The position numbers and the translations under genes are program-made. This document shows, piece by piece, positions 1 through 64,000 of a stretch of 64,000 nucleotides of DNA (position 1 is the stretch's first letter; every line of letters starts with the position of its first letter). This DNA is from Ruegeria sp. R14_0 (GTDB lineage Bacteria; Pseudomonadota; Alphaproteobacteria; Rhodobacterales; Rhodobacteraceae): assembly GCF_017743975.1 (NCBI RefSeq), contig NZ_JAGHRC010000001.1, positions 372,001 through 436,000 of the forward strand. The letters run 5' to 3'. A model generated the notes under the pieces. That model did no database searches. It was not told the origin of the DNA and saw only the letters and a list, made by a program, of their open reading frames with translations.

Positions 1-1070
1 AAGGTACAGCTATGGTGATGTGTGATGTGCTGGATCACCACACGCACGAAGAAGTGCCACACGCACCGCGGTCCATTCTGAAAAAGCAGGTGAATCGGCT
101 GAAAGCCATGGGATACGACGCCATGTGCGCGACTGAGCTGGAGTTCTTTCTATTCGAAAAGAGCTTTGACCAGATCCGCAAGGAGGGGTTCCGCGATCTG
201 GAGCCGATCTCGGGCTATAACGAAGACTATCACATCCTGCAGACCACCAAGGAAGAGCATGTGATGCGACCGATCCGCAACCATCTGTGGGATGCGGGGA
301 TACCGGTTGAGAACTCGAAGGGCGAGGCCGAGACCGGGCAAGAAGAGCTGAATATCAAGTACGCGCCAGCCATGGACACGGCCGAGTATCACTCGATCGC
401 AAAAAACGCGGTGAAAGAGATCGCCTGGCAGCACGGTCATGCGGCGACATTCCTGCCGAAATGGCATCATGACAAAGTTGGCAGTTCCTCGCACGTACAC
501 CAGTCGCTTTGGGCCGATGGCAAGCCTGTATTCTACGATGAAGCGGATGAATTGGGCATGTCGGCGCTGATGAAGAACTATATGGCGGGACTGTTGAAGT
601 ATGCCGCTGACTATACCTATTTCATGGCCCCTTACATCAACAGCTATAAGCGGTTCATGAAAGGAACGTTTGCGCCCACGCGGATCATTTGGTCGGTGGA
701 CAACCGAACCGCCGGGTTCCGCCTGTGTGGCGATGGTACAAAGGCGGTGCGGGTTGAATGCCGTATCCCGGGCTCGGACATGAACCCCTATCTGGCGATT
801 GCCGGGATGCTGGCCGCCGGGATTGCAGGGATCGAGGAAGGGCTGGAGTTGCAGGCGCCGACCAAGGGCGATGTGTATCAGGGCGAAACAGGCATGATCC
901 CCGCCAACCTGCGCGCGGCGCGGGATGCGCTGCATGGATCGGGGATGTTACGAGCGGCAATGGGCGACGACGTGGTCGATCACTATGCCCGGGCGGCAGA
1001 AGTCGAAATCGAAGAGTTTGAGCGTGTGGTGACCGATTGGGAAATCGCGCGTGGGTTTGAACGCGCTTAG
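1..1070 (+). CDS. glnT: Glutamine synthetase family ligase (GlnT-like), 5' end outside window
   Basis: The reading frame is open to the left edge, so only the C-terminal 355 or so residues of a roughly 440-residue protein are present. Glutamine-synthetase catalytic signatures are visible: ATELEFFLF (metal/glutamate-binding), GQEELNIKY, the nucleotide-binding GSSSHVHQSLW, NRTAGFRL and RVECRIPGSDMNPYLAIAG. The family joins glutamate to ammonia or an amine using ATP. The sequence resembles the GlnT ('type III') and gamma-glutamylmethylamide-synthetase side of the family more than housekeeping GlnA, but the substrate cannot be fixed from sequence. It is followed on the same strand by an aldehyde dehydrogenase and an alcohol dehydrogenase, suggesting an amine or amino-alcohol pathway. 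The symbol is tentative. Confidence 0.8.
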   Translation, partial: GTAMVMCDVLDHHTHEEVPHAPRSILKKQVNRLKAMGYDAMCATELEFFLFEKSFDQIRKEGFRDLEPISGYNEDYHILQTTKEEHVMRPIRNHLWDAGIPVENSKGEAETGQEELNIKYAPAMDTAEYHSIAKNAVKEIAWQHGHAATFLPKWHHDKVGSSSHVHQSLWADGKPVFYDEADELGMSALMKNYMAGLLKYAADYTYFMAPYINSYKRFMKGTFAPTRIIWSVDNRTAGFRLCGDGTKAVRVECRIPGSDMNPYLAIAGMLAAGIAGIEEGLELQAPTKGDVYQGETGMIPANLRAARDALHGSGMLRAAMGDDVVDHYARAAEVEIEEFERVVTDWEIARGFERA

Positions 1071-1080
1071 AGGGCTGGCT

Positions 1081-1126
1081 GGGGGCTCTGCCCCCAGACC
1101 CCCGGGATATTTTAGGCCAGATGAAG
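1081..1126. repeat. GC-rich extragenic repeat, copy 1
   Basis: A short hairpin (GGGGGCTCTGCCCCC) is followed by AGACCCCCGGGATATTTT and ends in AGATGAAG. A second element with the same architecture lies at about 26099-26153. It fills the gap between the glnT-like stop and the aldehyde dehydrogenase start. From memory, similar elements are scattered between genes in Rhodobacterales genomes; only two are seen here. Confidence 0.6.
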
Positions 1127-1161
1127 CAGGGGATCCTGCTGTCATTCGAAATGGAGTGAAG

Positions 1162-2544
1162 ATGGGGCAGATGTTGAAATGTGTCTCGCCGATTGATGGA
1201 TCGGTTTTTGCAGAACGTGAGGTTCTGTCGCGGGAAGCCGCCTTTGAGGCAGCGGCGCGGGCGCGGGCAGCGCAAGGCGACTGGGCGGCGCGGCCGTTGC
1301 AGGAGCGGACTGATCTGGTGATGGCGGGCGTCGCCGCAGTTGGTGCGATGAACGACGAGATCGTGCCCGAGCTGGCGCATATGATGGGGCGTCCGGTACG
1401 CTATGGCGGTGAATTTGGTGGCTTTCATGAGCGCGCCAGCCACATGGCTGAGATTGCTGAGACGTCTCTGGCCGATATCGCAGTGGGTGAGGATGAGACC
1501 TTCAAGCGGTACATCAAGCGTATCCCGCATGGCGTCGTGTTCGTGGTCGCACCTTGGAATTATCCTTACATGACGGCGATCAATACAGTGGCTCCGGCGC
1601 TGATTGCGGGGAATACCGTGGTCCTGAAGCATGCCACACAAACGCTGCTTGTGGGTGAGCGGATGGCCAGGGCTTTCCACTCGGCCGGTGTGCCCGAGGA
1701 TGTGTTTCAGAACGTGTTCCTGAGCCATGACGTGACCAACGATCTGATCGCAGGCAATGCGTTTGACTTCGTGAATTTCACCGGCTCGGTCGGTGGCGGT
1801 CAGGCGATGGAGCGTGCAGCGGCGGGGACGTTCACCGGTGTCAGCACTGAACTGGGTGGCAAAGACCCTGGCTATGTCATGGAGGACGCCGATTTGGACG
1901 CGGCCGTAGATACTCTGATCGACGGGGCCATGTTCAATTCGGGTCAGTGCTGCTGCGGGATCGAACGGATCTACGTCCATGAAAGCCTATATGACGCGTT
2001 CGTTGCCAAGGCAGTTGAGGTTGTGAAGGGCTATAAACTGGGCAATCCGCTGGATTCGGAGACCACGATTGGGCCGATGGCCAATGTGCGCTTTGCCGAT
2101 GAGGTGCGCGCCCAGATCGCTGAGGCGGTTGAGGCCGGTGCCGTTGCCCATATTGAAACCTTCCCCGAGGATGATGGCGGGGCTTACCTGACGCCGCAAA
2201 TCCTGACCAACGTCACGCACGACATGCGTGTGATGCGGGATGAAAGCTTTGGGCCGGTTGTTGGTATCATGAAGGTATCTTCGGATGACGAGGCGATTGC
2301 GTTGATGAACGATAGCGAGTTCGGTCTGACCGCCAGTTTGTGGACCCGTGATGTGGATCGCGCCGCCAAAGTGGGTGACCGGATTGAAACCGGGACCGTA
2401 TTCATGAACCGGGCCGACTATCTGGACCCGGGTCTTTGCTGGACCGGGTGCAAGAACACCGGACGCGGCGGCGGCCTTTCCGTTATCGGCTATCACAACC
2501 TGACACGTCCTAAATCCTACCACCTCAAGAAGGTCACGGGCTAA
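1162..2544 (+). CDS. NAD(P)-dependent aldehyde dehydrogenase
   Basis: A 460-residue aldehyde dehydrogenase oxidising an aldehyde to its acid in the cytoplasm. Visible family features are the cofactor motif PWNYPYM, GNTVVLKHA, FTGSVGGG, the general-base glutamate in STELGGKDP (about residue 230) and the catalytic cysteine in FNSGQCCCG (about residue 264), with the usual 34-residue spacing. I chose ATG 1162, preceded by GGAGTGA, rather than the upstream in-frame start at 1051, which would run back through the extragenic repeat and into the previous gene. It lies between the GlnT-like ligase and an iron alcohol dehydrogenase and probably oxidises the aldehyde made by one of them. The substrate is unknown. 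Confidence 0.9.
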   Translation: MGQMLKCVSPIDGSVFAEREVLSREAAFEAAARARAAQGDWAARPLQERTDLVMAGVAAVGAMNDEIVPELAHMMGRPVRYGGEFGGFHERASHMAEIAETSLADIAVGEDETFKRYIKRIPHGVVFVVAPWNYPYMTAINTVAPALIAGNTVVLKHATQTLLVGERMARAFHSAGVPEDVFQNVFLSHDVTNDLIAGNAFDFVNFTGSVGGGQAMERAAAGTFTGVSTELGGKDPGYVMEDADLDAAVDTLIDGAMFNSGQCCCGIERIYVHESLYDAFVAKAVEVVKGYKLGNPLDSETTIGPMANVRFADEVRAQIAEAVEAGAVAHIETFPEDDGGAYLTPQILTNVTHDMRVMRDESFGPVVGIMKVSSDDEAIALMNDSEFGLTASLWTRDVDRAAKVGDRIETGTVFMNRADYLDPGLCWTGCKNTGRGGGLSVIGYHNLTRPKSYHLKKVTG

Positions 2545-2553
2545 GGGCACCGG

Positions 2554-2585
2554 CCTGCTCTGGTCATCCCCCTCGCCAGAGCAGG
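2554..2585. other. Intercistronic hairpin
   Basis: A perfect 10-bp inverted repeat CCTGCTCTGG / CCAGAGCAGG with a 12-nt loop lies between the aldehyde and alcohol dehydrogenase genes. There is no T-tract, so it is more likely an mRNA-stabilising or processing structure than an intrinsic terminator. Confidence 0.6.
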
Positions 2586-2610
2586 CATTAATCAACAAAG
2601 GAAACCTGAC

Positions 2611-3756
2611 ATGTCACTTGTTGGAAACTGGTCGTACCCGACCGCAATCAAATTCGGGGCAGGGCGCATTAAGGAACTGCCCGAGGCCTGTGCGGCAGCC
2701 GGCATGAGGCGGCCCTTGCTGGTCACTGACAAGGGACTGGCAGATCTGCCGATCACCACAGCCACGCTGGATATTTTGGACGCCGCTGGTTTGGGCCGTG
2801 GTCTGTTCAGCGACGTCGACCCGAATCCGAACGAAAAGAACCTTGAGGCCGGTGTCGCGGCCTATGACGCGGGTGGCCATGATGGGGTGATCGCCTTTGG
2901 CGGCGGCTCGGGGCTGGATCTGGGGAAGATGGTGGCCTTTATGGCCGGACAGACGCGCCCTGTTTGGGATTTCGAGGATATTGGCGATTGGTGGACTCGC
3001 GCCGATGCGGATGTCATCGCTCCGATTATCGCGGTGCCGACGACTGCGGGCACGGGGTCAGAGGTTGGTCGGGCCAGCGTCATCACCAATTCCGAGACGC
3101 ACGCGAAAAAGATCATCTTCCACCCAAAGGTCTTGCCGACCGTAGTGATCTGCGACCCGGAACTGACCATTGGAATGCCCAAGTTCATCACGGCGGGCAC
3201 GGGTCTGGATGCTTTCGCACATTGCGTCGAGGCCTATTCCAGCCCGCATTACCACCCGATGAGCCAGGGTATCGCGCTGGAAGGCATGCGTTTGGTCAAG
3301 GACTACCTGCCGCGCGCTTACGCCGACGGCACCGATATCGAAGCACGCGCCCAGATGATGAGCGCCGCCGCAATGGGCGCGACCGCGTTCCAAAAGGGCC
3401 TTGGTGCAATCCATGCGATGAGCCACCCAGTTGGTGCGGTGTTCAACACCCACCACGGCACGACCAACGCGGTTTGTATGCCCGCCGTGCTGGACTTTAA
3501 CGCGTCTGCTATCGCGGATCGCTTTCGGGTCGCAGCGGCCTATCTGGGTATCGATGGCGGATTTGACGGCTTCCGCGCCTTTGTGCAGGAGTTCAATGAT
3601 GCGTTGAGCATTCCACGGCGACTGTCCGATCTGGGTGTCACCGAAGCCGCGATCCCGGAATTGGTCCAAGGTGCGATCATTGATCCATCCTGTGGCGGCA
3701 ACCCGATCGAACTGAATGAGGCCAATCTGACAGACCTGTTCAAAGCCGCGTTGTGA
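2611..3756 (+). CDS. Iron-containing alcohol dehydrogenase
   Basis: A 381-residue group III (iron-dependent) alcohol dehydrogenase, interconverting an alcohol and an aldehyde with NAD(H). The family glycine-rich segment GGGSGLDLGK, the TTAGTGSEVGR motif and the metal-binding histidine regions (GLDAFAHCVEAY and AIHAMSHPVGAVFNTHHG) are all present and the length is normal. ATG 2611 is preceded by AAAGGAAA. It follows the aldehyde dehydrogenase by 66 bases containing a hairpin and is closed by a strong terminator, so it ends the transcription unit. The substrate is not predictable. Confidence 0.9.
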   Translation: MSLVGNWSYPTAIKFGAGRIKELPEACAAAGMRRPLLVTDKGLADLPITTATLDILDAAGLGRGLFSDVDPNPNEKNLEAGVAAYDAGGHDGVIAFGGGSGLDLGKMVAFMAGQTRPVWDFEDIGDWWTRADADVIAPIIAVPTTAGTGSEVGRASVITNSETHAKKIIFHPKVLPTVVICDPELTIGMPKFITAGTGLDAFAHCVEAYSSPHYHPMSQGIALEGMRLVKDYLPRAYADGTDIEARAQMMSAAAMGATAFQKGLGAIHAMSHPVGAVFNTHHGTTNAVCMPAVLDFNASAIADRFRVAAAYLGIDGGFDGFRAFVQEFNDALSIPRRLSDLGVTEAAIPELVQGAIIDPSCGGNPIELNEANLTDLFKAAL

Positions 3757-3783
3757 TTGACCCAAGGTTATGCAACTAAAGGG

Positions 3784-3812
3784 GCCGGTCCGGTTCTCGG
3801 GCCGGCTTTTTC
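3784..3812 (+). terminator. Rho-independent terminator after the alcohol dehydrogenase
   Basis: A 9-bp stem GCCGGTCCG / CGGGCCGGC (one G-T pair) with a 5-nt loop is followed immediately by TTTTTCT. It closes the operon that starts with the GlnT-like gene. Confidence 0.9.
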
Positions 3813-3830
3813 TATGCGAAAGGTTCGGAT

Positions 3831-4670
3831 GTGACCCCGTTTGTCATTGCCATCATTCTGACGGCAGCGCTGTTGCATGCGGTTTGGAACGCAATTGTCA
3901 AAACCGCAGCTGACCGGACCACGACTCTGGGCCTGGTCGCGTTCGGGCATGTCATTCCAGCGACGGTGATGGTTCTGCTCTTGCCGCTGCCCAGTGCCGA
4001 AAGCTTTCCGTACATCCTGATCTCGACCGTCGTGCATTTCGGCTATTACTACATGCTGGGCAAAGCCTATCAGCACGGCGATCTCAGTGTCGTCTACCCC
4101 ATCGCACGCGGTATCGTGCCCGCGCTGGTCGCGCTTTGGGCAATGGTGCTGGTGGGTGAGGTTCTGCCGCTGCAGGCGTGGGGTGGCATCGCCCTGATCG
4201 CGCTGGGCATCCAACTGAGCAGTTGGAGCGCCCTGCGCTCGGGCGTGGGCCGCTGGGCCTTAGGGTTCGCGCTGGGCACGGGGTTCTGCATTTCGATCTA
4301 TTCGGTCGTTGACGGCATTGGCGTTCGGCTCTCGGGCAATACGCTCAGCTACTGGGCCTGGGGCGCATTCCTGCACTTGTTCATCGCGGGGTTCGTGGGG
4401 ATCAAAAAGCGCAACACGCTGGCTGGCCTTCCGCCTAAGACATGGATGATCGGCATTCTGGGCGGATTGGTTTCGATGGCGGCCTATGGGCTGGTGCTCT
4501 ACGCCAAAAACTTCGCGCCACTGGGGGCGGTTTCCGCGCTGCGCGAAACCTCGGTGATCTTCGCGGCGCTGATCGGGTTTGTCTTCCTGCATGAGGGCAA
4601 CTGGATGCGCCGTCTGGGCGCTGCGGTTCTGATGGCCATTGGTGTCGCGCTGATCGGCATGGCCGTCTGA
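3831..4670 (+). CDS. EamA/DMT-family transporter
   Basis: A 279-residue hydrophobic protein with about ten predicted membrane segments arranged as two EamA repeats, the normal size for the drug/metabolite transporter superfamily. Members export small metabolites or amino acids across the inner membrane; the substrate is unknown. GTG 3831 is the start, preceded by AAAGG seven bases upstream; the overlapping ATG at 3829 is immediately stopped. It begins only about 20 bases after the terminator, so its promoter probably overlaps the end of the previous gene. Confidence 0.8.
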   Translation: MTPFVIAIILTAALLHAVWNAIVKTAADRTTTLGLVAFGHVIPATVMVLLLPLPSAESFPYILISTVVHFGYYYMLGKAYQHGDLSVVYPIARGIVPALVALWAMVLVGEVLPLQAWGGIALIALGIQLSSWSALRSGVGRWALGFALGTGFCISIYSVVDGIGVRLSGNTLSYWAWGAFLHLFIAGFVGIKKRNTLAGLPPKTWMIGILGGLVSMAAYGLVLYAKNFAPLGAVSALRETSVIFAALIGFVFLHEGNWMRRLGAAVLMAIGVALIGMAV

Positions 4671-4738
4671 TCCCGACGCTCTTGCCGTCTGCGCCCTGTC
4701 TCTCTCATACTGAGGGCAAGCGATGATGGAGCGTTTTG

Positions 4739-5509
4739 ATGACCAAAGAGATTGTTCTTATCCACGGGGCCTTTGCCGGGCCGTGGTGCATGAAAGACTA
4801 CGCCGACTTCTTTACCGCGCGGGGCTGGACGGTGCATACGCCTGCGCTGCGCTATCACGGTGGAGACCCCAAGGCCGAACCCGACCCGCGCCTGACCGAC
4901 ACCAGCGTTATGGATTATGCCGATGACATCGCGGCCTTCGTGCAGGGGCTGGACAGCAAACCCGTGCTGCTGGGCCACGCCATTGCGGGCGTGGTGGCGC
5001 AGCAGGTGGCCTCGCGCGGATTGGCCAGCGCCATCGTCCTGATCAACCCGAACGCCGCATGGGGGACGCTGCCCGAAACCGACGACGAACGCGCTATCCC
5101 GCGCGCGCTGATGGAGGGCGGCGCGTTCTGGAAACAGCCCATGCGGGTCGAGTTCGACTTGATGGCCCCCTTCGCGCTGAACAAAATGCCCGAGGCGCAG
5201 CAGCATGAGGTCTTCGACCAGCTGGGTGCAGAAAGCGGGCGGGTTATGTTCGAGATGTTCTTCTGGATGTTCGATGACCACCACGCGATGAAGGTGGATA
5301 TCGACAAGGTCGAGTGCCCGGTGCTGATCGTCTCGGGCACCGAGGACCGGGCCGTGAACCCCAACACCTGCCGTGCGCTGGCCGAGCTGTACGGGGACCG
5401 CGCGACATTTCTGCCCATGGAAAACCACGCGCATTTCCTGTTCATGGAACCCGACTGGGAAGGTCCGGCCGGACAGATTGCGGACTGGCTGGAGGGGAAG
5501 CTGGGCTGA
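4739..5509 (+). CDS. Alpha/beta-hydrolase fold protein lacking the nucleophile serine
   Basis: A 256-residue alpha/beta-hydrolase-fold protein. The oxyanion region IHGAFAGPWC, the acid loop VSGTEDRAVNP and the histidine region ENHAHFLF are recognisable. The nucleophile elbow, normally G-H-S-x-G-G, reads GHAIAG, with Ala81 in place of serine. This may be a non-hydrolytic family member (a lyase, a binding protein or an inactive paralogue). ATG 4739 has GGAG seven bases upstream; an adjacent TTG at 4736 is less likely. The terminator overlaps its stop codon. Confidence 0.75.
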   Translation: MTKEIVLIHGAFAGPWCMKDYADFFTARGWTVHTPALRYHGGDPKAEPDPRLTDTSVMDYADDIAAFVQGLDSKPVLLGHAIAGVVAQQVASRGLASAIVLINPNAAWGTLPETDDERAIPRALMEGGAFWKQPMRVEFDLMAPFALNKMPEAQQHEVFDQLGAESGRVMFEMFFWMFDDHHAMKVDIDKVECPVLIVSGTEDRAVNPNTCRALAELYGDRATFLPMENHAHFLFMEPDWEGPAGQIADWLEGKLG

Positions 5510-5523
5510 TACGCCCGGCTTTT
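5500..5523 (+). terminator. Rho-independent terminator overlapping the hydrolase stop
   Basis: A 7-bp stem GCTGGGC / GCCCGGC (one G-T pair) has a 6-nt loop that includes the TGA stop codon of the preceding gene, followed by TTTT. Confidence 0.75.
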
Positions 5524-5527
5524 GGGT

Positions 5528-5809
5528 TCAGCGATTAATGTTAATACCGCTCTCCGGTTGCCACCTCATGAGACCGTCGCTCCCTTTTCTACACCGCAAA
5601 AGGTGTTCTTCACGCGCACTGGACGTTTCGGTCACGTTGTTTTTGCCAGAGATCACGACATAGGCGTCCGCCGAATACGCCAAGCCGTTGTAATAGCAGA
5701 ACCGCAACTCTGCCCCGACCGGAATAGGCGACGCGCCAATCAACGACTGCTGCGCGCCTGCCTGACTGGCCAGCAAGGCAAAGGCCAGCCCGAGGGTTAG
5801 TGATTTCAT
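5528..5809 (-). CDS. Small secreted protein, DUF1496-like
   Basis: A 93-residue protein with a clear signal peptide (basic MK start, hydrophobic core, cleavage near QAGAQ). The mature part has CYYNGLAYSADAYVVI followed by HLLRCRKG, which resembles the short 'YY.G..YS.GA.....LL.C' pattern of DUF1496 proteins. Two cysteines could form a disulphide in the periplasm. The function of this family is unknown to me. It is monocistronic, facing the upstream hydrolase. Confidence 0.6.
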   Translation of the reverse strand: MKSLTLGLAFALLASQAGAQQSLIGASPIPVGAELRFCYYNGLAYSADAYVVISGKNNVTETSSAREEHLLRCRKGSDGLMRWQPESGININR

Positions 5810-6165
5810 GTTGTCCTCCCGTTCGAAAAATATGTTCGTTCAAATTGGGTCTGGGACGCTCGGATCCTCAAATTTTGTTCTTGGATGACAATTGCGCGCA
5901 AGTGTGAACGGGATCAACGGGTTAGGCAAGGGGGGTGTTTTGAGACGCTTTTGAGAAAGTGTAGCCGGTGATTACCGACTCGACGATAAGATGTCTCCAA
6001 AAAGGCCGATTTTGCGTTAAGTTATGGGTTGCTTATTATATAATAGGTTGTTATATAATAAGGGAGCCCGAAAATCGGCGCTCAACTACTCAAAAAGAGG
6101 CAACTGATCAAGGAGATAGAGATGAATCAAAGAAACTACCCAATAGGAGTTCCAGCGAGGAGGCC
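5810..6165. other. Intergenic region, left edge of an AT-rich islet
   Basis: About 355 bases without a convincing gene. The left part should hold the promoter of the small secreted protein. From about 5990 the base composition turns markedly AT-rich compared with the neighbouring housekeeping genes. An in-frame extension of the PadR gene back to 5968 exists but has no ribosome-binding site and no family similarity. Confidence 0.6.
6036..6060. promoter_or_regulatory. Tandem TTATATAATA repeats upstream of padR
   Basis: TTATATAATA occurs at 6036-6045 and again at 6051-6060. Each contains the palindrome TTATATAA and a consensus -10 hexamer TATAAT (6039-6044 and 6054-6059). The 15-base spacing fits either two stacked promoters or a pair of operator half-turns for an autoregulating PadR protein. 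Confidence 0.5.
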
Positions 6166-6168
6166 ATG

Positions 6169-6519
6169 ATGTCTTCTCTTCTAATTGGAGCTTTCCAAGT
6201 CGACGTACTGAACGCTGTGAAGCAACTAGGAGAAAATGCTTACGGAATGCGTATTAGAGATCAGATATCCGAGGAATTTGAACGGGATGTGCACATGCCG
6301 CAGATTTATGCTGCGCTGTCACGTCTAGTTAAGCTTGGGTTGCTGACATCCGACTTGGATGAAAAACAATCTGCAGGCCAAAGAGGCCGAACCCGTCGCG
6401 TATATAAGCTTAGCGCGGACGGTCTGCAGGTTTTAAGTGACGGAGTTCGGGACTCTCGCGGCGCGAGAAAACAGGAGCTTTTCATTTATGGAAAGCAAAA
6501 TGAGGCCACGTCGGCCTAA
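6169..6519 (+). CDS. PadR-family transcriptional regulator
   Basis: A protein of about 116 residues with the winged-helix PadR N-terminal domain: the helices around DVLNAVKQLGENAYGMRIRD, MPQIYAALSRLVKLGLL and the wing GRTRRVYKLSADG. PadR regulators are small dimeric repressors that often autoregulate. A strong AGGAGG sits at 6158-6163, favouring ATG 6169 (the adjacent ATG 6166 is also possible). The gene lies in an AT-rich islet and its end overlaps a small downstream gene, indicating cotranscription. Composition suggests acquisition by transfer. Confidence 0.8.
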   Translation: MSSLLIGAFQVDVLNAVKQLGENAYGMRIRDQISEEFERDVHMPQIYAALSRLVKLGLLTSDLDEKQSAGQRGRTRRVYKLSADGLQVLSDGVRDSRGARKQELFIYGKQNEATSA

Positions 6520-6739
6520 AAAATGGACGATGCGGTTGGTCTCAGCTGTAACGTTCTTAGAAGACGACCGGATCGAGCGGCTGTTGGACTTTCGACAGGA
6601 GTATCGTGAAAAGTTGAAGTATAGTCGAAAGATTGCGGATAGCTTCGCACGAGCATACGCTCTTAGAACGCTATTCCACGCGTCTTGGGAAGCCTTGATT
6701 GGCTTGGCTATCGCAGGGAAGCAGATTATCTTCGGATGA
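6488..6739 (+). CDS. Hypothetical protein cotranscribed with padR
   Basis: An 83-residue ORF starting at ATG 6488, nine bases after AGGAG and overlapping the last 32 bases of padR in another frame. The N-terminal half is basic (ESKMRPRRPKKW); the C-terminal end (HASWEALIGLAIAGKQIIFG) is mildly hydrophobic and could be one membrane-associating helix. I do not recognise the family. Overlap and a good ribosome-binding site support translation. PadR genes are often paired with a small membrane-linked partner, which this may be. Confidence 0.55.
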   Translation: MESKMRPRRPKKWTMRLVSAVTFLEDDRIERLLDFRQEYREKLKYSRKIADSFARAYALRTLFHASWEALIGLAIAGKQIIFG

Positions 6740-6754
6740 TGCGCTTCGGTTGGC

Positions 6755-6788
6755 AAAACGGGGCGAGCTCATCAGCTTGCCCCGCTTT
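6755..6788. terminator. Bidirectional terminator between the padR unit and parE
   Basis: An 11-bp stem CGGGGCGAGCT / AGCTTGCCCCG (one G-T pair) with a 4-nt loop at 6759-6784. On the minus strand it is followed by TTTT (better for parE); on the plus strand by CTTTCC. Confidence 0.75.
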
Positions 6789-6790
6789 CC

Positions 6791-8749
6791 TCAAACATCC
6801 AACTCTTCCACAAACCGCGCGTTCTCTTGAATGTATTGGAACCGCAGTTCGGGTTTTTTGCCCATCAGGCGCTCGACCAGATCGCCGGTCTCGCCGGGTT
6901 CGTCCTCGTCGATGGTGACCCGGATCAGTTTGCGCGAGGCCGGGTCCATCGTGGTCTCTTTCAGGTCCTTGGCGTCCATTTCGCCCAGCCCCTTGAAGCG
7001 CGAGACGTCGATTTTGCCTTTGCCGCCCAGACCTTTCTCAAGCCACTCGTCGCGCTCGGCCTCGTCGAGGCAATAGACGCGTTTGGCGCCCTGGGTCAGG
7101 CGATAGAGGGGCGGGCAGGCGAGGTACAGGTGGCCTGCGTCGATCATCGGGCGCATCTGGGTGAAGAAGAACGTCATCAGCAGCGAGGCGATATGCGCCC
7201 CGTCCACATCCGCGTCGGTCATGATGATGATCTTGTCATAGCGCAGGTCGTCGACGTTGAACTTGGTGCCGAGGCCCACACCCAGAGCCTGCGTCAGGTC
7301 GTTGATCTCGGCATTGGTGCCCAGTTTCGAACTGGCCGCGCCCAGCACGTTCAGGATCTTGCCGCGCAGGGGCAAAAGGGCCTGCGTTTTGCGGTTGCGA
7401 CCCATTTTTGCAGAACCGCCCGCAGAATCCCCTTCGACGATGAATAATTCGGTTCCGTCGCGTGTTGAACTAGAACAGTCCACCAACTTGCCGGGGAGAC
7501 GAAGTTTCTTAGTGGCGGACTTACGTTGTGTTTCCTTCTCGGCGCGTCGGCGCAGGCGTTCTTCGGCCCTCAGAATGAGGAAGTCGAGGATCGCGCCGGC
7601 AGATTTCGTGTCCGCGGCCAGCCAGTTGTCGAAATGGTCGCGGACCGAGTTTTCGACCAGCCGCTGCGCCTCAACCGTCGCCAGACGGTCTTTGGTCTGG
7701 CCCACGAATTCCGGCTCGCGGATGAAACAGCTGACCAGAGCGCAGCCGCCGGTGATCAGATCATCGCGGGTGATCTGTGCGGCCTTCTTGTTGTTGATCA
7801 ACTCGCCGTAGGCCTTGATCCCCTTGAGGATCGCGGCCCAGAACCCCGCCACATGCGTGCCGCCTTCGGGGGTGGGGACGGTGTTACAGTAGGACTGGAT
7901 GAACCCGTCGCGCGAGGGCGTCCAGTTGATCGCCCATTCGACCTTGCCCGGAGTGCCGAATTTCTCCTGAAAGTCCACGGTACCGGCAAAGGGTTGCTCG
8001 GCATAGGTGGACGAGCCGTTCATCGTTTCTTTTAGATAGTCCGAAAGGCCGCCAGGGAAGTGGAATGTGGCTTCGGTCGGAGTTTCGCCGTCGTCGATGG
8101 CGGATTTCCAGCGAATCTCGACGCCCGAGAACAGGTAGGCCTTGGAGCGGATCGATTTGAACAGCCGCGCCGGTTTGAACTTGTGGTGGCCGAAAATATC
8201 CGCATCGGCGTGGAAGGTCACTGTCGTGCCGCGCCGGTTCGGGGCCGCGCCGACCTTTTCCACCGGACCTAGTGGAACACCGCGTGAAAACCGCTGTTCG
8301 AACAGCTGCTTGTCGCGTGCCACCTGCACGACCATCGAATCCGACAGAGCGTTCACCACAGACGCACCCACGCCGTGCAGACCGCCCGAAGTTTGATAGG
8401 CCTTGCCCGAGAATTTACCGCCCGCGTGCAGGGTGCACAGGATCACCTCAAGCGCTGATTTGTCCGGAAACTTGGGATGCGGATCAATAGGGATGCCGCG
8501 CCCGTTGTCGCGCACTGTCAGGGCGTAATCGTCGTGCAGCTCAACCTCGATCCGGTTGGCGTGGCCGGCAACCGCTTCGTCCATCGAGTTATCGAGGATC
8601 TCGGCCACCATATGGTGCAACGCGCGCTCATCGGTGCCGCCGATATACATGCCCGGTCGTTTGCGGACCGGTTCCAGACCTTCAAGCACCTCGATGGACG
8701 AGGCGTCATAAGTTGTGGTCGCTTCTGGCGTCAACAGATCGTCGGGCAT
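6791..8749 (-). CDS. parE: DNA topoisomerase IV subunit B
   Basis: A 652-residue type IIA topoisomerase B subunit that, with ParC, decatenates replicated chromosomes using ATP. The GHKL ATPase motifs EILDNSMDEAVAG, DNGRGIPID and GGLHGVGASVVNALS lie in the first 150 or so residues. The TOPRIM motifs VEGDSAGGSAKMGRNRKTQ and MTDADVDGAHI are in the C-terminal half, as is the conserved end. The start MPDDLLTPEA at 8749 is chosen because upstream in-frame codons add an unconserved, low-complexity leader. The length and the absence of the extra GyrB C-terminal domain point to ParE rather than GyrB. Confidence 0.95.
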   Translation of the reverse strand: MPDDLLTPEATTTYDASSIEVLEGLEPVRKRPGMYIGGTDERALHHMVAEILDNSMDEAVAGHANRIEVELHDDYALTVRDNGRGIPIDPHPKFPDKSALEVILCTLHAGGKFSGKAYQTSGGLHGVGASVVNALSDSMVVQVARDKQLFEQRFSRGVPLGPVEKVGAAPNRRGTTVTFHADADIFGHHKFKPARLFKSIRSKAYLFSGVEIRWKSAIDDGETPTEATFHFPGGLSDYLKETMNGSSTYAEQPFAGTVDFQEKFGTPGKVEWAINWTPSRDGFIQSYCNTVPTPEGGTHVAGFWAAILKGIKAYGELINNKKAAQITRDDLITGGCALVSCFIREPEFVGQTKDRLATVEAQRLVENSVRDHFDNWLAADTKSAGAILDFLILRAEERLRRRAEKETQRKSATKKLRLPGKLVDCSSSTRDGTELFIVEGDSAGGSAKMGRNRKTQALLPLRGKILNVLGAASSKLGTNAEINDLTQALGVGLGTKFNVDDLRYDKIIIMTDADVDGAHIASLLMTFFFTQMRPMIDAGHLYLACPPLYRLTQGAKRVYCLDEAERDEWLEKGLGGKGKIDVSRFKGLGEMDAKDLKETTMDPASRKLIRVTIDEDEPGETGDLVERLMGKKPELRFQYIQENARFVEELDV

Positions 8750-8862
8750 GGGTGCTGCTCTTGTTTTTCGGTTTGGTCCCATTATGGCAGGTGATGTGTC
8801 CGGGGGAAAGAGGGGCGCGAGGTGTTGTGGGCAAATGGGGGGCTCGGGGGAAAATTGGCCGC

Positions 8863-9702
8863 TCAATCAAGCTCTTTCAGGAAGGCTTCGACCATGTCCG
8901 CCAGATTGCCGCCTGCCAGAGACATAAAGATTTCAAACTGGTTTGACCCAGACTCTGCGCCAGCCAGGTCCGACAGGGCGCGGAAAGCCAGGAAGGGAAC
9001 ATCGTGCACGTCGGCAACCTGGGCGATTGCAGCCGTTTCCATGTCCATCACCCGAGCATTAAAGGTCGTATGCGCCCATTCCCGGAACTGTGCGTTGTCG
9101 ACAAAGGCAGTGCCCGAAACGCCACCCCCGCCGACATGAATTTGCGGCACATGCGCTAGGTGCTGACCATCTGGTGCTGCGGTGGACAGCGTCAATTTAC
9201 TGGCCGCCGCTTTGGCCGCGTCCAGAAATGCCTCGTTGGCCGGAAACCAGAACCGGCTGTTGCCATGTCCGGCCAGTTCTTCGAACACGCCGAGGTTAAT
9301 GGTGTGCATCATTCCGAAATTTGCAAAGTCCGAGGATAGGAAAGGCGGCAGCTCGTAACCGTTGTCGGTTTCGCGGGCGAAAGCCATTTCCATGTACTGG
9401 CCCCACCGAACCGGAACCGCGATGTCACCGATGGAGAGTTCGGGGTCGGCACCGCCCGCGACGCCAGAAACAACAATACCCCCGATGTTGAAGTGGTCCA
9501 GCGCAAGCTGCGTCGTCATCGCCGCATTTACCATCGACACGCCCGAGGAAAACACGACCACCGGATGACCGGCCAAGGTGCCCAGCACAAAGTCGGTCTT
9601 TGCATGCCTGACGGTTTGGGCATCTTGAATTCTGCTGCGCGGGATCTCGATCTCGGGCTCAAAAGCCGAGATGAGGGCTATTCGGGCGGTCTGATCAGTC
9701 AT
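8863..9702 (-). CDS. Phosphorylase/nucleosidase superfamily protein (MTA/SAH nucleosidase-like)
   Basis: A 279-residue member of the PNP/UDP fold. GVAGGADPELSIGDIAVP matches the substrate-site glycine loop, MDMETAAIAQVA is the ribose-binding M-E-T/M-E region of 5'-methylthioadenosine/S-adenosylhomocysteine nucleosidases, and RALSDLAG carries the catalytic aspartate. It probably removes or exchanges a base from a nucleoside. It is somewhat longer than E. coli Pfs (about 232 residues), so the exact substrate is uncertain. ATG 9702 follows AGGA; upstream in-frame extensions lack support. Confidence 0.8.
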   Translation of the reverse strand: MTDQTARIALISAFEPEIEIPRSRIQDAQTVRHAKTDFVLGTLAGHPVVVFSSGVSMVNAAMTTQLALDHFNIGGIVVSGVAGGADPELSIGDIAVPVRWGQYMEMAFARETDNGYELPPFLSSDFANFGMMHTINLGVFEELAGHGNSRFWFPANEAFLDAAKAAASKLTLSTAAPDGQHLAHVPQIHVGGGGVSGTAFVDNAQFREWAHTTFNARVMDMETAAIAQVADVHDVPFLAFRALSDLAGAESGSNQFEIFMSLAGGNLADMVEAFLKELD

Positions 9703-9846
9703 GGGAATCCTGAACTCTGTTTGGGGTCTGGTGAAGTTTGGCAGCTGCATGTTCCGGCGGCAAGCGTGGCGACCACTGTTAGCTCGCCCAAAGCGAAAGG
9801 TCAGACTAAGGTGCTGAGACTCGTCACGAATTGGGCAGGAGGGATC

Positions 9847-10455
9847 ATGAGCTGGATTAAGACGGTGCCGTTCGAACAGGCCTCGGGCAAGCTGAGAAAG
9901 CTGTACGACCGGGTGACCGGGCCGGGCAATAATGTGGACAACATCATGATGGTGCATTCGCTGCGCCCCCATTCGATGGAAGGTCACATGGTGTTGTACA
10001 AGAATGTTCTGCACCATTCTGCCAACACGATCCCGAAATGGTTTCTAGAGGTGCTGGGCGTTTGGGTCAGCGCGTTGAACAAATGCGCGTATTGCGTCGA
10101 ACATCACTACCGCGGCCTGCAACGCCTGCTGAACGACCAGGAACGCAGTCAGGCCATCCGCTCGGCGATTGAGACGGGCGCGCCCGAGACAGCCCCGCTG
10201 GATGCCGCTCAGGTGGCCGCCATGCACTATGCGCGCAAACTGACCGAGGCCCCGGCCGAGATGACAGAGCAAGATATCACGGCCTTGCGTGCGGCGGGGT
10301 GGGACGACGGAGATATCCTCGAAATCAATCAGGTCAGCGCCTATTTCGCCTATGCAAACCGGACGGTTCTTGGCTTGGGGTGTTCGACCAACGGGGATGT
10401 TCTGGGGTTGTCGCCGAACAATTCGGATGACCCGTCGGACTGGGGGCATCGCTAA
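9847..10455 (+). CDS. Carboxymuconolactone decarboxylase / AhpD-like peroxidase-related protein
   Basis: A 202-residue protein of the AhpD/CMD helical fold. NKCAYCVEHHYRGL carries the C-x-x-C redox pair plus the histidine three residues on, the signature of alkylhydroperoxidase D-like enzymes. It probably acts as a thiol-dependent peroxidase or disulphide reductase in the cytoplasm. ATG 9847 is preceded by AGGAGGG; a longer frame from 9493 runs antisense through the nucleosidase and is rejected. It is divergent from the nucleosidase gene. Confidence 0.85.
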   Translation: MSWIKTVPFEQASGKLRKLYDRVTGPGNNVDNIMMVHSLRPHSMEGHMVLYKNVLHHSANTIPKWFLEVLGVWVSALNKCAYCVEHHYRGLQRLLNDQERSQAIRSAIETGAPETAPLDAAQVAAMHYARKLTEAPAEMTEQDITALRAAGWDDGDILEINQVSAYFAYANRTVLGLGCSTNGDVLGLSPNNSDDPSDWGHR

Positions 10456-10461
10456 CGGGGT

Positions 10462-11337
10462 CTAGCGCGCGATCCAATCCGTGATGGCCTGCGCCACCGC
10501 TGTGGGCTGCTGGTGGTGAAGCCAGTGATCTGCGTTCGGAATATCAATGCGTGTCAGGTCGGGCGCGAACTCTTCCAGGCCTTCTGTCGACTCCGGCAAC
10601 AGGGCTTTGTCGTCGCGCCCCCACAGCAGCAGATGGGGACAACGCACCATCAGCCGATCTTTCGGAAGCTCGGGCACATCGGTTCGCGGCTCGCCGGGTT
10701 TTGCGACCACCAAAGGTGAGGCGCGATACCAATTCAGCATTGCCTCAAGTCGTCCGGGCCGCGCCCATTCTGTGCGGTAGTCTTGCATTTGTGCATCCGA
10801 CAGCCAGTCGGTGCCCATGCCAAAGCGAAAGAACTTCTCAAGCTTGGCAAAATTGTCCGCAGCCAAATGCGTGGCTGCATCAGGCGCACGTAAGGCGTTG
10901 ATGTATTGCGATGCCTCGGATTGCGCACCTCCGGCGGCCATGGCGCGTTGGAACGGTGCAGGGTGCACCCCGTTTGCGATGATCAATCGGCTGACCAGTT
11001 CCGGGCGAAACATGGCCAACCCATAGGCGACCGAAGCCCCCCAGTCGTGGCCAAGCACGGTAACGGGATGGCTCAGCCTGTCGATCAACGCTGCCATGTC
11101 GGTAACCAATTTGGACAGGGCGTAGTGCCCGATGCCTTCCGGAGCCCAGCTTTGTCCATACCCACGTTGATCGGGGGCGACGCAGTAGAAGGTCGTGCTC
11201 AGATACGGTGCCAGATCGCGCCACGCCCCGCCGTATTCCGGGAACCCGTGCAGCATCAAAAGGGGCGGCAGGTCGGGATCGCCCCAACTGCGCACAAGAA
11301 ACCTTTGGCCGTTGAGATCAGTGAAATTGCTTTCCAT
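10462..11337 (-). CDS. Alpha/beta hydrolase, epoxide-hydrolase/dehalogenase-like
   Basis: A 291-residue alpha/beta hydrolase. HGFPEYGGAW is the oxyanion-hole H-G-x-P motif and GHDWGASVAYGLA carries an aspartate nucleophile, as in epoxide hydrolases and haloalkane dehalogenases. LLLWGRDDKALLP supplies the acid and ADHWLHHQQP the catalytic histidine. It probably hydrolyses an epoxide or related ester in the cytoplasm. Convergent with the AhpD-like gene, six bases apart. The substrate is unknown. Confidence 0.85.
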   Translation of the reverse strand: MESNFTDLNGQRFLVRSWGDPDLPPLLMLHGFPEYGGAWRDLAPYLSTTFYCVAPDQRGYGQSWAPEGIGHYALSKLVTDMAALIDRLSHPVTVLGHDWGASVAYGLAMFRPELVSRLIIANGVHPAPFQRAMAAGGAQSEASQYINALRAPDAATHLAADNFAKLEKFFRFGMGTDWLSDAQMQDYRTEWARPGRLEAMLNWYRASPLVVAKPGEPRTDVPELPKDRLMVRCPHLLLWGRDDKALLPESTEGLEEFAPDLTRIDIPNADHWLHHQQPTAVAQAITDWIAR

Positions 11338-11463
11338 GCCCTAAGCCCTGTTTTGAACCCGAAAAAATGCGTTTGAAAGATGCAGCAGTTTGACACCAAT
11401 CAAAGCGTGTTTTCCGCCATTGTGCTAGCCGTTTTCCCGGACCGTGAAACAAGGAGAAGCTGA

Positions 11464-12387
11464 ATGGAAACAGTGGTGCAGATTGACAAGACCCAAGCCC
11501 CGGCAAACGTTGCAGCGATGGCTGAGGCCAAGCCAGCCGAGCCCAGCCCGGAACGAATCCGTCAGGCCTTTGAAAGCGGTAAGTATCCCTATGGCCGCAA
11601 AATGGCGCGCAAAACCTATGAGGTTGAAAAGGCGCAGCTGCAGGCAGAATTGCTTAAGGTGCAGCTGTGGGCGCAAGAGACCGGCCAACGGTTTGTCCTG
11701 CTGTTCGAAGGGCGCGACGCCGCGGGCAAGGGCGGTACGATCAAACGGTTCATGGAACATCTCAACCCAAGGCAAGCGCGCGTCGTTGCGTTGAACAAGC
11801 CAACCTGGGAAGAGAAGGGCCAGTGGTATTACCAGCGCTACATTCAGGAGCTGCCCACTGTCGGAGAAATGGTTTTCTACGACCGGTCCTGGTACAACCG
11901 CGCCGGGGTTGAACGCGTGATGGGCTTCTGTTCGCCCAACGAATACCTCGAGTTCATGCGTCAGACGCCCGAGTTGGAGCGGATGTTGGTGCGCTCAGGC
12001 ATCCAGCTTTACAAGTACTGGTTTTCGGTCACGCAACCCGAACAGCAGCGCCGCTTCAAAAGCCGTGAAACCGATCCACTGAAACAGTGGAAGCTGTCGC
12101 CAATCGACAAGGCCAGCCTGGACAAGTGGGAAGACTACACCGAAGCCAAAGAGGCCATGTTCTTTTACACCGACACCGCTGACGCGCCGTGGACCATTAT
12201 CAAGTCAAACGACAAGAAGCGCGCCCGTCTGAACACGATGCGGCATTTCCTTTCCACGCTGGATTATCCGGACAAGAATCAAGACGTCGTTGGTGCGCCG
12301 GACCCCCTGATCGTCGGGCAGGCGCATCACGTGATCCATCGCTCGGAGCATATCCTGGGGAATTCACTGCATCCTGAAACTCCTTGA
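11464..12387 (+). CDS. ppk2: Polyphosphate kinase 2
   Basis: A 307-residue PPK2-family enzyme that transfers phosphate between polyphosphate and nucleotides. Walker A is FEGRDAAGKGG, the lid/Walker B region is FYDRSWYNRAGVERVMGF, and the family block KYWFSVTQPEQQRRFKSRETDPLKQWKLSP is intact (read as adjoining segments). Its length fits the single-domain (class I) group. ATG 11464 follows AAGGAG. Roseobacters typically encode several PPK2 paralogues; the preferred nucleotide cannot be read from sequence. It is flanked by unrelated genes. Confidence 0.93.
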   Translation: METVVQIDKTQAPANVAAMAEAKPAEPSPERIRQAFESGKYPYGRKMARKTYEVEKAQLQAELLKVQLWAQETGQRFVLLFEGRDAAGKGGTIKRFMEHLNPRQARVVALNKPTWEEKGQWYYQRYIQELPTVGEMVFYDRSWYNRAGVERVMGFCSPNEYLEFMRQTPELERMLVRSGIQLYKYWFSVTQPEQQRRFKSRETDPLKQWKLSPIDKASLDKWEDYTEAKEAMFFYTDTADAPWTIIKSNDKKRARLNTMRHFLSTLDYPDKNQDVVGAPDPLIVGQAHHVIHRSEHILGNSLHPETP

Positions 12388-12470
12388 GGCAAGCGCCCGC
12401 CGCATCCTTGTAAGAGTTTCGGTAGCGGACTATCGAGTCTCGATTTGAAATTTCATCGATCCCCTCTTGT

Positions 12471-12487
12471 CCCGGCCTCGGGCCGGG
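12471..12487. other. Perfect hairpin just ahead of the MATE gene
   Basis: CCCGGCC-TCG-GGCCGGG is a perfect 7-bp stem with a 3-nt loop ending three bases before the candidate ATG 12491, where a ribosome-binding site would be expected. There is no T-tract, so it is a weak terminator for ppk2 at best; a translational role is possible. Confidence 0.5.
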
Positions 12488-12490
12488 CAT

Positions 12491-13867
12491 ATGGCTGATG
12501 CGATGAACAAGGTGATGACATATGGTGGCCACTTCAAGGCCATTGCCGTGCTGGGCCTGCCGCTGGTCGGCGGGCATCTGGCCCAATTTGCGATTGGGTT
12601 GACGGATACCGTCATGTTGGGCTGGTACGGGGTCGAGGCGCTGGCCGCCGTGACGCTGGCCAGCAGTTATTTCTTTGTTTTGTTCCTGTTCGGCGCGGGG
12701 TTCGGCTGGGCGGTGATGCCTATGGTGGCGACCGCAGCGGCAGAAGAGGACGAAACAAGCATCCGCCGATCCACCCGGATGGGGCTGTGGCTGTCGCTGA
12801 TCTATACCGCCGTGATGATGCCCATGCTGTGGTGGTCCTATCCCATTTTCCTGTTGCTCAAACAGGATCCGCAGGTGGCTGCAACCGCTGCGGAATACCT
12901 GCGCGTCGCGGGGTGGGGATTGTTCCCCGCGCTGTTCGTGATGGTGCTGAAATCCTATCTGGCCGCGTTAGAGCGCACCCAGATTGTGCTTTGGATCACT
13001 GTGCTTGCGGCCGTGGTGAATGCGCTGACGAACTATGCACTGATCTTCGGCAACTGGGGGGCGCCTGAGCTGGGTGTGATGGGTGCGGCCATCGCATCCG
13101 TCGTCACGCAGCTGGTGTCCCTGATCTGCGTGGTGATCTACGCGGTGCGCGTGCTGCCCGAACACGGCTTGTTCCAGCGCTTTTGGCGACCCGATTGGGA
13201 GTTCTTCTTTAGCGTCCTGCGTCTGGGTGTGCCGATTGGTCTGACAACTTTGTCCGAGGTCAGCCTGTTTGCCATGTCGGCCATCATGATGGGCTGGCTG
13301 GGGCAGGTGCCACTGGCGGCGCATGGGATTGCGCTGAACCTCGCATCGGCGACGTTCATGGTGCATCTGGGTTTGTCCAATGCGGCAACGATCCGGGCCG
13401 GGAACGCGTTAGGACGCAAGGACCGCCCACATCTTGAGCGGGGCGCGATTGCGGTGACCATAATGTCTCTGGTGGTTTCGGTCCTAACCGTGATCCTGTT
13501 CCTGACCTGTGCCGAGCCATTGATTTCCCTGTTCATGGAGCCCGATGATCCGCAGCGATCAGAGATCCTGCTGATCGGTACCGGCCTTCTGGCGATGGCA
13601 GCATTGTTCCAATTGGTGGACGGCGCGCAAGTGATCGCCCTGGGACTGCTGCGTGGGTTGCAGGATGCCAAGATTCCGATGGTCATGGCCGCGCTCAGTT
13701 ATTGGGGCGTGGGGATCACGTCCTCGTACTACTTCGGCTTCGTGCGCGGGATGGACGGCGTCGGCGTTTGGCTGGGCCTGGTTCTGGGCCTGGCCTGTGC
13801 AGCGGTGCTTTTGATGGCGCGGTTCTGGATGCGTTCTCTTCGGGCCGTTGGTGTACCGGCCCAGTAG
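12491..13867 (+). CDS. MATE-family efflux transporter
   Basis: A 458-residue membrane protein with twelve predicted helices in two homologous halves, typical of MATE (NorM-like) sodium- or proton-driven multidrug exporters. Characteristic segments are GLPLVGGHLAQFAIGLTDTVMLG near the N-terminus (read as adjoining parts) and LGVPIGLTTLSEVSLFA opening the second half. Neither candidate start, ATG 12491 or ATG 12503, has a clear Shine-Dalgarno; the hairpin at 12471-12487 occupies that place. The drug or metabolite is unknown. Confidence 0.85.
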   Translation: MADAMNKVMTYGGHFKAIAVLGLPLVGGHLAQFAIGLTDTVMLGWYGVEALAAVTLASSYFFVLFLFGAGFGWAVMPMVATAAAEEDETSIRRSTRMGLWLSLIYTAVMMPMLWWSYPIFLLLKQDPQVAATAAEYLRVAGWGLFPALFVMVLKSYLAALERTQIVLWITVLAAVVNALTNYALIFGNWGAPELGVMGAAIASVVTQLVSLICVVIYAVRVLPEHGLFQRFWRPDWEFFFSVLRLGVPIGLTTLSEVSLFAMSAIMMGWLGQVPLAAHGIALNLASATFMVHLGLSNAATIRAGNALGRKDRPHLERGAIAVTIMSLVVSVLTVILFLTCAEPLISLFMEPDDPQRSEILLIGTGLLAMAALFQLVDGAQVIALGLLRGLQDAKIPMVMAALSYWGVGITSSYYFGFVRGMDGVGVWLGLVLGLACAAVLLMARFWMRSLRAVGVPAQ

Positions 13868-14269
13868 TCAGCCTTTGCTGAACCGATCCGCTTTTTTGCG
13901 TACCAAAACGGTGCGCAAGTCGTGCATCGCCAGCAGCAGTCTGTCCGTCACATCCTCTAACTGTTCCTCGGTCGCCTTGGACTGCGCCCATTGTGTGGTC
14001 AGGTTCAGATAGTCGACGGCACGGTGAATGTCATCGATGTCGCGCTGGGCCAACAGAGCTTTGCGCGCGTCCATCCAGCGGGCGATCTCGGCCTTGTCTG
14101 CGTCAGACAAGACGCGCTGTCCCTGCGGCTTCACCTCGCCGTTGCGGATGTTTATGACCGCGATCTGGTCCATCTCGATCCGGCGCTGGCGGTTTTCGGT
14201 GTCGATCTTGAAAACCGCCGCACCGTTTTCCCGGACGCGAAAATAGTACTCGGGCAGGTCCGCTGTCAT
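13868..14269 (-). CDS. Conserved hypothetical protein
   Basis: A 133-residue soluble, charged protein (MTADLPEYYFRVRENGAAVFKID...). The first half, with VRENGAAVFKIDTENRQRR, looks like a small beta domain; the second half (LSDADKAEIARWMDARKALLAQRD) is predicted helical. I do not recognise a named family. Its stop abuts the MATE stop (convergent) and its start lies 12 bases from the aminotransferase stop, so it is probably cotranscribed with aspartate aminotransferase. Confidence 0.65.
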   Translation of the reverse strand: MTADLPEYYFRVRENGAAVFKIDTENRQRRIEMDQIAVINIRNGEVKPQGQRVLSDADKAEIARWMDARKALLAQRDIDDIHRAVDYLNLTTQWAQSKATEEQLEDVTDRLLLAMHDLRTVLVRKKADRFSKG

Positions 14270-14281
14270 TGGCGCCTCCGA

Positions 14282-15505
<1,224 letters not shown>

Positions 15506-15575
15506 TCAGCCTGACTGTCATAGGGTGCGCCCGAATGACGATCAAGCAGTATGAATGCAAGAGCTGGAGACCCCG

Positions 15576-15965
15576 ATGAACGACGACAACGACTGGTATG
15601 GGCCGGACGCCGCGACATTTGGGGACAGGCTGGCCGGTGCGCGCGAAGCGGCAGGGATGACGCAGGCCCAGATGGCGCGTCGACTGGGGGTCAAAAAGAC
15701 CACCATTGCGGCCTGGGAAAACGATTTGTCCGAGCCGCGAGCAAACCGTCTGTCGATGATGGCGGGTATGGTCAACGTGTCGATCATGTGGCTGCTGACT
15801 GGCGAAGGCGAGGGCATGGACGCCCCGGCCGAAGCCACAGAAGGCGCGCCCGAATTGTCTGAAGTCGTGGCTGAACTGCGCGCAATCCGCGGAGAAATGC
15901 GCGCCAGCGCCGAACGGGCGGCCAAACTGGAGAAACGTCTGCGCCTTATGTTGGAGCAGAGCTAG
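15576..15965 (+). CDS. XRE-family helix-turn-helix regulator
   Basis: A 129-residue protein with an N-terminal lambda-repressor-type domain: FGDRLAGAREAAGMTQAQMARRLGVKKTTIAAWEND, in which the recognition helix is around KKTTIAAWE. The C-terminal 40 residues are a charged helix (VVAELRAIRGEMRASAERAAKLEKRL), probably a dimerising coiled coil. ATG 15576 has GGAG six bases upstream. Its stop overlaps the GTG of sdhE, so the two are translated from one message. The target is unknown. Confidence 0.85.
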   Translation: MNDDNDWYGPDAATFGDRLAGAREAAGMTQAQMARRLGVKKTTIAAWENDLSEPRANRLSMMAGMVNVSIMWLLTGEGEGMDAPAEATEGAPELSEVVAELRAIRGEMRASAERAAKLEKRLRLMLEQS

Positions 15966-16222
15966 TGAGCGAACCTCGGGATATTCGCATCAAACGTCTG
16001 AAAATGCGTTCGATGCGGCGTGGGATCAAGGAGATGGATTTGATCCTTTCAGCTTATGCTGATCAGAACCTGGGGGCGATGGATGCCTCGGGTTTGGATG
16101 TCTATGACGCGTTGCTGCATGAAAACGATCAGGACCTGTATCAGTGGGTTACCGGGCAGGTTCAACCACCCGAAACCTATTCCAGTCTGATTTCTGACAT
16201 CGCGCAAACCTTTCAAAAGTAA
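15965..16222 (+). CDS. sdhE: FAD assembly factor SdhE
   Basis: An 85-residue SdhE/YgfY (Sdh5) protein that promotes covalent flavinylation of succinate dehydrogenase SdhA. The diagnostic MRSMRRGIKEMDLIL (R-G-x-x-E motif) and the helical C-terminus with LYQWVTGQ are present; the length is typical. The GTG start overlaps the XRE stop (TAGTG). Codon context and conservation make the call secure even though no succinate dehydrogenase gene is in the window. Confidence 0.92.
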   Translation: MSEPRDIRIKRLKMRSMRRGIKEMDLILSAYADQNLGAMDASGLDVYDALLHENDQDLYQWVTGQVQPPETYSSLISDIAQTFQK

Positions 16223-16300
16223 CAGAAAGTCCGGCTTAACCGATTTTTCGGGATTTCGATTCATTCTGCCTGAAACAGTGCGACTGAATCGGAGGGTCGG

Positions 16301-16798
16301 ATGAGTATGGAAATGCAGGTCTCCGCGCCGGGAACCAAAGGGTTCATGACCAGCTACCTTGAGGCGCTTGCGCTCGTGGAACGGCTACACCGGCTGCTTT
16401 TGGACGTGATCAAGGATGAATTCGAGCGGGTCGGCGTGTTGGAAATCAACGCTGTTCAGGCGTTGTTATTGTTCAATATTGGCGATCACGAAGTGACCGC
16501 TGGCGAGCTGAAAAGCCGGGGCTACTATCAAGGCAGCAACGTCAGCTACAACCTGAAAAAGCTGGTCGAAATGGGCTATATGCACCACCAGCGGTGCGAG
16601 ATCGACCGACGGTCGGTGCGCGTACGATTGACGCCCCGCGGGCGCGAAATTCGTGACATCGTCTCCGAGCTGTTTTCGCGTCATGCCGAGGGGTTGCAAT
16701 CCCGCGGTGTATTGGGCCTGGAAGGCATTGACGACATCACCACCTCGCTGCGGCGGGTCGAGCGGTACTGGACGGATCAAATCCGCTATATCTACTGA
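16301..16798 (+). CDS. MarR-family winged-helix regulator
   Basis: A 165-residue MarR-type regulator. LEINAVQALLLFNIGDHEVTAGELKSRGYYQGSNVSYNLKKLVEMGYM is the winged-helix DNA-binding domain (read as adjoining segments), with the wing around CEIDRRSVRVRLTPRG. The LKSRGYYQGSNVSYN recognition helix resembles the alphaproteobacterial LdtR-type group, a comparison from memory. GGAGGG precedes ATG 16301. Its last seven bases overlap the convergent DUF1194 gene. Ligand and targets are unknown. Confidence 0.8.
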   Translation: MSMEMQVSAPGTKGFMTSYLEALALVERLHRLLLDVIKDEFERVGVLEINAVQALLLFNIGDHEVTAGELKSRGYYQGSNVSYNLKKLVEMGYMHHQRCEIDRRSVRVRLTPRGREIRDIVSELFSRHAEGLQSRGVLGLEGIDDITTSLRRVERYWTDQIRYIY

Positions 16799-17520
16799 TC
16801 AAAGGGCAAGGCCTCCGAGGCGTCGGACAAGGTCAGGCCTTGCAACTCGCGGACCAGTTTTCGGGTCATCGCCTCTTCATAGGCTTCAAAGCCCAAGGCG
16901 ACTTCGACAAATGCACCGGGACCAAGAATGACCCACGTGTTGTAGTAGGCGGACAGCTCGCCAACCTGGACATAGCGCTTGTCACCGTGGCTGGGATCAT
17001 CGGCACCGATCACCAACCCGTTGATCGTGATACCACTGTTTTCCAGCCCTTGTTTCACGCCTCTTGGGTGGGGTCCGAGGTTGTGTTTCCCGTCGCCAGA
17101 CAGGTCCAGTGTCCGTTTCCAGCAGTCCTTTTGTTGCGACAGCAAATCGGCACCGAACTGCATCGCGGATCCAACGGCGGTCCCGCGTGGGGCGGTGCCT
17201 CGGGTGACCGAGTTCAATAACGTCGTGACCTGAGCAATATCTTGTTCCGTGCGAATTTCGGTCCAGCCCAGCAGCATCCGTTGGTAGTTCGTTTCGCTCC
17301 ACTCAAAGATCGCCAAACGAACAGGCGCGCCTATGTCAGACAGGATCAGGCGTACCACTTCGGGTCTTTGCAAGGCAGCGGCCAAACCATCTGTCTGCAA
17401 TCGGTACTCGTGGCTATCGACCGAGGCCGACACGTCCAATCCCAACGCCAGTGCCTGTCTGCACTCTGATGCTGCAGGGCTGGCCAGAACCGTCAGAACC
17501 GTGGCCAATGCGCGGATCAT
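16792..17520 (-). CDS. DUF1194 von Willebrand A-like secreted protein (copy 1)
   Basis: A 242-residue protein with a signal peptide (MIRALATVLTVLASPAASEC). A vWA-like metal-ion-dependent adhesion site follows: DVSASV (D-x-S-x-S) near residue 29 and DLSGDGKHNLGP later. This matches DUF1194, common in Rhodobacterales and of unknown function. The ATG 17520 overlaps the stop of a paralogous upstream gene (ATGA). The pair is probably translated together and may form a heterodimer or act as paired periplasmic binding proteins. Confidence 0.8.
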   Translation of the reverse strand: MIRALATVLTVLASPAASECRQALALGLDVSASVDSHEYRLQTDGLAAALQRPEVVRLILSDIGAPVRLAIFEWSETNYQRMLLGWTEIRTEQDIAQVTTLLNSVTRGTAPRGTAVGSAMQFGADLLSQQKDCWKRTLDLSGDGKHNLGPHPRGVKQGLENSGITINGLVIGADDPSHGDKRYVQVGELSAYYNTWVILGPGAFVEVALGFEAYEEAMTRKLVRELQGLTLSDASEALPFDQ

Positions 17521-18221
17521 GGAAACCCACCGTTCTGCACTGCGCCAATCTGCAAGCCACTCAGTTCACGTTCCAACTTGCGCCGCATGGCACGTTCAAA
17601 ATCCTCGAACCCCTGCGCAACCTCAAGAAAGGCACCGGGCCCGTGCAGGACGTTGTTTTCAAAGAACGGGATCAGGAACAGTTCCCCTTCGAAATCGGCG
17701 GCGTTGATCACCAGCCCGTTGACCACCACATTTTGAAACGAAAAATGCCGGTATGCCGAATCCGGCCCGTAACCGTCATTGTTTGAGCCGTCCCCGGACA
17801 AGTCGATGGTCTGAAACAGGCAGGGTGGTGCCTGCTGCAACAAGTTCGCGCCAAATGCCAGAGCGTAACCCATCGCTGTCGCCGAATCTCTGTCCGAGCG
17901 AACGGATTGCTGAACTTTCGAGGCTGCGACCAAAAGGTCGGCCTCGGTGTTGATCATGGTCCAGTTCAGAATAACGCGCTGCGTGTCGCGACCGCTCCAC
18001 TCATACACAGCCAGCGCGACAGGGGCAGGTGACGAAAAAAACGCCTCGACCACTTCTGGAGCGATCAATGCGGCGGCCAGACCCTGCCGCTGCAAGGCGT
18101 CTTCGGTCTCATCCACCGAGGTCGAGATATCCATAGCCAGCGCCAGGGCAAGGCGACAGGTCTCGGCCCGAAGGGGGCTGGCCAGGACGGCCAGGCCCAA
18201 TGCTATCAGCCAGCGGATCAC
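17517..18221 (-). CDS. DUF1194 von Willebrand A-like secreted protein (copy 2)
   Basis: A 234-residue paralogue of the next gene with the same architecture: signal peptide (ALGLAVLASPLRAETC), DISTSV MIDAS motif, DLSGDGSNNDGYGP, GLVINAADF and a GPGAFLEVAQGFEDFE block parallel to GPGAFVEVALGFEAYE in its neighbour. The start is GTG 18221, overlapping the gloA stop (GTGA). The two DUF1194 genes arose by an old tandem duplication, since sequence identity is only moderate. Function unknown. Confidence 0.8.
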   Translation of the reverse strand: MIRWLIALGLAVLASPLRAETCRLALALAMDISTSVDETEDALQRQGLAAALIAPEVVEAFFSSPAPVALAVYEWSGRDTQRVILNWTMINTEADLLVAASKVQQSVRSDRDSATAMGYALAFGANLLQQAPPCLFQTIDLSGDGSNNDGYGPDSAYRHFSFQNVVVNGLVINAADFEGELFLIPFFENNVLHGPGAFLEVAQGFEDFERAMRRKLERELSGLQIGAVQNGGFP

Positions 18222-18646
18222 CAGTGGCCGGTGCTTTCCATGCTGGCCCAGGGTTCTGCCGGTTCCAGTGCGTCGCCATTTTGCAGCAGCTCGACCGAGA
18301 TATTGTCAGGCGAGCGGACAAACGCCATGCGCCCGTCTCGGGGCGGACGGTTGATCAGGACCCCGTTGTCCTGCAGGTGCTGGCAAACCTCATAGATATT
18401 GTCGACTCCGTAGGCGAGGTGCCCGAAATGCCTGCTGTCGCTTGGCAGGGCGTCGTCCCCGTCCCAATTGTAGGTCAGTTCGATCGGTCGGTCTTCTTGT
18501 CCCGGAGGCGCCATGAAGATCAGCGAAAAACGGCCCTGCTCACTGTCATACCGGCGAGTTTCCTTCAGGCCCAGCAGCTCATAAAACGCCATCGATTTTT
18601 CCAGATCCTTCACGCGGATCATGGTGTGAAGATATGTCAGGCCCAT
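18218..18646 (-). CDS. gloA: Lactoylglutathione lyase (glyoxalase I)
   Basis: A 142-residue glyoxalase I, converting the methylglyoxal-glutathione hemithioacetal to S-lactoylglutathione. The four expected metal ligands can be placed: His in TYLHTMIRV, Glu in RPIELTYNW, His in HFGHLAYGV and Glu in NISVELLQNG. ATG 18646 follows AAAGGACG; an upstream extension to 18754 has no ribosome-binding site. It leads an apparent operon with the two DUF1194 genes through 4-base overlaps. Confidence 0.92.
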   Translation of the reverse strand: MGLTYLHTMIRVKDLEKSMAFYELLGLKETRRYDSEQGRFSLIFMAPPGQEDRPIELTYNWDGDDALPSDSRHFGHLAYGVDNIYEVCQHLQDNGVLINRPPRDGRMAFVRSPDNISVELLQNGDALEPAEPWASMESTGHW

Positions 18647-18822
18647 TTGCGGCGTCCTTTCTTTTAAGGTGATGCAATGCACCTTAGTGCGCGGGTCATT
18701 GGTGTCGAGGGGCAACCGGGACACATTTTGAGATAACCGGAATTGAGCGCACATATGGCGGTTCCTGTCAGAGAATTGCCGAGATATAGTGGTGGGCGAC
18801 TCATTGCTGGAAAGGAAATTTC

Positions 18823-19734
18823 ATGCCGCTCTCCTCTGACCAACTGGCCGAGATCGAAGCGCAGCGGGCGCAATCGCATCCAACACGCCGCGTTGTGGCT
18901 GAGGGTATGGAAGACCATCTGTATACCGCGCATCAGGTGTTGGACCACGGCTTTGTGCGCGTCATTGACTATATGGGGGACGACGCGGCGATTTGTCAGG
19001 CGGCGCGGGTATCTTACGGCAAGGGCACCAAATCGGTGCAGAACGATGAGGGCTTGATCCGCTATCTTATGCGGCACTGGCACTCGACCCCGTTTGAAAT
19101 GTGCGAGATCAAGCTGCACGTCAAATTGCCTGTGTTTGTTGCGCGCCAGTGGATCCGCCACCGGACGGCAAATGTGAACGAATACTCGGCGCGTTATTCG
19201 ATTTTGGACCGCGAATTCTACATCCCAGCACCAGATCACGTCGCCGCCCAGTCCGAGGTGAACAACCAGGGTCGGGGCGATGCGCTGCAGGGAGAAGAGG
19301 CGGCACGTGTGCTTGAGATACTGAAGGCAGACAGCGCGCGCTGCTATGACAATTACGAGGCGATGATCAGCCAGGATGGTCAGCAGGGACTGGCGCGCGA
19401 ACTGGCGCGGATGAACCTGCCCGCCAACATCTATACGCAGTGGTACTGGAAGGTGGACCTGCACAACCTGTTCCACTTCCTGCGACTGCGCGCTGACCAG
19501 CACGCCCAGTACGAAATCCGCGTTTATGCGGACACCATGTGCAAGATCGTCGCCGACTGGGTGCCCTTCGCCTACAAAGCGTTCGAGGATTACCGTCTGG
19601 GTGCGGTGAACCTGTCGGCCCAGATGGTCGACAGCCTGCGGCGTATGCTGGCCGGTGAAACGGTGACACAGGAAAGTTCGGGTATGACCGCGCGCGAATG
19701 GCGTGAGTTTGAGGCGATTATTCGCGAGGGCTGA
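18823..19734 (+). CDS. thyX: Flavin-dependent thymidylate synthase
   Basis: A 303-residue ThyX that methylates dUMP to dTMP using methylenetetrahydrofolate and FAD. The diagnostic R-H-R-x5-E-Y-S-x-R motif is present as [15 protein letters not shown]. Further conserved parts are [34 protein letters not shown] and a C-terminal regulatory tail. ATG 18823 follows GGAAA. Divergent from gloA. No thyA is in the window. Confidence 0.95.
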
Positions 19735-19768
19735 CGCCCTTTCAGGCATAGCACTTGTCTATACATAG

Positions 19769-19800
19769 TGTCATGAAACTGTTACGATCGTTTCATGACA
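19769..19800. promoter_or_regulatory. Perfect 11-bp inverted repeat over the start codon of the next gene
   Basis: TGTCATGAAAC (19769-19779) and GTTTCATGACA (19790-19800) are perfect complements with a 10-nt spacer. The right arm contains the ATG at 19795. No Shine-Dalgarno is visible upstream. A -10-like TATACAT lies at 19760-19766. It could be an operator or an RNA hairpin that hides the start codon. Confidence 0.65.
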
Positions 19801-20106
19801 TTTGCCAAACGCATCCTCTGTCTGGGCACTGCTCTGACCTTGTCGGCGCAGCCCGCGCTGGCCAAATCGCCTATTGCCGAAGTGCTGTGCGAACCGACGC
19901 CAAGGCTGCATGAAAAGCTGAAACGCCAGTTCAGTTCAACACGCGCAGCCACAGGGATACGGGGACCTGAGCAAGTAATGGAGGTTTGGACCAGCGACGC
20001 CGGCGACTGGACGATGGTTGTGACCTACGCGACCGGCACGTCCTGCATTGTTGCAATGGGCCAAGACTGGTTCACTCATGCCGAGGCAAAGCCGGCACGA
20101 GGCTAA
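19795..20106 (+). CDS. Small secreted hypothetical protein
   Basis: A 103-residue protein with a signal peptide (TFAKRILCLGTALTLSAQPALA, cleavage near residue 23-24). The mature domain has EVLCEPTPRLHEKLKRQF and VMEVWTSDAGDWTMVVTYATG, with two cysteines that could pair. I do not recognise a named family. The signal peptide fixes ATG 19795 as the start even though no ribosome-binding site is visible and the codon lies inside an inverted repeat. Followed by a terminator-like hairpin. Confidence 0.65.
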   Translation: MTFAKRILCLGTALTLSAQPALAKSPIAEVLCEPTPRLHEKLKRQFSSTRAATGIRGPEQVMEVWTSDAGDWTMVVTYATGTSCIVAMGQDWFTHAEAKPARG

Positions 20107-20131
20107 GGTGCTCACACCCGGTGAGATTGGA

Positions 20132-20164
20132 CAACGGCCGGAAATTGGCCGTTGGCCTGCTTTT
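20132..20164 (+). terminator. Terminator-like hairpin after the small secreted gene
   Basis: An 8-bp perfect stem CAACGGCC / GGCCGTTG with a 7-nt loop, followed six bases on by CTTTTAG. It is a moderate intrinsic terminator for the plus-strand gene and may also limit the convergent cold-shock gene. Confidence 0.6.
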
Positions 20165-20188
20165 AGTACCCGCAGATGACGGGGAACC

Positions 20189-20395
20189 TTACAGTGGCTT
20201 CAAATCAGCAGCCATTTGGCGGCCGTCGCGTCCGTCTTGCAACTCGTACGAGACTTTCTGATTGTCAGCGAGCCCGGTCAGACCGGACCGTTCAACGGCC
20301 GAGATATGAACAAAAACGTCCTTGCCACCTTCGTCAGGGGCAATAAACCCATAGCCTTTCGTGGTATTAAACCATTTCACGGTGCCAGTTGGCAT
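20189..20395 (-). CDS. Cold-shock domain protein
   Basis: A 68-residue CspA-type single-domain RNA chaperone. The RNP1-like KGYGFIAPDEGGKDVFVHISA contains both nucleic-acid-binding motifs (KGYGFI and VFVHI) in the expected order. About 215 bases separate its ATG from the next gene, leaving room for the long structured leader typical of cold-shock genes, though none was modelled here. Confidence 0.93.
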   Translation of the reverse strand: MPTGTVKWFNTTKGYGFIAPDEGGKDVFVHISAVERSGLTGLADNQKVSYELQDGRDGRQMAADLKPL

Positions 20396-20611
20396 TTCCC
20401 GTGTCTCCTTCTACTTACACGTTGTCCCACAAAATTGGTGGGGGCAGTGGTTGACGCGACCGCAAACCATCACCGCTTCGCCCACACGACGCGGCCCGGA
20501 TTGCGTGTTTCGTCTTTTTCAACATTGCACGGTGAAGTAAAAAATCAAGAATTACCGAAACAAGCAGGCAAAAATGCTAAAAATTCATACAAATACAGGA
20601 GCAGCCCAAAA

Positions 20612-20929
20612 ATGCGTCTCTATGGCCTGAAAAACTGCGATACGTGCCGCAAGGCTTTGAAAACACTGCCGGAAGCTGAATTTGTGGACGTCCGATCCCA
20701 AGGTGTTCCGGTTGAGGTGCTGGCAAAGGCGCTGGACACGTTCGGCGAAGCTTTGCTCAACACTCGGTCGACAACCTGGCGGGGATTGGACGAAGAACAG
20801 CGAGCTCAACCACCGCTGGAGTTGCTCAAGGAACACCCAACCTTGATGAAGCGCCCACTGCTCGAAAACGACGGTACGTTATTGTTGGGCTGGACCGCAG
20901 AAACCAAGACCAGCCTTGGCGTTGCCTGA
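20612..20929 (+). CDS. ArsC/Spx-family thioredoxin-fold protein
   Basis: A 105-residue protein of the arsenate reductase-like ArsC/Spx/YffB family. It has the redox N-terminal motif LKNCDTCRKALKTL (C-x-x-C), a central helical insertion and the KRPLLENDGTLLLGW segment where ArsC-type proteins place their conserved R-P. ATG 20612 is preceded by AGGAG. Most likely a YffB-like glutathione-dependent reductase of unknown substrate. No ars operon accompanies it. Confidence 0.8.
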   Translation: MRLYGLKNCDTCRKALKTLPEAEFVDVRSQGVPVEVLAKALDTFGEALLNTRSTTWRGLDEEQRAQPPLELLKEHPTLMKRPLLENDGTLLLGWTAETKTSLGVA

Positions 20930-20968
20930 TCGGGCACTTATGTGTCTGTCGCAAAGATGAGGGTTTAA

Positions 20969-21337
20969 ATGCGCAATGCATCCATGATTTTAGGCGTCAT
21001 TGCCGGGTTGATCGGAATGATCGTCGGCTTCTTTGGCTATGGCTATATCGCGTTCATAGACACCTATGGCGAAATCGAAGGGCTGGCCGAACAGGTGGAC
21101 AACGCTCAATTCATCCAGGCGGCGTCCATTGTCGCCCCACTGTTGGCCGTTGCCGGAGGTGCGATGGCCCACGCGCGGGCGTTGATTGGTGGTATCTTGC
21201 TGCTGATCTCTGCCGTTGGGATGTATTTCGCGTTCGGCTTCAACGCCTTCACGATGTTCCCGGTGGCCTTTGCCGCGGTGGCGGGTCTCCTTGGGCTGGC
21301 CGCAGGTAAACCGGACGAGCCCAAGGCACATTTTTAA
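20969..21337 (+). CDS. Small membrane protein, function unknown
   Basis: A 122-residue protein with three or four hydrophobic segments: MILGVIAGLIGMIVGFFGYGYIAF, IVAPLLAVAGGAMA, LIGGILLLISAVGMYFAF and FPVAFAAVAGLLGLAAG. A short soluble loop between the first two contains GEIEGLAEQVDNAQF. I do not recognise the family. It follows the ArsC-like gene by 39 bases on the same strand and may be cotranscribed. Confidence 0.65.
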   Translation: MRNASMILGVIAGLIGMIVGFFGYGYIAFIDTYGEIEGLAEQVDNAQFIQAASIVAPLLAVAGGAMAHARALIGGILLLISAVGMYFAFGFNAFTMFPVAFAAVAGLLGLAAGKPDEPKAHF

Positions 21338-21338
21338 T

Positions 21339-21866
21339 TCACTTGATACGCAGGATCCGGTCCACCGACAGTGGGCCGGCACCGTTGATCACGATCACCA
21401 ACAGCACAAAGGTCCAAAGCGTACGTTGATCCAGCACGTTTGGCGCTGCGGTGAGATAGCTGCCGAGCGCCGCACCGTGACCGGTGACATCCACGATGGT
21501 TTGAACCCAGACAAAGGCGATCATGCCCAGCGCGGCAAAGCGCGACAGCAGGCCGATCACAATCAGCGCGGGCAGTAGGAATTCAGCCCATGTGCCCGCA
21601 ACCGCCACGGCCCAGTGGAAGATACCCAGCTGCGAGCTGTCATAGCTGACCGCCTCCATCGCTTTGGGAAAGATCTGAACATACGCCCCGTCTGACGGGA
21701 ACAGGAACCCGAAGAAGCCGCTGCCCAGCTTGGTCATGGCCGAGTTCCAGTAATAAACCAGCAGTGTCCCGATAAAGACCAGACGCGCCAGGGTCGGTGT
21801 CAACCAGCCAGAGGTCACGTCCAACCGTCCCAGGGTGTTGTTGTGCAATGAGATCAGGGCAGTCAT
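21339..21866 (-). CDS. DoxX-family membrane protein of the bufferin operon
   Basis: A 175-residue DoxX-type inner-membrane protein with four hydrophobic segments (LARLVFIGTLLVYYW, FHWAVAVAGTWAEFLLPALIVIGLL, FAALGMIAFVWVQTIVDV and TLWTFVLLVIVINGAG). It is the last gene of a four-gene operon; its ATG overlaps the stop of the DUF2063 gene (ATGA). DoxX members accompany DUF692/DUF2063/DUF2282 genes in the described gig and bufferin clusters, where they are presumed to take part in export or redox steps; the exact role is not established. Confidence 0.8.
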   Translation of the reverse strand: MTALISLHNNTLGRLDVTSGWLTPTLARLVFIGTLLVYYWNSAMTKLGSGFFGFLFPSDGAYVQIFPKAMEAVSYDSSQLGIFHWAVAVAGTWAEFLLPALIVIGLLSRFAALGMIAFVWVQTIVDVTGHGAALGSYLTAAPNVLDQRTLWTFVLLVIVINGAGPLSVDRILRIK

Positions 21867-22624
21867 GTTGCCAGCCTTTCGATAGTCACAGAAGTTATTG
21901 CGCCGCCCTGCAAAAGCAGCGCCAGAGTGGCCCCCAGATCAAATTCGGGGAATTCGGCCGAGGTGTGTTCGAACGCCTCGCCAATGGTGTGCCCGGCCTG
22001 AACGTGCGCGATCCAGTCGGCTCCGCCCTTGGGCATCAGGTGTGGGGCTGGATCATAGTCGGGCCGCGTGATCAAAACGTCTTCGGCACCTGGCGCGGGT
22101 TTTGGTGCATCCTCTTCCGAGTTGAAGCGCCAGATCGAGAACAAAGGCCAGTCAGATCGCACCACTCGCATTGATGGCGCAAATTCCAGTTTCGCCAGAA
22201 CGATTTCTTCCGGGGGCAGGGCCAGTGCGTCAGGTGCGACCCCCTGGCTGTCCGCAGCGTGGTAGGATCGGCGCAGCGCCAGTTCCAGTCGTGCGACATC
22301 TGCGAGATAACCAATATGGGAAAGCTGCTCCATCCCGGCAAGAAACGCGGGGAATTCCTCGCCATAGAACATCATCAGCGGCGATGAAGGAGGATGTTTG
22401 CGCAGGAAAATCCCGGCCAGGCCGTCCATGTTCTGTGGTCCCAGAAGGCGCGTAATCACCGGAAAGGCTTGGTGCATGGCCTCGGTCAGAGATACGGCCA
22501 CATTGTTGCGATACACGCTGAACCGGCGTCCCGCGGGCCGATCTTCAGCATCCAGCAGGCCGTCTGGCACGGCGGCCGACGGGTCCAGCAGGGCCTCATG
22601 GAAGGTCGTCTGCGAAACGCTCAT
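21863..22624 (-). CDS. bufC: DUF2063 (HvfC/BufC-type) partner of an MNIO enzyme
   Basis: A 253-residue protein with the DUF2063 N-terminal domain ([47 protein letters not shown]). It is the usual partner of DUF692/MNIO enzymes and is thought to present the RiPP precursor to the enzyme. ATG 22624 overlaps the bufB stop (ATGA); a longer frame to 22705 is unsupported. The overlaps with both neighbours imply coupled translation and stoichiometric production with the enzyme. Confidence 0.85.
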
Positions 22625-23478
22625 GCCGGGATGCGGTCCAGGGCCGCCTGTGCACGCTCGGCTTCGGCCCGCAGAATGGGCCATTCGGGAACATCCGTGT
22701 CCCATTCAATCAAGACAGGCTTGGGGCCGGAGCGGTCCAGAACATAATCCAGCAAGGCCCAGACCGGATCGACGACCTCGCGTCCGTGGCTGTCAATCAG
22801 AAGGGGACGGCCATGGTCATCTTCGTCCTCATCATGACCACCAAGGTGGATTTCGTGGACGTTTTCCAGCGGGTAGGCGTCGATGTAACCTTGCGGTGAG
22901 AACTCAAGATTGGTCGCTGAGACGAAGACATTGTTCACGTCCAGTAACAGACCACAGCCCGTCCGCCGCGCGATTTCCCGCAGGAAGTCAGGCTCGGACC
23001 ATGTGCTTTCCTCAAACGCCAGATAGCTGGAGGGGTTTTCCAGCAACATCTGCCGTCCAACGGTTTCCTGCACCTGATCGATGTGTTCACAGACCCGGGC
23101 CAGTGTCTCATCGGTGTTGGGCAGGGGCAGAAGATCGTTCAGAAAGTGACTGTCATGGGTCGACCAGGCCAAATGCTCTGAAAAGCTGGCCGGATTCAGC
23201 CAGCCAACCAAGTGTTTCAGGCGGGAAAGATGATCGGGGTCCAGCGGTCCTTCTCCGCCAATAGAGAGGCCGACGCCGTGGACCGAGATCGGAAACTGTT
23301 CAGAAAGGTGGCGCAGCTGTGCAAGCGGTCTGCCCCCGTCACCCATATAGTTCTCGGCGTGTATTTCCAGCCAGCCGACGGGGTGTGCGTGATCCAGAAT
23401 CTGGTCAAAATGCTGCGGTTTGTACCCAACCCCTGGTGCGGCGGGCAATCTGTTCGATCGAAGTGAACTATCCAGCAT
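22621..23478 (-). CDS. bufB: DUF692 multinuclear iron oxidase (MNIO, BufB-type)
   Basis: A 285-residue DUF692 protein of the TIM-barrel MNIO family that includes MbnB of methanobactin biosynthesis and BufB. These enzymes use two or three iron atoms and oxygen to modify cysteines of a peptide. Candidate iron ligands are in [56 protein letters not shown] and [12 protein letters not shown] 23478 follows GGAGGA; the TTG at 23484 is too close to the ribosome-binding site. The upstream precursor gene is separated by a hairpin. Confidence 0.9.
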
Positions 23479-23501
23479 GTGCAAATCCTCCGGTCACGAA
23501 A

Positions 23502-23527
23502 AGGGGCGGGCGATAGGGCCCGCCCCT
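23502..23527 (-). other. Intercistronic hairpin between bufA and bufB
   Basis: A perfect 10-bp stem AGGGGCGGGC / GCCCGCCCCT with a 6-nt loop. On the minus strand it follows bufA by about 20 bases and is trailed by TTTTCG. It looks like a leaky terminator or stabiliser that would give more precursor transcript than enzyme transcript. Confidence 0.7.
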
Positions 23528-23548
23528 CCGAGTCTCAGACACTTGGGC

Positions 23549-23836
23549 TTATGCCGGCAGGTCGCGGTCCAGAGGCTCGAGCGAGCCTTTGCGGTTGTCC
23601 GGCAGTTCGATATCCGCGCAGGTGCCAGCGTCGACCAGAGTCCAGGCGTTGCCCTGGTAATCTACGGTCGATGTGCCAGCGCAAGTGGTGCCGGGGCCAG
23701 CGGCACAGTCGTTCTGACCGGCCAGCGATACGCCATAGCACTTTTCTTTGGCTTGTGCGGATGCAGTGGTTGCAACGCCCGAAACGGCGGCTGCGACTGC
23801 GCTTGCGATAACCAGGGATTTTGCGGTTTTCGACAT
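23549..23836 (-). CDS. bufA: DUF2282 bufferin-type RiPP precursor
   Basis: A 95-residue DUF2282 protein. Residues 1-27 are a signal peptide ending TTASA. The mature part has four cysteines, at residues 33 (KEKCYGV), 44 (NDCAAG), 52 (TTCAGT) and 73 (GTCADI), with the family block [15 protein letters not shown] and a DYQGNAW segment. In the described Caulobacter bufferins, cysteines of such precursors are turned into thiooxazoles by the MNIO enzyme and the product binds copper in the periplasm. ATG 23836 follows AAAGGA. It is the first gene of the operon. Confidence 0.88.
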
Positions 23837-24007
23837 CTCGGTAATCCTTTTGATAACTGCGTATGTCTGCTTGTGACACTGACAAAGGTAGTCGCTTAAC
23901 TGGGGCAGGTGAATTCACGAGCCCGTGTCTCACAACCCCGTCAAAGAGCGTAATGCCCTCTTGAAGGTTAACAAATTGTTTTTGAATTGAAAAATGGAAA
24001 ATGTTTC

Positions 24008-24035
24008 AATCCGGCCCCTCATTTAGGGCCGGATT
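24008..24035 (-). terminator. Hairpin after thrS
   Basis: A perfect 10-bp inverted repeat AATCCGGCCC / GGGCCGGATT with an 8-nt loop, located 23 bases after the thrS stop on the minus strand. The trailing sequence is T-containing but broken (GAAACATTTTCC), so termination may be partial. It separates thrS from the bufferin operon promoter. Confidence 0.7.
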
Positions 24036-24057
24036 CCGGGCAAATTATTGCCGAATG

Positions 24058-26001
24058 TTACAGAAGGTCCGGTGGCGTTGCCGCCTGCGCCAGCTCTTTT
24101 GTTACAGCCTCAAGCGATTGAACCTGCGTCTGTTTTTCGCCCAAGCGCCGAACACTGACAGTACGCTCGTCAACTTCGCGGTGACCGACGGCCAGAATAA
24201 CCGGCACTTTGCTCAACGAATGCTCGCGAACCTTGTAGTTGATCTTTTCGTTGCGAATGTCCGCTTCGGCCTGCACGCCAGCCTCTTTCAGAGTCTTGAC
24301 GACTTCGGCCACATACTCATCAGCCTCCGAGGTGATCGAGGCAACCACAACCTGACGCGGTGCCAGCCAGAAGGGCAGTTTGCCTTCCCAGTTTTCGATC
24401 AGGATACCGATGAACCGTTCCAGAGATCCAAACAGCGCCCGGTGCAGCATTACTGGAGCTAGTTTCTCGCCCGACTGACTGACATAGGTCGAGCCGAAAC
24501 GCTCTGGCAGGTTATAGTCGACCTGCAAGGTGCCACACTGCCAGTCACGACCGATGGCATCGCGCAAGACATATTCCAGCTTGGGACCATAGAACGCGCC
24601 TTCGCCTTCGAAGATCGTGTAGTTCATCCCAGCCCGATCTAACGCGGTTTTCAACGCGCCTTCGGACAGATCCCAGCTTTCATCGCTGCCAATCCGGTTC
24701 TCAGGACGGGTCGACAGTTTGACGTGCACATCTTCGAAGCCAAAGTCCTTGTAGATCGACAGGATCAGGTCGTTAACCTTCAGACACTCATCGGTCAGCT
24801 GTTCCGGCGTGCAGTAAATATGCGCATCGTCCTGGGTAAAGCTGCGCACGCGCAGCAGACCATGTAGCGCGCCCGAGGGTTCATACCGGTGCACCTTGCC
24901 AAACTCGGCGATCTTCATCGGCAACTCGCGATAGCTACGCAGGCTATGATTATAGATCATCATGTGGCCAGGGCAGTTCATCGGCTTGAGCGCATAGTCG
25001 CGATCGTCATGCGTCTTTGCGAGGAACATGTTGTCCATATAGTTGAACCAGTGACCCGAGGTTTCCCACAGCGCGCGGTCCATGATGTCAGGCGTGTTCA
25101 CCTCGACATAGCCCGCGGCTTCCTGACGGCGGCGCATATAGGCGATCAGGTTCTGGAACACACGCCAGCCGGCAGGGTGCCAGAAGACTGACCCCGGTGC
25201 ATGTTCTTCAAAATGGAACAGGTCCATTTCGCGGCCCAGTTTACGGTGGTCGCGTTTGGCTGCCTCTTCCAGCATGTGCAGGTGCGCCTTGAGCTTTTCC
25301 TTGCCGGTGAAGGCCACGCCGTAGATGCGTTGCAGCATTGGGCGGTTGCTGTCACCACGCCAATAAGCGCCAGCAACGGACATCAGCTTGAACGCGTCGC
25401 CTGGCAATTGGCCGGTATGCTGCAGGTGCGGACCGCGGCACAGGTCCTGCCAGTGGCCATGCCAGTACATGCGCAGGGGCTCATCACCCGGAATGGATTC
25501 GATCAGCTCGACCTTGTAGGGCTCGTTGTTGGCCTTGTAGAACTCGATCGCGCGGTCGCGCTCCCAGACCTCGGTGGTGACGGGGTCGCGCTTGTTGATG
25601 ATCTCTTTCATCTTTTTCTCGATGAGACCGAGATCTTCGGGCGTGAACGGTTCGGCGCGGTCAAAGTCATAATACCAGCCGTAGTCAATGACGGGGCCGA
25701 TGGTGACCTTGGTTGCAGGCCAGATTTCCTGCACGGCACGCGCCATGACATGCGCCAGATCGTGGCGGATCAGCTCATTGGCTTGCTCTTCGTCCTTCAT
25801 GGTGTGGATGGCGATTTGCGCGTCGGCCTCGATGGGCCATTGCAGGTCCCAGTGCTGGCCGTTCACCGTGGCAGAAATGGCCTTCTTGGCCAGCGAAGTT
25901 GAAATATCGGCAGCCACCTGCGCGGGCGTGACGCCTGCGTCATAGGATCGGGAATTGCCATCGGGGAAGGTGAGTGAGACGGATTGTGAATCCAGGGCCA
26001 T
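24058..26001 (-). CDS. thrS: Threonyl-tRNA synthetase
   Basis: A 647-residue class II aminoacyl-tRNA synthetase. In order: TGS domain (residues 1-65), the second additional domain with [16 protein letters not shown] (the H-x3-H editing site) and CRGPHL, the catalytic core with [24 protein letters not shown] and [17 protein letters not shown] (motif 3), and the anticodon-binding domain. ATG 26001 (MALDSQSV) is preceded by GGAGAG; the ten extra residues upstream are not conserved. Confidence 0.97.
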
Positions 26002-26098
26002 ATCGGCTCTCCTCGTCGGTTTGGCGCCCACTGAACGCCCGGTTGCGGGTCATTTGCGTTCGACCCATGTGGCAGGTGGTTGGGTATGTGTCAAGGGC

Positions 26099-26153
26099 AG
26101 GAGCGAGGGGCGCTGCCCCTCGCGCTCCCCGGAGTATTTGGGAAAAGATGAAG
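26099..26153. repeat. GC-rich extragenic repeat, copy 2
   Basis: A GC hairpin (GAGGGGCGCTGCCCCTC) is followed by GCGCTCCCCGGAGTATTTG and ends AAAAGATGAAG. This is the same arrangement as the element at 1081-1126: GC hairpin, a run of C with CCGG, TATTT, then AGATGAAG. It lies between divergent thrS and the hydrolase gene. Confidence 0.6.
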
Positions 26154-26213
26154 TGGGTGGAATTGCACTTGGGGATGGGGCGTGCATGATGCGGGAAACG
26201 AGATGAGGGTTTC

Positions 26214-26963
26214 ATGGCAGCGACGGATTTTCTGGAAACATCGCAGGGGCGTCGGTTGGCGTATCACAAGAGTGAGGGTACCGGGCCGACCATTGTTTTT
26301 CTGGGCGGGCTCAAGTCCGATATGGAAGGCACCAAGGCTGTGCATCTTGAAGCCTGGGCCAAGGCGCGGGGTCAGTCGTTTCTGCGGTTTGACTATTCCG
26401 GGCACGGAGAAAGCTCGGGTAGGTTCGAGGATGGCTGTATCGGAGACTGGCATCAGGACACTGTGGCGGCAGTAACTGCGCTGACCGAAGGGCCGCTGAT
26501 CGTTGTGGGTTCGTCGATGGGCGGGTGGCAGGCCTTGTTGCTGGTAAAGGTCGTGCCCGAACGGATCACGGGGATGGTCACCATTGCTGCTGCGCCGGAT
26601 TTCACCGAGGACGGATATTGGGCATCATTCTCGGATGCACAAAAGCAGGTGTTGGAAACCGAAGGATATGTCGAGTTGCCTTCGGATTACATGGAGCCCT
26701 ACATCATCACAAAGCGTATGATTGAGGATGGCAGGCAGCAGCTTGTGTTGCGTGACGCAATGGACCTTCCTTTTCCGGTGCGATTCCTACAGGGAACCGC
26801 GGACACTGCGGTATCTACCGCAACTTCGGTTCGCCTGTTAGAGCATGCCACAGGCCCTGACATGCGCCTGCTTTTGATCAAGGATGCCGATCACCGGTTT
26901 TCGGACGGTCCCTGCCTTGAGATCATTGAAAACGCGGTGCTTGAAGTGATGGGTGCGCAATGA
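26214..26963 (+). CDS. Alpha/beta hydrolase (ABHD10-like esterase)
   Basis: A 249-residue alpha/beta hydrolase. FLGGLKSDMEGTKAVHLEAWA and FDYSGHGESSGRFEDG are characteristic of the ABHD10-like/acyl esterase branch. GSSMGGWQALLL carries the serine nucleophile, LQGTADTAV the acid, and DADHRFSD the histidine, so the triad looks complete. Its stop overlaps the ATG of the next hydrolase (ATGATCC region), implying coupled expression. Natural substrate unknown; thioester or glucuronide esters are family precedents. Confidence 0.85.
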   Translation: MAATDFLETSQGRRLAYHKSEGTGPTIVFLGGLKSDMEGTKAVHLEAWAKARGQSFLRFDYSGHGESSGRFEDGCIGDWHQDTVAAVTALTEGPLIVVGSSMGGWQALLLVKVVPERITGMVTIAAAPDFTEDGYWASFSDAQKQVLETEGYVELPSDYMEPYIITKRMIEDGRQQLVLRDAMDLPFPVRFLQGTADTAVSTATSVRLLEHATGPDMRLLLIKDADHRFSDGPCLEIIENAVLEVMGAQ

Positions 26964-27955
26964 TCCGGGCGGTCGGCAAGTTCATCGGCCGCGTTCTGCT
27001 GCTTTTGGTGGCAGTCGGGGCTTTGGTCTATTGGTTCGGACCGCGCGAAGAGGTCAACCTGACCCCGACATTCGAGCCGCGCAAATTCGGCGAAGGGGTG
27101 CAGGTCTATTTCGAAAGCGTTGAATCCGGGTTTGATGACATCACACCCGGCGTCGAGAAGCGCGTAGTCTGGCAGGACGGGTTCAAAGAGCAGCGTACGC
27201 CTGTTTCTATCCTCTACGTGCATGGATTTTCAGCGACTTCCGAGGAAATTCGCCCGGTCCCCGACGACGTGGCCCAGGCGCTGGGGGCCAATCTGGTTTA
27301 CACCCGCCTGCAAGGTCACGGCCGCAGCGGGGATGCAATGGCGGAAGGGACCGCATCGGGCTGGATGCAGGATCTGGCCGAAGGGTTGGCAACTGCGCGT
27401 GCTGTTGGCGATCAGGTTGTGGTGATTTCAACCTCGACCGGTGGAACTTTGGCAGCGGCTGCAGCCCTGGATGAAGCGTTGATGGAGAATGTCGCCGGGC
27501 TGGTCTTTGTCTCTCCGAATTTTGGGGTGAACTCGCCGGGCTCGTGGATACCCGGTCTGCCGTGGGCACGGTCATGGTTGCCCCTGATCATGGGGCAAGA
27601 GCGTGATGTGTCGGGCCCGGATCCCGAAAAGAACAAGTATTGGACCGCAGTGTATCCCTGGGAGGCCGTCGTGCCGATGACCGTTCTGGTTGAAACTGTC
27701 TATGGTCTGGATTTCTCGCAAGCCCGGGTTCCCGCGCTGTTTTGGTTCTCGGATGACGATCAGGTTGTTCGCCCAGACCTGACCCACAAAGTGGCAGAGG
27801 CTTGGGGCGGACCCGCGCAGGTGCAGACGGTTACGATGGGACCGGGCGATGATCCGGCGTCCCACGTGATCGCGGGGCGATTGATGTCGCCGGGGCAGAC
27901 GGATGCGGCGGTTGCGGGTATTCTGACCTGGCTGAAAGAGCAGGGCATCGAGTGA
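26960..27955 (+). CDS. Membrane-anchored alpha/beta hydrolase
   Basis: A 331-residue protein with an N-terminal hydrophobic anchor (FIGRVLLLLVAVGALVYWFG) followed by an alpha/beta-hydrolase domain. YVHGFSATSEEIRP is the oxyanion region, VVVISTSTGGTLAAAAA contains the serine nucleophile in S-x-S-x-G-G rather than G-x-S-x-G, FWFSDDDQVVRP the acid and PASHVIAG the histidine. Probably a periplasm-facing lysophospholipase- or esterase-like enzyme. It overlaps both neighbours by 1-4 bases and belongs to a four-gene run. Confidence 0.8.
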   Translation: MIRAVGKFIGRVLLLLVAVGALVYWFGPREEVNLTPTFEPRKFGEGVQVYFESVESGFDDITPGVEKRVVWQDGFKEQRTPVSILYVHGFSATSEEIRPVPDDVAQALGANLVYTRLQGHGRSGDAMAEGTASGWMQDLAEGLATARAVGDQVVVISTSTGGTLAAAAALDEALMENVAGLVFVSPNFGVNSPGSWIPGLPWARSWLPLIMGQERDVSGPDPEKNKYWTAVYPWEAVVPMTVLVETVYGLDFSQARVPALFWFSDDDQVVRPDLTHKVAEAWGGPAQVQTVTMGPGDDPASHVIAGRLMSPGQTDAAVAGILTWLKEQGIE

Positions 27956-28383
27956 TGGAGCAGCGTGTCAGTTTGATCACCGTCGGGGTCGAGGACCCCG
28001 AAGCTGCCGCCGCCTTCTATGAACAGATCGGCTGGACGCGGGTGGCCAGCCCAGACGGCGTGATCGCGTTTGATCTGATCGGGCAAACACTCGGACTTTA
28101 TCCGCTGCCTGCGCTGGCTGATGAGATCGGCGTGGATGTCGGAACTTTGGGCAAAGGAGCGCTGACGCTCAGCTACAACTGCCGATCCAAGGAAGAGGTC
28201 GCGCAGGTTCTGGACAAAGCACAGGACGCGGGGGCAGAGGTGCTGAAGCCTGCCTCGGAAGTGTTCTGGGGCGGTCATCACGGGTATTTCCGCGCGCCGG
28301 ACGGCACGATCTGGGAGGTTGCGTTCAACCCGTTCTCACCGCTCGCGCCAGATGGCGCGTTTCGCTGGAACGGGTACGGGTGA
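27955..28383 (+). CDS. VOC (glyoxalase/bleomycin-resistance) superfamily protein
   Basis: A 142-residue VOC-fold protein with two beta-alpha-beta-beta-beta modules: LITVGVEDPEAAAAFYEQIGWTRV and GGHHGYFRAPDGTIWEVAFNP. The C-terminal FRAPDGTIWEV is a typical VOC metal-site strand, though the first-half ligand is not clear. Function cannot be assigned beyond the fold. Its ATG overlaps the previous stop (TGATG), as does its own stop with the next gene. Confidence 0.8.
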   Translation: MEQRVSLITVGVEDPEAAAAFYEQIGWTRVASPDGVIAFDLIGQTLGLYPLPALADEIGVDVGTLGKGALTLSYNCRSKEEVAQVLDKAQDAGAEVLKPASEVFWGGHHGYFRAPDGTIWEVAFNPFSPLAPDGAFRWNGYG

Positions 28384-29015
28384 TGCGCAAGCCGGGCAGC
28401 ATGTGGAGCCTTGAAACGCTTGGCCGCATGCGCCTGTCCCGGCATTTTTTCATGCGGGATTTTCTGTATTCGGAAATCGGGAATTTCCATGAAAAACAGA
28501 ATCTTCCCGACGATCCGGATCTTGCCATCGAAACTGGCCGCGCGTTGTGTCAGACGCTTCTGGACCCGTTAGAGGAAACCTTTGGACGCGTCGCTGTGCG
28601 GTCAGGGTATCGGTCGCCGTCGCTGAACCAATTCGGGAATGAAAACCGATTGAACTGCGCGCGGAACGATAATCCGCTGGAATGTCATATCTGGGACCGC
28701 GGAACCGGCAAAGACCGGATTGCAGGCGCGTCGATCGTGATCCCGTGGTTCGCCGACCGCTATGCGGAAGGGCGGGACTGGCGGGATCTGGCGTGGTGGA
28801 TGCATGATCATCTGGACTATTCCGAGATCTGGTTCTTTCCCAAGCTTTGTGCGTTTAACCTAGTGTGGCGGCCCAACCCTCTGCGTCGGATCGACAGCTA
28901 TATAGCCCCGCGCGGGTGCCTTTTGCGCGCAGGGAAAGAGCCGGACGAAGACCGGCGGACACGACAGAAGCGATACGCGGATTTCCCGACCTTCCGAGGT
29001 ATTGCCTACCCGTGA
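28383..29015 (+). CDS. Hypothetical protein, possibly peptidase M15-like
   Basis: A 210-residue soluble protein. VRSGYRSPSLN strongly recalls the S-G-Y-R-S-x-x-x-N start of M15 (D-Ala-D-Ala carboxypeptidase) domains, and LECHIWDRGT could carry a zinc-binding H and D. The later metal-binding histidine might be in WWMHDHLDYSEIWFFP. The spacing is unusual and no signal peptide is seen, so this is only a fold-level guess. ATG 28383 overlaps the VOC stop (TGATG), placing it last in the operon. Confidence 0.6.
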   Translation: MRKPGSMWSLETLGRMRLSRHFFMRDFLYSEIGNFHEKQNLPDDPDLAIETGRALCQTLLDPLEETFGRVAVRSGYRSPSLNQFGNENRLNCARNDNPLECHIWDRGTGKDRIAGASIVIPWFADRYAEGRDWRDLAWWMHDHLDYSEIWFFPKLCAFNLVWRPNPLRRIDSYIAPRGCLLRAGKEPDEDRRTRQKRYADFPTFRGIAYP

Positions 29016-29064
29016 AGTTTGACTTGCTCGCGCTGGCAAAACCTCTCATCCTGATAGAAACGAC

Positions 29065-29078
29065 GCCGTTTAAACGGC
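29065..29078. promoter_or_regulatory. 14-bp perfect palindrome upstream of a hydrolase gene
   Basis: GCCGTTTAAACGGC is self-complementary and lies 20 bases before the GTG at 29099, directly ahead of the AAGGAGG ribosome-binding site. It may be an operator or a short mRNA hairpin. Confidence 0.45.
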
Positions 29079-29098
29079 CGAGAAGAAGGAGGCCACGT

Positions 29099-29815
29099 GT
29101 GATCGAGCCGTTGGTTCTACTGCCCGGATTGATGTGTGATGCGCGGGTGTTTGCCCCGCAAGTCGCCCATTTTTCCCGTCAGCGCGCGGTCACGGTTGCG
29201 CCGGTATCGCTGGGAGAACGGATTGAAGAGATCGCTTCGGGCCTGCTGGATCAGCTTCCGCACCGCTTTGCGCTTGCCGGGTTGAGTATGGGCGGCGTTG
29301 TCGCGCTGGAACTGGTCCGGCGCGCGCCCGATAGGGTCTCGCGCCTGTGTTTGATGTCTACCGATGCGCAGGCCGATACCCCCCAGATTGCTGCCGCGCG
29401 GGAAGAGCATCTGGTCGGTGCAAAAGCTGGTCGACTTGAGGACGTGATGCGCAGGATACTGGGCTCGGATTCGCTGGCTCCGGGACCGCGTAGGGTGCCC
29501 ATTCTCAATGACGTGATTTCCATGGCTCTGGATTTGGGTGCAGATGTGTTCGAGCGTCAGGTCAGAGCGTTGCAACGCCGCCCGGATCAGCAAGGTGCGC
29601 TGCGAATGATCAAGACACCGACTCTGGTGGTGTGTGGTGCGCATGACCGGCTGACACCGGTACGCAAACATGCCTTCATGGCAGACCTGATACCTGGGGC
29701 AGAACTAAAGGTTATCGATGACGCAGGGCATTTGCCAACGCTGGAGACGCCGCAGGCTGTCAACGAGGCGCTGGAAAGCTGGCTCACCACGTCGTCACGT
29801 GTGGTTTACGGATAA
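29099..29815 (+). CDS. Alpha/beta hydrolase
   Basis: A 238-residue alpha/beta hydrolase of the short, lid-less type. LVLLPGLMCDARVF is the oxyanion region, LAGLSMGGVVALELV the G-x-S-x-G nucleophile elbow, VVCGAHDRLTPV the acid and DDAGHLPTLETP the histidine. The start is GTG 29099, six bases after AAGGAGG; a longer frame back to 28865 runs through the previous gene and is rejected. The last ten bases overlap the convergent GFA gene. Substrate unknown. Confidence 0.85.
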   Translation: MIEPLVLLPGLMCDARVFAPQVAHFSRQRAVTVAPVSLGERIEEIASGLLDQLPHRFALAGLSMGGVVALELVRRAPDRVSRLCLMSTDAQADTPQIAAAREEHLVGAKAGRLEDVMRRILGSDSLAPGPRRVPILNDVISMALDLGADVFERQVRALQRRPDQQGALRMIKTPTLVVCGAHDRLTPVRKHAFMADLIPGAELKVIDDAGHLPTLETPQAVNEALESWLTTSSRVVYG

Positions 29816-30390
29816 AGGGCCGCTCGTTCAGCTTTGCTAAGGATAACGGGTTCCGCGACAGGTTCCGCGGTTTCGGGATCAAAGAAGGGCGAGCGCTTCC
29901 AGCTTCCGGACAGGCGGGATTTCGCGACGCGGGTCAGCAGGCCGTAGGCGGCAGGCCCGAGCTTTTCATGGGTTTGCTTGCCATGTCCTGTTGGAACAAA
30001 CCCGCGCGTGGTGATCGGCGCTAGCCCTCTAGGGTCGGGAATACGGTGAACGATGAAGCCCACAAAGGGAAACTTTGGCGTTCGTGATGTTGTTGCAATG
30101 GGTGCGTTGCAGCAACTGGCATACCAGCGCAGCATACCTTTCGGGCTGAGCTGCATCAGGGCCAAATGCTCGATACCGCCGTCAAAAACGATTTCTTCGG
30201 GGAGGGTCTGCAAGACCTCAACCGGGCCGGGCGCCGGGTCGGGTTGCCCAAAATACAATTGAGTGGCACGGCAATCGTGGCAATAGCACACCACATGGGT
30301 GCCCCGTTTGACACCTTCGGCGGTGATGCGTCCGTGCAGGGTGCCGCATGAGCAGGTAAAGGGGGTGTCAGTCGCCGCTTTCCTGCTCAT
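29806..30390 (-). CDS. GFA/CENP-V-type zinc-binding protein
   Basis: A 194-residue protein with the cysteine pattern of glutathione-dependent formaldehyde-activating-like (GFA) proteins: FTCSCGTLHG, VCYCHDCRATQLYFG and YASCCNAPIATT, enough for two zinc sites. The C-terminal 60 residues (KLGPAAYGLLTRVAKSRLSGSWKRSPFF) extend beyond the core and resemble DUF6151-type members. Enzymatic activity is not certain for this family. It sits six bases downstream of phaZ, so it may be cotranscribed with it. Confidence 0.75.
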   Translation of the reverse strand: MSRKAATDTPFTCSCGTLHGRITAEGVKRGTHVVCYCHDCRATQLYFGQPDPAPGPVEVLQTLPEEIVFDGGIEHLALMQLSPKGMLRWYASCCNAPIATTSRTPKFPFVGFIVHRIPDPRGLAPITTRGFVPTGHGKQTHEKLGPAAYGLLTRVAKSRLSGSWKRSPFFDPETAEPVAEPVILSKAERAALYP

Positions 30391-30396
30391 ATGCCG

Positions 30397-31668
30397 TTAA
30401 GCCACTCTGTTTTTGTTCGCGGCCCGGCGTTTGGGCTTGCGCGTGTTTGCGTTCATGAAATCGATCACCAGCGGGCGGATATTGTCACGCCAGCTGCGGC
30501 CCGCGAAGATGCCGTAGTGACCCGCGCCGGGCTCGACATGGCTTGCCTTTTTTGAGGCAGGCAAACCGGTGCACAGGTCCAACGCCGCAATGCATTGACC
30601 CGGGGCCGAGATGTCGTCATTCGCGCCCTCGACAGTTTTGACCGCGACGTCGGTGATCTTGCCGATATCGACCTTGTGACCTGCAACGACAAACTCGTTG
30701 CGCGCGATCTCACGGTTTTTGAACACCCGTTCGACCGTGGACAGATAGAACTCAGCCGTCATGTCCATCACGGCCAGGTATTCGTCGTAGAAACGGTTAT
30801 GAGCATCGTGGTCCGAGGCTTCGCCGCGCATGACACGCTGAATCTGATCCGAAAACGCCTTGGAGTGGCGATCGGCATTCATCGACATGAAAGAACTTAG
30901 CTGCAGCAGGCCCGGATACACCATTCGGCCTACGCCCTTGTACTTGAACCCGACGCGTTGGATCATGGTTTCTTCCAATTGACCCATGGTCACACGTCGA
31001 CCGAAATCGGTCACATCCGTCGGCGTTGCATCGGGATCGACCGGCCCGCCGATCAATGTCAACGTGCTGGGTTGGGCCTTGGGCTCGACCTCGGCCAGAT
31101 AGGCGGTTGCGGCCAGGGTCAGCGGGGCGGGTTGGCAAACGGCCACAACATGCGTGTCGGGGCCAAGCTCTTTCATAAAATCGACAAGGTAGAGCGTGTA
31201 GTCCTCGACATCGAACTTGCCTTCGGAAACGGGAATGTCACGCGCATTATGCCAGTCAGTAACGTAGACCTCGCAATTGACCAGCAGGCTTTTGACCGTG
31301 GACCGAAGCAATGTCGCGTAATGCCCGGACATGGGTGCGACCAACAGCACTTTGCGGGGTTGTTCTTCGCGACCATTGACGCGAATATGTATCAGGTCGC
31401 CAAACGGGCGCTCGAGAACGGGAACAATACCAACAAGGTGGTCTTTGCCATCCTCACACGTAAACGTACGAATACCCCAGTCCGGCTTAACGATCATGCG
31501 CTGAAACGTGCGCTCGGTCACTTCGCCCCAGGCTGCCATCATACTGAACGCCGGGTTCGGTATCATGGAAAACAGTGGGTAAGACGCCATTGCGCTGGCG
31601 GTCGCTCCCATCCACTGGTTCGTATTGCGCATTGTTTCCATCAGATCATAGGTGATCATATAGCGCAT
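30397..31668 (-). CDS. phaZ: Intracellular polyhydroxyalkanoate depolymerase
   Basis: A 423-residue intracellular PHA depolymerase that mobilises stored polymer. The nucleophile is the cysteine in VVAVCQPAPLTLAATA, in the lipase-box position as in the Ralstonia-type intracellular enzymes. VLLVAPMSGHYATLLRSTV and VYVTDWHNARDIPVSEGKFD are conserved blocks, and the histidine is in VEPGAGHYGIFAG. ATG 31668 follows AGGAGG. It is divergent from phaC across 110 bases that include a PhaR-type site. The C-terminus is strongly basic, which could help granule or DNA association. Confidence 0.93.
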   Translation of the reverse strand: MRYMITYDLMETMRNTNQWMGATASAMASYPLFSMIPNPAFSMMAAWGEVTERTFQRMIVKPDWGIRTFTCEDGKDHLVGIVPVLERPFGDLIHIRVNGREEQPRKVLLVAPMSGHYATLLRSTVKSLLVNCEVYVTDWHNARDIPVSEGKFDVEDYTLYLVDFMKELGPDTHVVAVCQPAPLTLAATAYLAEVEPKAQPSTLTLIGGPVDPDATPTDVTDFGRRVTMGQLEETMIQRVGFKYKGVGRMVYPGLLQLSSFMSMNADRHSKAFSDQIQRVMRGEASDHDAHNRFYDEYLAVMDMTAEFYLSTVERVFKNREIARNEFVVAGHKVDIGKITDVAVKTVEGANDDISAPGQCIAALDLCTGLPASKKASHVEPGAGHYGIFAGRSWRDNIRPLVIDFMNANTRKPKRRAANKNRVA

Positions 31669-31743
31669 GTTGGGGGCCTCCTGGCTGCCGGTGTGAGTGT
31701 CGGACTATTCGTCGCTTTGCTCCCCAGGCCCACGACGATTATT

Positions 31744-31754
31744 CTGCATAGCAG
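31744..31754. promoter_or_regulatory. PhaR-type site in the phaZ-phaC promoter
   Basis: CTGC-ATA-GCAG is an exact match to the CTGC-N3-GCAG pattern reported for Paracoccus PhaR. It lies 24 bases before the phaC ATG and between the divergent phaZ and phaC genes, so it may serve either. Confidence 0.65.
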
Positions 31755-31778
31755 CGAGGTTAGGGGGGAATTGTTAAA

Positions 31779-33581
31779 ATGACAACAAGTGAAGACCAAA
31801 CACCGGAATTGTCCCCGGAACACCTTGAACGCCTTAAGGAAAATATGGGCAAAGTCGAAGAGCTGTCCAAACGGCTTGTCGAAGTCATGGCCAGAAAAAA
31901 AGGTCATAACCCGGCTTTGGACGGCCCGAATCAAGAGCTTTATGCAAAAGCAGCATCGGCATATTGGGCCGAGGCAATGCAAAACCCCTCCAAGCTGCTG
32001 GAACAGCAAATCGAGTTCTGGGGCAAGTCGGTTCTGAACTTTGCAGAGGCGCAGCAAGCGCTGGTTGGAAAGGAAAGCAGCGACCCCAAATCGGGTCCCG
32101 TTGACAAGCGGTTTTCCAATCCTCTGTGGGAGACCAACCCATATTTCCGCTTGATCCGTCAGCAGTATCAGACCAACGCCGAGGCCATCTCGCAGGCCGT
32201 CGCGTCGGTTGAGGATCTGGACACGAAGGACAAGCAGCGCCTCGAGTTCTTTTCGCAACAGATCATCGATATGATGTCGCCCACGAACTTCCTGGCGACC
32301 AATCCTGATGCGCTGGAAAAGGCGGTCGAGACGGAAGGCCAGTCGCTGATCAAAGGGTTGGAAAACCTGGTGGCTGATCTCGAGGCCAATAACGGCGAGA
32401 TGGTGGTCAAGCTGGCCGATGACAGCGCGTTTGAAATCGGTGGAAACATCGCAACGACGCCCGGGGACGTGGTCTATCGCAACCGGCTGATGGAGTTGAT
32501 CCAATACAAACCGGCGACCGAAACGGTGCACGAGACGCCTTTGGTGCTGTTCCCGCCCTGGATCAACAAATTCTATATTCTGGACCTCAAGGCGCAGAAC
32601 AGCCTGATCAAATGGGTGACCGAGCAAGGCTATACCCTTTTCGTTGTCAGCTGGGTGAACGCTAACGAGGCCCACGCCGATATCGGGATGGAAGACTATA
32701 TTCAGGAAGGTTTCCTGACCGCGATCGAAGAGGCCAAGGCGATCTGCAAGGTCAAGCAAGTCAATACCGTGGGCTACTGTATCGCGGGCACAACGCTGAG
32801 CCTGACACTTTCGTTGCTCAAGCAGCGTGGCGATAAATCGGTCAAGTCGGCCACGTTCTTTACGGCCCTGACCGATTTCGGCGACCAGGGAGAGTTCACG
32901 CCCTTCCTGCAGAACGATTTTGTCGATGGTATCGAAGATCAAATCTCGAAGGACGGCGTGCTCAAGGCCTGGGTGGTCGGGCGAACGATGTCCTTTCTGC
33001 GGTCGAAGGACCTGATCTATGGGCCCGCAATCCGCAGCTATATGATGGGTGAAACGCCCCCGGCCTTTGATCTGCTGTTCTGGAACGGCGACGGGGCCAA
33101 TCTGCCCGGTCGCATGGCGGTCCAGTACCTGCGCGGCCTGTGTCAGAGCAACGATTTCGTCACCGATGGGTTCGAACTGCTGGGCCACAAACTGCATGTG
33201 CGCGATGTGGATGTGCCGCTGATGGCGATCACCTGCGAGACGGACCACATCGCGGCTTGGAAGGCTTGCTATCGCGGTGTTCAGCAGATGGGATCGCGAT
33301 CAAAGACCTTTGTTGTTTCCGAGTCCGGCCACATTGCTGGCATTGTGAATCCGCCCAGCAAGAAGAAATACGGCCATTACACAAACACCGACCTGAAGGT
33401 CGGCGCCGACACCTGGTTGAAAGAGGCCACATTCCACGAAGGCTCGTGGTGGCCCCGTTGGGAAGCCTGGCTCAAAAAGCGGTCTGGCAAGCAGATACCT
33501 GCGCGCGACACGGGCGATTCGGCACATCCTGCCTTGGCCCCGGCACCGGGAACCTATGTGCGCGTGAAAGCAAGTCATTGA
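31779..33581 (+). CDS. phaC: Class I polyhydroxyalkanoate synthase
   Basis: A 600-residue PHA synthase polymerising 3-hydroxyacyl-CoA into storage polyester. The lipase-like box VGYCIAGTTLS places the catalytic cysteine at residue 334. FWNGDGANLPG holds the aspartate and SESGHIAGIVNPPSKKKYGHY the histidine (adjoining segments). WINKFYILDL and FVVSWVNANEAHADIGMEDY are class I blocks. The N-terminal 200 residues are the variable domain. Its last 26 bases form the left end of a 684-bp segment duplicated at 61160. phaP and phaR follow on the same strand. Confidence 0.96.
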   Translation: MTTSEDQTPELSPEHLERLKENMGKVEELSKRLVEVMARKKGHNPALDGPNQELYAKAASAYWAEAMQNPSKLLEQQIEFWGKSVLNFAEAQQALVGKESSDPKSGPVDKRFSNPLWETNPYFRLIRQQYQTNAEAISQAVASVEDLDTKDKQRLEFFSQQIIDMMSPTNFLATNPDALEKAVETEGQSLIKGLENLVADLEANNGEMVVKLADDSAFEIGGNIATTPGDVVYRNRLMELIQYKPATETVHETPLVLFPPWINKFYILDLKAQNSLIKWVTEQGYTLFVVSWVNANEAHADIGMEDYIQEGFLTAIEEAKAICKVKQVNTVGYCIAGTTLSLTLSLLKQRGDKSVKSATFFTALTDFGDQGEFTPFLQNDFVDGIEDQISKDGVLKAWVVGRTMSFLRSKDLIYGPAIRSYMMGETPPAFDLLFWNGDGANLPGRMAVQYLRGLCQSNDFVTDGFELLGHKLHVRDVDVPLMAITCETDHIAAWKACYRGVQQMGSRSKTFVVSESGHIAGIVNPPSKKKYGHYTNTDLKVGADTWLKEATFHEGSWWPRWEAWLKKRSGKQIPARDTGDSAHPALAPAPGTYVRVKASH

Positions 33582-33606
33582 TTTCACTTTCGGTTCGATA
33601 ATTTTT

Positions 33607-33646
33607 CTGCATTGCAGCGAAAAAACCTTGCAATGCTGCAATGCGG
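33607..33646. promoter_or_regulatory. PhaR-type sites in the phaP promoter
   Basis: CTGC-ATT-GCAG at 33607-33617 is an exact CTGC-N3-GCAG match. CTGC-AAT-GCGG at 33636-33646 differs by one base. They lie about 65-105 bases before the phaP ATG, where PhaR would repress phasin synthesis until granules titrate it. Confidence 0.7.
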
Positions 33647-33711
33647 CATTCATATTGTCCTTACGCTGAGGAAAGCCGGGGTGGGCCCGGTTCGGCAAAA
33701 GGATTTGTAAA

Positions 33712-34158
33712 ATGGCAAAGACGCAAGATTTCACTGCGACCCTGAAAGACATGATGGGCGCGTTCCCCGTTGACACCACCGCTCTGGAAGGTGCCTTCAA
33801 ATCGACCGCGACGCTGAACGAAAAGCTGTCGGGTGTTGCTCTGGAAGCGGCTGAAAAGTCGGCCGAGATCTCGAACAAATGGACCAAGGACACCCTGGCC
33901 AAACTGACCGAGATGTCGAAAGCCAAGGCCGAGCCTGCAGACTACGCCAAAGCTGCGACCGATTTCGCCAGCGCATCGGCCGAAGTTGCAGCCGAGAACA
34001 TGGCGGCTTTCGCTGAGATCGCGAAAAAGGTTCAGACCGAAACCGTTGAGCTGCTGATGGCGGCTGGCAAAGACGCAGCCGAAGACGCAACCGCGGCCGT
34101 CAAGAAAGCCACCAACGACGTGACCGCAGCTGCCAAGAAAGCCGCTGCTGCCAAGTAA
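33712..34158 (+). CDS. phaP: Phasin (PHA granule-associated protein), copy 1
   Basis: A 148-residue phasin that coats PHA granules. It is almost entirely helical and amphipathic, with the phasin core TLNEKLSGVALEAAEKSAEISNKWTKDTLAKLTEMSKA (adjoining segments) and an Ala/Lys-rich tail (AAVKKATNDVTAAAKKAAAAK) like other alphaproteobacterial phasins. AAAAGGA precedes ATG 33712. PhaR-type sites lie upstream and a strong terminator downstream, so it forms its own unit between phaC and phaR. An identical protein is encoded at 61316-61762. Confidence 0.93.
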   Translation: MAKTQDFTATLKDMMGAFPVDTTALEGAFKSTATLNEKLSGVALEAAEKSAEISNKWTKDTLAKLTEMSKAKAEPADYAKAATDFASASAEVAAENMAAFAEIAKKVQTETVELLMAAGKDAAEDATAAVKKATNDVTAAAKKAAAAK

Positions 34159-34206
34159 GTAAATGCCGCGAGGCGCACCCGTTCCTCCCATCCGGTGCAA
34201 TCGCGT

Positions 34207-34238
34207 AGGGCAGGTCGAAAGACCTGCCCTTTCTTTTT
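34207..34238 (+). terminator. Rho-independent terminator of phaP
   Basis: A perfect 10-bp stem AGGGCAGGTC / GACCTGCCCT closed by a GAAA tetraloop and followed by TTCTTTTT. It is duplicated with phaP at 61811-61842. Confidence 0.95.
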
Positions 34239-34261
34239 GTTCTGCGCTCGCATAATCTCTG

Positions 34262-34272
34262 CTGCAATGCAT
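34262..34272. promoter_or_regulatory. Near-match PhaR-type site before phaR
   Basis: CTGC-AAT-GCAT matches CTGC-N3-GCAG except for the last base and lies 22 bases before the phaR GTG. It fits the reported autoregulation of PhaR in Paracoccus. Confidence 0.45.
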
Positions 34273-34293
34273 CATCCTCGGGGAGGGAAATCG

Positions 34294-34848
34294 GTGTCGG
34301 AAGAAGAAAAACCACTGTTGATCAAACGTTATGCCAGCCGTCGGCTGTATAACACCGAGACCAGCGACTACGTCACACTTGAAGACATTGCGTCGTTTAT
34401 TCGGGACGGGCGCGAAGTGCAGATTATCGACCTGAAGACAGGCGATGATCTGACACGGCAATACCTGCTGCAGATCATTGCAGAACACGAAAGCCGGGGT
34501 GAAAACGTGCTGCCGGTCAATGTGCTGAACGATCTGGTGCGCAGCTACATGCTGCCGGGTGGAGGAATGATGCCGCAATTCCTGCAAAGCTCGTTCGATA
34601 TGCTGCGCGAAAACCAGTCGAAAATGATGGAAAACATGAACGCCATGAACCCGATGTCTCAGATGCCGGGGTTCGAAGCGTTGCAGGCGCAGCAGCAGGC
34701 GTTTTTGAAGGCCATGACAGGCGGTTTGTCCGGCAAGTGGTCTAGCCCGGACAAAGAAGATGAGGCGAAATCCGAGCCCAAAGAAGATTTGGATGACATC
34801 AAGAAACAACTGGCAGAACTGCAACAAAAGCTCTCCAAGTTGAATTGA
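34294..34848 (+). CDS. phaR: PHA synthesis repressor
   Basis: A 184-residue PhaR. The N-terminal PHA-accumulation regulator DNA-binding domain is intact (LLIKRYASRRLYNTETSDYVTLEDIASFIRDG, in adjoining segments), followed by the PHB-binding region and a charged coiled-coil C-terminus (DLDDIKKQLAELQQKLSKLN). PhaR represses phasin genes and is released by binding nascent polymer. The start is GTG 34294, seven bases after GGGAGG; the in-frame ATG 34267 lacks a ribosome-binding site. It lies directly after the phaP terminator. Confidence 0.93.
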   Translation: MSEEEKPLLIKRYASRRLYNTETSDYVTLEDIASFIRDGREVQIIDLKTGDDLTRQYLLQIIAEHESRGENVLPVNVLNDLVRSYMLPGGGMMPQFLQSSFDMLRENQSKMMENMNAMNPMSQMPGFEALQAQQQAFLKAMTGGLSGKWSSPDKEDEAKSEPKEDLDDIKKQLAELQQKLSKLN

Positions 34849-34859
34849 CGCCGCACGGG

Positions 34860-35621
34860 ATGCGCTGGCTGGTCCTGAGTTTCACACTGCTTTGGACGCA
34901 GCCTGCGCTGTCTCAGGGTGCGTACTCTGACCAGTATTCTCAGATTTGTACACTTGGGACACGCTCCGAGGCCGGGTGCGACGCAATCCGTGCGCGCACG
35001 GTGTTAGAGGCCGATCAGCCCACATGGCGCGCAATCGGGCGCATAAACTTTGCCAGTCGCGCTCAGCGGTCCCATTGCACCGGTGTTCTGGTGTCGGACG
35101 TTCTTGTCCTGACCGCAGCGCATTGCCTTTACAATTCAGCGCGAAAAAGGTGGTTGCCTCCTGCAAGTATCCGTTTTGCTGCCGGGTATCAGCGCAGCAC
35201 TGCTGCCGCAGTGTCTGTCGTTAAGGCGTACCGTCTGCATCCAGAACAGGGGATCGACGGTCGGTTCGACGACCGGGCCGATATGGATTGGGCTGTTCTG
35301 GAACTTGAAACCCCGGTTGGGGCCGAGGTGGGGTTCATGCCATTGGCCAAGGGCGTGGACGCCGCAGCCTTTGTTGCCGGTTACCCCGGTATCCGGCCTC
35401 ACGTACTCAGTCGAACAGGGCCTTGCCCGCCGCACCGTCACGCGGGTGGTCTGTTACTGGCCAATTGCCCGGTGATGATGGGAGATTCCGGCGCGCCGTT
35501 GTTGGTGGATACGCCAGATGGGCCGCAGGTTCTTGCGATTTTGTCCCGCGTTGCCGCAACCCCCGAAGGGGTCACGGCCCTGTTTCTATCAACGGATCTG
35601 TTCGATCTCGAAGCGCAGTAA
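34860..35621 (+). CDS. Secreted trypsin-like serine protease
   Basis: A 253-residue S1-family protease with a signal peptide (MRWLVLSFTLLWTQPALSQ). The triad is complete: His in VLTAAHCLYN, Asp in DMDWAVLELETP and Ser in MGDSGAPLLV. The cysteines flanking the active-site histidine could form a disulphide, fitting a periplasmic or extracellular location. I chose ATG 34860; a TTG at 34845 overlaps the phaR stop and is possible. It may be read through from phaR, but no functional link to PHA is evident. Confidence 0.82.
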   Translation: MRWLVLSFTLLWTQPALSQGAYSDQYSQICTLGTRSEAGCDAIRARTVLEADQPTWRAIGRINFASRAQRSHCTGVLVSDVLVLTAAHCLYNSARKRWLPPASIRFAAGYQRSTAAAVSVVKAYRLHPEQGIDGRFDDRADMDWAVLELETPVGAEVGFMPLAKGVDAAAFVAGYPGIRPHVLSRTGPCPPHRHAGGLLLANCPVMMGDSGAPLLVDTPDGPQVLAILSRVAATPEGVTALFLSTDLFDLEAQ

Positions 35622-35622
35622 G

Positions 35623-36837
35623 TCAGGTTCCATAGACAGGGACTGGGCCAGTGACCTCGCCGACAGAAGCCAGCAGAATATCCGCGATCACATCAAGCTC
35701 TTCCCGTGTCAGGCGGACCGGTAGACGTACGTCGCACGCCTTCATCAGCATCGCGCGGGTTTGCGGCAGTTCGAATTTCTCGGGCAGGAATTGCCAGTTC
35801 CAGAACGCGCGGGCGTTGTCCTGGCTCAGCCCAAAGACCTGAACCTTAACACCACGCGCTTCGGCTGCAGCGGCAAAGGCGCGAATGTCGTCGTCATCCA
35901 TGTCCACAAGGTTGAACTGAATGGAATCCGGGGCGCGCTGTTCGGGGGCCAACGGGGCAGGGACATGGATATAGGGCGATGTGTTCAACCGGTCGGCGAC
36001 GTAATCGTGGTTGGACAGGCCGTCGCGGACACGGCGTGCCAGTTCCGGGATCTGCGGTCGGATCACAGCCGCGCTCAGGTTGCTCATCCGCAGATTATAA
36101 AGCGGCAGATTGTTCTGCCAGCGGGCAAAGGCCTGCTCCAACTCGGGAGAGTTGTCGCCGTGCGGGCCTTTGTGTTTCTTCCAGTTATGCTCGTAGGCGC
36201 CCGACATGATGACGGCTTGTGCCACCAGATCACCGTCATCGGTGATCAGAATGCCACCTTCGCCCGCGTTGATCATCTTGTAGGACTGGAACGAGAAACA
36301 CCCGATCTTGCCGATGGTTCCAATATTGCGCCCGTGCCAGGTTGTGCCCAGCGAATGCGCGGCGTCTTCAATCACCGGAATGTCGCGGGCGTCGCACAGC
36401 GCCATGATGGCGTCCATGTCCGAGGTGTGCCCGCGCATGTGGCTGATGATGACGGCCTGCACGCCGTCCAGTTTGGCCTCAAAATCGGCCATGTCGATGC
36501 GATAGTTCTCGCCCACTTCGCACAGAACCGGAGTGCAGTCTGCATGTACGACCGATGAAGGCACTGCGGCAAAGGTGAAGCCTGGGATCAGAACCCGCGC
36601 ATCCCTAGGCAGGCCCAGTGCTTTCAGCGACAGGAACAACGCAGCTGAGCATGAGGACACGGCCAGCGCATATTTGCTGCCCAGTAGCTCTGCAAATTCT
36701 GATTCCAGCAACGCAACCGGCGCGTCCTGCGGTGCGGTATAGCGGAACAGGTCACCTGACTGCATCAGGGCATCAATGGCGTCTCGTGCTGCTGCGGGGA
36801 TGGGTTCGGCGTCATGGACGTTTGGAGGAAGCGTCAT
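35623..36837 (-). CDS. DegT/DnrJ/EryC1-family aminotransferase
   Basis: A 404-residue PLP enzyme of the DegT/DnrJ/EryC1/StrS family. VIEDAAHSLGTTWHGRNIGTIG and CFSFQSYKMINAGEGGIL contain the aspartate and the PLP lysine. Members usually aminate keto-sugars, but no sugar-nucleotide genes are nearby; instead a polyamine cluster lies upstream on the same strand, so a different amine or keto substrate is possible. It has its own promoter region of 116 bases with an inverted repeat. Its end faces the protease gene. Confidence 0.82.
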   Translation of the reverse strand: MTLPPNVHDAEPIPAAARDAIDALMQSGDLFRYTAPQDAPVALLESEFAELLGSKYALAVSSCSAALFLSLKALGLPRDARVLIPGFTFAAVPSSVVHADCTPVLCEVGENYRIDMADFEAKLDGVQAVIISHMRGHTSDMDAIMALCDARDIPVIEDAAHSLGTTWHGRNIGTIGKIGCFSFQSYKMINAGEGGILITDDGDLVAQAVIMSGAYEHNWKKHKGPHGDNSPELEQAFARWQNNLPLYNLRMSNLSAAVIRPQIPELARRVRDGLSNHDYVADRLNTSPYIHVPAPLAPEQRAPDSIQFNLVDMDDDDIRAFAAAAEARGVKVQVFGLSQDNARAFWNWQFLPEKFELPQTRAMLMKACDVRLPVRLTREELDVIADILLASVGEVTGPVPVYGT

Positions 36838-36856
36838 ATTTGGATTTCCCGAATTC

Positions 36857-36873
36857 TATCTTTGGGAAAGATA
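36857..36873. promoter_or_regulatory. Inverted repeat in the DegT promoter
   Basis: TATCTTT-GGG-AAAGATA is a perfect 7-bp inverted repeat with a 3-base centre, 20 bases upstream of the DegT ATG. It is in an AT-rich part of an otherwise GC-rich region and looks like a repressor operator. Confidence 0.5.
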
Positions 36874-36953
36874 AAGCTAATGCTCAGGCAATCCAACCCT
36901 TCATTTTCACGCACGGCGAAAATTCACCAATTTGTCGTAAAGTCAGAGGGGGG

Positions 36954-38258
36954 TCACAGCCCCAGCCGGTCCCGCAAAGCGAACCAGGTCATCGCCAGTA
37001 CCAGAAGGGGGCTGCGCAAGGCTGCGCCACCGGGGAAAGGCAGGGCAGGGACGCGGGCCATGGTGTCGAACCCTTCGGCTTGTCCCTGAATGGCCAGTGC
37101 CATCAATTGTCCCGCATGGGTCGCTGTCCCGACGCCATGGCCAGAATAGCCCGAGGCCGACAGGATGTTGGGCGCAATCCGCGCAAGATAGGGCATCCGG
37201 CGCATGGTGATGGCCAGAGTGCCGCCCCATGCATAGTCGATTTTGACATCGCGCAGATGCGGGAAAATCTCGGTCATGGGCTTGCGCACTTTCGCGGCGA
37301 TGTCGGCGGGAAAACGGTAACCATAGCTTTCACCGCCGCCAAACAGCAGCCGTCCATCGGCGCTGAGGCGGAAGTAGTTCACCACAAACTTGGTGTCGGC
37401 CACGGCGACGTCGCGGGTCAGCACGCGCGCGGCGTCCGATCCCAAGGGCTCGGTCGCTGCGATGAAGTTGTTGATCGGCATAACCTTGGCGGCAACACGT
37501 CCGTTCAGATCACCCAGATAACCGTTGCAGGCCAGAACGACGTGGTCTGCGGTCACATTGCCTTGCGAGCTGCGCACCACCGCGGGGGCGGTGTCTTCTA
37601 CTCCCAAAACCTCGGTGCTTTCAAAAATGCGGACACCGGCCTTGGCGGCGGCCTGCGCCAAGCCCAGAGCATAGTTCAGCGGGTGCAGGTGCGCCGCACC
37701 CATATCCAAATAGCCGCCGCGATAGGTGGGCGAGGGGCACAGCCCGTGGCCCGCGCCTTCGTCCAAGATCTCCATCTGGTCATAGCCATAGCGGTCAGAC
37801 AGATGCGCCGCGTGCTCATGCAGTTCTTGTTGCTCGCCCGCGCTGAGGCCCAGAACGGCAACGCCCGGTTTCAGGTCACAGCCGATTTTGTGTTTGGCAA
37901 TCAGGGATTTGACCAGGCCCTTTGCATCCTCTGCCAAATCCCAAAGCTTGGCAGCATCGTCATCGCCAACCAGACGTTCTAGGTCTTCCTGATCCATCCG
38001 CTGTGCGCTGCCCAATTGCCCGCCGTTGCGACCCGATGCGCCAAATCCAACGCGATGCGCCTCAAGCAGCACGACGTCGAACCCGGCCTCAGCCAGATGA
38101 AGGGCCGCGGACAGGCCTGTATAGCCGCCACCCACAACACAGACATCGGCCTTTACATCACCTGAGAGTACAGGAAACCGATCGATCGGATTGGCCGTCG
38201 CGGCATACCAACTGGCCGGGTATTCCGCCTTGCGGTCATTGGCGTAAAGCAGGTTCAT
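36954..38258 (-). CDS. puuB: Gamma-glutamylputrescine oxidase-like FAD oxidoreductase
   Basis: A 434-residue DAO-family flavoprotein. The N-terminal Rossmann motif is VCVVGGGYTGLSAALHLAEAG with the downstream ARG-type ASGRNGGQL block; GYSGHGVGTATHAGQLMA near the end is the FAD-binding C-terminal motif. The order behind a glutamine-synthetase-like ligase and an amidotransferase matches the puu route, where PuuB oxidises gamma-glutamylputrescine to the aldehyde. It is nine bases after puuA, so cotranscribed. Last gene of the unit. Confidence 0.88.
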   Translation of the reverse strand: MNLLYANDRKAEYPASWYAATANPIDRFPVLSGDVKADVCVVGGGYTGLSAALHLAEAGFDVVLLEAHRVGFGASGRNGGQLGSAQRMDQEDLERLVGDDDAAKLWDLAEDAKGLVKSLIAKHKIGCDLKPGVAVLGLSAGEQQELHEHAAHLSDRYGYDQMEILDEGAGHGLCPSPTYRGGYLDMGAAHLHPLNYALGLAQAAAKAGVRIFESTEVLGVEDTAPAVVRSSQGNVTADHVVLACNGYLGDLNGRVAAKVMPINNFIAATEPLGSDAARVLTRDVAVADTKFVVNYFRLSADGRLLFGGGESYGYRFPADIAAKVRKPMTEIFPHLRDVKIDYAWGGTLAITMRRMPYLARIAPNILSASGYSGHGVGTATHAGQLMALAIQGQAEGFDTMARVPALPFPGGAALRSPLLVLAMTWFALRDRLGL

Positions 38259-38266
38259 CGCGCGCC

Positions 38267-39625
38267 TCAGACGTTCATCAGCAGATGCTCACGCTCCCAC
38301 GGAGAGATGACCTGCAGGAACTCCTCGTACTCGGCGCGTTTGACGATGCTGTAGACGCGGGCAAAGTCCTGTCCCAGGACCTCGTGCAGGGAGGTGGCCT
38401 CATCAAACAGATCCAGCGCGTTGCCCATGACCTGAGGGATGTCGCCTTCGCCCTCGTAGGCATCGCCATAGAACTGGCGGCGCGGGCGCTCCTGCTGAGT
38501 CAGGCCCAGATAGCCGCAGGCCAGCGACAGCGCGACCCCCAGATATGGGTTGCAATCCATCCCGGCGATGCGGTTTTCGACGCGACGCGCCTCGGGGCCG
38601 GACAGGGGTACACGGATGCCCGTGGTGCGATTGTCGCGCGCCCATTCCAGATTGATCGGCGCTGCATGGTCTTTCACATAGCGACGGTAGGAGTTCACGT
38701 AAGGTGCCATCACGGCCAGACCGGCGGGCAGATGGTTCTGCAGCCCGGCGATAAAGTGATAGAACGCGTCCGTCTCGCCGCCTTGCGGACCGGAGAAGAT
38801 GTTCTGACCGGTCTCCAGGTCAATGATCGAATGGTGGATGTGCATGGCCGAGCCCGGCTCATCCTCGATCGGTTTGGCCATAAAGGTGGCAAAACAGTTG
38901 TGGCGCAGCGCGGCCTCGCGGATCAGGCGTTTGAAATAAAACACCTCGTCGGCCAGTTTCACGGGGTCGCCGTGGCGCAGGTTGATCTCTAGCTGACCAG
39001 CACCGCCTTCCTGCGTGATGCCGTCGATCTCGAACCCCTGATGTTCTGCAAAGTCATAGATGTCGTCGATCACCGGGCCGAACTCGTCCACCGCCGTCAT
39101 GGAATAGGCCTGACGCGCGGCTGCGGGACGGCCCGAACGGCCCATCATTGGCTTGATCCCATGCGCAGGGTCAACGTTGGGGGCGACCAGAAAGAACTCC
39201 ATCTCCGGGGCGACAACCGGTTTCCACCCCTTGGCGTGATACATCTCGACCACGCGTTTCAGCACGTTGCGCGGGCTGAACGGTATCGGGTTGTTGTCCC
39301 GGTCATAGGCGTCGTGGATAACCTGCAAGGTCCAGTCCCCGGTCCACGGAGCAGCAGATGCTGTCGAGAAATCGGGTTTCAGGATCATGTCGCGTTCGAT
39401 GAACCCGTCCTCGCCCGCGGCCTCACCCCAGTCGCCGGTGATGGTCTGGTAAAAGATGCTGTCGGGTAGGTGAAAGTAATCCTGTTTGGCAAATTTGCTG
39501 GCAGGCACGGCCTTGCCGCGTGCAATGCCGGGCAGGTCCGAGATGATGCATTCGACCTCATCCAATCGCTGACCTGCGAAATAGGCGCGTGCTGCCTCGG
39601 GCAGCTGTTCTGTCCAGTCGGCCAT
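38267..39625 (-). CDS. puuA: Gamma-glutamylputrescine synthetase (glutamine synthetase family)
   Basis: A 452-residue glutamine-synthetase-fold ligase that would attach glutamate to putrescine or another polyamine. Visible motifs are VAPEMEFFLVAPN, EGGAGQLEINLRHGDP, GSAMHIHHSIID, WARDNRTTGIRVP and ENRIAGMDCNPYLGVALSLACG. Its ATG shares one base with the TGA of the amidotransferase upstream (TGATG) and puuB follows nine bases later. It is the closer match to PuuA of the two ligases here because of its coupling to puuB. Confidence 0.9.
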   Translation of the reverse strand: MADWTEQLPEAARAYFAGQRLDEVECIISDLPGIARGKAVPASKFAKQDYFHLPDSIFYQTITGDWGEAAGEDGFIERDMILKPDFSTASAAPWTGDWTLQVIHDAYDRDNNPIPFSPRNVLKRVVEMYHAKGWKPVVAPEMEFFLVAPNVDPAHGIKPMMGRSGRPAAARQAYSMTAVDEFGPVIDDIYDFAEHQGFEIDGITQEGGAGQLEINLRHGDPVKLADEVFYFKRLIREAALRHNCFATFMAKPIEDEPGSAMHIHHSIIDLETGQNIFSGPQGGETDAFYHFIAGLQNHLPAGLAVMAPYVNSYRRYVKDHAAPINLEWARDNRTTGIRVPLSGPEARRVENRIAGMDCNPYLGVALSLACGYLGLTQQERPRRQFYGDAYEGEGDIPQVMGNALDLFDEATSLHEVLGQDFARVYSIVKRAEYEEFLQVISPWEREHLLMNV

Positions 39626-40305
39626 CAGGCCCTCTCTTTCTTCAGAAAATCTGCCATGAACTGCCCGATTTTTGCATTGTCATCGGCGCTGGGCAGTCGG
39701 TTGGCAGCGGCTGCCATCAGGTCGTCGGGAACGACGCCCTTGCCGCGCGTTTGCATCAGGCCCTGAATAAATGCGTCGCCATATTCCGGGTGGGCCTGTA
39801 CGGTCCAGATGGTGTCGCCATAGCTGACCATCGCATTGCGGCAAAAGGCGTTGGTGCCGGTCACCGTCGCGCCATCGGGCAGGGCGACAACCTGATCCTG
39901 ATGCCACGCATTCAACGTCACGGTCTGTCCTTCAAAGTCATAGTCGGTGCGCCCGACAGACCAGCCGCCTGTGAACTTTTCAACCTTGCCGCCAAGGGCT
40001 TGGGCGATGATCTGGTGGCCAAAACACACGCCAATTAGCGGGGTTCCACTGCGGTGAATAGCGCGGATCAGCTCTTCGAGCGGAGGAATCCACGGATGAT
40101 CCTCATACGCGCCATGACGCGAGCCGGTAATGATCCAGCCATCGGCCTGATCAGCGTCCTGTGGAAACTGGCCGTCCACAACTGCAAAGGTTTCGTAGGT
40201 AAAGCCGTTGCCATCCAGCAGCGCAGCAAACATCGCGTCATATTCGCTGAATTGTCCCTGCAACTCGTCAGGTGGATGGCCGGTCAGGAGGATACCGATT
40301 TTCAT
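39625..40305 (-). CDS. Class I glutamine amidotransferase-like hydrolase
   Basis: A 226-residue class I glutamine amidotransferase domain on its own. The catalytic cysteine is in GVCFGHQIIAQALGG and the His-Glu pair in VQAHPEYGDAF. It resembles the stand-alone GuaA-like GATases found beside puu genes, which may hydrolyse gamma-glutamyl intermediates, in place of or in addition to a PuuD-type enzyme. First gene of the GATase-puuA-puuB unit, with its own promoter and palindrome just upstream. Confidence 0.82.
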   Translation of the reverse strand: MKIGILLTGHPPDELQGQFSEYDAMFAALLDGNGFTYETFAVVDGQFPQDADQADGWIITGSRHGAYEDHPWIPPLEELIRAIHRSGTPLIGVCFGHQIIAQALGGKVEKFTGGWSVGRTDYDFEGQTVTLNAWHQDQVVALPDGATVTGTNAFCRNAMVSYGDTIWTVQAHPEYGDAFIQGLMQTRGKGVVPDDLMAAAANRLPSADDNAKIGQFMADFLKKERA

Positions 40306-40313
40306 AGGTCACC

Positions 40314-40358
40314 AAATTTGATCAAATTTATTTTAGCCCAGTGGATGCGGGCGGGCAA
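40314..40358 (-). promoter_or_regulatory. Promoter with 16-bp palindrome ahead of the GATase-puuA-puuB unit
   Basis: On the minus strand, TTGCCC (40353-40358) is followed after exactly 17 bases by TAAAAT (40330-40335). The perfect palindrome AAATTTGATCAAATTT (40314-40329) starts directly after the -10 and would cover the transcription start. The same palindrome occurs at 41743-41758. Confidence 0.7.
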
Positions 40359-40364
40359 GAGGGC

Positions 40365-41684
40365 TCATACGGCTTCGATGTAGCTCAGCCAATGGTCCTC
40401 GGGCGGGCGCTCTGCAAACCGCCTGATTTCCTGCCGCTTTGTCATGGCAAAGTATCGGATCAGGTCGGCCGGAAAGATGCGCGCAACACTCGGGTCGGTT
40501 TCGAACGCTGCGATGGCCGAAGGCCAGTCAGATGCCAGTTGTGGAAGCCCCACAATGTCATAGGCGTTGCCAGAGATCGGGGCAGGTGCGTCCGACTGGT
40601 CTTCGATACCATTCAGGGCGGCACCTATGACAGCGGTCAGCATCAGATAGGGATTGATATCCCCTCCGGCGACGCGGTGTTCGATGCGGCGAGCGGCTGG
40701 GGCCCCGCCGGGAACGCGCAGGGCCGCAGTGCGGTTTTCATAAGCCCAACTGGCCCCCGTCGGGGCGTGCGCGCCGGGGACAAGGCGCGTGTACGAGTTT
40801 CCGTGCGGTGCAAAGACAAGAGTGCTGCCGGGCATCGCCGTCAGGCACCCCGCCACGGCCCAGCGCAAAAGGTCGGTGCCTTCGGGGCCGCCGTTGTCGA
40901 ACACGTTTCGTCCCTGTTGGTCGACCACTGAGAAATGCACATGCATCCCGTTTCCCGCGTCATCTGTATATGGCTTGGCCATGAAGGTCGCTGTGAACCC
41001 ATGTTTGCGGGCAAGGCCGCGGGTCAACGCCTTGAAAAGCCAAGTATCATCAGCGCAACGCATGGCGTCCTGATGGTTCAGGTTGATTTCGAACTGGCCA
41101 ATGCCGCTTTCCGAGATCGCCGTTTGGGCAGGAATGCCCATTGCGGCACAACCGTCGTAAAGCTTGGTGAAGAAGGTGTCGAAAGCGTCCATCTCGGCCA
41201 TGGACAGAACGGCCTCATCCTCCAGCCGCCGTTGGGTCACCGGGTTGATCGGCGGCTGCGGTTGCGCACCAGAACTGTCGAGCAGGGTGAACTCCAGTTC
41301 GGTCGCAGCAATCACGGACCATCCGCGTTGGGCATAGCGTTCAAGGATCGCAGCCAGGGCATGCCGTGGGTCGCCAGCAAATGGGGTGCCCGCGTCGTCA
41401 TAAAGGTTCATCGGAACCAAGGCGGTGTCGGTTGACAGCCAGGGTACTGGGACCGGGCCGCGATCGGTCGGCAGCAGAACGCCATCGGCGTCGCCTGACT
41501 CGAATACAAGCGGGCTGCCGTCGATGTCCGCCCCCCACAAGTCGACATTGAGGGCTGAAAACGGCATGCGCACCGCACCTTTGTCCAGTTTTTCCGCGTA
41601 AGAGGGCGGTACGCGCTTGCCACGCATCTGACCGTTCAGGTCACAGGCGGCGACACGAAAACTGTGCAGGCTGCTCAGGTCCAT
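40365..41684 (-). CDS. Second glutamine-synthetase-like gamma-glutamyl-amine ligase
   Basis: A 439-residue glutamine-synthetase-fold protein paralogous to the puuA gene in the cluster. Motifs are IAATELEFTLLDS, ESGIGQFEINLNHQDA, GNGMHVHFSVVD, WAYENRTAALRVPGG and EHRVAGGDINPYLMLTAVIG. ATG 41684 is preceded by GGAG with six bases spacing; the in-frame ATGs at 41696 and 41741 are less well placed. It lies 59 bases upstream of the amidotransferase gene. It probably takes a different polyamine from its paralogue. Confidence 0.85.
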   Translation of the reverse strand: MDLSSLHSFRVAACDLNGQMRGKRVPPSYAEKLDKGAVRMPFSALNVDLWGADIDGSPLVFESGDADGVLLPTDRGPVPVPWLSTDTALVPMNLYDDAGTPFAGDPRHALAAILERYAQRGWSVIAATELEFTLLDSSGAQPQPPINPVTQRRLEDEAVLSMAEMDAFDTFFTKLYDGCAAMGIPAQTAISESGIGQFEINLNHQDAMRCADDTWLFKALTRGLARKHGFTATFMAKPYTDDAGNGMHVHFSVVDQQGRNVFDNGGPEGTDLLRWAVAGCLTAMPGSTLVFAPHGNSYTRLVPGAHAPTGASWAYENRTAALRVPGGAPAARRIEHRVAGGDINPYLMLTAVIGAALNGIEDQSDAPAPISGNAYDIVGLPQLASDWPSAIAAFETDPSVARIFPADLIRYFAMTKRQEIRRFAERPPEDHWLSYIEAV

Positions 41685-41742
41685 CGGTGACTCCATTCCT
41701 CTGGTTCCCCGAGGTGTAATGGAGCCATCGCCGGTTGTCACG

Positions 41743-41758
41743 AAATTTGATCAAATTT
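41743..41758. promoter_or_regulatory. Second copy of the puu palindrome
   Basis: AAATTTGATCAAATTT, identical in all 16 bases to 40314-40329, 58 bases upstream of the second ligase gene. It lies between the terminator of the molybdenum hydroxylase operon and the ligase ATG. Confidence 0.75.
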
Positions 41759-41767
41759 AAATCAGCA

Positions 41768-41805
41768 AAGAAAAACCCGCGCCTATCGGTCAGGAAAGGC
41801 GCGGG
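41768..41805 (-). terminator. Rho-independent terminator of the hydroxylase operon
   Basis: A perfect 9-bp stem CCCGCGCCT / AGGCGCGGG with a 12-nt loop, followed on the minus strand by TTTTTCTTT, ten bases after the large-subunit stop. Confidence 0.9.
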
Positions 41806-41814
41806 CTGGGGTGT

Positions 41815-44001
41815 TTAGACGAAGCTGACGCCGTTTTCGGCCATCGGCAGCGTTGTGACCTTAACGCCCGACAGGGCCCGGATCGCGTTAGCCAGGGCAG
41901 GGGCCGAAGGGGGCGTGCCCGGTTCACCGACACCGGTTGGGGCCTCGGCGGACGGAACGATATGGACGTCAATCGCCGCGATATCGCCAATGCGCAGAGG
42001 CTCATAGTCCGGGAAGTTGAACTGGTCCACGGTACCGCTGGTCAGGGTGATCTGGTCGCGCATCACATGCCCGATGCCATAACCCACGCCGCCTTCGATC
42101 TGCGCGCGGATCACATCCGGGTTCACGGCGATCCCACAGTCGACGGCACAGGTGACCTTTTCGATCTTGATGCCGTCATCGACATTGCCCGAGACCTCAA
42201 CCACTTCGGCGGCGTAGGAGCCAAAGGACTTGTGCACGGCGATACCCTGCGCGTGCCCGGCAGGAGCGTTGCCCCAATCCGCCTTTTCCATCGCCAGTTT
42301 CAGCACACCTGCCTTGCGCGCCTGATCCGCGTTGGAGGCGTCAGACAGATGAGCCATACGGAACTCGACCGGATCGCGACCAGCGGCCTCGGCGGCTTTG
42401 TCCATCATGGTTTCCATGACATAGGCAGTGTGGGTATGACCAACCGAGCGCCACCACAAAAGGGTCGTCGCTTTGGGGGTGTCGGTCAGACCCAGTGACA
42501 TACCGGGGATGGCATAAGGGCTGTCGGCGATCCCCTCGACCGAGCTGTGGTCGATGCCGTCGTGGACCAGCACCGACTCGAACGGGGTGCCTTTCATGAT
42601 CGACTGACCGGCAACCTGGTGCTGCCACCCGACGATGTTGCCCTGACCGTCCAGACCGACGCGCACCTTGTGGCCGAAAGCCGGGCGATAGTAACCGCTG
42701 CGGATGTCATCTTCGCGCGTCCAGACCAGTTTGACCGGGCGCGACCGGTCAGTCAGGGCAAAGGCCAGCGCGGCCTCGACCTGATAATCCGCGTCCGGCG
42801 TCGCACGGCGACCGAACGAGCCACCGGCCAGTAGGGTCTTGATCTCGATCTTTTCCGGCGGCAACTGGAAGATCTCGGCAAGCGCGAAATGCGTGATGGT
42901 CGGAATCTGAGCGGCGTCGTGCAGCAGGATGCCACCGTCAGCGGATTGTTCGATGGTGCAGTTCATCGGCTCCATCGGCGCATGGGCGAGCAGGGGGAAG
43001 TAGAACGTCTCCTCCAGCACGGTATCGGCCCCGTCGACCGCAGCGGCCACAGCGGACATATCCGCCTTGTTCACATTGTACTGTGGTTCTGCGTCCAGAG
43101 CGGTGCGAATCTCGGCCTCGATATCGTCCGAGTTCCGGGTTTCGGCAGCTGACGTGTCCCATTCGACCTCAAGCGCATCGCGCGCCTGGATCGCGGCCCA
43201 GGTGTTTTCGGCATATACAGCCACACCCGCCTGATTGGGCAGGGTGGCGGCATTGATGAAGCCTTTGACCTCTTTCGAGGCACTGTCATCAAAGCCGGTC
43301 ACTGTCGCGCCGCGGGCCTCGGGCCGTTTGATCATCGCCACCATCTGGTTCGGCAGGTGCAAGTCCATGCCATAGATGGCCTGACCATTGGTCTTGATGG
43401 GTGAGTCTTTGCGGCGAACCGACTCATTCCCGATCAGAACAAAGTCCGACGGGTCTTTCAGTGTGGGCTCTGCCGGGGCTTCCATCTGCGCTGCTGCAGC
43501 TACGAACTCGGCCAGAGGTGCCGACTTGTCGCCCGCTTTGACGATGCCTTCTTCGATTGTAATACCCGACGCATCGACGCCCCAGGCTTGCGCGGCAGCG
43601 GCGATCAGCATTTCGCGCGCGGCGGCACCTGCCTGACGGTACTGCATCCAGGAATTGGCAATCGCGGTGGACCCGCCAGTACCTTGGGCCTGACCAAAGG
43701 CGAGGTTGGCGTAGACCTGCGGGTTGGACGGGGCAAAATCGTACTCGATCTGGTCCATGCGCAGACCGATTTCCTCGGCGATGATGGTCGGCAGGCCGGT
43801 TGCAGGGCCCTGACCCATTTCAAAGTGTTTAACGATCGCGGTCACGGTGCCGTCGGCATCGATCCGCACAAACGGGTTCAGCTGAGCGCTTTCGCTTGAT
43901 GCAGCAGCAAGTGCGCCGTCATGGCGGGCACCGACCAGCAGAACGGCACCGGCAGCAGCAGCGCTTTTCAGAAATCCACGGCGGGAGGTGTTGATGGTCA
44001 T
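41815..44001 (-). CDS. Molybdopterin hydroxylase large subunit (isoquinoline 1-oxidoreductase beta-like)
   Basis: A 728-residue xanthine-oxidase-superfamily large subunit. The N-terminus has a Tat signal (SRRGFLKSAAAAGAVLLVG), so the folded enzyme is exported. Molybdopterin-binding blocks include GQGPATGLPTIIAEE, GQAQGTGGSTAI, AGGSFGRRATPDADYQ, WWRSVGHTHTAYVME and the glutamate-bearing GVGEPGTPPSAPALANAI near the C-terminus. The arrangement of small Fe-S subunit then large subunit without a separate FAD subunit matches isoquinoline 1-oxidoreductase-type aldehyde/N-heterocycle oxidases. Substrate unknown. Confidence 0.88.
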   Translation of the reverse strand: MTINTSRRGFLKSAAAAGAVLLVGARHDGALAAASSESAQLNPFVRIDADGTVTAIVKHFEMGQGPATGLPTIIAEEIGLRMDQIEYDFAPSNPQVYANLAFGQAQGTGGSTAIANSWMQYRQAGAAAREMLIAAAAQAWGVDASGITIEEGIVKAGDKSAPLAEFVAAAAQMEAPAEPTLKDPSDFVLIGNESVRRKDSPIKTNGQAIYGMDLHLPNQMVAMIKRPEARGATVTGFDDSASKEVKGFINAATLPNQAGVAVYAENTWAAIQARDALEVEWDTSAAETRNSDDIEAEIRTALDAEPQYNVNKADMSAVAAAVDGADTVLEETFYFPLLAHAPMEPMNCTIEQSADGGILLHDAAQIPTITHFALAEIFQLPPEKIEIKTLLAGGSFGRRATPDADYQVEAALAFALTDRSRPVKLVWTREDDIRSGYYRPAFGHKVRVGLDGQGNIVGWQHQVAGQSIMKGTPFESVLVHDGIDHSSVEGIADSPYAIPGMSLGLTDTPKATTLLWWRSVGHTHTAYVMETMMDKAAEAAGRDPVEFRMAHLSDASNADQARKAGVLKLAMEKADWGNAPAGHAQGIAVHKSFGSYAAEVVEVSGNVDDGIKIEKVTCAVDCGIAVNPDVIRAQIEGGVGYGIGHVMRDQITLTSGTVDQFNFPDYEPLRIGDIAAIDVHIVPSAEAPTGVGEPGTPPSAPALANAIRALSGVKVTTLPMAENGVSFV

Positions 44002-44004
44002 GGA

Positions 44005-44469
44005 TCAGGCCTCCAGAATTTCAGATGCGCGCTGGATACCGGCGCGAATACGTTGATAGGTGGCGCAGCGGCACGCGTTGCCAGCCATGTAGTCGTCAAT
44101 CTCTTCGACGCTGGGCTTGGGGTTTTCGGACAATAGACCTACGGCCGACATCACCTGACCCGATTGGCAATAGCCGCACTGGACCACGTCCAGCTCGACC
44201 CAGGCTTGCTGCACGGCCGCGCCGATCTTTTCGTCGCCGACGGCTTCGATCGTGGTGATCTCGGCGTCTTCGACGTCTTCGACGTAGGTCTGGCACGAGC
44301 GCACGGGCTCGCCATTCAGGTGCACAGTGCAGGCACCGCAGGATGCGACGCCGCATCCGAATTTCGTTCCGGTCAGCTTGAGTTCATCCCGGATCACCCA
44401 GAGGAGGGGCGTACCGGGTTCGGCGTCCACCGTGTGGGTTTCGCCGTTCAGTTTCAAAGTCAATGCCAT
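44005..44469 (-). CDS. 2Fe-2S small subunit of the molybdenum hydroxylase
   Basis: A 154-residue two-domain ferredoxin-like subunit. The plant-type [2Fe-2S] site is FGCGVASCGACTVHLNGEPVRSC and the second cluster is QCGYCQSGQVMSA plus NACRCATYQRI, all cysteines present. It transfers electrons from the molybdenum site of the large subunit, which starts four bases after this stop. It is the first gene of the operon and is divergent from a TetR regulator across two matched operators. Confidence 0.92.
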   Translation of the reverse strand: MALTLKLNGETHTVDAEPGTPLLWVIRDELKLTGTKFGCGVASCGACTVHLNGEPVRSCQTYVEDVEDAEITTIEAVGDEKIGAAVQQAWVELDVVQCGYCQSGQVMSAVGLLSENPKPSVEEIDDYMAGNACRCATYQRIRAGIQRASEILEA

Positions 44470-44506
44470 GAGGGGACTCTCCGTGTTGGGCTGGTTACCT
44501 GAGTCG

Positions 44507-44524
44507 GTAAACTGGCGGGTTTAC
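44507..44524. promoter_or_regulatory. TetR-type operator 1
   Basis: GTAAACTGGCGGGTTTAC, 18 bases, with inverted arms GTAAACt and (g)GTTTAC. It lies between the Fe-S subunit gene and the divergent TetR gene. Confidence 0.75.
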
Positions 44525-44546
44525 ACTAGGCGAGAAAATTGCATGT

Positions 44547-44564
44547 GTAAACTGGTGAGTTTAC
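44547..44564. promoter_or_regulatory. TetR-type operator 2
   Basis: GTAAACTGGTGAGTTTAC differs from operator 1 only at two central positions and lies exactly 40 bases downstream of it, 45 bases before the TetR ATG. The pair probably controls both divergent genes. Confidence 0.75.
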
Positions 44565-44608
44565 GTAGTGTTTGACCTCAATCTGTCAATGGGTCTATAG
44601 CTTTGGAT

Positions 44609-45211
44609 ATGAACGAATGCACAACACCGAATGCGTCCAAGCGTGCTCAGATCATTGAGGCAGCCGTGGCTGAATTCCAGGAAAAGGGGTTCGCCGCCGC
44701 AAGCATGGATCGCATCTCGGCCCGCGCCGAGGTGTCTAAGCGGACCCTCTATAAGTATTTCGAAAGCAAGGAAAATCTGTTTCGTTCAATCGTGATAGAG
44801 CTGTCCGATCGGTTCGCCAGTGTACGCGATATACGATACGAAAAAGGCCGTGATATCCGTGTGCAACTGACCGATCTGGCTTGGGCCGAAGGGCGCATTC
44901 TTATGCTGCCCGAGGTTATGGCGATGGCCCGCATGGTGATCAGCGAAACCTTGCGCAATCCTGTTCTGGCTGCGGCTGCCCAAGGCAAACTCGACAAGAC
45001 GGCGATTTTTGTTCAGATGCTGAAAGACGCAGCCGAAGATGGCCAGCTGCGTATCGACGACCCCGAAAGCGCGGGGCAGGAATTCATCGGTCTGATCAAG
45101 GCAAAAGCCTTCTGGCCGATGATCTTTACGGGCAGTGTTCTGACCGAGGCCGAGATGACGGCCACGATCGAGAACAGTGTTGAGATGATCCTCAGCCGCT
45201 ACGGCGTGTGA
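44609..45211 (+). CDS. TetR-family repressor
   Basis: A 200-residue TetR regulator. The N-terminal helix-turn-helix is standard: RAQIIEAAVAEFQEKGFAAASMDRISARAEVSKRTLYKYFESKENLF (adjoining segments), followed by a helical ligand-binding domain of the TetR_C_7/AefR-like sort. I take ATG 44609 rather than TTG 44603. Position and the paired operators make it the probable local repressor of the molybdenum hydroxylase genes, presumably released by the enzyme's substrate, and of itself. Confidence 0.88.
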   Translation: MNECTTPNASKRAQIIEAAVAEFQEKGFAAASMDRISARAEVSKRTLYKYFESKENLFRSIVIELSDRFASVRDIRYEKGRDIRVQLTDLAWAEGRILMLPEVMAMARMVISETLRNPVLAAAAQGKLDKTAIFVQMLKDAAEDGQLRIDDPESAGQEFIGLIKAKAFWPMIFTGSVLTEAEMTATIENSVEMILSRYGV

Positions 45212-45220
45212 CCCCCACGG

Positions 45221-45994
45221 TTATTGCATGGCCTGCGGCAGGATGAAGGGAACCTGCGCCGTTGGCACAGTGCTGATGGGCAGGTCGATGCCATAAACCT
45301 GCCGCATGGTGTGGTTGTTCAGGATGGTCGCGGGCGTGCCCGAACCCCAAACTGCGCCGTCTGACATCACGCAAACCTGATCGGCGAACATCGCTGTCAG
45401 GTTCAGGTCATGCATCACCACCACGACGCCGCCGCCTTGGGCCGCAAACTCTCGGGCAACGCCCAACACGGTGAATTGGTGCGCAATGTCCAGGCTGGCC
45501 ACGGGCTCATCCAGCAGCAACCACCTTGGCTGATTGTTATAAGTCGCCTCCCAGACTTGTGTCAGCACGCGGGCCAGTTGAACGCGCTGCTGCTCACCGC
45601 CCGAGAGGTTCTGATAGGACCGGTCTTCGAACCCAGCAAGATCGACATGGGCCAGCGCCTTTGATGGCAGGCTGTCGTCCCCCGCCGCCAACCCGTTCGC
45701 CAGACCCAACCTGACGATCTCCATCACGGTAAATGGGAAGGCCACCGTCGACGCTTGCGGCAACACGCCCCGCATTGCTGCCAGTTGCCAGGGTTTCAAG
45801 CCAGAGATGTCGCGCCCGTTCAGAGAAACATGCCCGGATGCTTGAATCTCACCAGATAAGGCTTTGAGCAGGGTGGACTTTCCCGATCCATTGGGCCCGA
45901 TGATCGCCGTAACTTTCCCGGGTTCTGCGTCAAAATCCACGCCGTGCAGGATTTCCTTTCGGCGGAGTTTGACGCATATATTTCTCGCCTTCAT
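45221..45994 (-). CDS. hmuV: Heme ABC transporter ATP-binding protein
   Basis: A 257-residue ABC ATPase powering heme import. Walker A is IIGPNGSGKSTLLKALSG, the signature LSGGEQQRVQLARVLTQ, Walker B WLLLDEPVASLD and the switch histidine VVVMHDLNLTAMFADQ. It follows hmuU by three bases and ends the hmuSTUV unit, convergent with the TetR gene. Confidence 0.93.
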   Translation of the reverse strand: MKARNICVKLRRKEILHGVDFDAEPGKVTAIIGPNGSGKSTLLKALSGEIQASGHVSLNGRDISGLKPWQLAAMRGVLPQASTVAFPFTVMEIVRLGLANGLAAGDDSLPSKALAHVDLAGFEDRSYQNLSGGEQQRVQLARVLTQVWEATYNNQPRWLLLDEPVASLDIAHQFTVLGVAREFAAQGGGVVVVMHDLNLTAMFADQVCVMSDGAVWGSGTPATILNNHTMRQVYGIDLPISTVPTAQVPFILPQAMQ

Positions 45995-45997
45995 CCG

Positions 45998-47074
45998 TTA
46001 CATCCCCATTGTTCCGTGACGCCGCAGCAGGATCCACAGGAAAACTGGCGCGCCGAGTATTGCGGTTACGATACCAATCGGCAGTTCGGCGGGTGCAACG
46101 ATCAGACGGCTGATCATATCGGCACATAGCAGCAGGCTGGCCCCCAGTAAGGCCGAGTTCATCAGCAGGCGGTGATGGTCCGGCCCTGTTGCCAACCGCA
46201 ACAGGTGCGGCACGACGATGCCGATGAAACCAATGCCCCCAGACACGGCGACCGCCGCGCCGGTCGCGCCTGCCACTGCCAGAATGGCGGTGTTCTTGCT
46301 GCGTTGCACGGGGATGCCCATGTGATGCGCCACCGCCTCGCCCATGGCCATGCCGTTCAGCGCGCGGGCAAGGAACTGCGCCACAATGACCGAGATCAGG
46401 ATTATGGGTGCGGCCGTGATCACTTTGGTCCAGGTCGCACCGGCCAATGACCCCATGCCCCAAAAGGTCAGGTCACGCAGTTGTTGATCATCGGCCATAT
46501 AGATCAGAACCCCGGATACCGCACCTGACAGAGCCCCCAACGCGATCCCGGCCAGCAGCATGGTCGCGACCGATGTCTGCCCCCGCCGTGTGGAAACACG
46601 GTAAAGCAACAGGACCGACGTCCACCCTCCCAGAAACGCCGCAACTGCCACCAGACCGTTGCCAACCCAGGCCAGGATCGTCGCGGGCAGATATGCCCCG
46701 AGAATGATGGCCGAGATTGCGCCGAGACCCGCGCCTGCACTGATGCCTACGATACCGGGGTCTGCCAGCGGATTGCGGAAAAGGCCCTGCATGACAACGC
46801 CAGACACGGCCAAGGCCGCGCCGACCAAAACACCCATGGTCAGCCGGGGCAGGCGGATATCCCACAGGACGATCCGATCAAGGTCCGACATCTCGCGCCC
46901 GTTTACCAAATCGACAATCGCTGCGCGGACCGATGCCTCGGACGCGCCAACCGAAATGCTGAGGATACTGGTGAGACCCAGCAGCAAGAGCAGGGCCAAG
47001 GTGACCCGCCGCGCCGTCGTCCGACGATCGCGGGCGGGTACGGTCAGCCCGTCGTGATCCATAACAAGGGTCAT
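45998..47074 (-). CDS. hmuU: Heme ABC transporter permease
   Basis: A 358-residue FecCD-family permease with about ten membrane helices. The family segments LPRLTMGVLVGAALAVSGVVMQGLFRNPLADPGIVGISAGAGLGA (adjoining) and GGIGFIGIVVPHLLRLATGPDHHRLLM are intact. Its ATG overlaps the hmuT stop (ATGA). It would pair with HmuV to carry heme delivered by HmuT across the inner membrane. Confidence 0.93.
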   Translation of the reverse strand: MTLVMDHDGLTVPARDRRTTARRVTLALLLLLGLTSILSISVGASEASVRAAIVDLVNGREMSDLDRIVLWDIRLPRLTMGVLVGAALAVSGVVMQGLFRNPLADPGIVGISAGAGLGAISAIILGAYLPATILAWVGNGLVAVAAFLGGWTSVLLLYRVSTRRGQTSVATMLLAGIALGALSGAVSGVLIYMADDQQLRDLTFWGMGSLAGATWTKVITAAPIILISVIVAQFLARALNGMAMGEAVAHHMGIPVQRSKNTAILAVAGATGAAVAVSGGIGFIGIVVPHLLRLATGPDHHRLLMNSALLGASLLLCADMISRLIVAPAELPIGIVTAILGAPVFLWILLRRHGTMGM

Positions 47075-47940
47075 GAGCCCCCCAGCCGTTCAAGCTCGGA
47101 CGACAGTTCAGCAATCGCCTGTGCGGTGCGGGGGCCGAAACCCAGAAGGTATGCACCGGGCATACGGATGAGCTTTTTGTTCTGACCGGCTGGCGTCAGT
47201 TGTATGGCGGGCAGGGCGAACAGTTCCTCAACCGCGGTGCTGTGATTGCCCTGTCGATACATCATCAGGATCACGTCTGGTGTGGTCGAAGCAATCGCTT
47301 CGGGTGTCATCGGTTTGAAGCCCGATACGGAACCGGCTGCGTTCACCCCACCTGCCAGGCGGATGATGCTGTCGGCTTGCGTGTCCGCTCCGCCGACCAT
47401 GATCCGGTTGTCCTGCGCGGACAGAATGAACAGAACCCGGGCGGTTCCGCCTGAACCGACCGCCGTTGCATGGGCGCCGTCGATTTGCGCGCCGGTCTCC
47501 GCTGCCAATGCCTCGGCGGCATCTTCGACCCCCAGCGCCGCGCCAACGGCCCGGATTTTCTGGACCACGCCGTCGCGGCTATAGTCTTCGGCGACCGTGA
47601 CAAAGGGGACGCCCGCCTCTTTCAGCACGGCGATGGCTTCGGGCGGACCTGCGCCCTCCAGCGCCAGGATAAGGTCGGGAGACACTGACAGAACGCCTTC
47701 GGGGGATAGCGCCCGCATGTATCCCACATCCCGCAGATCAAGCGCGGCTGCGGGGTAGGTCGACGTCTGATCGCGGCCCACAAGGCGGTCTTGCTGGCCC
47801 AACGCGTACACGATTTCCGTCACAGAGCTGCCGATGGCGATGATGCGGTTCGGTTCTGTGTCGTCCGAAGCGAAAGCGGCCGTTCCAGACGCTGCCGCAA
47901 TCAATGCGACAACTGATGAAATTCTGCGAAATGCCTGCAT
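47071..47940 (-). CDS. hmuT: Periplasmic heme-binding protein
   Basis: A 289-residue class III periplasmic binding protein. The signal peptide runs to about TAAFASDD; NRIIAIGSSVTEIVYALGQQDRLVGRDQTSTYPA is the typical start of the mature heme-binding domain, with the tyrosine of TSTYPA the likely heme ligand. Conserved MSPEGVLS- and LSAQDNRIMVGG-type blocks follow. ATG 47940 overlaps the hmuS TAA (TAATG). A longer frame upstream runs through hmuS and is rejected. Confidence 0.93.
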   Translation of the reverse strand: MQAFRRISSVVALIAAASGTAAFASDDTEPNRIIAIGSSVTEIVYALGQQDRLVGRDQTSTYPAAALDLRDVGYMRALSPEGVLSVSPDLILALEGAGPPEAIAVLKEAGVPFVTVAEDYSRDGVVQKIRAVGAALGVEDAAEALAAETGAQIDGAHATAVGSGGTARVLFILSAQDNRIMVGGADTQADSIIRLAGGVNAAGSVSGFKPMTPEAIASTTPDVILMMYRQGNHSTAVEELFALPAIQLTPAGQNKKLIRMPGAYLLGFGPRTAQAIAELSSELERLGGS

Positions 47941-49007
47941 TACGCCACCTCGATTGCATTGAGGGTTTGCAGGCCAGCCACCAACTGGTCCCACGCTGGG
48001 CGGTGGTCCATCTCGCCGGATCGGCGACCGAATAACTGAAAGATCAGTCCGCCTTCGCGGTCGAACGCCTCGACCGAGACAGCGGGGCCGCGTTGTGTGG
48101 GTTTTGTCACCGCCCAGACCTCGGCAATATGATCCGAGCGCAAATGCAGGTTGAACCGCGGATCCAGTACATTGAACCAAGGCCCCATCAGTTTGAGCAT
48201 TTGCACCGGACCGCCGTGGATTTCGATACATCCACGATTGCCGACGAAGACCATAACTTCAAGCGCCTGGTCGCGCACCTGCTCGAACATCTGTGCGACC
48301 GACGTGGGATCAAGCGCTCGGGCCAGCGGTTCCCCTGCGACGCGATATGCGCCTAGGCGGTTCATCTTCAGCTTGGATGTCAGGCGCAGGAATTGGTGGG
48401 TGTCCGTCATCTTGGCCCACTCGGTGCGCAGGATGTCGACCTTGTCCGGGTTCGCCTTGGCGGCCTCTGCAGGCTTGCGCGGCGCGACGTTCAACATCTG
48501 GGATTGATCCTCGGCTGCCAGCGTACGGACCAGCTTGTTCCAATGGCTCAGGTCGGATCCTTCGCGCAGAAAGATCTTGTGAACCGCATCGCCCGCTGCA
48601 TCAAAGATCTGTAGGGATCGCTTGGTTCCGTTTTCCGTTTCCCGCTCGATCGCAAAGGCATGAACCCAGTGGCTGGGGAACATACGCAGGTCGATTTCTT
48701 CGGTCAGAACCATCGAGGCATGCGCGCCGGAATGGTAATTGTCGTACTGCCCGACCTTTTCGATCACGCACGAAGGGTTGCGCGTCAGTGCCATGACCTC
48801 GCCCAACCCGTTGAGCATCGGGAAGAGGTCATCAAGGCCGGCCGACAGCTTGGTGACGTCGATGCCTGTGAAGGCTGCAACGAGTTGACCTTCGGTTATT
48901 CCAAGCGTCTCCGCCAGGTCGCGGTCACGTTGTCCGGTGTTTTCAGCATAGGCTGCGCGAATTTGATCCGGGGCCATAAGCGCCTGTTCCGTCATGGGGT
49001 TTTCCAT
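47940..49007 (-). CDS. hmuS: Heme-degrading / heme-trafficking protein HmuS
   Basis: A 355-residue HemS/ChuS-type protein made of two homologous halves (VMALTRNPSCVIEKVGQYDNY and VMVFVGNRGCIEIHGGPVQML). These bind heme in the cytoplasm and either degrade it or hand it on. The start is ATG 49007 or ATG 48995; neither has a strong ribosome-binding site. It is the first gene of the minus-strand hmuSTUV unit and shares an intergenic region with hmuR that carries an iron-response box. Confidence 0.92.
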   Translation of the reverse strand: MENPMTEQALMAPDQIRAAYAENTGQRDRDLAETLGITEGQLVAAFTGIDVTKLSAGLDDLFPMLNGLGEVMALTRNPSCVIEKVGQYDNYHSGAHASMVLTEEIDLRMFPSHWVHAFAIERETENGTKRSLQIFDAAGDAVHKIFLREGSDLSHWNKLVRTLAAEDQSQMLNVAPRKPAEAAKANPDKVDILRTEWAKMTDTHQFLRLTSKLKMNRLGAYRVAGEPLARALDPTSVAQMFEQVRDQALEVMVFVGNRGCIEIHGGPVQMLKLMGPWFNVLDPRFNLHLRSDHIAEVWAVTKPTQRGPAVSVEAFDREGGLIFQLFGRRSGEMDHRPAWDQLVAGLQTLNAIEVA

Positions 49008-49098
49008 CTTCGATTATTAGGGGTGTCAGGCTGGCACGGTCACCGGTAAGCGCGGAGAGCTGCTGGCAAGGGTCGATTCAACGGCCCAGAAATTATGT

Positions 49099-49113
49099 TG
49101 ACTATTTTAGTCA
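49099..49113. promoter_or_regulatory. Iron-responsive (IRO/RirA-type) box between hmuS and hmuR
   Basis: TGACTATTTTAGTCA is a perfect inverted repeat with 6-base arms and fits exactly the TGA-N9-TCA pattern described for RirA boxes in alphaproteobacteria. It lies in the 223-base divergent promoter region, 92 bases from the hmuS start and 117 bases from the hmuR start. Confidence 0.7.
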
Positions 49114-49230
49114 GCTTTATTAACGAGCACAAGTCGCCAATAAATGGCGATTCCAAAAATCAAAACAGACTGACCACAGCCAGCACGGAGCAAGCATTTC
49201 CGGTCCTCTTAACGTTTCGAAGGGACAGAA

Positions 49231-51261
49231 ATGCGTACGCGAATTCAAAAGATGGGGCTGTTGGGCACCGTGTCATGCCTCAGCATGATTGCGGCCGGCG
49301 CTTCGGCGCAGGAACAGGACGATGGCTTTCTCGGCACGCTTGAGCTGGGGGAGAGCAAGCGGGAAATCCAGACCGACACCGCCGTACCCGTGACCAATAT
49401 CGACCAGGAAGAGATCAATGACCGCCAGGCAAACACCGTAGCCGAACTGATCGACACAGTGCCGGGTGTGACGCTGGTTAACGGCTCGACACCGCAAGGC
49501 TCGGGCATCAACATCCGCGGCTTTGGGGCCAATGGCACTTTTGGGACCGACCAGAAAGTGTTGATTCTTGTCGACGGGGCGACGACCGGCGCGGAAGAAC
49601 TGTATAGGATCGGGAACCAGCTTTTCACTGATCCGCAGCTATACAAAAGCGTTTCGGTCATTCGCGGCACCGTAGGATCGTTCGAATACGGTTCAGGCGT
49701 TGTCGGGGGCGTGGTTCATCTGGAAACCAAGGACGCGTCGGATTTCACTGGTGGAGAGCCGGGCTTCCGTTTCCGGCAAACGCTGGAAGGGTATTCCAAC
49801 GGTAACGGTTTTGCCTCTTCTTCGATCCTCGCGTGGCAGCCCAACCGCCAGACCGAGTTCCTGTTCAACTACACCTACCGTGATCAAGACGACCAGAAGG
49901 ACGGGAACGGCGACACGATTGGCAACAGTGCGTTCACGTTGCCGTCGCTGCTGGCGAAGGGCAAATACAGCTTTGGCGACGACCTCGAGCATTCGATCAC
50001 GGCGTCCTACAATCAGTCCACATCCGAAGAGCGCGACGTACCGTATGACTCGTTTGGTACAACGTCAGATTCATTTGGCAACGTTGACCGCGATATCGAA
50101 ACCAAAATCGGCATTCTGCGCTATCAGTACCGCCCGGCTGGCAACGACCTGATCGATCTGGACGTGAACCTTAGCTACTCAGAGCAAAAGATCGACAGCT
50201 CTTACGTTCCCGGATCTTCCAGCCTTGAGGGTACGCCATTCTTCCCAAGCATTCGCGGACTGGCCGATGCGACCCACAACTACGAAACGACGAAGCTGAC
50301 GATCAAGAATACGTCCTACTTCACAACCGGCTTCGCCTCACATGATTTGCGCGCCGGGATCGAGTTCATCAATCGTGAGCGTCTGGATGCGCCCTCGGCC
50401 CCCGGCGGTACAGATCGCAGGATCGCCGTGTTTGCCGTGGACGACATCCAGATCGGGGACGGTCTGACCCTTACCCCGGCGATCCGGTATGAAACGCAGG
50501 ATATCAAAGGCGACAGCGATGCGCCCACGCCGCGCAATGCAAGCTATGACAACAACGCACTGATGGGCGGCCTGTCTGCACGGTACGAATTCGCCAGCGG
50601 TTTCGCCGTATTCGGCAGCGGTGCCTATACGGAAAACCTGCCGATCATCGACGATTTGGGCACGCCCGCTTACATGACCCAGCCCGAAAAGTCGCGCACG
50701 TGGGAGGCGGGTTTCTCGTACAACCGCGGTGATATCTTCGCTGCGGGCGATGTGGTTCGCGCCAAGGTCAACTTCTACAAGACGGACCTTTGGGACATCA
50801 CGTCTTACAGCTCGGGCCGTCCGTCGACCCCGCTGTCGGAAGTTGAAACCAAAGGCGTGGAAATCGAGGCCTCTTACGCCAGCGCGGCTGGCTACTACGT
50901 CGATTTCAACGCAAATATCGTCAAGGGAACCGAAACCAGCGCAACCGGTACCGAGAACCGCTGGCGGAACGAGCCGACGGACTCGGCCCGTGTGACGGTC
51001 GGTAAGCGCTTTGGTGAAACGCTGGATGTAAGTTGGGAGCTTTTCGGCGCCAAATCCGGCACCGACTCCAGCGGCGATCCGGTGGCGGGGTACGGCGTGA
51101 ACACCCTGCGCGCGACGTACTTGCCGCAGGAAGGTGCGTTCCAAGGCTTCGAGGTTCGCGCAGGTGTCGAGAACATCTTTGACAAGAACTACCTGCCGAA
51201 CCTTTCGACCCGCAACTCTCCGGGCCGGAACTTCAAGCTGACCTTGGCGAAAACCTTCTGA
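49231..51261 (+). CDS. hmuR: TonB-dependent heme receptor
   Basis: A 676-residue outer-membrane receptor. After a signal peptide (to about GASAQEQ) comes the plug domain (TAVPVTNIDQEEINDRQANT, VAELIDTVPGVTLVNG, GINIRGFGANG), then a 22-strand barrel ending in the aromatic residue LTLAKTF. The heme-receptor type is inferred mainly from context with hmuSTUV. AAGGGA precedes ATG 49231. It heads a plus-strand operon with a secreted protein, exbB, two exbD genes and tonB. Confidence 0.92.
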   Translation: MRTRIQKMGLLGTVSCLSMIAAGASAQEQDDGFLGTLELGESKREIQTDTAVPVTNIDQEEINDRQANTVAELIDTVPGVTLVNGSTPQGSGINIRGFGANGTFGTDQKVLILVDGATTGAEELYRIGNQLFTDPQLYKSVSVIRGTVGSFEYGSGVVGGVVHLETKDASDFTGGEPGFRFRQTLEGYSNGNGFASSSILAWQPNRQTEFLFNYTYRDQDDQKDGNGDTIGNSAFTLPSLLAKGKYSFGDDLEHSITASYNQSTSEERDVPYDSFGTTSDSFGNVDRDIETKIGILRYQYRPAGNDLIDLDVNLSYSEQKIDSSYVPGSSSLEGTPFFPSIRGLADATHNYETTKLTIKNTSYFTTGFASHDLRAGIEFINRERLDAPSAPGGTDRRIAVFAVDDIQIGDGLTLTPAIRYETQDIKGDSDAPTPRNASYDNNALMGGLSARYEFASGFAVFGSGAYTENLPIIDDLGTPAYMTQPEKSRTWEAGFSYNRGDIFAAGDVVRAKVNFYKTDLWDITSYSSGRPSTPLSEVETKGVEIEASYASAAGYYVDFNANIVKGTETSATGTENRWRNEPTDSARVTVGKRFGETLDVSWELFGAKSGTDSSGDPVAGYGVNTLRATYLPQEGAFQGFEVRAGVENIFDKNYLPNLSTRNSPGRNFKLTLAKTF

Positions 51262-51281
51262 ACCATACGAAAGGACCAGTC

Positions 51282-51728
51282 ATGCCAACTTACTTTCACA
51301 GCACTGCACGGGTGGTCCTGCTGGCCCTGCTCCTGATTTTGGGGGCGGGGCTTGCCAGAGCCGAGGACATCAATGCGCCCGGCGCCGTGTCCATCGAACT
51401 CAGCAGCGTTCAAGAGAATGGCCAGAGCTGTCTGCTGAGCTTTCTTGCGGAAAATGCCTATGAAACGGACATCGACAGCGCGGTGTACGAGACGGTTTTG
51501 TTCGGTGCCGAAGGGCAGGTCGCCCTGCTGACCTTGCTGGACTTTGCCTCGTTGCCGGCGGGCAAACCGCGCGTGCGGCAGTTTCAGTTCAAGGACATGG
51601 CCTGCGATCAGATCAGCCGCATTCTGATCAACGGCGTTCAGGAATGTGAAACCCAAGCGAACATGGCGGATGCATGTGAGTCAGGTCTGACGTTGAAAAG
51701 CCGTGTGGCGATTGATGTGATGGGGTGA
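51282..51728 (+). CDS. Small secreted protein in the heme operon
   Basis: A 148-residue protein with a signal peptide (VVLLALLLILGAGLARA). The mature part has four cysteines (GQSCLL, MACDQI, VQECET, DACESG), suggesting disulphides in the periplasm. I do not recognise the family. It starts 20 bases after hmuR and ends four bases before exbB, so it is firmly part of the operon and may assist the receptor or the TonB complex. Confidence 0.7.
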   Translation: MPTYFHSTARVVLLALLLILGAGLARAEDINAPGAVSIELSSVQENGQSCLLSFLAENAYETDIDSAVYETVLFGAEGQVALLTLLDFASLPAGKPRVRQFQFKDMACDQISRILINGVQECETQANMADACESGLTLKSRVAIDVMG

Positions 51729-51732
51729 AGTC

Positions 51733-52395
51733 ATGGACGCAACTATCCAAAAAATAACAGAAGTATTAGAGCTAGGCGGGCCGGTTGTCGCCATTTTGAT
51801 CCTGACATCGGTCGCCACACTGTCGTTGGTTCTCTACAAGCTATGGCAGTTTCGGGCCGCAGGTGTCGGCCGCCATATCGAGCTGTCGAGGGCCGTTCAG
51901 GCCTGGGACCGCAAAGAACTGGCTGAGACCCGCGCGCATCTGAGCAAAAGCCGCAGCTATCTGGCCCCAGTGATCACTATGGCCCTGTCCGGTGAGGATC
52001 GCACCCTGTCCGAGCGCGTGGATGCCGAAGCCGAGGCGCGATTTGCGCAGCTTGAACAGGGGTTCAATGTGCTGGACATGGTAGCCCAGCTTGCGCCTCT
52101 GCTGGGTTTGTTCGGCACCGTTCTGGGCATGATCGAGGCGTTTCAGACCTTGCAAGGCGCAGGCAACGCTGTCGATCCGTCACTGCTGGCCGGTGGGATT
52201 TGGGTCGCGCTTTTGACGACAGCCGCCGGGCTTGCCGTGGCAATGCCGACATCCATGGTTCTGACGTGGTTCGAGGCCCGCATGAACCGTGAACGCAGCT
52301 TTTCCAACCGGGCGCTCCGAACTGTTTTTGCACCGGGCCACGCGCAGGATGCCGTTGCGCCAGCCCCGGAAATGGCCCTGGCCCATGGCGCTTGA
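51733..52395 (+). CDS. exbB: ExbB/TolQ-family proton channel protein
   Basis: A 220-residue MotA/TolQ/ExbB protein with three membrane helices: VVAILILTSVATLSLVLYKLW, the central MVAQLAPLLGLFGTVLGMIEAF motif, and LLAGGIWVALLTTAAGLAVAMPTSMVLTWF. It would form the proton-driven motor with the two ExbD proteins and TonB that energises HmuR. Its end overlaps exbD by 11 bases. Confidence 0.92.
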   Translation: MDATIQKITEVLELGGPVVAILILTSVATLSLVLYKLWQFRAAGVGRHIELSRAVQAWDRKELAETRAHLSKSRSYLAPVITMALSGEDRTLSERVDAEAEARFAQLEQGFNVLDMVAQLAPLLGLFGTVLGMIEAFQTLQGAGNAVDPSLLAGGIWVALLTTAAGLAVAMPTSMVLTWFEARMNRERSFSNRALRTVFAPGHAQDAVAPAPEMALAHGA

Positions 52396-52756
52396 ACTGC
52401 GGCGAAAGAGGCGCAGACGCCTGTCGATGACGTCTCTGATCGACGTCATCTTTTTGCTGCTTCTGTTTTTCATGCTGACATCGACATTCACCAAGTTCGG
52501 TGAAATCGAATTCGCGACGGCTGCCGCCGGAGGCGGGAAGCAGGATCGGACGCTCCGGTTCCTCAAGCTCGAAGCCGAGCGCATTCTGGTGGATGGCAAG
52601 CCCGTGACGCTGGCTGACGTTGCGGTACGGCTGGAGGGTGACAAACCACAGACCGCGCTGATCAGTCTTGGTCCGAACGCGACCTCTCAGGATCTGATCG
52701 ACCTGCTTTCGGTCCTTAATGGCGTCGACCAATTGCGTGCACAGGTGATCGGATGA
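52385..52756 (+). CDS. exbD: ExbD-family protein, first copy
   Basis: A 123-residue ExbD/TolR protein. A basic N-terminus (ELRRKRRRRLSM) precedes the single membrane helix LIDVIFLLLLFFMLTSTF with the essential aspartate in SLIDVIF, then a periplasmic domain. The start at ATG 52385 lies inside the exbB end; an upstream extension to 52289 is not conserved. Its stop overlaps the next exbD start. Confidence 0.88.
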   Translation: MALELRRKRRRRLSMTSLIDVIFLLLLFFMLTSTFTKFGEIEFATAAAGGGKQDRTLRFLKLEAERILVDGKPVTLADVAVRLEGDKPQTALISLGPNATSQDLIDLLSVLNGVDQLRAQVIG

Positions 52757-53148
52757 TCCTGCTAAAGCCAAAGGCACAACAGGGCCGAGAGCCAACGATC
52801 GCCCTGATCAACGTGGTCTTTCTGATGCTCATCTTCTTCATGATCGCTGGCACGTTGGCACCGCCGCTGAGCAAGTCGGTGAAATTGGTGGAAACCAGCG
52901 ATCTTGAAGGGCGCGAGCCGCCGGACGCGTTGGTCATTCGCGCCAATGCGACGCTGGAATACCGCGGTGCCGAACTGACCGGTGTTGACGCCTACGTCGA
53001 ACGCGCGTCGATCAACTTTCCGCTGGACGACGTGCGCCTTGTCCCTGATCGCGCCCTGCCTGCGAGAAAGCTGAAAGAGGTCAGCGATGCCCTGCGCGCC
53101 TTGGGGGCGAAAAAGGTTTTTGTGGTCACCGAAAGGGGCGTGCAATGA
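52753..53148 (+). CDS. exbD: ExbD-family protein, second copy
   Basis: A 131-residue ExbD/TolR-like protein. The membrane helix is IALINVVFLMLIFFMIAGTL: at the position where ExbD normally has the proton-carrying aspartate (LIDV) this copy has asparagine (LINV). It therefore probably serves a structural role next to the first ExbD. Start and stop both overlap neighbours by four bases. Confidence 0.85.
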   Translation: MILLKPKAQQGREPTIALINVVFLMLIFFMIAGTLAPPLSKSVKLVETSDLEGREPPDALVIRANATLEYRGAELTGVDAYVERASINFPLDDVRLVPDRALPARKLKEVSDALRALGAKKVFVVTERGVQ

Positions 53149-53885
53149 TACCCAGATCGCGTGGTGTGGCCCTGGGGGCCCTAGCCGTGGCGGCGAGTAC
53201 GCATGTTCTGGCGCTGCAGGATTTTTCTGCCGCTGAACCGGTTCAGATCGAAGGCGGCGGGGCAGGAGAGACCGCCGCGCTGGGCGAGGCGTTCCGGGAT
53301 TATGTGACGGGGTCAACAGCCTCAGCCCCGGTTACTGCGCGACAGCAAGCGGTGACGCCGACCTCACAGCAAGTGGCGGTGCGCCCTGTTGAACAAGCTC
53401 AGGCAGCGCCAATTCGCGCGGCTGTGGCTGTTTCTCAGCCCACAGCAGTTGCGCAGACCCCAAAGGCACGGCCGCCAGAGCCAGCACCAAAGCCGCGCGC
53501 TCAGGTCGCGTCTCAGGCGGGCAATTCCGAAAAGTCCGCGCGAAAGGGCAATGCGTCCGGAACCGAACAAAAGGGCGCTGCCACAGCACGTAAAACAGCT
53601 TCGACCTCTGCATCGCAAGGAAATGCTGAGGCCAGTAACTATTCAGGTCACGTAAAGCGCAAGATTACCCGCGCTCGGCGCAAAACTGTGAACATCCGCG
53701 GCGCGGCGATCGTGCGACTTCGGATCGGGGACAACGGAGCGTTGCTCAGCCTCGACATCGCGCGCAGTTCGGGGTCCAAACGTCTGGATCAGGTGGCGCT
53801 GGCCCAGGTTCGCGCCGCGGCCCCGTTTCAGCCGCCCCCGCCTTCGGCGCGCCGGGATTACACAATCAAGATCGTCGGAAAGTAA
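53145..53885 (+). CDS. tonB: TonB-type energy transducer
   Basis: A 246-residue TonB-like protein. A short hydrophobic N-terminal stretch (GVALGALAVAASTHVLAL) is followed by a long Ala/Pro/Gln/Lys-rich linker (residues about 60-165) able to span the periplasm. The C-terminal TonB domain reads VRLRIGDNGALLSLDIARSSGSKRLDQVALAQVRAAAPFQPPP (adjoining segments). ATG 53145 overlaps the exbD stop. Last gene of the heme receptor operon; the next gene is convergent. Confidence 0.88.
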   Translation: MIPRSRGVALGALAVAASTHVLALQDFSAAEPVQIEGGGAGETAALGEAFRDYVTGSTASAPVTARQQAVTPTSQQVAVRPVEQAQAAPIRAAVAVSQPTAVAQTPKARPPEPAPKPRAQVASQAGNSEKSARKGNASGTEQKGAATARKTASTSASQGNAEASNYSGHVKRKITRARRKTVNIRGAAIVRLRIGDNGALLSLDIARSSGSKRLDQVALAQVRAAAPFQPPPPSARRDYTIKIVGK

Positions 53886-53911
53886 CGACTGTCCTTCTCA
53901 GCCCTGCGTCA

Positions 53912-54706
53912 TCACGGATGGGACCCGGGTTTGGGATCGGACAGAAGACGACGCTTTTCAGCCATGGCCTCGCGGCGGCGTCGCTCAATACCCAGCTTAA
54001 AGGACTCTTCTACGAAATCGATATGGTCGTGGGCCGCTTTGACGGCGCGCTCTTCGTTGCCTTCGATCACGGCCAGCCCAAGCTCGCGGTGCTGTTCCAT
54101 CAGCAGCTTACCGGTTCCGTCGATGGTCTTAAGGAAATCACGGTTGTAGAAAACACCCTGCCGCGTGAGTTCATAGATCGAGGCCATCATATGAATCAGC
54201 GTCGCATTCTGGCTGGCATCTACGATTGCGGCATGCAGGGCAAAGTCGGCCTCGCGTGATGCCAGCTGATCCTTTTCGCGCCAGGCGCGTTCATCTTCGG
54301 CGAGAATTTCGGTGATCCGTTCCTTGTCGGCGCGGGTCGCGCGGCGCGCGGCAAGCTGGGCGGCAAACCCTTCCTGTTCGCGCCGGTATTCGAGATAGTC
54401 AAAAAACGCTGGTTCATGACGTTCATAAAGCGCCAGCAGGGCAGGGAGCATGGCGCTGCCCGTCAATGCCGCGACAAAGGTGCCCTCACCATGTTGGGTG
54501 GTGACCAGGCCGCGTTGTTCCAGAACGGCCAGTGCTTCGCGGAGTTTTGGGCGCGATACCCGCAGGGTTTCGGCCAGGTCACGTTCGGATGGCAGCTTGC
54601 GGCCCTGTTTCAGGATCCCCGACGCAATCAGGTCTTCGATTTGGGCGACCACCGCGTCAGAGAGTGATTCGTGCCCGATTGGTTCGAAAATCGCTGTCGT
54701 GTTCAT
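53912..54706 (-). CDS. FadR-type (GntR family) regulator of the lactate genes
   Basis: A 264-residue FCD-subfamily GntR regulator. The winged helix is DLIASGILKQGRKLPSERDLAETLRVSRPKLREALAVLEQRGLV (adjoining segments); the FCD ligand domain holds the metal-site residues around FALHAAIVDAS, EQHRELGLAV and AAHDHIDFVEE. ATG 54706 (MNTTAIFEP) follows AAGGG; 24 upstream residues are not conserved. It is divergent from a TRAP transporter and lactate dehydrogenase operon, so it is probably an LldR-like sensor of lactate. Confidence 0.82.
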   Translation of the reverse strand: MNTTAIFEPIGHESLSDAVVAQIEDLIASGILKQGRKLPSERDLAETLRVSRPKLREALAVLEQRGLVTTQHGEGTFVAALTGSAMLPALLALYERHEPAFFDYLEYRREQEGFAAQLAARRATRADKERITEILAEDERAWREKDQLASREADFALHAAIVDASQNATLIHMMASIYELTRQGVFYNRDFLKTIDGTGKLLMEQHRELGLAVIEGNEERAVKAAHDHIDFVEESFKLGIERRRREAMAEKRRLLSDPKPGSHP

Positions 54707-55053
54707 CGTGGCTGGCCCTTCGAGTTCAGGTTGCAGACATCTCTTGGTAAACAAAACTAACCTTTGACAGCGTTCCAATCAATAGTGTGATTCAAATGCG
54801 CCTTTTTTACCGACGGCGCGTCAAAGCTTTGAAAACAAATAGAATGCGGCGAAGTATGTGCGCTTTTCTGTCGTGTCAGTGCTTTTGCGATGTTGGTGAG
54901 GCGCCTAATTTTCGGCCTTCAGCGTGCTGATCCAGTGGTAAAGAAAGTTGTTGACTGATTTATGTGGTCAACTTTATTTACCACTTAGGCGCATGTGATT
55001 TCGCGTCACGAGATGATCGGACGTTGTGTTCGACCGACCCTGGAGGAGAATTC
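54707..55053. other. Divergent promoter region of the lactate locus
   Basis: This 347-base region has no credible gene. An in-frame extension of the TRAP gene to 54964 lacks a ribosome-binding site. It holds the long inverted repeat at 54934-54985 and a related GGTAAACAAAACTA sequence near the regulator end (about 54746-54760), which may be a second regulator half-site. Confidence 0.6.
54934..54985. promoter_or_regulatory. Long inverted repeat upstream of the lactate TRAP operon
   Basis: AGTGGTAAAGAAAGTTG (54934-54950) and CAACTTTATTTACCACT (54969-54985) are complementary in 16 of 17 positions around an 18-base centre. Inside it GTTGAC (54950-54955) and GTCAAC (54967-54972) form a second inverted pair. 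It lies 69 bases before the dctP ATG. Confidence 0.65.
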
Positions 55054-56103
<1,050 letters not shown>

Positions 56104-56119
56104 CCTGATCTACTGACGC

Positions 56120-56147
56120 GTCCGGGGCGGCCAGATCTGCCCCGGAC
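56120..56147 (+). other. Hairpin between dctP and the permease gene
   Basis: GTCCGGGGC / GCCCCGGAC form a perfect 9-bp stem (extendable inward) beginning 16 bases after the dctP stop, with no T-tract. It would stabilise the 3' end of dctP mRNA and so favour an excess of binding protein over permease. Confidence 0.7.
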
Positions 56148-56214
56148 ATCCACAGGACCAGACCCTGCAATCCCTTGACCGCGTCCGCGCAGGTCAGCTG
56201 AGCGAGGATTTCCC

Positions 56215-58278
56215 ATGGCCACGCAAAACAACCTCAATGATCCGGTCGAAGCCTATGAAGGGCTCCTGGAACATCCCGATACCGACCGCCAAAAAATCGC
56301 TGTTGCCATAGACACAGGCGTCAAAGCCGTTGGGCATGTGGTGATGTGGGCCAATGTCCTTCTGATGGCTGCGATCTTCAGTCAGGTTTCGCTGCGCTAC
56401 CTGTTCAGCCAGAACTATCCCAAACTGGACGAGATCCAGTGGCATTTCTATGGGCTGGTGACGATGATCGGCATTTCCTATGCCTTGATCACCGACAGCC
56501 ACGTCCGAGTCGACGTTCTGCACATGCAGCTGTCGCGCCGCGCGCAGCGTGTGATCGAAGTGATCGGCATCCTGACCCTGCTGACCCCGTTCATCTATCT
56601 GATGATCGACCAGGGGTATGACTATTTCTACGAAAGTTTCCGCGTCAACGAACGTTCGGACAGCCCGACCGGCCTGCCTGCGCGTTGGGCGTTCAAAGCG
56701 GTCATTCCGATCAGCTTCATCCTGTTGGCCTTGGCTGCTCTGGCGCGCCTGATCCACGACGGACACGCACTGATGTACGGACCGGCCTCGGAACGTGAGG
56801 GCGCGCCGCTGCGCCGAGTTCTGCTGGTGCTGGCTGTGTTCGCCGCCGTCTGTGTTGGCCTGACTTTCCTGGTTGAAACGACCGAGGAAAAACTGGTCAT
56901 CGCGATGTTCCTGACCTTCATCGCGCTGCTCTTTACCGGCTATCCGGTGGCCTGGGTTCTGGCCGGTGTTGGTGTCGCTTATTGCGGTCTGGCTTACCTG
57001 TTCGACAACGATCTGATGCTGTGGACGGGGCTGGAAAGCACCTTTACCGGGCTCGATTACCTGACCCTCGGAGCGGTGGTGAACCGGGTCTATGCGACCA
57101 TGTCCAACGCGGTTCTGGTGGCCCTGCCGATGTTCATCTTTATGGGCCTGATGCTGGACGAATCCGGTGTAGCCGAGCGTCTGATGTCCTCGATGCAGCG
57201 TCTGTTCGGAACTGTGCGCGGCGGTCTGGCGATTACGGTAACCTTGATCGGGATCATCCTTGCCGCGTCAACTGGCATCATCGGTGCCTCAGTCGTGCTG
57301 CTGGGCGTGCTGTCGCTGCCGTCGATGATGCAGCAGAAATACCAGCCGACGCTGGCGGCGGGTGTCGTTTCGGCATCCGGTACGCTGGGCATTTTGATCC
57401 CGCCCTCGATCATGCTGGTGATCATGGCCGACCAGATGGCCTTGTCTGTCGGAGACCTGTTCATGGCCGCCGTCTTCCCCGGTGTCATCATCGGTGGCCT
57501 GTATCTGACCTATATCTTCATCCTGGCGTTGGTAAAACGTGACGCGGCCCCGGTGCCCGAAGGGGCCAAGGCTCCGGACTGGGCCGCCGTCAAGGATGTG
57601 CTGATCGCCGTGATCCCAACTCTGCTGCTGATCCTTGCCGTGCTGGGCTCGATCTTTGCAGGCCTGACCACGCCGACCGAGGCCTCTGGCATCGGCGCAC
57701 TGGGTGCGACCCTGCTGGCATTGGGTTACCGCAAGCTATCCTTGACCAAGTTGTGGAACGTTCTTGTCTCGACCTTCAACACCACCGCCTACATCTTTGC
57801 GATCTTTTTGGGCGCGACCGTGTTCTCATATGTTCTGCGCGAACTGGGCGGGGATGAACTGATCGAGCATGTGGTGCAGTCCACCGGGTTCGGAGCCAAT
57901 GGCACAGTCCTGTTCATCCTGTTCATCGTCTTCCTGCTGGGTTTCGTGCTGGACTGGATCGAGATCACGCTGATCGTGCTGCCCCTGATGCGCCCGATCG
58001 TGAACGGGCTGGGCATCGACATCCCTGGGTACGGTGTTCTGGATGAGCCCGCGCTGGTCTGGTTCGTCATTCTGGTGGCGGTCACTCTGCAAACCAGCTT
58101 TTTGACCCCGCCCGTAGGTTTCGCCTTGTTCTATCTCAAAGGCGTATGCCCACCAGAGATTAAACTGACGCATATCTACAAGGGCATCATTCCCTTTGTC
58201 GTGCTGCAGTTGACCGGTCTGGCGCTGGTGTTCCTGTGGCCCACACTTGCCACGTGGCTGCCATCCGTCGCGTATTAA
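56215..58278 (+). CDS. dctQM: TRAP transporter fused DctQ-DctM permease
   Basis: A 687-residue permease in which the small (DctQ) and large (DctM) subunits are one chain. Residues about 1-215 carry four DctQ helices (VVMWANVLLMAAIFSQVSLRYLF, then GLVTMIGISYALITDSHVRVDVL). Residues about 220-687 are the DctM ion-transporter domain with GVLSLPSMMQQKYQPTLAAGVVSASGTLGILIPPSIMLVI (adjoining segments) and the C-terminal QTSFLTPPVGFALFYLKGV. It would use a sodium gradient to import the dctP ligand. Confidence 0.9.
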   Translation: MATQNNLNDPVEAYEGLLEHPDTDRQKIAVAIDTGVKAVGHVVMWANVLLMAAIFSQVSLRYLFSQNYPKLDEIQWHFYGLVTMIGISYALITDSHVRVDVLHMQLSRRAQRVIEVIGILTLLTPFIYLMIDQGYDYFYESFRVNERSDSPTGLPARWAFKAVIPISFILLALAALARLIHDGHALMYGPASEREGAPLRRVLLVLAVFAAVCVGLTFLVETTEEKLVIAMFLTFIALLFTGYPVAWVLAGVGVAYCGLAYLFDNDLMLWTGLESTFTGLDYLTLGAVVNRVYATMSNAVLVALPMFIFMGLMLDESGVAERLMSSMQRLFGTVRGGLAITVTLIGIILAASTGIIGASVVLLGVLSLPSMMQQKYQPTLAAGVVSASGTLGILIPPSIMLVIMADQMALSVGDLFMAAVFPGVIIGGLYLTYIFILALVKRDAAPVPEGAKAPDWAAVKDVLIAVIPTLLLILAVLGSIFAGLTTPTEASGIGALGATLLALGYRKLSLTKLWNVLVSTFNTTAYIFAIFLGATVFSYVLRELGGDELIEHVVQSTGFGANGTVLFILFIVFLLGFVLDWIEITLIVLPLMRPIVNGLGIDIPGYGVLDEPALVWFVILVAVTLQTSFLTPPVGFALFYLKGVCPPEIKLTHIYKGIIPFVVLQLTGLALVFLWPTLATWLPSVAY

Positions 58279-58290
58279 GGAGGAAGACCC

Positions 58291-59478
58291 ATGCGTCTGA
58301 AAGACTGCCATAACTTCCAGGACTTCCGAACTTTGGCCAAACGCCGCCTTCCGGGACCGATCTTTAACTATATCGACGGCGGCGCAGATGATGAGGTGAC
58401 CTATCGTGAAAACACCCGGGCGTTTGACCGCTGCGACCTGCTGCCCTCGGTCCTGCGCGGGGTGAAGGACGTGGATATGTCCGTCACCGTGATGGGGCAA
58501 AAGCTGGACATGCCGATCTATTGCTCGCCCACCGCCTTGCAGCGTCTGTTCCACCATCAGGGGGAACGGGCGGTCGCCGCGGCGGCCGAGAAATACAGCA
58601 CGATGTTTGGCGTTTCGTCGCTGGGCACCGTCTCGCTCGAGGAGCTGCGGCAAAAGCATAAGAACCCGCAGGTCTATCAGTTCTACTTCCACAAGGATCG
58701 CGGTTTGAACTCGGCCATGATGCAGCGCGCCAAAGAGGCGGGCGTCGAGGTCATGATGCTGACCGTCGACAGTATCACCGGCGGCAATCGCGAGCGTGAT
58801 CTGCGCACCGGGTTCTCGATCCCGTTCCGTCTGACGCTGGGCGGTATGATCCAGTTCGCGATCAAACCGATGTGGGGGATCAACTATGTCACCCACGAGA
58901 AATTCCGCCTGCCACAACTGGATGAGCATGTGGATATGAGCGGCGGTGCCAGCTCGATCGGTGGGTATTTCACCGACATGCTGGACCCGTCGATGAACTG
59001 GGATGACGTGGCTGCAATGGTGCGTGAATGGGACGGTCAATTCTGCCTTAAGGGGATCATGACGGTCGAAGACGCCCGCCGCGCGGCCGAGATTGGCTGT
59101 ACCGGTATCATCCTGTCGAACCATGGTGGTCGCCAATTGGACGGCTCTCGCACGCCTTTCGACCAACTGGCCGAGATCGTGGACGCTGTCGGGGACCGGG
59201 TGGACGTGATGATGGACAGCGGCATCCAGCGCGGGACCCATGTGCTCAAGGCGCTGTCGCTGGGGGCCAAAGCGGTCGGGGTCGGGCGGCACTATCTGTA
59301 TCCGCTGGCCGCAGCCGGTCAGCCGGGCGTCGAACGGGCGCTTGGTCTGATGCGCGCCGAGATTGAACGCGACATGAAACTGATGGGCGTTACGCGGGTC
59401 GATCAACTGACGCGCGCCAATCTGCGGTTCCGCGATCCGGTGGCGGCGCGGGGCGAGGCACATCGGAACGCGGCATGA
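58291..59478 (+). CDS. lldD: L-lactate dehydrogenase (FMN-dependent)
   Basis: A 395-residue FMN-dependent alpha-hydroxyacid dehydrogenase. The signature SNHGGRQLDGSRTPFDQL contains the catalytic histidine and substrate arginine; FNYIDGGADDEVTYREN is the N-terminal block and DSGIQRGTHVLKALSLGAKAVGVGRHYLY the phosphate-binding end. It oxidises L-lactate to pyruvate and feeds the quinone pool. AGGAGG precedes ATG 58291, 12 bases after the permease stop, and its own stop overlaps dld (ATGA). Confidence 0.92.
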   Translation: MRLKDCHNFQDFRTLAKRRLPGPIFNYIDGGADDEVTYRENTRAFDRCDLLPSVLRGVKDVDMSVTVMGQKLDMPIYCSPTALQRLFHHQGERAVAAAAEKYSTMFGVSSLGTVSLEELRQKHKNPQVYQFYFHKDRGLNSAMMQRAKEAGVEVMMLTVDSITGGNRERDLRTGFSIPFRLTLGGMIQFAIKPMWGINYVTHEKFRLPQLDEHVDMSGGASSIGGYFTDMLDPSMNWDDVAAMVREWDGQFCLKGIMTVEDARRAAEIGCTGIILSNHGGRQLDGSRTPFDQLAEIVDAVGDRVDVMMDSGIQRGTHVLKALSLGAKAVGVGRHYLYPLAAAGQPGVERALGLMRAEIERDMKLMGVTRVDQLTRANLRFRDPVAARGEAHRNAA

Positions 59479-61160
59479 GCAACGAGACCCTTATATCCGA
59501 CTTTCGCGCCATCGTTGGATCACGGCACGTTCTGACCGGCGCGCGCGCGACCGAGCGATTCCGCCGCGGGTTCAGATCGGGGGAGGGCGAAGCGCTCTGC
59601 GTCGTGCAGCCCGGCACTCTGCTGGAGCAATGGAAAGTGCTGCAGGCCTGTGTTGCTGCCGACAAGATCGTCATCATGCAGGCGGCCAATACCGGCCTGA
59701 CCGAAGGGTCCACCCCCTCGGGTCGCTATGACCGTGACGTGGTTCTGATCAACACCCGCCGTATGGACACTCTGGTGCCGCTGAACGACGGCCATCAGGT
59801 CGTCAGCTTTCCCGGCGCCACGCTATTTGCGCTGGAAAAGCTGTTAGAGCCGATGGGGCGTGAGCCGCATTCGGTGATTGGTTCCTCTTGCATCGGGGCG
59901 TCAATTATAGGCGGTGTCTGCAACAACTCGGGCGGGTCGCTGGTGGAGCGCGGTCCGGTTTATACCGAGCTTTCGGTCTATGCCCGCGTCGCCGAGGACG
60001 GTGCATTGGAACTGGTCAATCATCTGGGCATCGATCTGGGCGAGACGCCGGAAGACATCCTGTCCAACCTCGACGCCGGTACGTTCGAGCGTAATCCGGG
60101 TGCCACCAACAAACGCGCTTCGGCCAGCGATTACGCGCAAATCGTGCGCGACGTGGATGCCGAAACCCCGGCGCGGTTCAATGCCGACAAGGCCAAACTG
60201 TTCGAGTCCGCAGGCTCTGCCGGGAAAATGGCCGTGTTTGCGGTCAGGCTTGATACATTCGCCAAGAACGAGGCCGAGCAGGTCTTTTACGTAGGCACCA
60301 ACAGCCCCGACGATCTGGCCGATCTGCGTCGTCACATCCTGTCCGAGTTCACATCCCTGCCGGTGTCCGCCGAGTATATGCAGCGCGATGTGTTCGACAT
60401 CACCAAGACCTATGGCAAGGACACGGTCTGGATGATCGACAAACTGGGCACGGACAGGTTGCCCATGTTCTTTGCGCTGAAGGGCGCAGTGGACGCCCGT
60501 CTGCGGCGTATCCCGCTTCTGCGCAATTTCACCGACCGATTCATGCAGATGGCGGTCAGCCTTCTGCCTCAGGTTCTGCCCAAGCGCATGACCGAGTTTC
60601 GCGATGCCTACGAACACCACCTGATCCTGAAGATGAAGGATGACGGCATCGATGAGGTCCGCGCCTGGCTGCCCGGTTTCCTCGAAGGCCGCGATGCCGG
60701 TTTCTTTGAATGCACCCCACGCGAGGCCAAGATCGCCGGCCTGCACCGCTTTGCTGCGGCCGGCGCCGCGGTGCGTTACATGGCAATTCACGCCAATGAG
60801 GTCGAGGATATCATCGCGCTGGACGTCGCCTTGCGCCGCAACGATCGCGATTGGCTGGAAAACCTGCCACCCGAAATCAGCGATCAACTGGTGCACAAGC
60901 TCTACTACGGCCACTTCATGTGCCACGTCATGCATCAGGATTATGTTGTGCGAAAAGGGGCCGACCCCAAAGCCCTCAAAGCCGCGATGTTGAAGCTGTT
61001 CGATGAACGCGGGGCTGAATACCCTGCCGAACATAACGTCGGGCACCTCTACAAAGCCAAACCGGATCTGGCGGCGCACTACAAATGCTGCGACCCGACA
61101 AACTCGTTCAATCCCGGGATAGGAAAGATGTCCAAAGCGCGAAACTATGCAGATGAGTGA
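59475..61160 (+). CDS. dld: D-lactate dehydrogenase (quinone-dependent, FAD)
   Basis: A 561-residue Dld-type flavoprotein oxidising D-lactate to pyruvate at the membrane. The FAD-binding block is VIMQAANTGLTEGSTPSGRYDRDVVLIN (adjoining) and HSVIGSSCIGASIIGGVCNNSGGSLVERGP; the C-terminal membrane-binding domain ends GHLYKAKPDLAAHYKCCDPTNSFNPGIGKMS. Length matches E. coli Dld. With lldD it lets the cell use both lactate isomers. The duplicated phaP segment begins on the last base of its stop codon, so its original downstream region may have been displaced. Confidence 0.93.
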   Translation: MSNETLISDFRAIVGSRHVLTGARATERFRRGFRSGEGEALCVVQPGTLLEQWKVLQACVAADKIVIMQAANTGLTEGSTPSGRYDRDVVLINTRRMDTLVPLNDGHQVVSFPGATLFALEKLLEPMGREPHSVIGSSCIGASIIGGVCNNSGGSLVERGPVYTELSVYARVAEDGALELVNHLGIDLGETPEDILSNLDAGTFERNPGATNKRASASDYAQIVRDVDAETPARFNADKAKLFESAGSAGKMAVFAVRLDTFAKNEAEQVFYVGTNSPDDLADLRRHILSEFTSLPVSAEYMQRDVFDITKTYGKDTVWMIDKLGTDRLPMFFALKGAVDARLRRIPLLRNFTDRFMQMAVSLLPQVLPKRMTEFRDAYEHHLILKMKDDGIDEVRAWLPGFLEGRDAGFFECTPREAKIAGLHRFAAAGAAVRYMAIHANEVEDIIALDVALRRNDRDWLENLPPEISDQLVHKLYYGHFMCHVMHQDYVVRKGADPKALKAAMLKLFDERGAEYPAEHNVGHLYKAKPDLAAHYKCCDPTNSFNPGIGKMSKARNYADE

Positions 61161-61210
61161 TGTGCGCGTGAAGGCAAGTCATTGATTTCACTTTTGGTTC
61201 GATAATTTTT

Positions 61211-61250
61211 CTGCATTGCAGCGAAAAAACCTTGCAATGCTGCAATGCGG
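61211..61250. promoter_or_regulatory. PhaR-type sites in the duplicated phaP promoter
   Basis: CTGC-ATT-GCAG at 61211-61221 and CTGC-AAT-GCGG at 61240-61250, identical to the sites before the first phaP. The duplicate should therefore remain under PhaR control. Confidence 0.7.
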
Positions 61251-61315
61251 CATTCATATTGTCCTTACGCTGAGGAAAGCCGGGGTGGGCCCGGTTCGGC
61301 AAAAGGATTTGTAAA

Positions 61316-61762
61316 ATGGCAAAGACGCAAGATTTCACTGCGACCCTGAAAGACATGATGGGCGCGTTCCCCGTTGACACCACCGCTCTGGAAGGTGCCT
61401 TCAAATCGACCGCGACGCTGAACGAAAAGCTGTCGGGTGTTGCTCTGGAAGCGGCTGAAAAGTCGGCCGAGATCTCGAACAAATGGACCAAGGACACCCT
61501 GGCCAAACTGACCGAGATGTCGAAAGCCAAGGCCGAGCCTGCAGACTACGCCAAAGCTGCGACCGATTTCGCCAGCGCATCGGCCGAAGTTGCAGCCGAG
61601 AACATGGCGGCTTTCGCTGAGATCGCGAAAAAGGTTCAGACCGAAACCGTTGAGCTGCTGATGGCGGCTGGCAAAGACGCAGCCGAAGACGCAACCGCGG
61701 CCGTCAAGAAAGCCACCAACGACGTGACCGCAGCTGCCAAGAAAGCCGCTGCTGCCAAGTAA
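61316..61762 (+). CDS. phaP: Phasin, copy 2 (identical protein)
   Basis: A 148-residue phasin identical to that at 33712-34158, and also identical at the DNA level, including synonymous positions. Promoter, ribosome-binding site and terminator were copied too, so the gene should be expressed from its own promoter behind the lactate operon. The effect is probably a raised phasin dosage. Read-through from the lactate genes is an additional possibility because no terminator separates dld from it. Confidence 0.93.
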   Translation: MAKTQDFTATLKDMMGAFPVDTTALEGAFKSTATLNEKLSGVALEAAEKSAEISNKWTKDTLAKLTEMSKAKAEPADYAKAATDFASASAEVAAENMAAFAEIAKKVQTETVELLMAAGKDAAEDATAAVKKATNDVTAAAKKAAAAK

Positions 61763-61810
61763 GTAAATGCCGCGAGGCGCACCCGTTCCTCCCATCCGGT
61801 GCAATCGCGT

Positions 61811-61842
61811 AGGGCAGGTCGAAAGACCTGCCCTTTCTTTTT
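61811..61842 (+). terminator. Rho-independent terminator of the second phaP
   Basis: The same AGGGCAGGTC-GAAA-GACCTGCCCT stem with trailing TTCTTTTT as after the first phaP. It now also separates the duplicate from the convergent MocR pseudogene. Confidence 0.95.
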
Positions 61843-61855
61843 GCGGCCCGTGTGC

Positions 61856-63271
61856 CTATGGGCGGTCTCGTGCCGACATCAAGCAGGCCTTCAACTTTGC
61901 CAGCGCCGGTTCCATTTCTTCTTCGGCGTATCCGCAAAATCCAAGGACCAAGCCATTGTGCTCTGACCCCGCCACCGAAAAGCGTGAGAGAGGTTGTGCT
62001 GCAATCCCCATATCGTTTGCTGGTACGGATATGTCTTTGTCTTCAAGGCCGTCGTTCAAGTGAAACAAAACCTGCATACCGGCCTGATGGTCAGTGAAAG
62101 TCCCGAATTCTGCAAAGTCATGCCTGAGCCGCGCCGAAACAAACTTTCTCCGTTCATCATAAACCCGGCGCACCCGACGGAGGTGCCGACAAAACCCTCC
62201 GGATTTCATGAAATCGGCCAGCGCTTGTTGCGGCATGTAGCTTGCCTTTAACCCGAAGCGCGTCCACGTTAGCCGGATGTGGGCAAGCAGCGCTTCGGGG
62301 GCAACAACGTATCCCAACCGTAGGGAATTCGAGAACACTTTGGAAAAACTGCCGACATAGATTGCCCGATTGAGGCGATCAAACCCAGCCATGGCGGGGA
62401 TTGGCCGACCTGCGTACCGGAATTCGCTGTCATAGTTGTCTTCAATGATCCAGGCCTCATTCTTCTGGGCCCATGCGAGGAAATCCAACCGGCGGTTTGG
62501 CGACATGGCCCCGCCAAGAGGGTATTGGTGTGATGGGGTCAGCACGGCAAGCTTTGGCGCAGTACCCCGCGCAGGCAATCGGGCCCCGTTTTCATCTACT
62601 TCCAAATAGGTACGTACCAACCCCTGGGCATCGGCAAGCTGGCGCACGGGCAGATAGCCGGGGTTTTCCAGACCGATGACGTCGCCTTTGGCGACCAGAC
62701 TGCGTAAACAAATCTCAATGGCATCAATTGAGCCTGCCGTCACAATGATCTGATGCGGTGAGGCATCAATACCCCGCCATTCCGAAACATGCCCTGCAAT
62801 GGCTGCGCGCACGTCGCTGTTTCCAAAACTGGATTCCCCGACCAGCATCGCCTCGGGGTTTGCTCGGCAGACACGGGCAACAGCTTTGGCCCATTGCCGA
62901 TGGGGGAACAATCACATGTCGGGATAGCTGGCTTGGAATGGAGTCGGCGATTTGTTCCGCTCGTCAATAAACGTACTGCCTTTCACGTCCTTCCGCTGTG
63001 TAAGCTCGACTTCTCCCATGGCGCAAATTGTGTAGCCCGACCCTTACCGGCTGTTCAGATACCCTTCGGCAACAAGTTGTTCATAGGCTGTTACGATGGT
63101 CGAGCGTGACACGCCGAGTTCCGTGGCGAACACGCGAGTTGGCGGTAGTTTCGTCCCTTGGGGCAGATCACCAGAGACGGCGCGTTCTCGGATGGCTGCA
63201 CAGATCTTTTCAAAGACCGGTGTTTTTGCGGACCGGTCGATGGAGAACGCGAGCCAGGAAGTTTCCTTCAT
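61856..63271 (-). pseudogene. MocR/PdxR-family regulator broken by two in-frame stops
   Basis: One continuous reading frame of 472 codons encodes a GntR winged helix (FEKICAAIRERAVSGDLPQGTKLPPTRVFATELGVSRSTIVTAYEQL, adjoining segments) followed by a fold-type I aminotransferase-like domain with PLP region IIEDNYDSEFRYAG and lysine block YVGSFSKVFSNSLRLGYVVAPE. It is interrupted by TAA at 63044-63046 and TGA at 62912-62914 with no frameshift; family-like sequence (GSGYTICAMG) continues between and after them. Translation restart at TTG 62911 could at most give the aminotransferase part without the DNA-binding domain. Confidence 0.82.
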
Positions 63272-63682
63272 TTTGGTATGCTCATGCTTAAATGTTTTGG
63301 AGGTTAGTGACCATCCAAAGCCATAGCAATCCCTTCACGCTCGAACACCTGAAAGGAGGACGCCTTGGCAATGGGTGGCAATGAATTCGACCAGCCCTAT
63401 CGGCTTGTCTTTGGCAGACTAGGCAGGTGGGCGGTCACACCCGCAGGTTTTCAGAAGATACCGTACATAAAGAAGCAGAGCGATTGTCGTTACCGCTGCT
63501 GCAATGTTGAATGCGACTTCCCACACTGTCATTCAGGTGCTCCCTCAATTGATAAGTTTCGCTTCCCTGCACTGTTTCCCGTTCGACAAGTGGAGGGCGG
63601 TGCTTTTGGCAATCCACAAATACCAAGAAGTGGACGAATAGCGGACTTCCACCGGAAATCCCCTGCGAGCAAAAAGCCGCAA
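63272..63682. other. Gap between the MocR pseudogene and a transporter fragment
   Basis: About 410 bases with no recognisable full gene. On the plus strand a perfect AAAGGAGG (63352-63359) precedes a TTG/ATG frame (63365-63724) whose translation looks non-coding after about 40 residues and runs antisense into the transporter; it may be a remnant of the gene once divergent from mocR. On the minus strand a 37-codon ORF (63419-63532) looks more protein-like. Confidence 0.5.
63419..63532 (-). CDS. Candidate 37-residue single-span membrane protein
   Basis: The ORF encodes a peptide with a hydrophobic helix (VAFNIAAAVTTIALLLYVRYLL) followed by a short basic, cysteine-containing tail (KTCGCDRPPA). 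A GGGAG sequence lies eight bases before the ATG. The composition is that of small inner-membrane proteins, and it lies 150 bases after a membrane transporter on the same strand. Too short for homology by eye, so existence is tentative. Confidence 0.4.
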   Translation of the reverse strand: MTVWEVAFNIAAAVTTIALLLYVRYLLKTCGCDRPPA

Positions 63683-64000
63683 TCATCCTTTCTGCAAGAC
63701 GAGATCGGGCTCTGCGCACGTTGAACGCGCGAAATACCCCGCGCGCCAAAACTGCCAGAGTGTTACCAAGCTATCCATCGCTATTCCGCCGCCAAAGAGA
63801 AAAGCTATTTTGGTGAGATCAGGGACGAACTCACCTGCCAGGTACGCGACAAAGGCCCCGCCATAGTAGATCACGCTGACGAACAGGGATTGATAGAGCA
63901 TCAGGTCCGTTCTGCCCATCCCATACAGGTAGCTGTCAAGAACATGGTTCAAAGCGAAGACGACATAGAAACCCAGGAAAACCAGCGCGAGATACATTAC
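63683..64000 (-). CDS. C-terminal end of a multispan membrane transporter (MATE-like), 5' part outside window
   Basis: The frame is open to the right edge, so only the last 106 or so residues are seen. They contain three hydrophobic segments: LALVFLGFYVVFALNHVLDSYLYG, SLFVSVIYYGGAFVAYLAG and FLFGGGIAMDSLVTLWQFW. The LNHVLDSYLYGMGRTDLMLYQSL pattern recalls the last helices of MATE-type exporters, in which a G-x-G-x-T loop precedes the final helices. The identification is weak because most of the protein is missing. Confidence 0.5.
   Translation of the reverse strand, partial: VMYLALVFLGFYVVFALNHVLDSYLYGMGRTDLMLYQSLFVSVIYYGGAFVAYLAGEFVPDLTKIAFLFGGGIAMDSLVTLWQFWRAGYFARSTCAEPDLVLQKG

Follow-up and report, generated by a model that had tools for sequence, protein, structure and literature searches.

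A complete Buf1 bufferin operon, bufA-bufB-bufC-bufD, lies on the minus strand at positions 21339-23836 of the window, i.e., the whole 64,000-nucleotide stretch of Ruegeria sp. R14_0 DNA that was analysed; the gene cluster belongs without anomalies to a known type, Buf1, and what looks new is its control. The explanation that we consider likely as a whole is that of a copper-buffer operon served by an activator-dependent promoter other than that of the sigF-NrsF pathway and endowed with a ratio-setting hairpin. The gene set, the conserved residues, the modelled fold, the promoter element, its spacing from a -10-like box, its rarity beside NrsF and the recurrence of the hairpin were all computed here.

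Organization and conservation of the locus

The operon and the gene that anchors it upstream are composed as follows:

21339-21866, minus strand: bufD, DoxX-like membrane protein of 175 aa (Pfam, homologues)
21863-22624, minus strand: bufC, DUF2063 partner protein of 253 aa (ORF, Pfam)
22621-23478, minus strand: bufB, MNIO maturase of 285 aa (Pfam, NCBIfam, alignments, model)
23549-23836, minus strand: bufA, Buf1 (DUF2282) bufferin precursor of 95 aa (ORF, Pfam, alignment)
24058-26031, minus strand: thrS, threonyl-tRNA synthetase (Pfam), upstream anchor of the locus, outside the system

The preliminary description of this DNA had recognized at 21339-23836 a complete four-gene bufferin-type operon, and this is borne out by the open reading frames, their translations, Pfam and NCBIfam. 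The overlaps by ATGA that it had also reported are 4 bases long and are present at two of the three junctions (bufB/bufC and bufC/bufD), bufA and bufB being instead separated by a gap of 70 nt. For bufB the ATG at 23478 (285 aa) is the preferred start, a TTG two codons upstream, at 23484, giving 287 aa.

The gene set is not a chance assembly, since it recurs with thrS: the thrS-bufABCD arrangement is found in 36 of 36 same-genus stretches, among the matches listed, and matches to thrS, bufA and bufD are all present at 79 of the 80 named loci. DUF2282 occurs in all 37 genus genomes searched and in 140 of the 198 from the family, which is assumed, on the basis of its named members, to be Rhodobacteraceae; among the closest named relatives of the source genome, Ruegeria arenilitoris has a BufB 96% identical to that of the window. 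In Ruegeria the operon is a stable chromosomal locus and not a mobile island; nine loci from other families (L068-L076) have no thrS match, among the matches listed. The source genome holds a single MNIO gene and a single DUF2282 gene, so that the pairing of enzyme and substrate is unambiguous.

The enzyme and its partner proteins

Searches with the profiles proposed in the preliminary description placed BufA (87.2 bits against DUF2282, cut-off 22.4), BufB (349.1 bits against MbnB_TglH_ChrH, cut-off 25) and BufC (85.2 bits against DUF2063, cut-off 27.2) above the Pfam thresholds, while BufD remained slightly below that of DoxX (22.8 bits, cut-off 23.6), a cut-off passed by all four BufD homologues tested (26.0-32.7 bits). 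Among the NCBIfam models BufA has no match, BufC and BufD match those of HvfC and HvfX, both below cut-off, and BufB exceeds the threshold of the equivalog NF050167 (377 bits, cut-off 310), its scores against the HvfB and MbnB profiles being 229.7 (cut-off 360) and 52.2 bits (cut-off 325), respectively. Taken with residue conservation, these profiles uphold the proposed assignment of an MNIO enzyme, a DUF2063 partner and a DoxX-like protein; the last of these would be an accessory membrane protein.

The conserved positions of BufB are H67, H102, E147, D180, N182, N183, H211, D229, H231 and E258. Their assignment to the metal site derives in part from the alignment and for the rest is what we take it to be. 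The preliminary description had made its reading of the DUF692 protein depend on the iron ligands, and the putative ligands are in place: the metal-site residues are present in 106 of 107 aligned sequences and invariant in all 42 of a second alignment. In HvfB the replacement of N175, D242 or H244 abolishes activity (PMC13419390); we take the asparagines of the LDVNN motif together with D229 and H231 to be their counterparts in BufB, where they are intact.

Sequence comparison pairs BufB with MNIO chains of known structure, and the model built from the 42 aligned sequences (pLDDT 84.5) has the MNIO fold, its nine best PDB matches being 3BWW and chains of TglHI and MbnB. The TM score normalized by query length is 0.76 for 3BWW (rmsd 2.3) and 0.69-0.76 for the TglHI and MbnB chains (rmsd 5.0-5.5). 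By sequence and by modelled fold, BufB qualifies as an enzyme of the MNIO (MbnB_TglH_ChrH) family, of the BufB type.

The precursor and its product

BufA has four cysteines, at positions 33, 44, 52 and 73, each of which is kept in 95 of 96 aligned precursors, and its first 29 residues, judged by eye, resemble a Sec signal peptide. The modifications of Buf1 affect its central cysteines, a disulphide joining the outer pair (PMC12452194), and 5-thiooxazoles have been found in products related to bufferin 1 and assigned to bufferin 1 as well (PMC13097082). On this published chemistry, BufC would present BufA, the precursor with its signal peptide, to BufB for oxidation of Cys44 and Cys52 to thiooxazoles, Cys33 and Cys73 forming the disulphide. 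The modified peptide would then be exported by Sec and would buffer excess copper in the periplasm, both export and copper role being drawn from the literature.

The preliminary description had this roseobacter secrete a metal-buffering peptide. That wording does not hold, since published bufferins, exported by Sec, tie up copper in the periplasmic space (PMC12452194); by analogy the product is probably a periplasmic, not a secreted, copper buffer.

That the peptide acts on another metal or stress instead of copper seems to us rather unlikely. Such a role would fit an operon regulated unlike the known case, the MerC-bufferin fusions that hint at other metals (PMC12452194) and the response of Caulobacter sigF to chromium and cadmium (PMC3511200); it is countered by the core genes and the four cysteines, which match those of the copper-binding Buf1.

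A conserved element in the putative bufA promoter

The gap between thrS and bufA contains, upstream of the start codon, two features:

23913-23943, minus strand: 31-bp near-palindromic promoter element TGACGGGGTTGTGAGACACGGGCTCGTGAAT, recognized by alignments and by pattern and weight-matrix searches; proposed activator site
23885-23890, minus strand: TACCTT, a -10-like hexamer whose offset from the element start is 53

The element starts 107 nt before the ATG of bufA and 22 nt separate it from the -10-like box. Alignment of the thrS-bufA gap from 46 Ruegeria-level loci (BufB identity of at least 84%, a limit that takes in a few other genera) displays one well-kept block, and the 51 loci below 84% identity yield the consensus T-n-ACG-N4-YGTGA-N2-CACR-N4-YGTGA-n-T, which by eye is symmetric about its middle and comprises four ACG/CGT half-sites over 29 bp. 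The spacing from the -10-like box is likewise constrained: of 48 loci with less than 84% identity, 35 have a TAnnnT 53 or 54 nt from the element start, and no other offset between 36 and 89 is occupied in more than one locus. The aligned regions upstream of bufA have no evident -35, and an element situated wholly upstream of the -10-like box of a promoter so constituted corresponds to the layout expected of activator-dependent transcription. From this position we infer that the element binds an activator, at sites centred about -44 and -59. The putative activator would bind two adjacent palindromes of the ACG-N4-CGT type and thereby switch on, from just upstream, a promoter with a -10-like box and no evident -35.

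Within the source genome the Ruegeria core of the element is present in a single copy within 3 mismatches, and a search with the general pattern recovers, besides the bufA site on either strand, a single additional site that deviates at 3 positions. The reversed control pattern gives one match per strand, so that this other site is at control level and no regulon can be read from the element.

Among the 198 genomes of the family the element is matched with at most 2 mismatches in 93 (105 listed hits), while reversing the pattern leaves 6 hits spread over 5 genomes; by coordinates the element lies upstream of bufA in 81 of the 140 genomes with DUF2282. A weight matrix adds 14 of the remaining 59, each with a score that none of 1180 shuffles reaches (the shuffles kept base composition only), bringing the total to 95 of the 140 bufA genomes; because of contig ends, L133, cut upstream, was left out of the matrix and G158 out of the test. 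At the named loci the element is upstream of bufA in 79 of 79, the share of the 50 that trained the matrix not being independent. In 30 fetched loci it precedes bufA in 26, falls between bufA and bufB in one (L161) and lies elsewhere in three.

The hits located elsewhere than before bufA amount to 19 of the 105 listed, that of G123 being between bufA and bufB; six genomes devoid of bufA have a hit, and six of the 93 genomes with the element have hits at two different places. Outside the family but within the same class, 15 of 187 genomes match, all with 2 mismatches, as against 12 of 190 when the pattern is reversed; among the 15 is G039 (= L072), whose element precedes its bufA and which is the only one of the other-family loci L068-L076 with a clear element.

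Separation of the element from sigF-NrsF control

The regulation described for bufferin operons in PMC12452194 and PMC3511200 is that by sigF-NrsF: Buf1 clusters carry genes for a sigma factor and NrsF (PMC12452194), and the Caulobacter operon is under sigF through a GTAACC-N16-CGAA promoter (PMC3511200). For the source genome this control is rejected, because NrsF has no match in it (completeness 100, 26 contigs), the Caulobacter positive control being found, and because no promoter of the GTAAC-N17-CGAA type precedes bufA, the best match within 400 nt having 2 mismatches and falling inside the end of thrS. The ORF lists, read by eye from about 10000 to 38000, likewise contain no SigF/NrsF cassette beside the operon. 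In the explanation that we favour, transcription of the operon is not governed by sigF-NrsF.

The family as a whole contains both situations. NrsF is above cut-off in 28 of the 198 genomes (29 at the E-value limit, the additional one being G189), and its presence near bufA goes together with the corresponding promoter: where NrsF lies within 6 kb of bufA (n = 16), GTAAC-N17-CGAA is exact in 10 cases and within one mismatch in 13; with NrsF elsewhere in the genome (n = 5) it is exact in one and within one mismatch in the same number; and without NrsF (n = 38) it is exact in none and within one mismatch in two, the same as in shuffled sequences. An exact copy also occurs at one of 97 element-type loci (at least 70% identity).

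Element and NrsF seldom coexist. NrsF is above cut-off in 1 of the 95 genomes with the element vs 21 of the 45 others (Fisher p 1.4e-11) or, leaving out the weight-matrix cases, in 1 of 81 vs 21 of 59 (p 1.7e-8), values that overstate the number of separate events, the genomes being related and not independent, and that include some incomplete genomes in which absence of NrsF is uncertain. The sole exception, G215, has its NrsF on another contig; at a looser limit the figure becomes 2 of 95 by virtue of G189, a weight-matrix case whose sub-threshold match (20.6 bits) has two internal stops. Neither the element nor NrsF above cut-off is found in 24 of the 140 bufA genomes (including G158, which could not be tested for the element), so that other modes of control exist.

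In two genomes (L195 and L191) the sigma factor and NrsF genes sit between thrS and bufA, and the BufB fragments encoded downstream are about 80% identical to the BufB of the window over 125 and 76 residues, respectively. That these two genomes have a sigma-NrsF cassette at the locus occupied by the element in Ruegeria suggests an in situ change of control. We give an even chance to the broader proposition that the thrS-linked operon was rewired in Rhodobacteraceae, with sigF-nrsF being lost and a dedicated factor reading the near-palindromic site, a site that usually has one copy per genome and usually precedes bufA. The preliminary description had suspected, from the lack of a regulator or exporter among the neighbours, that the inducing signal may differ from known cases; the suspicion now has indirect support of another kind, namely a different conserved element before bufA.

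Alternative readings of the element

The element could be the operator of a repressor that is released by a signal, as repressors often bind palindromic double sites and count many metal sensors among them. The location of the site, wholly upstream of the -10-like box of a promoter with no evident -35, speaks against it, and we regard a repressor as rather doubtful.

ECF factors typically recognize two-block promoters of fixed spacing, and the upstream half of the element could be read as the -35 and CGTGAAT as the -10 of such a promoter, the more so as in relatives the operon adjoins an ECF-like sigma gene. What makes this quite improbable is the near-symmetric structure, with four half-sites over 29 bp, unlike the two-block GTAACC-N16-CGAA (PMC3511200), the additional TAnnnT box at a fixed distance downstream and the fact that the source genome has only one other site within 3 mismatches, which is control level.

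Mere kinship combined with a short thrS-bufA gap, so that the element would have no regulatory role, is extremely improbable: most element loci are indeed linked to thrS and related genomes do share sequence, but in the 51 loci with BufB identity under 84% the spaced positions are near-invariant amid variable neighbours, the element is found at the named loci in 0 of 78 stretches of 400 nt upstream of thrS and in 0 of 79 following bufD, and it also precedes bufA where no thrS was detected within the fetched 1.5 kb (L162, L165, L177, L184, L186).

As to the identity of the proposed activator, inspection by eye of the ORFs that separate thrS from bufA at six loci brought up no obvious common regulator. 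LdtR was considered because one of the hits away from bufA precedes an L,D-transpeptidase gene (L163) and because the operon has an LdtR-like gene at a distance of 4.5 kb. The LdtR model is matched in 190 of the 198 family genomes, weak MarR matches included and none above cut-off, and matches also occur in genomes without bufA or with NrsF. The footprinted site of Liberibacter LdtR, like ATATTCCTTGTATTTTAA, is AT-rich (PMC3999280), and by eye the element is unlike it; on this evidence LdtR is not supported as the regulator.

The hairpin between bufA and bufB

The gap between the first two genes contains a second candidate control feature:

23500-23529, minus strand: GC-rich hairpin of 12 pairs with a 6-nt loop, between the bufA stop and the bufB start

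The hairpin of the window has a z of -2.58, with 3 of 200 shuffles folding as well. Over the bufA-bufB gaps of 40-120 nt, duplicates removed, z is -2 or lower in 38 of 43 Ruegeria-level loci and in 35 of 48 others, as compared to 5, 1 and 9 of 43 and 2, 2 and 2 of 48 for stretches of the same length inside bufA and bufB, and to 1 of 43 and 6 of 48 for stretches before bufA; after bufD, where a terminator is expected, the figures are 30 of 43 and 15 of 48. The signal is found in none of three loci below 70% identity, the stems differ between genera, and the hairpin is weak or absent in Ruegeria loci L033, L037, L039 and L055.

Covariation adds little. In 17 Ruegeria sequences, picked by hand from the named loci plus the window and leaving out L096, L098, L100 and L101, in which the hairpin is weak, 94% of the cells pair, half of the pairs never vary and two pairs change on both sides, a number reached by 108 of 500 shuffles and hence no better than chance. 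The terminator scan does not list the hairpin, which has few T after the stem, and Rfam finds nothing above gathering score at 20000-26500. The simplest reading, in our opinion, is that of a partial terminator or 3′ stabilizer favouring the precursor message; by keeping bufA mRNA above that of bufBCD, the hairpin may set the ratio of precursor to enzyme.

Relation to known systems

Titles and abstract openings in the literature on bufferins, on their domains and on Rhodobacteraceae, NrsF and SigF name no such element, among the matches listed, nor did a factor recognizing it appear in the papers searched, and the literature on bufferins contains, again among the matches listed, no experiment on the operon of the source organism; the words "terminator" and "regulator" are absent from the main text of PMC12452194. 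The family has the element in most of its bufA genomes and, in the main, no NrsF with it, which points to a second control route for the same operon. If the rewiring is real, the factor involved may be a novel sensor of copper or of envelope stress in marine bacteria. The element provides an exact 31-bp bait for its regulator in a tractable marine genus, and L195 and L191, set beside Ruegeria, offer a natural one-locus comparison of a promoter changing its regulator.

Among the closest described counterparts is the Buf1 operon of Caulobacter vibrioides (CC3254-CC3257), with the same order of DUF2282, DUF692/MNIO, DUF2063 and DoxX (PMC3511200); there, however, sigF (CC3253) and nrsF (CC3252) adjoin the operon (PMC3511200), whereas in the source genome NrsF was not found and a different element precedes bufA. 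The gig operons of Cupriavidus metallidurans and Legionella pneumophila are classed as bufferin gene clusters too (PMC12452194); they are named for induction by gold, on which nothing in the Ruegeria operon bears. Captophorins (fontiphorin, oxazolin and gonophorin) likewise employ an MNIO with a PME1 partner and contain 5-thiooxazoles (PMC13097082), but their precursors consist of EGKCG repeats, unlike the DUF2282 precursor of Ruegeria. With methanobactin MbnABC the common features are the MNIO fold (TM 0.69-0.70 by query length) and metal-site residues that align with those of BufB; the methanobactin system differs in that it serves copper acquisition, is described as devoid of a Sec signal peptide and relies on oxazolone-thioamide chemistry (PMC12452194).

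Control of bufA in the family

Neither the element nor an NrsF over the cut-off is present in 24 of the 140 bufA genomes of the Rhodobacteraceae (e.g., those of loci L227, L240 and L259), so that a third mode of bufA control in the family is likely; the count includes one genome (G158) with a contig end at the bufA upstream region. Genome G123 (loci L161 and L243) has two copies of the element: the strong one is in the bufA–bufB gap, and the one that precedes bufA is weaker (15.3).

Also well conserved upstream of bufA in the distant loci is an AC dinucleotide located 8 nt upstream of the element (23950–23951), the alignment having A in 46 and C in 45 of these 51 loci; it is perhaps part of a further half-site.

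Genes in the neighborhood of the operon

24058–26031, minus strand: thrS, encoding ThrRS
20969–21337, convergent with bufD: 122-aa protein
16301–16798: LdtR-like MarR regulator

Comparison of the bufferin loci indicates that ThrRS identity is out of step with BufB identity. The window's ThrRS shares 95% identity with its counterparts at loci L053 and L102 and, among the matches listed, ~75–80% with that of other Ruegeria, whose BufB is 85–96% identical to the window's; at locus L043, for example, the identities are 100% for BufA, 96% for BufB and 80% for ThrRS. The ThrRS of some other genera (loci L104, L108, L148 and L155) is 86–93% identical to the window's. These discordant identities may reflect an exchange of two types of ThrRS at one and the same site.

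The 122-aa protein, which found no match in Pfam and NCBIfam profile searches and is probably membrane-bound, is a neighbor of the operon in each of the 36 stretches from the same genus and at many other loci. The LdtR-like regulator scores 234.6 bits, under the cut-off of 250, and its gene is close to the operon in at least 37 of 125 loci; the true number may be higher, since many of the stretches end before its position.

The record of locus L140 is titled Nocardioides marinus and its bufferin locus is Leisingera-like; the record is perhaps mislabelled or contaminated.
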